Source: an uncultured Lachnospiraceae bacterium (GTDB taxonomy: Bacteria > Bacillota > Clostridia > Lachnospirales > Lachnospiraceae). Taken from it: a stretch of DNA of 32,379 nt. A model generated the notes under the pieces. That model worked only from the letters and a program-made list of their open reading frames with translations. It ran no database searches and was not told where the DNA came from. Within the stretch, counting starts at the first letter, position 1; each line of letters opens with the position of its first letter. Positions 1 through 32,379 of this stretch are shown here, piece by piece. The DNA lies in assembly GCA_947385425.1 (NCBI GenBank), contig CANDKY010000039.1, positions 1 to 32,379 on the forward strand, in the 5' to 3' direction. Made by a program: the position numbers and the translations under genes.

Positions 1-101
1 ATAACAAGCTGTCTGATGTGGAGTTCCGGCAACTTGTACATATCCTTGAAAAATCCAAATTCTTTAAAAGCTATGTCGGCCAGAGGAAGAAACGGAAATA
101 G
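1..101 (+). CDS. 3' end of an unidentified gene (partial)
   Basis: An open frame enters from the left edge (codons from position 3) and ends at TAG 99-101, leaving 32 residues ending in a basic tail (GQRKKRK). A hairpin that fits a terminator follows at once, which supports a real gene end. The fragment is too short to assign a family. It could belong to a neighbouring mobile element or to the chromosome. Confidence 0.5.
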   Translation, partial: NKLSDVEFRQLVHILEKSKFFKSYVGQRKKRK

Positions 102-102
102 G

Positions 103-146
103 AAAACCGCTGTTGCATGGTGTATGTTTCCATGTAGCAGCGGTTT
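103..146 (+). terminator. Rho-independent-type hairpin after the partial gene
   Basis: Two 18-base arms (103-120 and 129-146) are complementary except for two positions, with an 8-base loop. The left arm begins AAAACCGCTG and the right arm ends CAGCGGTTTT. It starts 2 bases after the stop of the left-edge gene. The T-tract is short (TTTT), and the A-run at the other end would let it act on leftward transcripts from the acetyltransferase gene as well. Confidence 0.75.
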
Positions 147-192
147 TGTGCTGGCGATATTTAGTTGAGAATGCGGCTCGATAAGCGGGAAT

Positions 193-678
193 TTATCTGT
201 TTTCGATAATCAATTCTTTGCACTTCCATTCTTCACCCAGAACACAATATGTTTCTGTCGTATCAAGAACTGTATCGCTAAAACCGACTGCTTTATAACA
301 ATAATAAGCCGGAAGATTATTCTCAAAAACGCCCAATGATGCTTTTTTTGCTCCATATATTTCAAATACAAATTTTAGACCTAGCCGGAGCATAGCTTTT
401 CCATAGCCTTTTCCTCTCTTGTGAGGATTTACAATAACAAATCCAAAACGTAGTTCATCCAATGATTCATCAGGGTTTCTTAGTGTAAAAAAGCCAACGA
501 TTCCTGTATCATCAAATGCAGTAAACGGCATTAGAGATTCAACAAAACAAAATTCTTTTTGCGTTATCGGATAATTACCGAGTATACCTGCTGTCCATTG
601 ATAAAATACTTTTTCATCCTGACACCATGATAATATTGTATCTACATCTGAAGCCTTATATGGTCTTATTCTAATCAT
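193..678 (-). CDS. GNAT family N-acetyltransferase
   Basis: This 161-residue protein has the size and layout of a single GNAT domain, which moves an acetyl group from acetyl-CoA to an amine. The opening MIRIRPYKASDVDTIL is a typical beta1-alpha1 start. The acetyl-CoA pyrophosphate loop is seen at about residues 87-94 (HKRGKGYG, the R/Q-x-x-G-x-G/A type), followed by a long helix. The segment NLPAYYCYKAVGF is the usual late motif B. The start ATG (676-678) has a GAGGG ribosome site. It lies 48 bases downstream of the nucleoside phosphorylase gene on the same strand, so the two are probably co-transcribed. The substrate cannot be told from sequence; small-molecule detoxification or protein acetylation are both possible. 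Confidence 0.9.
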   Translation of the reverse strand: MIRIRPYKASDVDTILSWCQDEKVFYQWTAGILGNYPITQKEFCFVESLMPFTAFDDTGIVGFFTLRNPDESLDELRFGFVIVNPHKRGKGYGKAMLRLGLKFVFEIYGAKKASLGVFENNLPAYYCYKAVGFSDTVLDTTETYCVLGEEWKCKELIIENR

Positions 679-726
679 ACATTTTCCCTCGCAAATTCCG
701 ATTTAAACTTATGACCACATAATCCG

Positions 727-1494
727 TTATAATTTCTTTACAATTTCGATTGCAGAGATAAGTAAATTATATCGGATATTCTTTTGCGTATTCCAATTTC
801 GGGAATCCCACTCTTCACCGCTTACATCATCACCGGCATATAATAACTGGGCAAGCGGAATATTGTAATACTGGGACACCGCAAAAAAGGCTGCCGCTTC
901 CATTTCTACAGTTATACATCCCTCGTTTCGCCTTAATTCAACCATATCAGGAGTTTCTCTGTATATAGCATCGCTTGTCCATGTTTTCCCGGTTGTAAAT
1001 GGAATCCCCATTTGTTCCAGACACGAAACAACCGTCTTAACCGTTTCTCTATGGCATTCCACTTCACGGGATGGCTCTAAATAATGATAGGATGTCCCCT
1101 CATCTCTAACCGCAGAAACAGGGATAATGATTTCTCCCACTTTGCTGTCCTTTGTCAATGCCCCTGCGCCGCCGCAGATTATAAATTTCTCACATCCCAT
1201 AGCATGAAGTTCTTCAATCGTTACAGCCGCACCCGGCGCACCACAAAATGCCATTGTAATACAAAGCTTATCTGTACCATATCCATATTCATAAATCGGT
1301 ATATCAAGCACTTCTGAATTAAGATAGCCAATGACAGGAAGATTGTTTTCCGAAACAAACTGTTCCAATTCCTTCCTGAAAAAAGTAACCACACATTTTT
1401 CAGGAAGGCTTTTAGCCAAAAAATTCGTTGCCTGAATAATCGGATTTTTACCAGTGTCAAATTCACATATCGGATATTTATTCTTCAATACCAC
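727..1494 (-). CDS. Nucleoside phosphorylase (PNP/UDP family, uridine phosphorylase-like)
   Basis: The protein (about 255 residues) matches the PNP_UDP_1 family, which splits nucleosides with phosphate into base and ribose-1-phosphate. Visible family features are the glycine-rich ICGGAGAL segment, the DEGTSYHY segment of the active site, and VEMEAAAFFAV, whose Met-Glu pair binds the ribose hydroxyls. The frame is open up to a TTG at 1519-1521, but a strong AAAGGAGG ribosome site lies inside that stretch. The start is therefore more likely the GTG at 1492-1494, eight bases after it. A TATAAT box sits just upstream. It precedes the acetyltransferase gene, so both may form a small nucleoside-related operon. 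Orphan phosphorylases beside defence genes can be housekeeping or part of nucleotide-signal defence; the sequence does not decide. Confidence 0.88.
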   Translation of the reverse strand: MVLKNKYPICEFDTGKNPIIQATNFLAKSLPEKCVVTFFRKELEQFVSENNLPVIGYLNSEVLDIPIYEYGYGTDKLCITMAFCGAPGAAVTIEELHAMGCEKFIICGGAGALTKDSKVGEIIIPVSAVRDEGTSYHYLEPSREVECHRETVKTVVSCLEQMGIPFTTGKTWTSDAIYRETPDMVELRRNEGCITVEMEAAAFFAVSQYYNIPLAQLLYAGDDVSGEEWDSRNWNTQKNIRYNLLISAIEIVKKL

Positions 1495-1528
1495 ATCTTT
1501 TACCTCCTTTCGACTTGCCAATGGCTAC

Positions 1529-1534
1529 ATTATA
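1529..1534 (-). promoter_or_regulatory. -10 box (TATAAT) for the phosphorylase-acetyltransferase operon
   Basis: A consensus TATAAT lies on the minus strand 34 bases upstream of the GTG start, in the 113-base gap after the HEPN-like gene. No good -35 hexamer is seen at 16-18 bases, so the promoter call rests on the -10 box and its position. It suggests the phosphorylase genes can be expressed separately from the SIR2-STAND operon. Confidence 0.45.
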
Positions 1535-1607
1535 CCGCAATCACTTTTTAGAGGGAATAGGCTTTACAAGTCCTGCTCCAACAGGATCAGTTTTGTGCCA
1601 ATATTTA

Positions 1608-2615
1608 TCATCCAATAGAAATCCCATCAAAATCCGTATTTATTATATATTGCACAATATCTTGAGGCAAAAGTGTGCCATATTCATCCGCATTTTTTGT
1701 CTTTACAGCCTTTCTAAGTCTCTCAGGAAATTTTTTTATGTAGTAATCCAGATACAGATAAATATTATTATCTATATCCGCCTCTATCTCTTTAATAACA
1801 GATTTTTTTGCCCTGATCTTATCTTCATTTTCTGTTATTTTAGCCTGAATCTGCGCCAGAACCTTACTGCTCAAAGGTGTTTTACGGCTAAGTTCTATAA
1901 TATTCTGAAACTTATCAATCTCCTTTTGCTCATCATGATAATACATTTTTTTAATCCACTCCGCAACATCCCTGTTCGTTACATCCCGTGGAGCATGCCC
2001 ATCTGTTACCCATTGTGCTTTATATGCTCTTTTCAGCTGTCCTTTAACTATATTATCACTGTTACCTGTGGAATAGAATCTCAAGATTAAATTCTCCCAC
2101 TCTTCAATCAAACTGCTTTGATCTACCGCTTTCTGCGCCGAATCAATAAAATCATTCAAAATACTGACCGCTTCATCTGCTTTCGCTTCCAATTCGAGCC
2201 TCAGTTTTTCATACTGGACAAAAGTAGTTATCTCCGTCTTTCCTATAATACTTTTTACCCAGTTATTATAAACATCCAGATCATAATCGTTTCCGCTCTC
2301 CTCGCTTTCATTATGGGCATAGACTGTTCTGAGAACTTTCGCTATATCAATAATCTTCCTTAATTTCCTATGTTCATAATAAATTTCTGAATGTCCTTTT
2401 CGCAACGAATCTAGCTTGTTTATAATGCTCGAATCAATCAGAAATTTGTAGAGATTCAAAACAGCCGTCAGATATTTCGCATCTTCGCTAATAACCTGTT
2501 GCAATGGTCCAACTTCATAATTACATATCAGAAACAGATGTTTTGCAATATTGTCCTGAATTTTTTTATTCAGGCGAACTGACGCTTCTGATGACCAGAG
2601 AATGTTATTTTCCAT
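1608..2615 (-). CDS. HEPN-like helical protein, partner of the SIR2-STAND protein
   Basis: A 335-residue, largely helical and charged protein with no transmembrane segment. Residues 96-101 read RTVYAH at the end of a helix (IIDIAKVLRTVYAHNES), which fits the R-x4-H motif of HEPN ribonucleases. This is motif-level evidence only, and the usual polar residue right after the Arg is Thr here. The second half has long Lys/Glu-rich helices (about 215-275) likely to form a coiled coil. Its ATG overlaps the stop of the upstream 1262-aa gene (TAATG) behind a GGAGGTGAT site, so translation is coupled and the two products probably work together. If HEPN is correct it could be an RNase effector or toxin; otherwise it is an unknown accessory protein. 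Confidence 0.6.
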   Translation of the reverse strand: MENNILWSSEASVRLNKKIQDNIAKHLFLICNYEVGPLQQVISEDAKYLTAVLNLYKFLIDSSIINKLDSLRKGHSEIYYEHRKLRKIIDIAKVLRTVYAHNESEESGNDYDLDVYNNWVKSIIGKTEITTFVQYEKLRLELEAKADEAVSILNDFIDSAQKAVDQSSLIEEWENLILRFYSTGNSDNIVKGQLKRAYKAQWVTDGHAPRDVTNRDVAEWIKKMYYHDEQKEIDKFQNIIELSRKTPLSSKVLAQIQAKITENEDKIRAKKSVIKEIEADIDNNIYLYLDYYIKKFPERLRKAVKTKNADEYGTLLPQDIVQYIINTDFDGISIG

Positions 2616-5600
2616 TATCGATCACCTCCATCACTCACCTTCCTGTAAGCGGAAAGCCCGGTATATCCCAATCCCAGCGCCAAATCTTTTAATATGCTTT
2701 TGGGCTGCGGCATCTTTTTTAATCCTAGATTTTTCATGTAAAATCTAATACCAACATTGCCCCCTAAGCGTTCAGGGACTCCGTCATAGCGGATAAATCC
2801 TGTATAATTCTTGGTTGATAAAACAGTTCCCGTATACGGTTTTGGAATTCCGGGTTCAAAGCAAATTAGATATGGAACTCGCATCCGTGGAGTGGAATAA
2901 AACGTCTCCTCACTCAGCCGGGATATTATCGAAACAGCCTTTTTATAAGCCTTATTGTCTCTGCCAAGCTGGATTTCTGACAATGCGTAAATCAGTGTGA
3001 CGATTGGTCTTTTACTGGAGCCTGGGCACAGCTCATACATCTCGCATATCCTGTTGATCTCTTTCCACTCGTCAGGCTGCAGATATGTCAGCTGTTTCTC
3101 ATTGCCCGCAGATAATGGATGTCCATTATAAAGCATCCATTCTACACGAAGCAGTAAATATAACGCATACTGGTTTGCAGATATACAGGATGAATACTCT
3201 TCCTTCATCATAAAATCGACTATCTTTTTGCAAACATCCAATTGCTCCCGATTTAATTTATACTCTTCTCCCTCCATCTGTCTTTCTGCAATGCTTTTTC
3301 CATCAAGATAAACTTTGTTCAGCTCCTGCTGACAGACAAAGCAGATTGCCGAAGGATTATTCTGGTTAAGCATATCGTCAAATATCTTTTGGAAAGGATT
3401 GTTAACATTGCTGTCCCCAATTTCTGCAATAGTTATCCTATGGTTACAGGAATACTCTGCAATCTTGCCAAGATGATTTGTCAGCTCATCCAGGCCATTC
3501 ATCCCCCTATTCGTAACAGGAAGTGTACTGACATCATCGGCGATCATTCTTATCTCACTTAAAAGCTGGAGTTTTCTTACCTCATTGCTTTTCTCATACT
3601 CTCTTTCAAATGCATTAAACAATGCATTATAGGCATATCCGTTCAAGGGTGACCGATTAACCGCCTTTACCAGCATTTCATATTGATATTTATAAGTCAG
3701 AGATTTTACATTCATATCTATCAGAGATGTTTCTGTATTTTTTCCCCTGCAGAACTCCTGATATTCTTTCCAGATATCCTCCAACGAACGGCTGCACAAA
3801 CATGCCTCCACCGAAAGGGTATTTAACTGGTCTATTACACCCCTCCTCTCAAAAGCATTCTCTATCAGCACAATATTCTTCTGCAAATACTCGATATTTT
3901 CAAGCGCATAATCCAACGCTGATTTCATCTGCTTCAGTCTTTTTACGTAGGATACATCTGTGTATACATCAGGATACACATCCCATGGTTGAAAAGCAGC
4001 GGTTTTTTTACGATTATATCTGTTTAAGACATCCCACATTTTTCCATAATATTCCCTTATAAAAGTAATTTCTATATTGGCAAACCCGGCATCCTCATCC
4101 GGAATCCTGTCTTTCATGCGAATATCCTGCAATTTATGAATAATCCTTTCCATATTCTTCATAAAATTTTCATGCTCCGCTCTGCTTTCATCCAACAGAA
4201 AGTCCGTATAATCCGTGTTTGGGCCGATCATACGCAAAAACTTTTCTATCACCGTCTTCAGTTCCAAATCGGTGTCTCCCAGCCTGCGATAGCTTTCCGC
4301 ATAAAAATCCATAATACTACAGATCAGATTCACCTGCTCCTCCGGTTCTATGCCATTTCTCCGCAGAAACATCTCTGCTTCCAATTTATTGCGATAGCGG
4401 AACACAAATCTGCCTTCTTCCGATTCATAGTAATGAATGTATGGAATCTGAGTCGTCAACAGCCTGAAAAGCTCACGGTTGCCATAATTTCTCCCACTGT
4501 CAAAGAAATCATCCTCATCCTTACTTATCATCCGGATTGCCAGAGAATACGGCGTATCCAGCTTAAATCTGCTAAACATCGCAATACATGTGTTAAACCG
4601 CTTCAAATCATATTTTTCGTTCAAATCATCCTGCTCCAGAATCTCCCTGTCACTTTTATCCAGTTCAATCCCCGCATTCCGAAGAGCCTCTATCATTGCA
4701 TTTCCACTCTCTTCTTTCTGTTCCTCTGTACTGATCTCGGCAAGCTGATTTACCACATACTCATTGACTAATTTCTGCTCCCTGGTCAGATTATTATCAA
4801 GCTTTGGTCTGAGAGCCACCATCAAATGATAAAAATACGTAAAAATATCTCTGTCTCCATCCAGCTTTTTCCATATATGGTCCAACTGTTCCACCGGTGC
4901 AACAGAATAGGATTTTGCATTCTGTTTTAACTTTACATACTCCTGTTCTGTCAGCTTGCGGTCAGAATACACAAAAAAATTTTTTCCGTCAAAAAAGACA
5001 TCTCCCTGCTTCGTATTACTCTTTACAAGAGCACCTTCTTCCCGCTTAAACCAATACCAGATTTCTCTTTCCGAACCTTTATTGTTATCATTTGCTGATT
5101 TACTATTATTCTCATTCCACTGTTTATCGACGCCCCTATAAGCTGTACACACAAGCACTATGCGTCTCCCCCGATTTTCCAAGCCACGGATAAGGTTTCC
5201 TGCATTCTCAGCAACTTTTTTATAAGATGAACTATCCCATATAATCAGAAATCTGACATCCTTTTCTCCTATGTTCTCCACTTCCTGCATCAACTCATCT
5301 AAACGCTCAAATTCTGCACTCTGCTCGCCAAAAGACAAATTATCACTTTTAATGTAAATAACCGGGTTGATTTTTTCCTGATAGATACGATAAGCCAGCG
5401 CCGCAAGCTCTATACTCTTGGAGCTTCCGGGATCGCCCTGCAATATAACCGGTGTATTAATATTTTCGGGTCTCATTTTACCATTAAGAAGATTACGCAC
5501 TAATTGCACTAATACATCTTCACACTCTCTTTTTACATAAAAAACAGACTGTGGTAAATAGCCATACCATTGCGGCTCTTCAGATGAATAATTCAGAAAA

Positions 5601-6403
5601 TTATAAAACCATTTTGCCTGTTCAATCCTTCCTAACGGGCGGTTCTCATATATCAATTCATCCGTTAATAATTGCATAAAATTGCGATTGAGCAAAAGTA
5701 TGCTTTTAGAGATCATGACAGCTTTTCCACCCTTGTAAAAAACATTCTGTGCCTCTTGATCCAACTCTGCATATTCAGCATCCAGCTTTTGCCGTCTGGA
5801 TAATATGTCGCATAGCTTCTCCTCTGTCCATACACCGTTGCGTTTACAGATTTCCTTCTCAAGGAACTCCATTTCCTTTCCCTGTCCGCCGCCGTACAAT
5901 TCCACGCACGCCCCGCGCATATCTTTCCATGATAATACCATCTGGCGAACAGGAAATTCCTTCGGATCTTCAGGATCATATCCTACGATAACAAATTTAG
6001 AACGAATATCCATCCTTGCCATAACATAGTTCATAATTCGCTTCGCTTCATCTTCGATATACATTTCTTTCATCAACTCATCTTCAATCTCATTGAATTG
6101 ATCATCCTGAATATTTTCATTGCCAAAAAGTTGAATTACCGGAAGGTTTGTCTTATTAAACAAAACACTCGGCAATTCCTTAAGCTTAACATATCTACGG
6201 GGGTGTACTTCCTCCGGAAATTCTGTTCCAAAGTCCCCGTCCCTACGACTTGTCACAACACAACTCCATGGCAGATGACATATTTCCCGCATTTTTTCAG
6301 CATTCCATTTTCTACCGACAAAAAGTACCACATTGTCTGTACGGAAACCGCTCATTAAACCAGAAACCATATCATCCGCTAATACTGTCTTATCCATCCT
6401 CAT
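2615..6403 (-). CDS. Large SIR2-like / STAND P-loop ATPase with OB-like C-terminus (candidate Avs-like defence protein)
   Basis: A 1262-residue protein. Residues about 20-175 follow the SIR2-like pattern: VVLFVG (25-30), LPWSCVVTSRRD (44-55), PVIQLFG (88-94) and FVIVGYDPEDP (137-147). The usual GAG, TTNYD and LHG motifs are altered. A P-loop follows at 323-330 (GDPGSSKS), then a Walker B-like strand (VRFLIIWD, about 383-390) and a sensor-like strand (RRIVLVCTAYR). The middle and end are helical, TPR-like. Near the C-terminus, GTVLSTKNYTGFIRYDG followed by IRFYMKNL resembles an OB/cold-shock fold. SIR2-STAND fusions are known antiviral proteins (Avs5 type). The start is given as the ATG at 6401-6403 behind AAAGGTGG; a GTG two codons upstream and an ATG two codons downstream are alternatives. 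Downstream HEPN-like gene is coupled. Confidence 0.72.
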   Translation of the reverse strand: MRMDKTVLADDMVSGLMSGFRTDNVVLFVGRKWNAEKMREICHLPWSCVVTSRRDGDFGTEFPEEVHPRRYVKLKELPSVLFNKTNLPVIQLFGNENIQDDQFNEIEDELMKEMYIEDEAKRIMNYVMARMDIRSKFVIVGYDPEDPKEFPVRQMVLSWKDMRGACVELYGGGQGKEMEFLEKEICKRNGVWTEEKLCDILSRRQKLDAEYAELDQEAQNVFYKGGKAVMISKSILLLNRNFMQLLTDELIYENRPLGRIEQAKWFYNFLNYSSEEPQWYGYLPQSVFYVKRECEDVLVQLVRNLLNGKMRPENINTPVILQGDPGSSKSIELAALAYRIYQEKINPVIYIKSDNLSFGEQSAEFERLDELMQEVENIGEKDVRFLIIWDSSSYKKVAENAGNLIRGLENRGRRIVLVCTAYRGVDKQWNENNSKSANDNNKGSEREIWYWFKREEGALVKSNTKQGDVFFDGKNFFVYSDRKLTEQEYVKLKQNAKSYSVAPVEQLDHIWKKLDGDRDIFTYFYHLMVALRPKLDNNLTREQKLVNEYVVNQLAEISTEEQKEESGNAMIEALRNAGIELDKSDREILEQDDLNEKYDLKRFNTCIAMFSRFKLDTPYSLAIRMISKDEDDFFDSGRNYGNRELFRLLTTQIPYIHYYESEEGRFVFRYRNKLEAEMFLRRNGIEPEEQVNLICSIMDFYAESYRRLGDTDLELKTVIEKFLRMIGPNTDYTDFLLDESRAEHENFMKNMERIIHKLQDIRMKDRIPDEDAGFANIEITFIREYYGKMWDVLNRYNRKKTAAFQPWDVYPDVYTDVSYVKRLKQMKSALDYALENIEYLQKNIVLIENAFERRGVIDQLNTLSVEACLCSRSLEDIWKEYQEFCRGKNTETSLIDMNVKSLTYKYQYEMLVKAVNRSPLNGYAYNALFNAFEREYEKSNEVRKLQLLSEIRMIADDVSTLPVTNRGMNGLDELTNHLGKIAEYSCNHRITIAEIGDSNVNNPFQKIFDDMLNQNNPSAICFVCQQELNKVYLDGKSIAERQMEGEEYKLNREQLDVCKKIVDFMMKEEYSSCISANQYALYLLLRVEWMLYNGHPLSAGNEKQLTYLQPDEWKEINRICEMYELCPGSSKRPIVTLIYALSEIQLGRDNKAYKKAVSIISRLSEETFYSTPRMRVPYLICFEPGIPKPYTGTVLSTKNYTGFIRYDGVPERLGGNVGIRFYMKNLGLKKMPQPKSILKDLALGLGYTGLSAYRKVSDGGDR

Positions 6404-6409
6404 ATCCAC

Positions 6410-6813
6410 CTTTCTATAAATATTCTGCTAAATTAGCCCCAATCACATCCACATTCCTGTATCATTAATGAATGTACTGAATCTAATAAAGCCAAAGAAT
6501 TATTTCCATGTATTATTTTAAATTCGAGCCAAAATTTTTTAGTCCGTTAAACCTATTAAGCACCGTCAATATATAATCATAGACGCTGATCTGTCTTTCA
6601 TCCGGCATATCATATATTCTGTTCATACCAAAATATTCTATAGCTAATCATAACATATCTAACTGTCTTTATAATAGTATTTTACACAAATTATACACTC
6701 AACTTTCACACAATTTCTATAAGCTATTCTCAGATGAATGAGCCACGATGATAGATATTTCTCTGTGTCTAGAACGAAATAGAGGTGTTGGGGTATATGA
6801 AATAGAACGCCTT
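6410..6813. other. Gene-free AT-rich spacer
   Basis: About 400 bases upstream of the SIR2-STAND operon, with stops in every frame. It presumably holds that operon's promoter, but no convincing -35/-10 pair could be picked out. No repeats or hairpins of note were seen. Confidence 0.4.
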
Positions 6814-6955
6814 CTATTTCCACTCTACATAGCCTTGTGTATGCCCCTCTGGTACTATGTCAAAATGTTCAATGTCACCTACCTCTGCTATGAATCCTCT
6901 GACCATCACCAGACCAATTCCTTTGATTTCCATCAATTTATCGGCATTCTGTAAT
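6814..6955 (-). pseudogene. IS110-family transposase fragment
   Basis: A 47-residue minus-strand stretch reads NADKLMEIKGIGLV, then MVRGFIAEVGDIEHFD, and stops at TAG 6814-6816. This matches the helix-hairpin-helix segment of IS110/IS1111 transposases (pattern 'IPGIG..TA..ILAEIGDI.RF'). It has no start codon, lacks the catalytic DEDD domain, and its 5' end runs into the TnpV-like remnant. It is a dead scrap of an insertion sequence. Confidence 0.65.
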
Positions 6956-7027
6956 ACTGTAATCGCCTACCAACGTATAATGCAGTCCATTATTTTTATC
7001 ATAAATATGCTTTTTCATTTCATCCAT
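6938..7027 (-). pseudogene. TnpV-like transposon protein, N-terminal remnant
   Basis: The 29-residue frame opens MDEMKKHIYDKNNGLHYTLV followed by GDY. This fits the start of transposon-encoded TnpV proteins of Clostridia (commonly 'YDEKNGL.YTL.GDYY.PDL'). It has a ribosome site (GAGGAGA) at the proper place but stops at 6938-6940 just where the IS110 fragment begins. A full TnpV is roughly 100-130 residues, so most of it is lost. Confidence 0.55.
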
Positions 7028-7150
7028 TTTGTTAGTCTCCTCATTCTGATTTAGTAATTGCAAGTCTGACTCTCAAGAAATATTGGTAAATCATTGGTAA
7101 AATTGAGTAAGAAATACAAAAAATATTGGATTTATAAGCATTTTACCATG

Positions 7151-7345
7151 GCCAGTAAATCCTGCCGTGGCATACAAACAGTACTTTTATCATTGCAGTG
7201 TATTTCCTTTCGTTTTGGTGCAAAGCCTTGTATTTACTGGCTTTGCGGGAAATATTAACGGTGTCTTTGTGTGTTTTTCCGATGGCGGTATCCGGCGGAT
7301 TTTCATATATCATGGCAGTGCAAAGGTGCAAATCCGGGTGCAAAT
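7151..7345. repeat. Candidate end/arm-site repeats of the left Tn916-family unit
   Basis: Just beyond the 3' end of the left integrase gene there are two direct copies of GGTGCAAAT twelve bases apart (7325-7333, 7337-7345) and a third near-copy at 7217-7225 (GGTGCAAAG). A perfect 10-bp inverted pair is also present (GCCAGTAAAT 7151-7160, ATTTACTGGC 7232-7241). Tn916-type integrases bind direct repeats near the element ends, so these may be arm sites and place the element end near 7.1 kb. The exact junction was not identified. Confidence 0.4.
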
Positions 7346-7379
7346 ACCATGGGTTTACACCCCGCTCTTTTCCGGTCTT

Positions 7380-8576
7380 TCAGACGTTTCCGGAAAGTCT
7401 GTGAACCTCCCTGCTGGCTTCTTCAAATCCCAGATGCGTGTAAGTGTTCAGGGTGACGCCGATATCTGAATGCCCCATAATGTATTGCAGCGTTTTGGGG
7501 TTCATACGGGCGGCCATTTTGGAACAGTAAGTATGCCTGCATACATGGGGAGTTACCTTTGGCATCTGTACTTTATAGATTTTATTGTATTTTTCACAGA
7601 TGTGCCGGAAATATTTTTCCCAGTGCATGGCCACCATGGGGTGTCCGTCCTTATCAAGGAAGAGGAAACCGGCATAGCCGTCAATCACCGGCTCCGTTTT
7701 CGGTTTTATCCTCGCTTTCATAATCCTGCGGAAACATCCGGCAACTTCGGGGGGCATAGGCACCTGCCGTAACCCGCTTTCCGTTTTCGGCGGGACTATT
7801 TTATAACCAATACGGCTGTAACGCTGAAGCTGGCGGTCTACATTGATTTTCATGTTTTTGAAGTCAATGTCGGCTTTTGTAAGTCCGACAAACTCCGAAA
7901 TACGCAGACCAGTGTTGAAAAGGATATAGATTCCGTCATAATATTTCCTGAAATGGCTGTCTTCCTCCACGAACTTTAAAAACCTGCGTTCCTGTTCTCT
8001 GGTAAGCGCCTCCCTTGTAACGCTGTCATTGTAAATGACTGTGGCAAGTTCGAAGCCGAACGGGTTTTTGCGTATCAGGTCATCATCCATGGCCATCTGG
8101 AATGCCGGGCGCAGAATGCCGCGTATTGTGCGGACAGTGCTGAATCCCCTGCCGTTTTTTTGGAGCTGAACCAGCCATGTTTTTGCATCGGAAATTTTTA
8201 CTTGATCTATCCGCCTGTTGCCGAATTCCTCTTTTTTCAGAATATTGATGACTGTCCTGTAACCTGCTTCGGTAACGGGGCGGACGCCTGTTTTCAGGGA
8301 TACATATTTTTCTACGAGTGTCGTGACCGTCAGGTTTCCGCCGTCCGGTGTAATCCGGTCGAACAGGTCGGCGGCAATCTGTTTTTCCTTTTCACGTAAG
8401 GAAAGTTCCGGTTTCTTCCCGGCCGGTATCCGGTCATTTTTATCCAGCCGCCAGGAATAGACATAGTGTGTATCACCGAAAGTGTCAGCATATTTATAGC
8501 GGTAGCGGCCGTCTGACGTTTGGATTTCTCCGTTCCGCAGTATCCGTCCCCGGTTATCCCTTCTTTTTTCATTCAT
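7380..8576 (-). CDS. int: Tyrosine recombinase, Tn916-family integrase (left copy)
   Basis: A 398-residue integrase that inserts and excises a Tn916-like element. It opens MNEKRRDNRGRILRNGE, very close to the Tn916 Int start, with the N-terminal arm-binding domain (about 1-75), a SAM-like core-binding domain and a C-terminal catalytic domain. Catalytic residues are visible: Arg in NTGLRISEF, His and Arg in HVCRHTY, His in GHSD and the nucleophile Tyr in LNTYTH. The start ATG has an AAAGGAGT site. No xis gene is found next to it. The second integrase at 29.4 kb is alike along its whole length, by eye about three-quarters identical, but lies on the other strand. The gene looks intact, so the enzyme may be active. 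Confidence 0.95.
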   Translation of the reverse strand: MNEKRRDNRGRILRNGEIQTSDGRYRYKYADTFGDTHYVYSWRLDKNDRIPAGKKPELSLREKEKQIAADLFDRITPDGGNLTVTTLVEKYVSLKTGVRPVTEAGYRTVINILKKEEFGNRRIDQVKISDAKTWLVQLQKNGRGFSTVRTIRGILRPAFQMAMDDDLIRKNPFGFELATVIYNDSVTREALTREQERRFLKFVEEDSHFRKYYDGIYILFNTGLRISEFVGLTKADIDFKNMKINVDRQLQRYSRIGYKIVPPKTESGLRQVPMPPEVAGCFRRIMKARIKPKTEPVIDGYAGFLFLDKDGHPMVAMHWEKYFRHICEKYNKIYKVQMPKVTPHVCRHTYCSKMAARMNPKTLQYIMGHSDIGVTLNTYTHLGFEEASREVHRLSGNV

Positions 8577-9090
8577 TTTTTCGGACTCCTTTCTTTCCTG
8601 TGTTCCGGTGAAGAAAGGCTCCAGTGCAGCAAGTTTATTGTATCACAGGTGAGTTAAGTTGTCACTGGTTTTTGGAGGTTTTATCAAATCATAGAAGTAT
8701 ACCTCTTTGTAAGTCAGTCAATAGTTTCTTCTGTGTACGTGGCTGTACATCAGATTTTCTTTTCCCGTATTTATGTATCATCGAAAAAAAGTATAATACC
8801 AGTTTAAAAGTCGCAGGGACTACCCCCCCCCAGACTATCTGAAAACTCTTTCTGACCGTCCGTCATTCTCCGCTTTGGATGTATTTGGAACGCTTTTATC
8901 AGGCTTATGTTGCATCCGCTCCCCACTTTTGCCATTATATCGGCTTGATTTTGGGATACGGTTTTCGGTGCAGATGGTTTTCGGACAGTCTCCCCCGCGA
9001 CTTTTATAAAACTGCGCATTTAGGAAACACCCGAAGGACGGGGACACACTAACTACTGGCATTTACATCTGTATCTTTGAAGGTAATTCT
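8577..9090. other. Spacer between integrase and zinc-finger operon
   Basis: About 510 bases with no convincing gene on either strand. A run of nine C lies near 8824-8832. Short open frames here lack ribosome sites and family resemblance. The place where Tn916 carries xis holds no Xis-like sequence. Confidence 0.4.
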
Positions 9091-9291
9091 TTATCTTTTT
9101 AATTTATCATAGTATCTTAGACATATTCTTCCATGTCCGTGCCCTGCCGGGACTTCCCTTGAGCAATTATGGCAAAACCATCTGCCGCAAAATTCACATA
9201 GCCCTTCTAATTCACTCAGATTAAATTTCTTCCTGCATACCCCGCAGAGGGCATTCCCATGTTCATCCAGATTCCTTGAATTAGTTCCCAC
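9091..9291 (-). CDS. Small treble-clef/FYVE-like zinc-finger protein
   Basis: A 66-residue protein with seven cysteines in a regular order: CGVC, then CEFC after about 12 residues, CHNC after 4 residues, a GHGHG stretch and a last ICL. This cross-brace-like spacing resembles FYVE/RING-type double zinc fingers. The GTG start (9289-9291) follows a GGAGAAACAG site with good spacing. It lies 22 bases after the 96-aa gene on the same strand, so the two are an operon. The function is unknown; zinc binding and an adaptor or nucleic-acid role are inferences. Confidence 0.6.
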   Translation of the reverse strand: MGTNSRNLDEHGNALCGVCRKKFNLSELEGLCEFCGRWFCHNCSREVPAGHGHGRICLRYYDKLKR

Positions 9292-9313
9292 CTGTTTCTC
9301 CTTCCATTATTTT

Positions 9314-9604
9314 TTATAATCTTCGTCTTCTTTTTTCATCCTCATAAGCCCTTATCTGCACATCCATCAGGTTATCTGTATTAATCCGCTGAAATTCTTC
9401 ATTGGACAATCTTCGCAGATAATTCCTGTGTTGTGAATATGCAGCGCCTTCCACATCACCTCTAACATCATATAGTACGTCATCCAAAGTTCCTCCCCGT
9501 TTTACCGTATCTATTTCTTTAGCGATATCAATTCCGGTCTGGCTTTTTACACCGTTAAGCATCGCTTTTCCTGCTACGCTGAAAACAGCTCCTAAAAGTC
9601 CCAT
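9314..9604 (-). CDS. Small hypothetical protein, first gene of the zinc-finger operon
   Basis: A 96-residue protein with a glycine/alanine-rich, weakly hydrophobic start (GLLGAVFSVAGKAMLNGV) and a charged Arg-rich end (DEKRRRRL). There is no clear transmembrane segment and I do not recognise a family. The ATG has a strong AAAGGAG site. It sits right after the decayed WYL regulator and is followed by the zinc-finger gene, so it is probably cargo driven from the shared upstream leader. Confidence 0.6.
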   Translation of the reverse strand: MGLLGAVFSVAGKAMLNGVKSQTGIDIAKEIDTVKRGGTLDDVLYDVRGDVEGAAYSQHRNYLRRLSNEEFQRINTDNLMDVQIRAYEDEKRRRRL

Positions 9605-9649
9605 CTGTATTCTCCTTTCTTTATTTTTTCTGCCTGTCTTGGCACATCA

Positions 9650-9824
9650 TAACATACAGGATGTGTTTCCGGCTCCATTTTCCTGCAGTTTTTCGTTTTC
9701 GGATAAAAACTGCTATTGGCATGATAATCCCGGGATATGTTATTTTTGGAAATCCCGTATTCATCAACAGGTTCTGCTGCCGATATACGCTCCCTGTCAG
9801 TGTTCTTTAAAAAATTACAATCAT
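9650..9824 (-). pseudogene. WYL-family regulator remnant (copy 1)
   Basis: Starting at ATG 9822-9824, the sequence parallels the copy at 14437 (IFYRALTGE-type start, HTH ending ...ISRD). Here codon 6 is TAA, and one base is missing before the tract encoding the NTGFP/EYGIS region, so the frame changes before ISRDYHANSSF. Only the N-terminal HTH portion is left; the WYL ligand-binding domain is absent. The parent family consists of DeoR-like HTH-WYL transcription regulators. Confidence 0.6.
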
Positions 9825-10105
9825 CTTTCCCTTCTTTCCTATCTACCACCTCCACAGACTTTCTTTCCCCGTTCAGATGCTATTATACTCTTTCATGCAG
9901 ACAGCTCTTTGTCCATCAAAAAATTTTTGATTTTTTAGACAATGGAAGATGCGTATATCCACATATCCTGACGGTTCCATGTCCCCCTTCATAGTTTCCT
10001 TCAATATTATATAATGTATACAGATGATAATCAAGCATATCATTTGCATGAGCAAATTATTTAGAAGACCCTTATAACGTATAATTTCAGCAGGAGGGAT
10101 TCATC

Positions 10106-10165
10106 ATGGTATAATTACGCATTCTGGAAATACTTGAAGAACAGGAATGCACAAAATGCCGTTAG
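10106..10165 (+). pseudogene. XRE regulator remnant (copy 1)
   Basis: With a CAGGAGGG ribosome site, the frame begins M-V-stop-LRILEILEEQE and ends after 20 codons. It matches the start of the intact XRE gene at 14153 (MVRLRILEILEGQGHTK), with an in-frame TAA at codon 3. Homology to the intact copy fades around 10160. It is dead, but shows that the inverted module once carried both divergent genes. Confidence 0.7.
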
Positions 10166-11130
10166 TTTTTCATCTGTTTTTCAATATGACAGTATAAAAG
10201 GATATGTTTTCCCTGTCTTTGAAGCATCTTTTTCCGCTCATTTATTGACAATTTACCAGGAAATAATAAGGAACCGCATTACCTGTTATTTTCCGTTTCA
10301 TCCGTCCTGCTCTGTTAGACACATGGGAAAATTCCCGTTATCGGGAAAATTTCTTCATAAAATTTTTTTAAAATTTCTGACCGTCCACATATTTTTTAAA
10401 AAAATATCGGAAAAATTTTCCGGATACCAGGATTTCTTTCGGTTCCATATCCGTAACCGGCACAAAGACAGAACGTCATTTCCTTCCTGCACAGCCCAAA
10501 ATCCAAATCTCAGTCCCACGCCTCCGCCAAAACTACGGAGCCTTACAGTTCCTGCGGTGTGTTCCCTGGCATACCCATAAGGCGCTCTTCCATCCGGCAG
10601 TCCGGTTCGGTTCCGCACGGCGCATCCCGGAAAACTTTCCGGGACATGCCGCATGGGAAACGTCCGGCTCTTTTCCAGCTATCCTTATGAATACGTCACT
10701 GCAGACCTGTCTTCCGGCAAACATAGAGACAATGCCCGCCATTCGGAACAGCCTACCCCTTTCCCTTTTCCGATACCCTTTACGGCAATCCTCAAATGTC
10801 CGGTAAATGCACAAAATTCATACAGCCTTTCCCATATGTCCTCTGGTATATATCCAGTTCTTCCGGAACGCCTGTTATACCTGCAGGCTTATCCTGTAAG
10901 AGCCGGAAAGGCTGCATGTTGAAACAAAAAACTTTTTTATCATTGTAATTGGAGATACGGCAATAGGAAAAGTAAAAAATATTTTTCTGCATTTTGAAGG
11001 GAGAAAGAATATTTTAGGCAGGGACCGTATTGTTATAGGTAATTTTATGTGATATATTTAAAGTTAACAGATATATTTTAACCGCCCGGGGAAAATAAAT
11101 GAACATGAAAACATACATCAAAGCGGGAAA
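10166..11130. other. Gene-poor, hairpin-rich segment
   Basis: About 960 bases without a gene I can support. Open frames on either strand are interrupted and lack ribosome sites. The minus strand at 10792-10992 gives a protein-like piece (GITGVPEELDIYQRTYGKG) that may come from a decayed gene, but I do not recognise it. Several GGAAA/TTTCC inverted pairs occur, for example around 10325-10352 (CCCGTTATCGGG core), around 10410-10425 and at 10625-10644 (TCCCGGAAA with TTTCCGGGA). Confidence 0.4.
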
Positions 11131-11148
11131 ATGTGGAGGAAAGATAGT

Positions 11149-12039
11149 GTGGGAGATAAAACGGAAAATAGGATAGTGGCTAATAATACCTGGGAAGAAC
11201 TGGGGATATCCAATGATTTCCTGTTTGGGAAAATTATGCAGAACCCGGAACTGTGCAAGGGGCTGCTGCAAAGGATATTCCCGGAACTGGAAATAGACCG
11301 GATTGAATATCCGGAGATACAGAAGGGCATAAAACCGGATGTGGATGCAAAAAGTGTGAGGCTTGATGTGTATGTAAAAGATGGCAGAGGTACTGTTTAT
11401 GACATGGAAATGCAGGTGGTAAACACAAAGGAACTTCCCAGAAGGAGCAGGTATTACCAAAGTATGATAGATTTGCAGATGATAGATAAGGGACAGACAT
11501 ATAAACAGTTAAACCGGAGTTATGTCATTTTCATATGCCCGTTTGATATATTTTCAGAGGGGAGGCATATCTATACGTTTGAAAACTTCTGCAAGGAGGA
11601 TAAGAATATACGGTTAGATGACGGTACTGTAAAAGTATTCCTTAATTCGGAAAGCGGGATGGATGATGTAAGCAGGGAACTGAAAGCTTTCCTGGATTAT
11701 GTGGCCGGGAGGAAATCAGAAGATTCCTTTGTCATGAGGCTGGAGGAAGCAGTGAGGGAAGCAAAAAAGAACCGGGAATGGAGGCATGAGTATATGACTT
11801 TGTTAATGCGTGACCAGGAGAATATTGAAAAAGGCTTTGAGCAGGGTATTGAAAAAGGTATTGAAAAAGGTATTGAAAAAGGTATCAAAAAAGGTATCGA
11901 AAAGGGTAAAATTTGGGGTTCCATTTCCATGTGCCGTGATTTTGGGATGCCAGATGACATGATTTCAAAAAAGCTGCAGGAAAAATACCATCTGTCGGAA
12001 GAAGAGGCAATGGAGTATCTGCAGGCTGAAATGGCCTGA
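11149..12039 (+). CDS. Rpn family recombination-promoting nuclease / putative transposase (PD-(D/E)XK)
   Basis: A 296-residue protein of the PD-(D/E)XK 'transposase' group (PF12784-like, Rpn/RpnA relatives), whose members are DNA endonucleases that raise RecA-independent recombination. The fold is shown by SNDFLFGKIMQNPELCKGLL near the start, KPDVDAKSVRLDVYVKD with the acidic centre, and VYDMEMQV giving the E-x-Q catalytic strand. A KLNRSYVIFICPFD-type segment follows (here QLNRSYVIF). A repeat of GIEKG units lies near 225-255, as often in this family. The frame is open from an ATG at 11131, but the GTG at 11149 has a better site (TGGAGG, nine bases away). A terminator follows at 12108. It stands alone between the inverted modules and may be an inserted genetic hitch-hiker. 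Confidence 0.88.
   Translation: MGDKTENRIVANNTWEELGISNDFLFGKIMQNPELCKGLLQRIFPELEIDRIEYPEIQKGIKPDVDAKSVRLDVYVKDGRGTVYDMEMQVVNTKELPRRSRYYQSMIDLQMIDKGQTYKQLNRSYVIFICPFDIFSEGRHIYTFENFCKEDKNIRLDDGTVKVFLNSESGMDDVSRELKAFLDYVAGRKSEDSFVMRLEEAVREAKKNREWRHEYMTLLMRDQENIEKGFEQGIEKGIEKGIEKGIKKGIEKGKIWGSISMCRDFGMPDDMISKKLQEKYHLSEEEAMEYLQAEMA
11833..11904 (+). repeat. 12-bp tandem repeat within the Rpn gene
   Basis: Six consecutive 12-base units of the type GGTATTGAAAAA; units 2-4 are identical and the others differ by a few bases. They encode repeats of Gly-Ile-Glu-Lys. The unit length is a multiple of three, so changes in copy number would keep the frame. Confidence 0.9.
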
Positions 12040-12107
12040 TTCCATGGACGGATATGGATTGGCATATCAGGTAAAAAAAGGGTTGCCGGATAAAATGTAA
12101 AATAGAG

Positions 12108-12148
12108 GAGGGATTCCTGCATTATTTTGGGAATACCCTCTTTTTTTT
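12108..12148 (+). terminator. Rho-independent terminator after the Rpn gene
   Basis: Arms GAGGGATTCC (12108-12117) and GGAATACCCTC (12130-12140) pair with one bulged base and are followed by eight T. It lies about 70 bases after the Rpn stop. Confidence 0.85.
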
Positions 12149-12304
12149 GCTGGCAGTAGTTAAATGGCCGGTGATTTTAATATGCGGTGGAAGAAAAGCT
12201 GTGCCTGTATGGGAACATTGCTTTTCTTTTTTGTTACAGACATTCCTGTTATATAGGTGGTTAATAATTGGAGATGGAAATTAAACAGGGCCGGTATATT
12301 TCAT

Positions 12305-12484
12305 TTACCTGCTATTTTCGGATATAAAGTTTTCAACAGCGGATTTCGGGATTTTCCAGTTTCTCCCTATGCGGAAGGCTCTTATCTTCTTTTCTTTTAG
12401 TAGGCGGTATGCATGGTTTTTACCAATCATAAGGATACCGCAGAGTTCCTCCATGGTCAGCAGTTCGTTATATTGTTCTAACAT
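12305..12484 (-). CDS. Small excisionase-like HTH protein (HTH_17/MerR-like)
   Basis: A 59-residue DNA-binding protein. It opens MLEQYNELLTMEELCGILMI, then GKNHAYRLLKEKKIRAFRIG and RNWKIPKSAVENFI. This is the winged-HTH layout of excisionase-family proteins: helix 1, recognition helix, then a wing with R-I-G-R-x-W-x-I-P. The ATG (12482-12484) has a GGAGGGAGTAACT leader. It points away from the mobilization genes. It may act as a recombination directionality factor for an integrase lacking its own xis, such as the one at 7.4 kb, or as a repressor; this is inference. Confidence 0.82.
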   Translation of the reverse strand: MLEQYNELLTMEELCGILMIGKNHAYRLLKEKKIRAFRIGRNWKIPKSAVENFISENSR

Positions 12485-12680
12485 AGTTACTCCCTCCAGT
12501 CTTTTAGTATAATGTTATATACTTCTGAAAAAATAAAAAGTCCAGGTAACGGAATAGGGTATAAAAAGGCGCGTGATAATTTAAAATAACTTTTTTTATA
12601 ACATATGAATGAAAGATAAACAGTCTGGCCCCTGCAGGAAACAAATGCCGGGTTATTTACCGTGTAACACAAATTGCGTG

Positions 12681-12732
12681 TTTACTATTACCCGTAAGGG
12701 TAAGCGAAGTGGCACTTACGGGTAATAGTAAA
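12681..12732. other. Candidate oriT / nic-region inverted repeat
   Basis: Two perfect 18-base complementary arms, 12681-12698 (ends ATTACCCGTAAG) and 12715-12732 (starts CTTACGGGTAAT), flank a 16-base loop that contains GCGAAGTGG. There is no T-tract, and no gene ends nearby to need a terminator. It lies 250 bases upstream of mobC and the relaxase, the usual place of an oriT in MOBP-type mobilizable elements. The AAGTGGCACTTA core loosely resembles MOBP nic regions. The nick position is not assigned. Confidence 0.55.
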
Positions 12733-12864
12733 ATTGAAATAGTATAAAAACTTAATCATCTTATTTCCTTAAGTATCAATATTATTTTAATTATAATTAA
12801 AAGCAATGGTTTTTGCTATGGGTGTCCAGGAGAAAATTTTATTTTAATCTCTCCGGGTCTAATT

Positions 12865-12943
12865 CCCCGCAGCTCTGCTGCGCAACAAACTAATGACGAG
12901 CGAAGCGAGTCTCGGGCTGATACCCCGCAGCTCTGCTGCGGGG
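12865..12943. repeat. Duplicated CCCCGCAG hairpin in the mobC leader
   Basis: The sequence CCCCGCAGCTCTGCTGCG occurs at 12865-12882 and again at 12923-12940. The second copy extends to form a full 8-bp hairpin (CCCCGCAG / CTGCGGGG, 12923-12943). A GACGAGCGAAGCGAGTC segment lies between. Both are in the untranslated leader of the mob operon and may be relaxosome or control sites. Confidence 0.6.
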
Positions 12944-12982
12944 AGTTTCATTCATTAAGCACTGCCCGAAGGGAGGAACTAT

Positions 12983-13300
12983 ATGGACAATACCATGAAG
13001 AATTATTTATCTAAGGATACGACAGTAACCATAAGGCTGACACAGGAACAAAAGAAGAAAATCCAGAAAAAGGCGGGAAAACGGGGAATGACAACCAGCA
13101 CGTATATGAAGGAAACTGCCATGGCCGGACTGGAGAGAAGGTGCAGCAGGGATAAAAGAAGGGTTGCGGGGATGGTCAAAAGGCAGGAGGTGCTGAATGA
13201 AATTTATGTGCTGGTAAAAAAGGACAGGGTACAGGATGAAGTACGTGAAGCAGTGGAAAAACTGCTGGAAGAGGAGGCAGGGTTATGGCAATGCTTATGA
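12983..13300 (+). CDS. mobC: MobC-like relaxosome accessory protein
   Basis: A 105-residue basic protein. The segment TVTIRLTQEQKKKIQKKAGK followed by RGMTTSTYMKETAM is the ribbon-helix-helix pattern of MobC-like relaxosome proteins, which bind oriT and help the relaxase nick. The remainder is helical and charged. The start follows a GGGAGGAACTAT site. Its 3' end overlaps the relaxase start by 16 bases, so the two are coupled, as is usual for mobC-mobA pairs. The candidate oriT lies upstream. Confidence 0.85.
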   Translation: MDNTMKNYLSKDTTVTIRLTQEQKKKIQKKAGKRGMTTSTYMKETAMAGLERRCSRDKRRVAGMVKRQEVLNEIYVLVKKDRVQDEVREAVEKLLEEEAGLWQCL

Positions 13301-13884
13301 TGATGCGGCGTGGGGGTTACACAAACAAGGATGCCGTGGATAATCTTATTCATTATGTCACCAGGACAAGGAGGAATGAGGACAGGGGGGATGAACTGGT
13401 TGCGTGGGGCGGGATGGGGGTCGGCTGTTACGGTGGCCCGGAACTGGCAATCACCCAAATCCGGTATGTACAGGACTGCTATGGCATAGAAGCAAGGGGC
13501 GGGAGGCGGATGTTCCATGAAGTGCTTTGTATTAGGGATGAAGAGTTTGGATGGCTGGCACACAGCTATGGGGCAGCTTACCAGATAGGGATGGGATGTG
13601 CGGGGTATTACTATTCCATGGGGTTCCAGGTGGTATTTGCAGTACACCATCCGAAGCATAAACAGCCGGACAGCAGCATAGCCAACAAATGGGTGCATAT
13701 ACATTTTGCGGTTAATACCATTAATTTCAGGGACGGGAGGAAGTGGCATACCAGTTTTCGGGAAAACTATGCAAGGGAAAGGGCTTTCAATGATATTATG
13801 GGGGATTTATGCGGGCTGGGGAGGAGGCATTTATATTTACCCGTGCATAAACAGGCCTGTGGATGGGCCGGGACAGCCGGTTGA
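13285..13884 (+). CDS. MobA/VirD2-like relaxase, short form
   Basis: A 199-residue relaxase. Near the N-terminus, DNLIHYVTRTRR matches the motif with the nicking Tyr. Later VFAVHHPKHK and, after the SSIANKW segment, HIHFAVNTIN give the three-histidine metal site (H...HxH, with the downstream Asn) of MOBP relaxases. It would cut one strand at oriT and remain bound to the 5' end. Most MOBP relaxases carry a further 100-400 residues; this one ends soon after the catalytic core (at ...CGWAGTAG), so it is either a minimal form or shortened. Its ATG lies within the end of mobC. It converges on the XRE gene 29 bases beyond. Confidence 0.85.
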   Translation: MAMLMMMRRGGYTNKDAVDNLIHYVTRTRRNEDRGDELVAWGGMGVGCYGGPELAITQIRYVQDCYGIEARGGRRMFHEVLCIRDEEFGWLAHSYGAAYQIGMGCAGYYYSMGFQVVFAVHHPKHKQPDSSIANKWVHIHFAVNTINFRDGRKWHTSFRENYARERAFNDIMGDLCGLGRRHLYLPVHKQACGWAGTAG

Positions 13885-13913
13885 ATATGCAGGGAAGAAA
13901 AGAGGACAGCCGC

Positions 13914-14153
13914 CTATTGCTGGCTGTCTGTCCCCGGCAGGCTATTATCGTCAGGCGTCTGTTCAAACAGTTCCCCTACCGGGATATCCAGTACCCGGCT
14001 GAGTTTATCAAGGGTTTCAAACCGGATGCTGGAAATATTGTTTTCCACAATATTTTTGAAGTTCCGGTAACTCATCATATCCATCCGCTTATAAAGCCAG
14101 TATTTCGTGTGCCCCTGCCCTTCGAGTATTTCCAGAATGCGTAATCTTACCAT
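13914..14153 (-). CDS. XRE (Cro/C1-type) HTH regulator
   Basis: A 79-residue single-domain HTH_3 protein: the first helices (RLRILEILEGQGHTKYWLYK), then MSYRNFKNIVENN, ISSIRFETLDKLSRVLDIPV and GELFE, which is the classic ending of the domain. The ATG has a CAGGAGGG site. It is transcribed away from the leader it shares with the decayed WYL gene at 14437 and converges with the relaxase, so it probably controls the mob genes and/or the cargo operon. A broken copy lies at 10106. Confidence 0.88.
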   Translation of the reverse strand: MVRLRILEILEGQGHTKYWLYKRMDMMSYRNFKNIVENNISSIRFETLDKLSRVLDIPVGELFEQTPDDNSLPGTDSQQ

Positions 14154-14621
14154 GGCAAATCCCTCCTGTTGAAATTATAAGTTATAAGGTTTCTTCAAAT
14201 AATTTGCTCATATAAATGATATGCTTGATTATCGTTCGTATACGCCATATAATATTGATGGGGCTATAAAAGAGGACGGAACCGTCAGGAAATACGAATA
14301 TGCGAGTCTGCCAGTGTCTGTAAAAATTTAAATAAATTTTTTATACGGACAAAAGGGTGTCCACATGGAAGAGTATAATAGCGCCTGGGCGGGGAAAGAA
14401 AGTCTGTGGAGGTGGTAGATGGGAAAGGAGGGAAGGATGACTGCAATATTTTACAGGGCACTGACAGGGGAGTGTATGCCGGTAGCAGGGCTTGTAGAAG
14501 AATACGGGGTTTCCGCGAGGAACATATCCCGGACATCCATGCAATAAGGCAGTCCCTGTCAAATAACAGGGAACTGGTGGATGATATGGAACCTGAAAAT
14601 GAGACTAGGGAAAGGTGCTGA
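14094..14621. repeat. Inverted repeat arm 2: XRE/WYL divergent regulator module
   Basis: Counterpart of 9640-10165 in the opposite orientation, about 4 kb away. It includes the first 60 bases of the intact XRE gene, an intergenic leader of about 280 bases with a GAGTATAATAGC block, and the WYL remnant. The arms differ at many single bases and small indels, so the duplication is old or each arm came from a separate related element. Confidence 0.8.
14437..14621 (+). pseudogene. WYL-family regulator remnant (copy 2)
   Basis: From ATG 14437 (site GGAGGGAAGG) the frame reads MTAIFYRALTGECMPVAGLV then EEYGVSARNISR and stops after 36 residues. A shifted frame goes on with DIHAIRQSLSNNRELVDDME and ends at 14621. 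Restoring one G near 14531 joins the two into the N-terminal HTH of a DeoR/WYL-type regulator. The WYL sensory domain is missing here too. Confidence 0.7.
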
Positions 14622-14667
14622 TGGTTATGTTGTAATAAGTAGGAGGAAAAGAATATAAGAGTAGAAA

Positions 14668-14805
14668 ATGATTACTTCAAGGACTATAGGAAAGTGTCTG
14701 TTTCTAATTATATCCAGCAAATTTGTAATGATAAGCTTGATACCAATTGCAATGGCCCTAGGCTGTTCCGTGTATGTGAAATATGAAAGGAGGATGAAAC
14801 AGTGA
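14668..14805 (+). CDS. Small single-pass membrane peptide
   Basis: A 45-residue protein with one hydrophobic segment (CLFLIISSKFVMISLIPIAM and on to ALGCSVYV) and a basic tail (KYERRMKQ), which suggests membrane insertion with the tail in the cytoplasm. The ribosome site for its ATG is weak and distant (AGGAGGAAAAG, about 18 bases upstream). Its stop overlaps the GTG of the next gene (GTGA), which supports coupled translation. The family is unknown. Confidence 0.5.
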   Translation: MITSRTIGKCLFLIISSKFVMISLIPIAMALGCSVYVKYERRMKQ

Positions 14806-15185
14806 AGACCAATAAACATAGAATTCTTAATAAATTGACAGGAAGAAATATGGAAACCATATATATTTCTTTGGATGAGATGGTAAATTTGATAGATAAA
14901 TATTACATTACAGAAGCTGTTTCAGAAGAAGAATATAAAGCAATTTGGAAAACGGTAACGGGCGGCTGGACAAGAGTTAAAAATTTATGGTCTAAGGATG
15001 GAAAATATGAAATGCATGTGTCACGCTATAATATGGTCAGCATTTTTAATATGAAGGACTATAATTGGATATGGATACATGAAATAGAAACAGATAAATT
15101 TTTTGAATATAGGGCTTTGTTCTACGGAAAATTCAAGAAAAAGGTAAAAGAAAAAATCAAAGCAGAAAAAAAGAGCGGGGTGTAA
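14802..15185 (+). CDS. Hypothetical 127-aa protein of the zinc-ribbon/membrane operon
   Basis: A basic, Tyr- and Trp-rich soluble protein (segments KAIWKTVTGGWTRVKNLW and DYNWIWIHEIETDKFFEYR) with a lysine-rich C-terminus. The GTG start follows GAAAGGAGG at nine bases and overlaps the previous stop by four bases. The next gene starts 2 bases after its stop, so it lies in a tight operon. No family is recognised. Confidence 0.65.
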   Translation: MKTNKHRILNKLTGRNMETIYISLDEMVNLIDKYYITEAVSEEEYKAIWKTVTGGWTRVKNLWSKDGKYEMHVSRYNMVSIFNMKDYNWIWIHEIETDKFFEYRALFYGKFKKKVKEKIKAEKKSGV

Positions 15186-15187
15186 TT

Positions 15188-15550
15188 ATGGTAAACGGTA
15201 TATTTGCAATTGTGCTGGTGGTTTGGATAGTGGTTTTGCTAATATTGTATCACAAATTTTTTGAGGTATACTATTTTGATTTGGGACATGGAATGTTAAA
15301 AGAAATTTGTACAGCTTTTTTTCTCGGGTTAATTATGACAGGGTTAACATTTTATTTATGGTGGCTGACAGCAATCATCATCATTATTGCAGGGCTGATT
15401 TTTAGAAATAAAGTATCAAGTAATATTCCCCTTATTATTGCAATTATTCTTGGAGTTATTGTGGGAATTTTGGGAATGTCTATTAGGTCGGATAATAGTA
15501 CAAACACTGATGAAGCCAGCATTGTAGTAGATGTTTGTAAATGGGATTAA
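15188..15550 (+). CDS. Small polytopic membrane protein
   Basis: A 120-residue protein with about four hydrophobic segments: IFAIVLVVWIVVLLILY, the stretch around FFLGLIMTGLTFYLWWL, AIIIIIAGLIF, and IPLIIAIILGVIVGILGM. It ends in a short acidic tail. It starts 2 bases after the 127-aa gene, so it is translated from the same message. The family is unknown; a membrane partner of the neighbouring small proteins is likely. Confidence 0.65.
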   Translation: MVNGIFAIVLVVWIVVLLILYHKFFEVYYFDLGHGMLKEICTAFFLGLIMTGLTFYLWWLTAIIIIIAGLIFRNKVSSNIPLIIAIILGVIVGILGMSIRSDNSTNTDEASIVVDVCKWD

Positions 15551-15605
15551 AAGAACAGATGGGATAACCTGCTGGAATGGATAAACTGGGCAGTTTTTCC
15601 AGTAG

Positions 15606-15800
15606 CAGCCAGGATGCCATGAATTCAAGGGAAGTATCAAGTATTTGGAGATTGTTTCATTCGGTCAGTGCGGGGCGTTGTCTGCAGGACTCTGCCTTGT
15701 TTATGCGATGGCATTCCTGACTGTAGCAATTGCAGCACTGGCCGCCAGGGTTAAAAAAAACGATAAAAAAATTGGGTTAATTATGGTGGCTTGGAATTAG
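15606..15800 (+). pseudogene. Fragment of a membrane protein
   Basis: An open stretch without a good start reads KYLEIVSFGQCGALSAGLCL, then VYAMAFLTVAIAALAARV and a basic tail, ending at TAG 15798-15800. It looks like the last transmembrane helix of a lost gene. An ATG at 15708 could give a 30-aa peptide, but no ribosome site is seen. This is the only coding-like sequence in the 338-base gap. Confidence 0.3.
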
Positions 15801-15888
15801 CTGTAGATATAGGAAGAAAGAAATAATGTTTTAACTGGGATATCGGGATAGAATTTATATTTTGATTAAGAAAAGAAAGGAATACAAT

Positions 15889-17766
15889 ATGGCATTAATG
15901 ATATGTCCGGATTGTGGGAAAATGGTGTCAGATAGGGCAGGCGCGTGTCCCGGCTGCGGCTGTCCTGCTGATTATTTTAAACCGGAGAGTGAAATTGTGC
16001 AAAGCAGTGAAATAAAAGCTGCAACAGGAAAAGAAGATGATGTGAGGAAGGTGAGTGATATTGAAGATGATGACGATATAATTGATGGATTTTTTTTATT
16101 GGGAATGAGAATAGAATATCCTCAAAGTGCAGAAGTATATATTCGTGTGTTAAAGATGCATAATCGCTTTGCTTATGAAGCCGAGTGTGAGTTGAGGGAT
16201 AAATATAAAAGTGTAAAAGTGATGGACAGGGTGGTACGGGAGGTGATTCCGGCAGCAATAATGGAGATAAATAAAGTTGTAAGAGAAAATGTAGAATTGC
16301 TGTATAAAAATAATATATATATTTCTGAAAGTGAATTTAAAAGAAAATATGATATAGATTTTCCAGGAATGATAAAACCTATGTTAGAAGCTTATGGAGA
16401 AACAACGGAAGCAGCGGAAAGAAAAAAATTGTGGCGGGAATTTGAGCGAGCAGGGAGAAGTCATTGGGAGGGCTGGGAATTAGGAGGATTTGGGATAAAA
16501 GGTGCTATTAGCGGAGCGGTCAAAGCCGGGGCGATGAATGCAGTAACGGGTATGGGAAGGGCGATAGGTGATACAATAGTAGATGGTGCTGATGAAACCG
16601 AGGCTCAAAATGCGAAACAAAAGATATACAATGATGAGAGCCTCCAAAAAAATTTTTTCAGGTCAATGCGTGTATGCATTATGAATGCAGATATTGGGTT
16701 AGCGGAGACTTTGGCAGGCAGAAAAAAAACAGATATAATCCTCATGAGCCTGGATGCTGCAATGGAAGTTTTTGAAGCAGCAAATTTGTATGAAAAGAAT
16801 TTGATTAAGAAGGCTCAAAAGTGTATTGAGGCAATTCAACTGTACCCTTTGATAACTGAATTTTATAAGCCGGTAATTCAGGCTGTGTATTTAAAGGGCG
16901 GGGATGATATAAATGAACTAATGCGCCTTATTAAATTTTGGAATATGGATGGGGATTACAAATCATTTGTATTACAGGCAGAAAAAGGAATACTGGTAAA
17001 CAAATATTTTTCAGCACATAAAGAGGCAGAAAAAGCCAATTTTTCTGATTATAGCCCGTCTACATATATAAAACTAAAGGAAACCAGGAAGGAACTAATT
17101 CATGCGGTAGGGAATACAGAACTTCCTGAGATAGTGCCGTTCTGCCGTTCATTAAAGTCGTATTTTGATAATTGCCTGGATAAGGAAAACTGTTTGTCTT
17201 CAATTGAAATTATAAAGGCTGCAGATGATGAAGTACCAATAGAAGATTTTATTCACAGGATACATAATGAAAAGTCAGTATTGCCAGGATTGTTAAAAGA
17301 AATTTGGGTAAAGGGCGATTCAGATGATATACCAGAAGCGAGGATAAAAAATAAATGGCAGCTCCCGATGGAAGATATTATCTATATGTACCAGAATAAA
17401 GCGGTTTTTGGCACTATGTTTGGCGGAAAAGGATTTGTCTTAACAAACTCGTTGTTATGCGATCTCAATTCAGGCAGTATTATCGGATTAGGCCTGAGTG
17501 TGAATATTAAATATGAAGTGAAGGATTCCACAGTACGTGTCTCTAATGGCAAAGAAGAAATAATTATTGATTTGAGTACGGAAAGGCCAGCAGCAAGAAG
17601 GTTCATGTATGTCTGCCTTGAAGCATTTATTGCAGATTATTGTAAGGTACCTGAGAAAAAAATTTTTTGCCCATACTGTGGGAACCAGATTCCGCATAAG
17701 GTAAAATTTTGTAATTTTTGTGGGAAAATGAACAGATATGGGATGAAGGAGGAAATAGGCTTATGA
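15889..17766 (+). CDS. Large protein with zinc ribbons at both ends
   Basis: A 625-residue protein. Residues 6-23 form a zinc ribbon (CPDCG...CPGCGCP), and a second lies at the C-terminus (CPYCGNQ...FCNFCGK). Between them is a helical region (about 90-290) with a Gly/Ala-rich stretch (GGFGIKGAISGAVKAGAMNA) that may touch membranes, and then a beta-rich region with IIYMYQNKAVFGTMFGGKGF, like a PH/GRAM-type fold. An upstream TTG in frame exists, but the ATG at 15889 with an AGAAAGGA site is the better start. Its stop overlaps the ATG of the next zinc-ribbon gene (ATGA). It is probably a regulatory or envelope-stress-type protein working with the neighbouring membrane proteins, which is inference only. 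Confidence 0.7.
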   Translation: MALMICPDCGKMVSDRAGACPGCGCPADYFKPESEIVQSSEIKAATGKEDDVRKVSDIEDDDDIIDGFFLLGMRIEYPQSAEVYIRVLKMHNRFAYEAECELRDKYKSVKVMDRVVREVIPAAIMEINKVVRENVELLYKNNIYISESEFKRKYDIDFPGMIKPMLEAYGETTEAAERKKLWREFERAGRSHWEGWELGGFGIKGAISGAVKAGAMNAVTGMGRAIGDTIVDGADETEAQNAKQKIYNDESLQKNFFRSMRVCIMNADIGLAETLAGRKKTDIILMSLDAAMEVFEAANLYEKNLIKKAQKCIEAIQLYPLITEFYKPVIQAVYLKGGDDINELMRLIKFWNMDGDYKSFVLQAEKGILVNKYFSAHKEAEKANFSDYSPSTYIKLKETRKELIHAVGNTELPEIVPFCRSLKSYFDNCLDKENCLSSIEIIKAADDEVPIEDFIHRIHNEKSVLPGLLKEIWVKGDSDDIPEARIKNKWQLPMEDIIYMYQNKAVFGTMFGGKGFVLTNSLLCDLNSGSIIGLGLSVNIKYEVKDSTVRVSNGKEEIIIDLSTERPAARRFMYVCLEAFIADYCKVPEKKIFCPYCGNQIPHKVKFCNFCGKMNRYGMKEEIGL

Positions 17767-18275
17767 AATGCCGGAATTGCGGTGCAGAATTTGAAGAGGG
17801 GATGTTTTGTCCTGAATGTGGGATGAAAAATACAGAAGTTGTCATCAGTGAGAATGAGGTTGCAAAGACAGCAGAGGAAGAAAGGAAAAAAGCAAGGGAG
17901 GCTGTTATTGCAGAGGCAAAAAAACGTGTGGAGGAAGAAAAAAATGAAATCCGGGAAAGAGCTGAAAAGGAGGTATGGGAAGAGGCTGTAAAAGCAGCAA
18001 AGCAGGAAGCTGCCAAAAATATATCTTTTGAGGATGAAGAAATAAGAAATGAGGCATCTAAACGTATCCGTGAAGAGGCTATCCCAAATGCAGCAGAAGA
18101 AGAAAAGCGGAGAATGCAGGAAGCAGAAAACAGGAAAATCAAAGAAGAAAAAGCTATAAACAGAAAAGCTATTATTTCTCTGATTTTGGGCATTGCTTCA
18201 TGGGTTGGGATGATAACTGTTATTATACCTATGGTTGGTGGCATTTGGGCTATAGTTGATGGTGTAAAAGCATAA
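17763..18275 (+). CDS. Zinc-ribbon, coiled-coil, membrane-anchored protein
   Basis: A 170-residue protein in three parts: a zinc ribbon at residues 3-19 (CRNCG...CPECG), a long Glu/Lys/Ala-rich coiled coil (about 35-130), and a C-terminal hydrophobic segment (IISLILGIASWVGMITVIIP plus MVGGIWAIVDGVKA) like the first half of a DUF4190 domain. The ATG overlaps the previous stop, with a GGAGGAAATAGGCTT leader. A cytoplasmic sensor tethered to the membrane is plausible. The membrane part appears to continue in another frame at 18296. Confidence 0.7.
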   Translation: MKCRNCGAEFEEGMFCPECGMKNTEVVISENEVAKTAEEERKKAREAVIAEAKKRVEEEKNEIRERAEKEVWEEAVKAAKQEAAKNISFEDEEIRNEASKRIREEAIPNAAEEEKRRMQEAENRKIKEEKAINRKAIISLILGIASWVGMITVIIPMVGGIWAIVDGVKA

Positions 18276-18295
18276 AAGGAAATACAAAATATAAA

Positions 18296-18370
18296 ATGTG
18301 TGCTGTTATAGGTATAGTTTTATCCATATTGTTATATATTTTGATAATTATAGTGGGTATTTTTGGATAA
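18296..18370 (+). CDS. 24-aa hydrophobic peptide, possibly the detached DUF4190 tail
   Basis: The frame encodes MCAVIGIVLSILLYILIIIV and GIFG, one transmembrane helix. In DUF4190 proteins a first hydrophobic pair is followed by 'AI.GIILSIIG..' as seen here. So this may be the lost C-terminal helix of the 170-aa protein, shifted out of frame, rather than an independent gene. A weak AAAGGAAA site lies about 15 bases upstream. Confidence 0.35.
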   Translation: MCAVIGIVLSILLYILIIIVGIFG

Positions 18371-18505
18371 TATGTAATTGGTATAAATTAGAAAATTTCT
18401 TATATATGAAAAGCTATTAGACAGGGTGTAAAAGTAAAGAGGCTGAAATTATATATGATATCCTTGAAACAATAAACCAACCCAATTTCAAGGAGGTAAT
18501 ATATT

Positions 18506-19438
18506 ATGGCAGCAAACGTGGAAACAATGTTCTACACAAGGGAGAAACCGTGGCACGGCTTGGGAGTAAGGGTATGGGAAGCCCCTTCCTCAGCGGATGC
18601 CCTGCGCCTTGCGGGGCTGGACTGGCAGGTGCTGCAGGAACCCATTTATACAGGCACCGGGGAAACGGTGGCAGGCTATAAGGCAAACGTCCGTGACAAC
18701 GACCGGAAGGTATTAGGGGTAGTGACCGACCGCTATAAGGTTATCCAGAACCGGGAGGCTTTTGCCTTCACGGATTCCCTGCTGGGGAATGGCGTGCGCT
18801 ATGAGACGGCAGGCTCCCTGCAGGAGGGGAAGAAGGTATGGATACTGGCACGGCTCCCGAGGGAGTATATCATTTCCGGGGAGCGCATTTCCCCCTACCT
18901 TGTGTTTTCCAACACCCATGACGGGAGCGGGGCAGTCAGGGTCGCGCTTACACCCATAAGGGTGGTGTGCAACAACACGCTGAACCTTGCGCTGGCCACG
19001 GCGAAACGTTCCTGGACAATGATACATACCGGGAATATAAAAGATAAAATCAGGGAGGCGGAGGACACGCTCTTCATGGCGGAGGAATACATGGACAGCC
19101 TCGGGAAGGAGTTCGGGAGGCTGCAGGGACAGAAACTTTCGGACAGTCAGGTGAAGGGATTCATTGAACAGCTTTTACCGGTGGAAAAGGATGCAACGCC
19201 GGTACAGGGCAAAAACATAAGGAGACTGAGGGAGGACATGGAAAGGCGCTATTATGACGCGCCGGATTTGCAGGATGTCGGGGACAACGCCTACCGCTTC
19301 ATCAATGCCGTGTCGGATTTCGCCACGCATTCCAGGCCGCTGCGCCGGACGGCGAATTATAAGGAGAACCTGTTTATCCGCACCATGGAAGGGAACCCAC
19401 TGATTGATAAGGCATACCAGCTTGTGGGTGCGGCTTAA
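18506..19438 (+). CDS. DUF932 family phage/plasmid-like protein
   Basis: A 310-residue member of DUF932 (phage/plasmid-like protein TIGR03299), common on conjugative elements and phages next to recombination genes. Typical features are the start with WHGLG (residues about 15-20), VTDRYKVIQNREAFAF, ISPYLVFSNTHDGSGAVRVA and RVVCNNTLNLAL. The exact biochemical role is unknown in the family. A strong CAAGGAGGT site precedes the ATG. It opens the G-rich recombination operon that runs to about 23.35 kb, and the base composition changes sharply from the AT-rich operon before it. Confidence 0.9.
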   Translation: MAANVETMFYTREKPWHGLGVRVWEAPSSADALRLAGLDWQVLQEPIYTGTGETVAGYKANVRDNDRKVLGVVTDRYKVIQNREAFAFTDSLLGNGVRYETAGSLQEGKKVWILARLPREYIISGERISPYLVFSNTHDGSGAVRVALTPIRVVCNNTLNLALATAKRSWTMIHTGNIKDKIREAEDTLFMAEEYMDSLGKEFGRLQGQKLSDSQVKGFIEQLLPVEKDATPVQGKNIRRLREDMERRYYDAPDLQDVGDNAYRFINAVSDFATHSRPLRRTANYKENLFIRTMEGNPLIDKAYQLVGAA

Positions 19439-19527
19439 GGCATCCGGGGGCGGGGCCATATATAATAAGGAAGAAAAAAATGCAGCCCCGGCTTATCCCG
19501 GTATTGGGATACGGGAGGGCGCATGTA

Positions 19528-19626
19528 ATGAGGATGGGTTTATGGGAAGTAAATACAGATACCGGAAAAGAGGAGTATCCTGCGGGGTACTCCATTTTTG
19601 TCCCCAGGCACCAGATAAAGCAATAA
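19528..19626 (+). CDS. Short 32-aa open frame in the recombination operon
   Basis: The frame MRMGLWEVNTDTGKEEYPAG then YSIFVPRHQIKQ has a GGGAGGG site eight bases before its ATG, on the operon strand. I do not recognise it. The frame beyond its TAA looks somewhat protein-like (RAGDALQAAAGTG), so it could be the front of a decayed gene. The rest of 19439-19894 shows no clear gene. Confidence 0.4.
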   Translation: MRMGLWEVNTDTGKEEYPAGYSIFVPRHQIKQ

Positions 19627-19894
19627 AGGGCAGGGGATGCCCTGCAGGCTGCTGCAGGGACGGGGATACAGGGAGCTGCCCGTGGGATGACGGGATGGGC
19701 ATAATACCGGGAAAACCAGGAGGCTTATGGGGGCGGATGGGATGGTAGGGGGCATATCAGCAAGTGACAGGGCTAATTTTGATGCTGCCCTAAAATGGAT
19801 GGGGATTGCCAGGGTTTATAAAAAATATATGGAACCGGGAGGGCAAAGACTGCCAGCCGGAGGGAAGAAGAAAAAAGCAGGAAGGAGAGATTTT

Positions 19895-20825
19895 ATGTAC
19901 ACAAAAATACCAGTTGGGGACATGTGCAGGGAGGAATGGCTGAGATTAAGGAAAACAGGGTTAGGCGGTTCGGACGCGGGGGCAGTGTGCGGGCTGAACC
20001 CGTACAGCAGCCCAATGAAGGTATACCGGGACAAGACTTGTGAGGGTATAGAAGAGCAGGACAATGAGGCCATGAGGCAGGGGCGTGACCTGGAGGAATA
20101 TGTGGCACAGCGGTTTACGGAAGCCACCGGGTTAAAAGTGCGGCGTTCCAATTACATGTACCGCAGCAAAGAATACCCGTTCATGATTGCGGATGTTGAC
20201 CGCATGGTAGTTGGTGAGGATGCAGGGCTGGAATGCAAGACAGTAAGCGCTTACAATGCGGATAAATGGGAGGGCGGGGATATCCCCCTCCATTATGTGC
20301 TGCAGTGTTACCACTACATGGCTGTTACAGGGAAACGTGTATGGTATATAGCGGCAGTTATCCTGGGGAGGGGGGTTCACTTACCGGAAACTGGAATGGG
20401 ACGGCGGGCTGGTTGGGCAGCTTGTAGAATTGGAAAGGGACTTCTGGGATGGCTATGTAATCCCAAAGATTATCCCGCCGCCAGATGGGAGCAAAGTTTG
20501 TGATGAAGTGCTTGGGCAGTATTTCCACACGGCGAGGAAGGCAAGTGCAGTGAAGCTTGTGGGGTTTGATGAAAAGTTAAGGAGGCGTGAGGAAATCCTT
20601 GGCTCCATTTCAGAACTGCAGGAGGAACAGAAGCAGATTGAGCAGGAAGTGAAACTGTTTATGAAGGATAATGAATCTGCAAGCAGCGGGTGTTTCCGTG
20701 TCTCATGGAAGAACATTGATTCCACAAAGCTTGACACGGAGCGGATTAAGGCGGAAAAACCGGAACTATACGCGGATTACGGGAAAACATCCCATTACAG
20801 GCGGTTTGAAGTGAAAACGGCATAG
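19895..20825 (+). pseudogene. YqaJ/lambda-type exonuclease, frameshifted
   Basis: Encodes a YqaJ viral-recombinase-family exonuclease (about 309 residues if repaired), which resects double-stranded ends for strand annealing. Motifs are GLGGSDAGAVCGLNPYSSP (22-40), MRQGRDLEEYV (60-70), the catalytic Asp in IADVD (98-102) and ECK (113-115). At 20370-20375 a run of six G shifts the frame: frame 1 goes on to a false tail ending at 20503, and the true tail (FTYRKLEWDGGLVGQLVELE and on) lies in the next frame to 20825. Removing one G restores the gene. The start ATG has AAGGAGAG; the frame is open upstream to 19727, where an ATG has an AGGAGG only three bases away. It may be decay or sequencing error. 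Confidence 0.85.
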
Positions 20826-20836
20826 GGGAGGCACAG

Positions 20837-21634
20837 ATGGCAGGGACAGAGAAAAACACAATAAGGCTGTTAAAAGCAGATGAGATTGAATGCAGGGTTT
20901 CCACGGTGAATGAAAAGGGCGTAAGCCTGCTCCTTTATAAGGACGCAAGGGTAGACCAGAAGATACTGGATGAAACCTTCGGGATTTTCGGGTGGAAAAG
21001 GAGCCACCAGTGCATAGACGGGAACCTATACTGCACCGTGGAAGTTTTTGACAAGGAAAAGGGGGAATGGGTGTCCAAACAGGACGTAGGCACAGTGGGG
21101 CATACGGAGAAGGAGAAATCCCAGGCGTCGGATTCCTTTAAGAGGGCGTGCTTTAACTGGGGCATCGGGCGGGAGCTTTATACCGCGCCGTTTATCTGGG
21201 TGCCTGCAGGGAAGGCGGCAATCCAATGGAAAGAGGGGCAGGACGGGAAAAAGCATTATTACTGCAGCGACCGCTTTTCTGTCTGCTCCATCCAATATAA
21301 TAGTAACAGGGAGATATCCGGGCTTATTATTGTAAATGGCAGCGGGCAGGCAGTATATGGGAGGGAAACCCAGGAGTTTCCCGGCGAAAAAGCGAAAACA
21401 GCACAAAAACAGGAAGCGGCGGAAAAACAGGAAGGGACGAAGGGAGCGACACAGGGGAGTGCCATTTCCAGGGAACAGATGGATTCCTTACAGGCAGAGC
21501 TTGCAAGGACGGGGGTAGCAATGGAGGCGGTACAGGAAAGGTACCGGATACAGGAACCGGAAGTAATGGGCGGGGAACTTTACAGCAGAGTGATGAATGC
21601 CCTGAAAAAGACAAAAACAGCAGGGGCAGCATAA
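20837..21634 (+). CDS. Rad52/22-like single-strand annealing protein
   Basis: A 265-residue recombinase of the Rad52/22 double-strand-break-repair group found in phages and mobile elements. The segment FGIFGWKRSHQCIDGNLYCT with VEVFDKEKGEWVSKQD, and then the hallmark SDSFKRACFNWGIGRELYTA with PFIW, form the annealing core (about 45-130). The C-terminal part (from about 185) is a Gln/Lys/Glu-rich linker followed by a short helical domain. It lies 11 bases after the YqaJ gene. Exonuclease plus annealing protein act as a Red-like pair that repairs or circularises element DNA. Confidence 0.9.
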   Translation: MAGTEKNTIRLLKADEIECRVSTVNEKGVSLLLYKDARVDQKILDETFGIFGWKRSHQCIDGNLYCTVEVFDKEKGEWVSKQDVGTVGHTEKEKSQASDSFKRACFNWGIGRELYTAPFIWVPAGKAAIQWKEGQDGKKHYYCSDRFSVCSIQYNSNREISGLIIVNGSGQAVYGRETQEFPGEKAKTAQKQEAAEKQEGTKGATQGSAISREQMDSLQAELARTGVAMEAVQERYRIQEPEVMGGELYSRVMNALKKTKTAGAA

Positions 21635-21704
21635 AGACAGCTAAGGGATAAGGGATATTTCCCGGCAGCATCTGCCGGGGCAGTGCCCAGCCGTTTACAA
21701 ACAA

Positions 21705-21848
21705 TTGCCTCTGCGGACTGGCAAAATTTTAGCCTTTGTTTATCCGGGACAGGGGGAGGATAGCTGGCTGTGTTTTTCCGGCGGCTTTATCCTGTCGGTT
21801 ACGGAAGTGGAAGGGCAAATGCGGGGCTTAAAAAGGAGGAAAAAATAA
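21705..21848 (+). CDS. Possible small protein (47 aa) before DUF5688 gene
   Basis: From TTG 21705 the frame reads LPLRTGKILAFVYPGQGEDS, WLCFSGGFILSVTEVEGQMR and a lysine-rich tail. The composition looks protein-like. There is no ribosome site, so it may be an unexpressed or truncated gene. Confidence 0.3.
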   Translation: MPLRTGKILAFVYPGQGEDSWLCFSGGFILSVTEVEGQMRGLKRRKK

Positions 21849-21869
21849 ATGGGACATGAGGGAAAATAG

Positions 21870-22769
21870 ATGGAATATGAAGATTTTAAGGGGCAGCTTT
21901 GTGCAGAGCTGGCCGATTTTTACGGGGAGGACGCACAGGTAGGCATAAGGAGGGTAGAAGGGAATAACGGGCAGGGCTATGACGGCCTTGAAATTGTTTT
22001 GGGGGGCATGGGTGGCCTGGCGCCAGTGATAAATACCGGGAAGCTGTATGAGGAATACCATGCAGGCACTATGGACATGTGGGGATGCATAGAGGCGGCC
22101 TACCAGATGGCGGAGGCGTTTGAATGCCCGGAAGGCATGCGGCAGCTTGCAGAAGAAATCAAGGACTGGGATTCTGTCCGGGAAGATGTCTACCCAATTT
22201 TACTCCATACCGGGCAGAACCGGAAAATGCTGCAGGATATGGTATCCATGCCGTTCATGGATTTATCCATAGCCTATACTGTCAGCAGGGAGATGCCCGG
22301 GTATGGGGACTGCCGGGTAAGGATAAGCCGGGTCCTGTTAGGGGGCTACGGGATAAGCAGCATGGAGCTGCACAGGCAGGCCATGGAGAACATGGGGAAG
22401 GGCGGCTACCATTTCCAGGACATAGCAGGCATCATTGGGGATTTAATGGGGATAGGGAAGGAGGGCATGCACCTGCCTGGCCAGTTTCCGGGGACGGAAA
22501 TGTATGTCCTAACGAACCGGATAAAAAAATATGGCGCAGCAGGGATACTGGATAAAAAACTGGTGAAAGACTTTGCAGGGGGGCGTGACTTCTTTATCCT
22601 GCCCTCTTCCGTCAATGAGGTTATATTTGTCCCGGTTTCAGGAAGTGTTGGGAGGGACAGCCTCGACCGCATGGTGCGGGAGATTAATGAGGCGGAGGTG
22701 CCAATCGAAGAGCGCCTATCCGACCATGCCTATTATTATGATGCCCAGGCTGATGAAATAAGGATGTAG
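21870..22769 (+). CDS. DUF5688 family protein
   Basis: A 299-residue protein of DUF5688, a family frequent in Lachnospiraceae mobile regions and without known function. Recognisable parts are the N-terminal region (YGEDAQVGIRRVEGNNGQGY then DGLEIV), NRKMLQDMVSMPFMDLSIAY with TV, TNRIKKYGAAGILD and the family's ending block RDFFILPSSVNEVIFVPV. The ribosome site for the given ATG is not obvious. An AAAAAGGAGG lies about 30 bases upstream next to an ATG that yields only a six-residue peptide (MGHEGK), so reinitiation is possible. It follows the annealing-protein gene in the same operon. Confidence 0.85.
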   Translation: MEYEDFKGQLCAELADFYGEDAQVGIRRVEGNNGQGYDGLEIVLGGMGGLAPVINTGKLYEEYHAGTMDMWGCIEAAYQMAEAFECPEGMRQLAEEIKDWDSVREDVYPILLHTGQNRKMLQDMVSMPFMDLSIAYTVSREMPGYGDCRVRISRVLLGGYGISSMELHRQAMENMGKGGYHFQDIAGIIGDLMGIGKEGMHLPGQFPGTEMYVLTNRIKKYGAAGILDKKLVKDFAGGRDFFILPSSVNEVIFVPVSGSVGRDSLDRMVREINEAEVPIEERLSDHAYYYDAQADEIRM

Positions 22770-22915
22770 GGGTGCCATCAGGAATGCAGGGGCGGTTACT
22801 GCAGGAGGGGCCGGCCAGGACAGTCCGTGCAGAATATACTATCTGGCGTAAGGGATTATTTATATCCGATACATAGGGCTGCCTTACCAGGGCAGGAGAG
22901 AAAGGGGGTGGTGGG

Positions 22916-22990
22916 ATGGATGAAATAACAAAAGCGGTTGTAATCGGAGTGCTTTCCATAGTGATTGCGGCACTGAAAGGCGAAGAATGA
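22916..22990 (+). CDS. 24-aa hydrophobic micropeptide
   Basis: MDEITKAVVIGVLSIVIAAL then KGEE, a short peptide with one hydrophobic helix and charged ends. It has a clear AAAGGGGGTGGTGGG leader. Its position in the operon and clean start suggest it is translated. It resembles no family I can name; membrane-active or toxin-like peptides have this form. Confidence 0.45.
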   Translation: MDEITKAVVIGVLSIVIAALKGEE

Positions 22991-23079
22991 CAGGGAGAAA
23001 ACAGGCCTGCAGAAGTCAGGGCTTTTGAAAGGGAAACAAGCAGGAAGGGACGGGCGGGATGGAAAAGAAAGGATGAAGG

Positions 23080-23345
23080 ATGCTGGATGTGCTGGCGGAC
23101 GAACGGATAAAGACAGCGCTGGAAACGGCACTGGAAAAAATGCGGAGTACCAGGAAGCACTGAAACAGCAGGAAGAGACAGTGGGGCAGATGGAAAATGA
23201 GAAGCCCGGCGGGGGATGGGGGAAGATGGCGGACAGGACAGTGACCGCTGTCAACCACTGCGGTGTGGTGTACGGGGCCGCTGCCTACCGGCAGGGAATG
23301 CAGGACGGGATAAGGGGTGCGCTTGAAGTTATGAAAGCTGCCTGA
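23080..23345 (+). pseudogene. Small hypothetical operon protein, frameshifted
   Basis: The frame from ATG 23080 (site AAAGGATGAAGG) reads MLDVLADERIKTALETALEK then meets a run of six A (23135-23140) and stops at 23163. The next frame goes on EYQEALKQQEETVGQMENEK and ends AAYRQGMQDGIRGALEVMKA A at 23345. One more A joins them into a protein of about 88 residues. The C-terminal 'Y.QG..DG....LE' ending recurs in small proteins of clostridial elements. Function unknown. The cause may be decay or a homopolymer error. Confidence 0.6.
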
Positions 23346-23353
23346 ATTATTAG

Positions 23354-23397
23354 AAAGCAGGCCCAACAGAACATACGTCAATGGTTGGGCCTGCTTT
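23354..23397 (+). terminator. Terminator closing the recombination operon
   Basis: Perfect 14-base arms AAAGCAGGCCCAAC (23354-23367) and GTTGGGCCTGCTTT (23384-23397) with a 16-base loop. They lie nine bases past the operon's last stop. The symmetric A/T ends let it serve the leftward STAND gene as well. Confidence 0.85.
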
Positions 23398-23459
23398 AAA
23401 CACAAATTATTCAGAAGTCAATGGATGGTGTAAAACACGGAGGATGGGCTTTCTGAATA

Positions 23460-25987
23460 TTATTCATCCGTGTTTTCAAATTCAGAAGAGACAGATTTCA
23501 TATATATCATAGCCTGTTCTAAGGTTTCCTTTGACAAATTGCATCGGGTAAGCAGATTGTGCAAATTTTCATTATTAGGAATATAAGAATATTCTGATTT
23601 ATTTAGGTATTCCTGATTTATAAGTAAATACTGTAATGTTGTGGCTTCTGTATAAGCGTATAAGCATAGGCGTAAAGTCTGAATTGGAATTAATTTACAT
23701 CTACGAATAAGGGAATCTAATTTATATATTCTGGGTTTAATTGCATATTTGAACAAATTGCCTTTTTTAGCTTTAAGGGCATAATGGCTTTGCAGGAAAA
23801 TAATAAGGGAAAGTCCGCGTATACGGTAATCCATATTCTGAAAAGAATTAAAAGCAGTCAGACAGTACTCAAGTTCTATGGGTCTAAAATTGGTTATCAG
23901 CCGATAGCAGCCGTTATAAAACTGCTTTTTTTCTTTAAAAGAGCCGGGCAGGACAATGGACACAGGTCTATTAATAAACTTTAAGGCAGTTTTCATGGCA
24001 CGGATATATGATATGCCATTTTCAAATCTGGAATTATCTGTCCGGAAACACAATTGACAAAACAGGCCAAGCATAGTATCAAATGCATTAAGTGCATTAA
24101 TCATAGTGGAAGAAAGGTCAATAGTGGTAATCTCATCTTCTGCGGATTGAATTTGGGTAATTAAATTATCAATAAAAGATACTATGCCTGCAGGTTCATA
24201 ATTCATTTGCATTTTGTTTTCTAAATTAATATAAACTTTCTCGAAAAGGTTATGTTTATTATGCAGGCTATCCGGATATTTAATCAGCTCAGTTACTTTC
24301 AGTGACAGTTCAGGGGCATTATTTTGGCGATAGTAAAGTGATATATAATAAGCCAGATCCTGCCATTTTTCAAATCTGTCAGAGGTATTCTGCTGTGCCG
24401 GATTATGCCGGATGGGAACGTTGTCATATAGTGACCGCATGAAAACATATAGAATATCTGATAAGTAAGGGACATGGAGTGTCTGGTCATATTCAGTTAA
24501 AAATGTTTTCATCTTTATCACTAAAACATCATAATCCTGCGGGGAAGGGTTTTCAGCAGCAAAAACAGCATTGGCCATAAGTGCGGAAAGCTGGATTGAC
24601 TCCTCCGTCAGATTAAGGAAACCCATCTGGAACAGTTCATTTATCTGGTTTTGATTGTAAGCAGGAAGAATGGATGAGGCAAATCCCAGAGGGATTGGAG
24701 AGCATCCAAAGCAACATAAATATTTCATGTACTCTTTTAGCAGAATACCATTATTTGCAGTATTCGTCATAGATGTTTTGTAAAAAGCTTTAATATGCCC
24801 GATTAAATTCAGGGTTGTTTTATCATAGGAGTGTTTAAATCTGGTATTGATAGTTGTATCTGACGCCATGTGGTTGTCCAAATAGCTAAACCTTGACAAC
24901 ACTTTTTGCATTATCTGGTCAGCATTTTCCTGTTCGGATTTCCGGAATGATTTACATTGGCCGGCAATAAGGGAAACCATAAGCACATTTTTAAGGGAAG
25001 CAGTGCAAAGCTGTTTTCCATCCTGAGACCGGAGTCATGTTCAAATATTTTGTACAGGATATCATCATGCAGTGGAGGAAGTTTATAAATATGGAATTTA
25101 TGGGAATATTCCTCAGGCGGGTTGTTTACTGTAATGATAATTATATTTACCGCCATGCCTGATAAGTGCGCCAGTTCCTCGGAAAAGTTTTTGGGAAAAT
25201 ACATATTATCAATAACAAGCAATGAATCAGAAAAGTTTCTGTCATAGAGCGCAGAATCAGAGTCATTGGAATATGGAATGCCATTAGGAGCCTGGTATTT
25301 AATGTTTTTGAGGGCAGATTTTAAATTTGTTTTATAGAATATATAACAATAGTCCGCTAACTTCCAGGTGGTCAGGCAGTACTGCATAAAACGGCTCTTT
25401 CCGGTGCCAAAATGGCCGGAAATTATGATTTTATGATATCTAGTTAATAAGCCTTTGAGGTCTTCGGCATCTTTTTCACGTCCGAAAGTGGAATTTATGG
25501 TGGAAGTTTTTAACTGCTGGTTTTTATATGATTCAAAAATCCGCAGTTTCTTTCCGGGATAATATAAGCATAGAGAAAAGAGATGTAAAAGTAAATGTTC
25601 GGAATGTGCATCATCCGGAACAGGGATTGAATATTCGCTATATAAATTGATGATGTTATCCTTTTGTGATAAGAGTGCTTCGGTAACATGGCGGGATGCT
25701 TTTGGGTCATTATTTAAGTTGATGGAAATTAAATCTTTAAGTTTAAGGGATTTGCTACACTCAATAATTTTCTGATACTCAGAACCAAGTATAAGGTCTA
25801 ATTTGATTCGGCCTGAAAAAATTTTGTCAGGTTCATCAAATAAAATTTGGTCATAGTCGATTAAATTATTGGATTCAGCAGAATAGCAGCCAATGAGATA
25901 ATATAAAAATTCCTCTTTTCTGATTTTGTTTTTAGGAAACTGGGATTTAATTAATTCATATACGCTTTTTAAAAGTGTTTTTTTCAT
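23460..25987 (-). pseudogene. STAND-type NTPase gene split by a frameshift
   Basis: Two overlapping frames form one protein of about 840 residues. The first (start ATG at 25985-25987) has an unassigned N-terminal domain (about 1-160), the linker FGREKDAEDLKGLL, a P-loop at 191-198 (GHFGTGKS) and a Walker B-like SLLVIDN (255-261), then ...ENSFALLPLK. The frame then derails after about residue 325. The second frame picks up at VLMVSLIAG and gives a helical C-terminal sensor-like region of about 500 residues. The break lies in a run of five T (24988-24992; A on the coding strand); one more base restores it. STAND ATPases of this form are often defence sensors. It is divergent from the 605-aa/HerA-like operon. 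Confidence 0.75.
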
Positions 25988-26141
25988 TTCGTTGCTCCAA
26001 AAAATCGTTTTTTTCCTTAAAGATTAAAGGAATATGCAAAAAGGCGTTGGCCGAACAGGCTATAATAAAATTGTACCACGAAATACGACACAATAAAAGG
26101 AGAAAATGAGAAGTTTTCATGTTGGCAGAAGGAGGAAAAAG

Positions 26142-27959
26142 ATGGAGAAGAATATTAACTACGCACCGTTATCAGAGCAGACTTTTTTGGATTTTCAAAG
26201 ACAGAAGATCCAGAATTTGAGTCTCAATGACAGGCAGGAATTGATGGAAATAACAAAGCATCAGCGTACACTCGAAAGAGACCTCTATAAAAATAACTTG
26301 AAAAAAGATCAAATGTTTTATCGCCAGCAATTGAAAGAAAAGCAGTTTCAAATTCTGGAATATGACGGGGAAGTAATAATGGAAAGAATTGCGGGCGATG
26401 GAAGAATTTTGCGGAAAGCAAAGCTTTTCGCATGGCAGATAAAAGGTTTATACCGTTTCCGTTATGAAAGTACGTCAGATGAGTTCTGGAATTTAAATCT
26501 GGCAATGGGGGGAAAGGAAATTTTAACGCCGCGATATCCTGTCGAATACTTAAAATCAACAGGGAAATTGCAGTCAACAGTACTTTTCGTGGGAATGTAT
26601 GAGATGACACCGCACGAAAGAAGGGAGGCTTGGATGTGGGTCAAAAATAAACTTCTTTATATGTACGAGAATGCCCAAATACGGGTGCTTCCGCTATTGC
26701 CGGGATGGTTTTGTTGCAATAATGTATGGCATTTTTGGATATCATCTGCGGATACTTCAGCCATTGAGAGCAGGATAATTAGCAGGTTCACTGCCGAGAC
26801 TTTCACCAGTCTGAATATTTCAGATATTATTGACGAATTGACGACAGAAGTGTATAACGGGTCATTCGGGGTATTATTGATTTTCAGGCTGATGGCTCTG
26901 CTCGGAAGACTGACGGTTGATGTACCGCCTCCGATGCGCCTTGCGATTGTTGGACCGGATGCCGTACAAATAGCAAAAAGATATCTAAGTACAATGGCAA
27001 GCAGTGACAGTTGTGAGGTCGCTAATGTCGATGCAGACAGGATTAATTTGATTCGCAAAAATGTATGCGAGCTTCGGGATACCGTTGCAATTTTTGTACT
27101 TTCAAATTGCGGTAGTAAATCTGTAAAAAACAGGATGCGGGATATTTTGTCATGGCAGGATGCGGGATATTTGGAAGGGAATGTAATATCAGTTCCATTT
27201 GTTTTTTGCCAGCAGGAATTTTCATCTTCATATTTGTTTGGCAAAACCGTTACCATTATGACGGAGGATATAAAAGTAGAGAAAACAGAAAGTTTTGCCA
27301 AATTACAGAATTTTTTGGTTCAAAGCATTGAGAGCGGCAGCGGATTCTGGGTTAAAAAATTTGCCCAAAATTATGAAAAAGTAAAGGAGAAAAGGTGTCC
27401 GGGAGATGATGAGCCGGTACTTTGGGTTGGCAGGGCTGTTACGGAAACAGTAATGAAAATTTTGGATCTGGATGAAGAACGAAACAAAAAAATGAGTGAG
27501 TTTTTTGATTTGAGTTTTATGGAGATACAGGAGCAAATGAATTTAAGTGCAGAGCTGCTGATTAATAAATTTAAGGACGGCATTGTACATATGGCTGATT
27601 CGGGAGAAATTCATTTTTGTACTTTAAGGGAAGCAAAATTTCCGGATGTGAGAAAAATTTATTTTGATTCTGATTTCTATTATTTCAGGCAGGGAGTTCT
27701 GGATATTGTCATTATAAAACTTAAATTGGACAGGAAATCTCTTCATATTGTAAAGCAGGAATTGGCAGAAAACGGTTATTTAAAACAATATCGGGAGACC
27801 GGTTTCCGCAGAAGTGAATTCAATATTGATGTCATTATCGGAGAAGGAGATGATAGGAAGAAAATATCAGTGATTGCAATAGGCAGGAATTTTTGGGATG
27901 AAACAGGAGGGATTGCATTATATGAAAGGGATGAGAGAGATGGTAAAAATCTTGTGTGA
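26142..27959 (+). CDS. 605-aa protein with degenerate P-loop, partner of the HerA-like ATPase
   Basis: I do not recognise the family with certainty. The N-terminal about 80 residues are charged and helical. The middle (about 145-285) has LFVGMYEMTPHERREAWMWV, VYNGSFGVLLIFRLMALLGR and RLAIVGPDAVQIAKRYL (266-282). That last stretch sits where a P-loop is expected in DUF927/primase-helicase-like proteins, but it lacks the GK[TS]. The C-terminus (about 490-600) is a winged-helix-like region with FYYFRQGVLDIVIIKLKLDR. The ATG at 26142 has AAGGAGG at six bases; another at 26106 has a site too close. Its end overlaps the HerA-like gene by 38 bases, so the two are coupled. A role in element DNA transfer, replication or defence is open. 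Confidence 0.6.
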   Translation: MEKNINYAPLSEQTFLDFQRQKIQNLSLNDRQELMEITKHQRTLERDLYKNNLKKDQMFYRQQLKEKQFQILEYDGEVIMERIAGDGRILRKAKLFAWQIKGLYRFRYESTSDEFWNLNLAMGGKEILTPRYPVEYLKSTGKLQSTVLFVGMYEMTPHERREAWMWVKNKLLYMYENAQIRVLPLLPGWFCCNNVWHFWISSADTSAIESRIISRFTAETFTSLNISDIIDELTTEVYNGSFGVLLIFRLMALLGRLTVDVPPPMRLAIVGPDAVQIAKRYLSTMASSDSCEVANVDADRINLIRKNVCELRDTVAIFVLSNCGSKSVKNRMRDILSWQDAGYLEGNVISVPFVFCQQEFSSSYLFGKTVTIMTEDIKVEKTESFAKLQNFLVQSIESGSGFWVKKFAQNYEKVKEKRCPGDDEPVLWVGRAVTETVMKILDLDEERNKKMSEFFDLSFMEIQEQMNLSAELLINKFKDGIVHMADSGEIHFCTLREAKFPDVRKIYFDSDFYYFRQGVLDIVIIKLKLDRKSLHIVKQELAENGYLKQYRETGFRRSEFNIDVIIGEGDDRKKISVIAIGRNFWDETGGIALYERDERDGKNLV

Positions 27960-29043
27960 AGGAAAAAAGATAAAATTAAAACTGGAAGATAATGAAAAAA
28001 AATCCATGTTAATAACAGGACAATCGCGCATGGGAAAAACATTTTTTGCCTCGAATCTTGCCGCAATGCTGGCAGAGGACGGATATCTTGTACACCTGAT
28101 TGATTTGGGGGAAAAGTGGGGGAAGGAGGATAAAAAACGTCTTCTGGATGCCGGAGCTGTTATGCAGAAAGCCGGAAGTGACGGGATAAATTTTGTATTT
28201 CGTTCGGCTAAAGAACTTATGGGGGCGACCAGAATTATAGCCAATGCTGTATGCTTTCAGTCTGAAAATGTAAATGCAGTTCTGCAGAATACTTTTCGGC
28301 AATTGATGGATAACGGGTGTAATATGTGGGGTATGAGCGATATTGTTGAGATATTGGAAGAAAAAATGAAAGCAAATAATAATGGGAATGAGTGGGAGGT
28401 GAAGCTGCATGACAGACTTAACAGTTTTGGGATTCCAAATATAAATTTAGGGACAGATACTGACCAAAGTTTCTCTGGCGTAAGCAGCATTTTGGAATTG
28501 TCAGGATTGGATGATACATATGTACCGATTGCAACATATTTATTTTTATTTTCGCTGCTTTGTCAGCAGAAGAGGCGTTGGAAAAATGGTTCCATGAAAA
28601 AGGGGGTTTTTGTCATTATTGACGAGTTTCAGAATCTCGAATGTGACAGGAAATCCATTATTGGAAAATGTTTAACGGAGGGACAAAAATACAAATTGAA
28701 TATTATTCTCATTACACAGTTTCTAAACGGAGGTTTTCCGGATTCGGTTATCAGTCAGTTTAAACAGGGAGGATACAGGTTTCATTTCAGGCTTACAGAG
28801 GAGGAGGCTGCTATTGTAAGCAGGCAAATTGCATATAAACAGGAAGTCCGAAAGGAAATATATCAGAAATTAACGTTCCTGCCGCCGGGATGTTGTCTAA
28901 TGCTCGGGTTGCATTCTGTAGAAAACCGCAGGGATGTTTCGGAACAATTCCGGTTCGTAAAAATCGAGGAGGAAGTGAAAATACAGTCCAAATGCACGAA
29001 TCCATTTGCAAATTATTACGGTGGAAAAAAAGTAAAAAAGTAA
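27922..29043 (+). CDS. HerA/FtsK-like DNA translocase ATPase
   Basis: A 373-residue ATPase. Walker A is at 33-40 (GQSRMGKT), right after a beta-rich start, and Walker B is VFVIIDEFQNLE, followed by a sensor strand IILITQFLNGG and a basic FHFRLTEEEA segment. This order fits HerA/VirD4/FtsK-type hexameric DNA pumps. It has no transmembrane segment, unlike most conjugative coupling proteins. The start ATG 27922 follows AGGAGGGATTGCATTAT; an ATG at 27898 is an alternative. It lies inside the end of the 605-aa gene and 42 bases before xis, so the four genes 605-aa, herA-like, xis, int may form one transcript. Confidence 0.8.
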   Translation: MKGMREMVKILCEGKKIKLKLEDNEKKSMLITGQSRMGKTFFASNLAAMLAEDGYLVHLIDLGEKWGKEDKKRLLDAGAVMQKAGSDGINFVFRSAKELMGATRIIANAVCFQSENVNAVLQNTFRQLMDNGCNMWGMSDIVEILEEKMKANNNGNEWEVKLHDRLNSFGIPNINLGTDTDQSFSGVSSILELSGLDDTYVPIATYLFLFSLLCQQKRRWKNGSMKKGVFVIIDEFQNLECDRKSIIGKCLTEGQKYKLNIILITQFLNGGFPDSVISQFKQGGYRFHFRLTEEEAAIVSRQIAYKQEVRKEIYQKLTFLPPGCCLMLGLHSVENRRDVSEQFRFVKIEEEVKIQSKCTNPFANYYGGKKVKK

Positions 29044-29085
29044 AAATGGAAATAAAAAAAGATATTTCAAAAAGGAGAAAAAAGA

Positions 29086-29286
29086 ATGAGAATTGAAGTT
29101 CCGGTATGGGAGAAATATACCTTATCGATCGAAGAAGCTGCGGAATATTTCCGCATTGGTCAGAAACGTCTTCGCCAGATTGCAGAAGAGAATCCGGATG
29201 CGGATTTCATTCTGATGAACGGAAACCGCATCCAAATAAAAAGAAAGCTGTTTGAAAAATACATTGATGCGGCAACGGCTGTGTGA
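29086..29286 (+). CDS. xis: Tn916-like excisionase Xis
   Basis: A 66-residue winged-helix directionality factor. [20 protein letters not shown] then KRLRQIAEE and [20 protein letters not shown] closely follow the known Tn916 Xis (WERYTLTIEEASKYFRIG..., [19 protein letters not shown]). It bends element-end DNA and lets Int excise the element. It has an AAAGGAGAAAAAAGA leader and lies 112 bases before int, the Tn916 order. Confidence 0.95.
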
Positions 29287-29306
29287 GAAAATTTTAAACT
29301 GCATAG

Positions 29307-29358
29307 GCGAAAGGCTCCATGAGGAAATAGTTTAAAAGGATATCCCTGAGCCTTTTGC
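29307..29358 (+). promoter_or_regulatory. Inverted repeat between xis and int
   Basis: Arms GCGAAAGGCTC (29307-29317) and GAGCCTTTTGC (29348-29358) pair with one mismatch across a 30-base loop. There is no long T-tract. It may weaken read-through from xis to int or hide the int leader. Confidence 0.4.
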
Positions 29359-29398
29359 TGCAGGAAATATAAGGTGAGGGAAAGGAGTTGCATCATTT

Positions 29399-30598
29399 AT
29401 GTACAGAAAAAGAAGAGATAACCGTGGCAGGGTATTGCGGAATGGAGAAATTCAGACGGCGGATGGAAGATACCGTTACAAATACGTGGATATCTTTAAA
29501 AAGACGCGCTATGTTTATTCATGGCGGCTGGATAAAAACGACCGGACGCCGGCAGGAAAGAGGCATGGACTGTCCCTGCGGGAGAAGGAAAAGAATATAG
29601 CGGCTGATTTTATTGACGGGATTGTACCTGACGGCGGGAATCTGACAGTACTATCACTGGTGGAAAAATATGTTGCCCTGAAAACAGGGGTAAGTCCTTC
29701 AACAGAAGCGGGATACCGGACGGTTATTAATCTCCTGAAAAGGGAAGAATTTGGCCGTAGACGCATTGATAAAGTGAAAAGTTCCGATGCAAAACTGTGG
29801 TTAGTTCAACTGCAGAAAAATGGCAGGGGATTCAGTTCTGTTCGGACAATCCGGGGGGTATTGCGTCCGGCATTCCGGATGGCAGTGGATGATGATCTGC
29901 TCCGGAAGAATCCTTTCAATTTTGAATTGTCCACTGTAATTCGTAATGACAGTACTGCGAGGGAAGCGCTTACAAGGGAACAGGAGGATAGTTTCCTTAA
30001 GTTTATTGAAGAGGACAGACATTTTAGCAGATATTACAATGGAATTTATATTCTCTTCAACACAGGTTTGCGTATTTCCGAATTCGTGGGGCTTACAAAG
30101 GCTGATATTGATTTTAAAAATATGAGGATTAATATTAACCATCAGCTTCAGCGTTACAGCGGAACCGGCTATAGAATAACCGCTCCGAAAACAAACAGCG
30201 GGGTACGTCAGGTGCCTATGACACCCGAAGTTGCAGAATGTTTCCGAAGGATTATGAAAGCAAGAATAAAGCCGAAAGCAGAACCGGTGATTGACGGTTA
30301 TGCCGGTTTCCTGTTTCTTGATAAAGACGGATGTCCCATGGTAGCCATGCACTGGGAAAAATATTTCCGGCATATCTGCGAGAAATATAACGGAAAAGGG
30401 GGCGGGCGGATTTTGAAGGTGACACCTCATATCTGCAGGCATACATACTGCTCAAAAATGGCCGCTTCCCACATGAATCCTAAAACACTGCAGTACATAA
30501 TGGGGCATTCGGATATCAGCGTTACATTAAATACGTATACGCATTTTGGGTTTGAGGAAGCCAGTCAGGAGATACACAGGCTGGCATCAGGTGAATGA
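29399..30598 (+). CDS. int: Tyrosine recombinase, Tn916-family integrase (right copy)
   Basis: A 399-residue integrase, full length compared with Tn916 Int. It begins MYRKRRDNRGRVLRNGEIQT and has the same three domains as the left copy. Catalytic residues are seen in NTGLRISEF (Arg), HICRHTY (His, Arg), GHSD (His) and LNTYTH (Tyr). With the xis just upstream it forms a complete excision/integration module for the right-hand element. An AAAGGAG site lies eleven bases before the ATG. A hairpin follows the stop. It differs from the left copy mostly in the middle of the N-terminal half and near the C-terminal SHMNPK insertion. Confidence 0.96.
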   Translation: MYRKRRDNRGRVLRNGEIQTADGRYRYKYVDIFKKTRYVYSWRLDKNDRTPAGKRHGLSLREKEKNIAADFIDGIVPDGGNLTVLSLVEKYVALKTGVSPSTEAGYRTVINLLKREEFGRRRIDKVKSSDAKLWLVQLQKNGRGFSSVRTIRGVLRPAFRMAVDDDLLRKNPFNFELSTVIRNDSTAREALTREQEDSFLKFIEEDRHFSRYYNGIYILFNTGLRISEFVGLTKADIDFKNMRININHQLQRYSGTGYRITAPKTNSGVRQVPMTPEVAECFRRIMKARIKPKAEPVIDGYAGFLFLDKDGCPMVAMHWEKYFRHICEKYNGKGGGRILKVTPHICRHTYCSKMAASHMNPKTLQYIMGHSDISVTLNTYTHFGFEEASQEIHRLASGE

Positions 30599-30644
30599 TG
30601 GAACAGAGGGGGATTTCATGCATTTAAGTGATTTTCAGCGTAAG

Positions 30645-30674
30645 CCGGATAAGCATGTGTTCTGATTTATCCGG
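30645..30674 (+). terminator. Hairpin after the right integrase gene
   Basis: Arms CCGGATAA (30645-30652) and TTATCCGG (30667-30674), a 14-base loop and an ATTTT tail, 47 bases beyond the int stop. Confidence 0.65.
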
Positions 30675-30814
30675 ATTTTCACAGGAGAAGTATTCTGTTG
30701 GGATGCCGGAATACTTTCCCTGTATTTTTCCGGAAATATTTTTGGGGCGTCCTGCCTGATGGATTACAGCCCTGATATATGGAACGTCTGTACCCGGTAT
30801 TTTCAATTTATTTT

Positions 30815-31378
30815 TCAGATAATGGCTATGGAAAAATTTTCTTCCAATGCATTACGGTATTCCTGACATATGCAGGTTTCCGGGCAGGCCAAAAACATAT
30901 TTTTTCCGGTTATTTTGCTGGTGCCTATATGTATATCCCAATATTGCAGGATGTCCATTCCTATTAATATATTTCCCTTCCTGTTATAATTCACATATAT
31001 TGCATTCTGTTGGACAGGCATACCGGCAATGCGGAAATCCCTGATGGTATGCCGGAATTTCATTGCTGGGTTTTGTTTTTTTTCTTCAAACGTAACCGGT
31101 TTACTGTGGCTCATTCCTCCGGACTCAACCCCATAGCTTATTTCATACGGAACGTTATTTTCTATATCATCTGCTTTTAAGGAATCACAAAATTCATTTA
31201 AGGCGTGGAATCTGGCCAGTGGGATGGTACTAATAGAACAGCCGGTATCTATTTTTACGGAAACATTGCCAAATGGCGCTGAAATGTTATCCAGCTTAAA
31301 GGAGGCTGTTGTCATAAAGGAGCCGCCAATTCCTGTTTTGGTGGGCAGCAGTTCTATTTTAATATATTTATTCGTCAT
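30815..31378 (-). CDS. Retropepsin-like aspartic protease
   Basis: A 187-residue protein with one aspartic-protease domain of the retroviral type. The active-site loop is at 41-48 (VKIDTGCS, catalytic Asp44 in DTG), and the paired motif ILIGMDIL is at 138-144, as in retropepsins, which work as dimers. No signal peptide or membrane segment is seen, so it acts in the cytoplasm. The ATG at 31376-31378 overlaps the end of the 100-aa gene upstream, so translation is coupled; the frame's further extension upstream is just overlap. Bacterial relatives of this size are mostly uncharacterised. The upstream protein may be its substrate or control partner. Confidence 0.8.
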   Translation of the reverse strand: MTNKYIKIELLPTKTGIGGSFMTTASFKLDNISAPFGNVSVKIDTGCSISTIPLARFHALNEFCDSLKADDIENNVPYEISYGVESGGMSHSKPVTFEEKKQNPAMKFRHTIRDFRIAGMPVQQNAIYVNYNRKGNILIGMDILQYWDIHIGTSKITGKNMFLACPETCICQEYRNALEENFSIAII

Positions 31379-31670
31379 ATACCACTCCGTCCTCCAGTTC
31401 CGCACTGTCGAAGAAAACAGGAGTGATTGCTTTATCCTGCCTGAACCATTTTGTGTATTCTTCTGTATTGCCGCTGCCGAAATAGACCAGCGTACCTTCC
31501 ACATCATTGTTTGTCAGCAGTTCCGTATCCAGCAAAATCATGCAAGTGTCGAGTATATTGCTGAGTTGGGAAATCTTGACACGCATATTTTTGTGAAGGT
31601 CATTTAATGTATATTTTTTTTCTGTCATGGTAGTGCCATTGGTTATACTATTGGTCATATTATTAGACAT
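31368..31670 (-). CDS. Hypothetical partner of the aspartic protease
   Basis: About 100 residues, rich in Thr/Asn at the start (MSNNMTNSITNGTTMTEKKY), then a helix (LNDLHKNMRVKISQLSNILD) and a beta-rich end with GTLVYFGSGNTEEYTKWFRQ and an acidic tail. The ATG at 31668-31670 has GGAAAGGA close by; upstream in-frame ATG at 31736 and downstream ones are alternatives. It overlaps the protease gene by 11 bases. No family is recognised. Confidence 0.6.
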   Translation of the reverse strand: MSNNMTNSITNGTTMTEKKYTLNDLHKNMRVKISQLSNILDTCMILLDTELLTNNDVEGTLVYFGSGNTEEYTKWFRQDKAITPVFFDSAELEDGVVYDE

Positions 31671-32047
31671 TCCTTTCCGTTTCCGGTATCTGTTTTCATT
31701 ATATCTGATTGTCTGGCAAATATTCCGTGTTGCCATTATATACCGGCAGGTATGTTTTCCCTGCCTGAACGGTTTATCTGTTCAAGATTAATATAGCATA
31801 CGGTGTTTAAAATATCCATATAAAGACCCTTTCTTTGGTTTTGATTTGGATTAGACACCTAATTTATATCATAGACAGGGGTCTTTTTCTATTCACTAAA
31901 TAAGTGAAAAGCAATATTTAATTAAAATACAGTAACTATGCGGGGATGAGCAGGTAATTCTGTTACTCCATGAATAATTCAGGATTAAAAATAAAATGTA
32001 ACCTTTTGCTCACTTTGCGCGTGTTTAAAGCAAAGGAGGTGAAACAC
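31671..32047. other. Intergenic region before the sigma factor gene
   Basis: About 375 bases with no gene. It holds a pair AAAGACCC (near 31827) and GGGTCTTT (near 31878) that could form a long-loop hairpin followed by T residues. An AAAGGAGGTGAAACAC ribosome site at its right end serves the sigma gene. A divergent promoter for the protease operon probably lies here too. Confidence 0.4.
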
Positions 32048-32379
32048 ATGGATAGCGGGAAGGATATAAGGGAAGCGGTCATAAAATACAGCGATACCCT
32101 CTATAAAGTCTGTATTGTCATACTCTGCAATGAGCATGACGTTCAGGACGCCATACAGGATACATTTTGCCGTTATCTGGAAAAGAAGCCGGAGTTTCGT
32201 GATGAGGAGCATGAAAAGGCTTGGCTGATCCGGGTGGCTACCAATATCTGCCGTGACATGATACGCTTCCGAATCCGGCACCCAAAGGTTTCCATCGACG
32301 AAGTAGAAAACACCCTTGCGGCACCGTTCGTACTGGCGGCAGGTGTAGTCAGCTTTCCGGTGCGGGCGTTCGTGGCAAG
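32048..32379 (+). CDS. ECF-type RNA polymerase sigma factor, N-terminal part (runs off the window)
   Basis: The frame reads MDSGKDIREAVIKYSDTLYK, then CNEHDVQDAIQDTFCRYLEK and HEKAWLIRVATNICRDMIRF. This is sigma region 2 of ECF factors with the -10-binding helix. After HPKVSIDEVEN the sequence changes to TLAAPFVLAAGVVSFPVRAF, which is hydrophobic and unlike the acidic linker and region 4 usually found there. The gene may be fused to, or deleted into, an anti-sigma-like membrane protein. The rest is beyond the right edge. A perfect AAAGGAGGT site precedes the ATG. Confidence 0.75.
   Translation, partial: MDSGKDIREAVIKYSDTLYKVCIVILCNEHDVQDAIQDTFCRYLEKKPEFRDEEHEKAWLIRVATNICRDMIRFRIRHPKVSIDEVENTLAAPFVLAAGVVSFPVRAFVA

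Follow-up and report, generated by a model that had tools for sequence, protein, structure and literature searches.

Avs5, which we take to be a single-gene system, combines an N-terminal SIR2-type domain, a STAND-type ATPase and a long C-terminal region. It keeps the SIR2 motifs GAGxS, TTNxD and HG or NG, its defence function needs them, and it tolerates N at the position of the catalytic H (PMC12931631). Avs5 is described with an nSTAND3 ATPase, and the main text contains neither "operon" nor "HEPN" (PMC12931631). HEPN domains are joined to STAND proteins in other ways. Fusions in which HEPN forms the N-terminus of the STAND protein itself were published in 2013, some of them ending in a cold-shock-like OB domain (Anantharaman et al. 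2013; PMC3710099), and two-gene nSTAND2 systems employ GT4 or HEPN effectors, the HEPN domain being part of a STAND protein that is itself inactive (PMC8195603).

Here we describe a gene pair of an uncultured Lachnospiraceae bacterium (GenBank assembly GCA_947385425.1, contig CANDKY010000039.1); the whole stretch analysed, 32,379 nucleotides, is called the window. Two ORFs follow one another on the minus strand (6409/6403..2615, then 2615..1608; Table 1), the first encoding 1262 residues from the ATG at 6403 or 1264 from an alternative GTG start at 6409. The junction reads CGATAATGG, and base 2615 is therefore common to the stop codon TAA and the start codon ATG, which bears out the two-gene unit joined through TAATG that an initial annotation had proposed. 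Such an overlap suggests that the two genes are translationally coupled in the cell. A Tn916-type integrase gene lies about 1 kb from the pair, and an acetyltransferase gene alone was common to the window and three congeners when insertion sites were compared. The nucleoside phosphorylase gene at 727-1521 (PNP_UDP_1) was weighed as a possible third gene of the unit and rejected, because on reading the ORF lists of the five other loci it is not the gene that comes after the partner.

Table 1. Features of the gene pair, in positions of the window
Feature	Position	Strand	Description or basis
Gene 1	2615..6403	-	1262-aa protein: pseudo-SIR2, nSTAND5-like ATPase, long C-terminal region
SIR2-derived domain, ~residues 10-200	5804..6376	-	Catalytic motifs lost; profile comparison, motif positions
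STAND-type P-loop NTPase core, residues 287-423	5135..5545	-	Pfam PF25199, motif positions
Long C-terminal region, ~residues 430-1175	2879..5116	-	Homologous throughout in the distant members
C-terminal tail, residues 1180-1262 (GFIRYDG ... IRFYM ... GLGYTGLSAY)	2618..2866	-	Kept in close homologues
TAATG stop-start overlap	2613..2617	-	Joins gene 1 to gene 2; sequence
Gene 2	1608..2615	-	335-aa HEPN-like protein, candidate RNase effector
D61, invariant acidic residue	2433..2435	-	6/6 homologues; end of predicted helix 44-61
R96-T-V-Y-A-H101, HEPN-type R-x4-H	2313..2330	-	R and H invariant in 6/6; C-terminal end of helix 76-102 (model)

The large protein belongs to a family of which seven members were found (the window, L002, L005, L006, L021, L031 and L032), with identity reaching down to about 20%. 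Those of L002 and L005 are 42-43% identical homologues; L006, L021, L031 and L032 hold distant ones, and homology with distant members extends over the length of the C-terminal region. A homologous small protein is encoded directly downstream of the large gene in six of the seven, in agreement with the proposed pairing; at the seventh, L006, the sequence ends 414 nt past the large gene and no complete partner is seen there. The spacing between the two genes at the five other loci is -4, -4, 0, 1 and -1 nt, the value of 0 belonging to L021, where it would be 15 nt with ATG as start. Homology of the partners was established by profile: one built from the window, L002 and L005 retrieved the L031 partner among 364 ORFs at E 1.9e-7, and with L031 added it retrieved the partners of L021 (4.9e-7) and L032 (5.9e-7), the next best ORF being at 0.1. 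When the partner profile alone was run against 392 genomes of the order, it matched its own gene and, by chance, one unrelated gene (by eye a quinolinate synthase); an orphan partner is therefore absent there. The pair is a rare bacterial unit whose two genes remain neighbours in the distant relatives recovered, and it is sporadic: of 16 genomes of the genus, its own is the only one to have it. No relatives turned up on plasmids, searched by tblastn with the window partner and five large proteins, in phages, searched with that partner and two large proteins, or in viral contigs.

Outside matches were read gene by gene. Those rejected comprised two other SIR2-STAND genes (G738/L022, by eye; G1368/L042, ThsA-like by profile match), another large P-loop protein (G829/L023), an SRP-like GTPase (G1001/L024) and an AraC-type protein (G1392/L041), the last three judged by eye, a radical-SAM-type enzyme (G304/L010), a quinolinate synthase-type enzyme (G292/L013), and G1357/L043 and G1391/L044, set aside once their genes were read. 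The match in G1210/L028 carries three stops. PADLOC gave no convincing match for the pair; weak partner matches to its candidate families (PDC-M49B at E 0.0096 in the window, PDC-M15B at E 0.0018 in L021) were judged to be chance, as were a Pfam EAD5 match of the L002 partner (E 0.038) and nanobody matches of the large protein at about residues 630-710.

The ATPase core is recognisable throughout the family. P-loop and Walker-B-like motifs are present in 7/7 members (in the window, GDPGSSKS at residues 323-330 and FLIIWD at 385-390), with S replacing the G before K in the window, L002 and L005. Pfam nSTAND_NTPase5 (PF25199) is matched above its cut-off in L031 and L032 and below it in the other five, the window core reaching E 1.1e-4. 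Matches to nSTAND3 all fell under the cut-off (L006 1.2e-5, L031 0.13, L032 0.0074). The STAND ATPase of the initial annotation is thereby upheld; its cold-shock-like OB C-terminus is unproven, as neither Pfam nor the PDB gave a match supporting an OB or cold-shock fold in the tail, which is conserved in close homologues and weakly in distant ones. The region preceding the tail gave no convincing family match and, by analogy with STAND architecture, is presumed to be a helical-repeat sensor.

The small protein looks like a HEPN-type candidate RNase, judging by its motifs and a structural model. Across the six homologues (246-335 aa, with no P-loop match), eight residues are invariant in 175 ungapped core columns, including R96, H101 and D61, so that the R-x4-H first noticed in one sequence has held up in all of them. 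The window protein has no other R-x4-H; by itself the motif would be weak evidence, since 21% of shuffled versions of the protein contain one. A review of HEPN families places R-x4-6-H where helix 3 ends and the loop to helix 4 begins, with a typically polar residue (mostly N, D or H) after the R, and in many families a conserved acidic residue in helix 2, of which Ex3[KR] is the typical form (PMC3710099). The partner has the motif, a polar residue and an acidic residue at the corresponding places: the residue after R is polar in 6/6 (T, T, T, S, T, N), and a model of residues 1-205 from the six-row core is helical, at moderate confidence (pLDDT 76.6, pTM 0.75), with R96 and H101 at the end of its third helix (76-102), a loop at 103-109 (pLDDT below 50 at 103-107) and the acidic residue in helix 2. 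This model superseded a three-row fold (pLDDT 56.7) that gave meaningless coiled-coil matches. Structure searches with the model were uninformative: the matches listed were generic helical bundles with no HEPN entry among them, which for helical bundles excludes nothing.

We consider it probable that the pair acts in anti-phage abortive infection, a STAND sensor that bears a pseudo-SIR2 domain turning on a separate HEPN RNase in trans. The large STAND-type ATPase would be off in the resting cell. Its C-terminal region would sense an invader molecule, and sensing would lead to ATP-driven oligomerisation. The SIR2-derived domain, which looks no longer capable of NAD+ cleavage, would not be the killer but a platform for docking or assembly, or else a switch that binds nucleotide; the coupled HEPN-like protein, once recruited or released, would cut RNA as the toxic output and so restrict the phage. 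Alternatively, the large protein may mainly restrain a HEPN toxin that infection frees, a toxin-antitoxin-like logic instead of recruitment and activation. Pairs of a HEPN toxin and an antitoxin are a common kind of module (HEPN/MNT; PMC7641770), and the HEPN-like gene stands close behind the large gene in 6/6 loci, second in every case, which allows the large protein to be produced before it. However, a 1262-aa ATPase with a long presumed sensor region is, we infer, far bigger than an antitoxin requires, and the P-loop motif is retained throughout the family; we regard this alternative as unlikely.

The large-protein family profile matched the N-terminus of L042, a ThsA-like SIR2 protein (ThsA match at 2e-13), at E 1.6e-7. 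Comparison by hhalign with three SIR2-STAND N-termini scored 66.6 for the seven-member profile and 46.7 for the window alone; column shuffles, run for the seven-member and a four-member profile, gave maxima of 18.3 and 20.3, respectively. The SIR2 likeness initially seen is thus supported, and the catalytic motifs are lost. TTNxD occurs in 0/7 members, and the position before G in the HG/NG motif holds H or N in none of them (F, F, F, S, Y, F, F). GxGxS survives once, as GTGAS in L002; TTNQE is kept in L002 and L005; and in four of the seven some 50 residues are missing from the stretch that separates the first motif from the second. The window, also without the TTN asparagine and GxGxS, shows the remnants VLFVGRKW (from 26), CVVTSRRD (from 48) and VIQLFG (from 89). 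From its sequence the domain looks SIR2-derived yet catalytically dead, and it is probably not the effector because residues needed by Avs5 are missing. That a SIR2 NADase lost catalysis and became a platform or nucleotide sensor, killing having passed to the separately encoded HEPN RNase, is to us a tentative proposal, only just short of an even call.

A Rossmann-type domain can persist as a binding site after catalysis is lost. The pseudo-SIR2 domain might accordingly sense NAD+, ADP-ribose or a phage-made derivative, gating the STAND switch and guarding NAD metabolism; the SIR2-STAND gene adjoining the pair in L032, which carries SFNWD and KPHG motifs, could be the maker of such a signal. 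We find this improbable: the NAD+-contacting glycine motif is complete in only one of the seven members, so NAD+ binding may be lost too, and just one of the six loci has such a neighbour. More improbable still is an Avs5-like system in which the domain works as a NADase while the HEPN protein acts as a further effector or an accessory one. The recognisable SIR2 likeness of the domain, the motifs retained in L002 and L005 and the tolerance of N for the catalytic H in Avs5 (PMC12931631) would allow it, but the substitutions at HG/NG in all seven members, the losses in the window and the shortened domain in four members argue against it.

Genomic context gives a clear defence-island setting in 2/6 loci. 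L021 is surrounded by Cas7-, Cas8- and Cas6-type genes and a C5 methylase, and L032 has the SIR2-STAND gene upstream and an HNH-CTD11 (ABC-3C) and an AAA_23 gene downstream. A chromosomal stress or RNA-regulation module outside defence is the least probable reading: clear defence neighbours are absent in the other four loci, and in L004 and L005, from two species, the pair occupies one chromosomal slot flanked by housekeeping-like genes, but the sporadic distribution within the genus, the integrase gene adjoining the pair in the window and the neighbours of L021 and L032 speak against it.

The family therefore resembles Avs5 in overall architecture, but differs in its lost SIR2 motifs, in the HEPN-like gene 3' in six members and, in the window, in having nSTAND_NTPase5 as the sole STAND match in Pfam instead of nSTAND3; the original label "Avs5 type" does not stand. 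Like the 2013 fusions it unites HEPN with a STAND ATPase, possibly with an OB tail here too, but HEPN is a separate downstream protein and the N-terminus is pseudo-SIR2. It shares with nSTAND2 systems a two-gene layout with a HEPN effector, but its partner has no P-loop match and the P-loop of the large protein is largely intact. As in HEPN/MNT modules, a small HEPN protein is part of a two-gene unit, but where those modules have a nucleotidyltransferase, this one has a large STAND ATPase. Our literature search found no description of a pseudo-SIR2 STAND protein paired with a separately encoded HEPN-like protein, and to that extent the arrangement appears new, as first suggested; an OB tail would not itself be new, because the 2013 HEPN-STAND fusions already included cold-shock-like OB domains (PMC3710099).

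STAND immune receptors are usually described with an N-terminal effector of their own, whereas this family seemingly carries a catalytic fossil there and a separate RNase. If this is true, the pair would represent an immune receptor whose own effector domain is a pseudo-effector and whose replacement effector acts in trans. It would then show how immune receptors swap effectors, offer a pseudo-SIR2 domain that can be put to the test, and add a further defence candidate.

The two-gene system in the window is real, conserved and rare, and we regard the existence of the pair as virtually certain. ORF reading gave a large gene (SIR2-like N-terminus, STAND-type P-loop ATPase and long C-terminal region), with an alternative GTG start at 6409, followed by a small HEPN-like partner gene. 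One base of the TAATG junction is common to both, bearing out the coupled unit proposed in the initial annotation. Residues 287-423 of the large protein matched Pfam nSTAND_NTPase5 below threshold (E 1.1e-4), and a weak Pfam DUF match was also returned (0.038). The small protein had no convincing Pfam match, and searches of PADLOC, NCBIfam, PHROGs and PDB sequences gave no assignment for either protein, the best PADLOC match of the partner being a candidate family (E 0.0096).

Features of the window, the related loci and the modelled partner
Feature	Source	Positions	Strand	Remarks
Large gene	window	6403-2615	-	1262 aa
Partner gene	window	2615-1608	-	335 aa
Nucleoside phosphorylase-type gene	window	727-1521	-	PNP_UDP_1 E 5.5e-31
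Tn916-type integrase gene	window	7380-8576	-	398 aa; Pfam
Tn916-type integrase gene	window	29399-30598	+	399 aa
Relaxase-like ORF	window	13285-13884
Three long ORFs	window	23460-27959		508, 358, 617 aa
SIR2-STAND gene	L032	3813-7061	+	directly upstream of pair; SFNWD and KPHG motifs
SIR2-STAND gene	L042	3736-6189	+	KLNG at HG motif position
ADP-ribosylglycohydrolase-like gene	L004	4279-5838	+	directly upstream of pair; by eye
ADP-ribosylglycohydrolase-like gene	L005	4206-5777	+	directly upstream of pair; by eye
96-aa ORF	L006	110-400	-	begins 14 nt past large-gene stop
Predicted partner helices (residues)	structure model	10-22, 44-61, 64-72, 76-102, 110-124, 132-163, 166-182, 187-203

The large gene is rare and scattered. 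It occurs in one of 16 genomes of its own genus, and a sequence search of 299 same-family genomes matched three: its own, G107 (43% over nearly the full length) and G028 (a partial match). A scan of public genome contigs recovered the same G107 locus and L005, from a second Lachnospiraceae MAG. Profile searches matched three of 392 genomes of the order, five of 398 of the phylum and four of 331 of the class, and gene reading yielded new members in G755 (L021), G1090 (L031) and G1235 (L032). Apart from the window's own genome, the remaining matches came from G028 once more, from different SIR2-STAND or P-loop proteins, from chance (G304) and, in G1210, from one fragment known only as a search hit. 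Searches of nine genomes in G755's family, 33 in the order of G1090 and 58 in that of G1235 yielded no further member; in the last set, four of the five matching genomes held other proteins. The window profile aligned by hhalign over long stretches with L021 (probability 100%, E 1.5e-40) and L006 (99.2%, E 6e-20), and L031 and L032, found with the family profile, are alignable throughout. Seven distinct large proteins are known: those of the window, L002 (the locus of L004, from G107), L005, L006, L021, L031 and L032.

The pairing recurs in other genomes, a small protein lying directly 3' of the large gene in six of the seven members. In the five loci besides the window (L002, L005, L021, L031 and L032), the partners have 333, 333, 300 (295 from ATG), 246 and 285 aa and the gene spacings are -4, -4, 0 (or 15), 1 and -1 nt, compared with -1 nt in the window. 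The L006 contig ends 414 nt after the large-gene stop. Its 96-aa ORF resembles the partner N-terminus by eye; E values against partner profiles, where listed, were 0.81-2.0 and not significant, and its stop precedes the R-x4-H region. A partner profile built from close members only, which would miss distant orphan partners, matched two of 392 order genomes (one being its own, the other a spurious hit within an unrelated gene) and two of 13 in the genus of G107 (G107 and G653, the L005 genome). Pairwise hhalign matched the L021 partner only weakly, at a probability of 2.3% and E 0.021. Run against 364 background ORFs drawn from 11 sources, a profile of the window, L002 and L005 partners matched that of L031 at 1.9e-7, L021 at 0.0039 and L032 at only 0.88; with L031 added, L021 and L032 reached 4.9e-7 and 5.9e-7, and no other ORF passed the threshold (next 0.1). 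Judged by these profile matches, the six partners are therefore one family.

The partner is very probably a HEPN protein, as first annotated. R-x4-H arises by chance in 21-55% of shuffles of each partner protein. The three distant partners have 16-23% identity to that of the window, and eight positions in 175 ungapped core columns are invariant among the six: R96, H101, D61, L55, Y56, N16, Y181 and M1. A model of residues 1-205 from the six-row alignment was all-helical (pLDDT 76.6, pTM 0.75), and in it helix 3 (76-102) ends with the motif, while D61 closes 44-61, which belongs to helix 2 in our numbering (44-72 taken as one helix). According to a HEPN review, R-x4-H sits where helix 3 ends, families with a conserved acidic residue carry it in helix 2, and the residue following R is typically polar (PMC3710099). 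Structure searches with the model were uninformative.

The N-terminus of the large protein is probably SIR2-derived and catalytically dead. A seven-member profile scanned through genomes matched the N-terminus of L042, another SIR2-STAND locus (profile positions 22-148, E 1.6e-7), and an earlier family profile matched that of L022, called SIR2 by eye (40-165, E 2.9e-4). The L042 N-terminus itself matched ThsA NAD+ hydrolases in PDB sequences (E 2e-13); its HG-position motif resembles the NG variant reported for Avs5. Aligned by hhalign with the N-termini of L022, L042 and the SIR2-STAND gene adjoining the L032 pair, a target set not independent of the family since its own profiles had picked up L022 and L042, the seven family N-termini scored 66.6 (probability 96%). 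Singly, the window scored 46.7, L002 41.4, L005 38.1, L032 23.2, L006 21.6, L031 20.9 and L021 17.9; L006, L031 and L032 grouped gave 29.8 (12.8%). Column shuffling, repeated 100 times for each, never took the seven-member profile above 18.3, or the four short members, which scored 53.9 unshuffled, above 20.3. The alignment placed the window LPWSCVVTSRRDGDF near IPWKCIYTTNYDDLIE, LPVIQLFG on TPIVKLHG and FVIVGYDPED on FIFIGYSFND. KomC SIR2 NADase chains were among weak PDB matches (E 0.041-0.066), and a PADLOC SIR2 model matched L006 (E 0.003).

The SIR2 resemblance first annotated is supported by profile and hhalign evidence; the catalytic motifs are lost. TTNxD is found in none of the seven (L002 and L005 have TTNQE), HG/NG in none (F, F, F, S, Y, F and F in the window, L002, L005, L021, L006, L031 and L032) and GxGxS in L002 only; the first two motif starts lie 22-23 residues apart in the window, L002, L005 and L021 versus 74-84 in L006, L031 and L032. 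In PaAvs5, N110A, D112A, E202A and N153 to A or Q each abolish protection (PMC12931631). We infer that the N-terminal domain here does not act as a NADase. The GFI-x-x-DG in the tail, cold-shock-like by eye, occurs in close members only, and no search of the tail supported an OB/cold-shock domain.

A defence role is likely. The L021 pair has Cas genes (DevR/Csa2, Cas_CXXC_CXXC, Cas6) on one side and a C5 methylase on the other. The L032 pair has HNH-CTD11 (ABC-3C) and AAA_23 genes downstream, and its upstream gene matched Pfam nSTAND3 above and SIR2_2 below cut-off (E 0.0035). Reading the L031 neighbours by eye revealed no obvious defence gene. The L004 and L005 pairs share one chromosomal slot, whose neighbours (named by eye) are priA, an ADP-ribosylglycohydrolase, def, fmt, rsmB and rlmN; the ADP-ribosylglycohydrolase-like gene may simply be part of that slot. 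Downstream of the window pair are a nucleoside phosphorylase-type gene, starting 86 nt past the partner, and an acetyltransferase gene; by eye, none of the five other loci has the former 3' of its partner. One counter-invader system is listed with PNPase as an effector domain (PMC8195603). An integrase gene (Integrase_DNA 1.1e-30, Phage_integrase 2.5e-26) lies some 1 kb upstream of the window pair and shares its strand, and the relaxase-like ORF, a YqaJ recombinase-type gene and DUF932 and DUF5688 genes lie between the two integrase genes. This region is probably one or two mobilisable elements, and because of the relaxase-type ORF and two integrase genes the window copy may be riding on one. 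Its three long ORFs had no Pfam match at E 0.001. Window 178-702, the acetyltransferase gene region only, has 91-93% DNA identity to stretches of three congeners; identity ends at 697-702 and nothing further right matched these stretches.

Published HEPN-STAND fusions, some with cold-shock-like OB domains (PMC3710099), and a two-gene nSTAND2 system in which an inactive STAND protein carries the HEPN domain (PMC8195603) make the HEPN-effector reading plausible, and we lean towards HEPN as the STAND-controlled effector. In searches of open-licence PMC literature (including PMC12931631, PMC8195603, PMC12839542, PMC7159879, PMC3710099, PMC9519451 and PMC9122126), no paper was recognised as describing a STAND protein that has a pseudo-SIR2 domain and a HEPN partner encoded separately. 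With HEPN-STAND(-OB) combinations already in print, what would be new is the arrangement alone.
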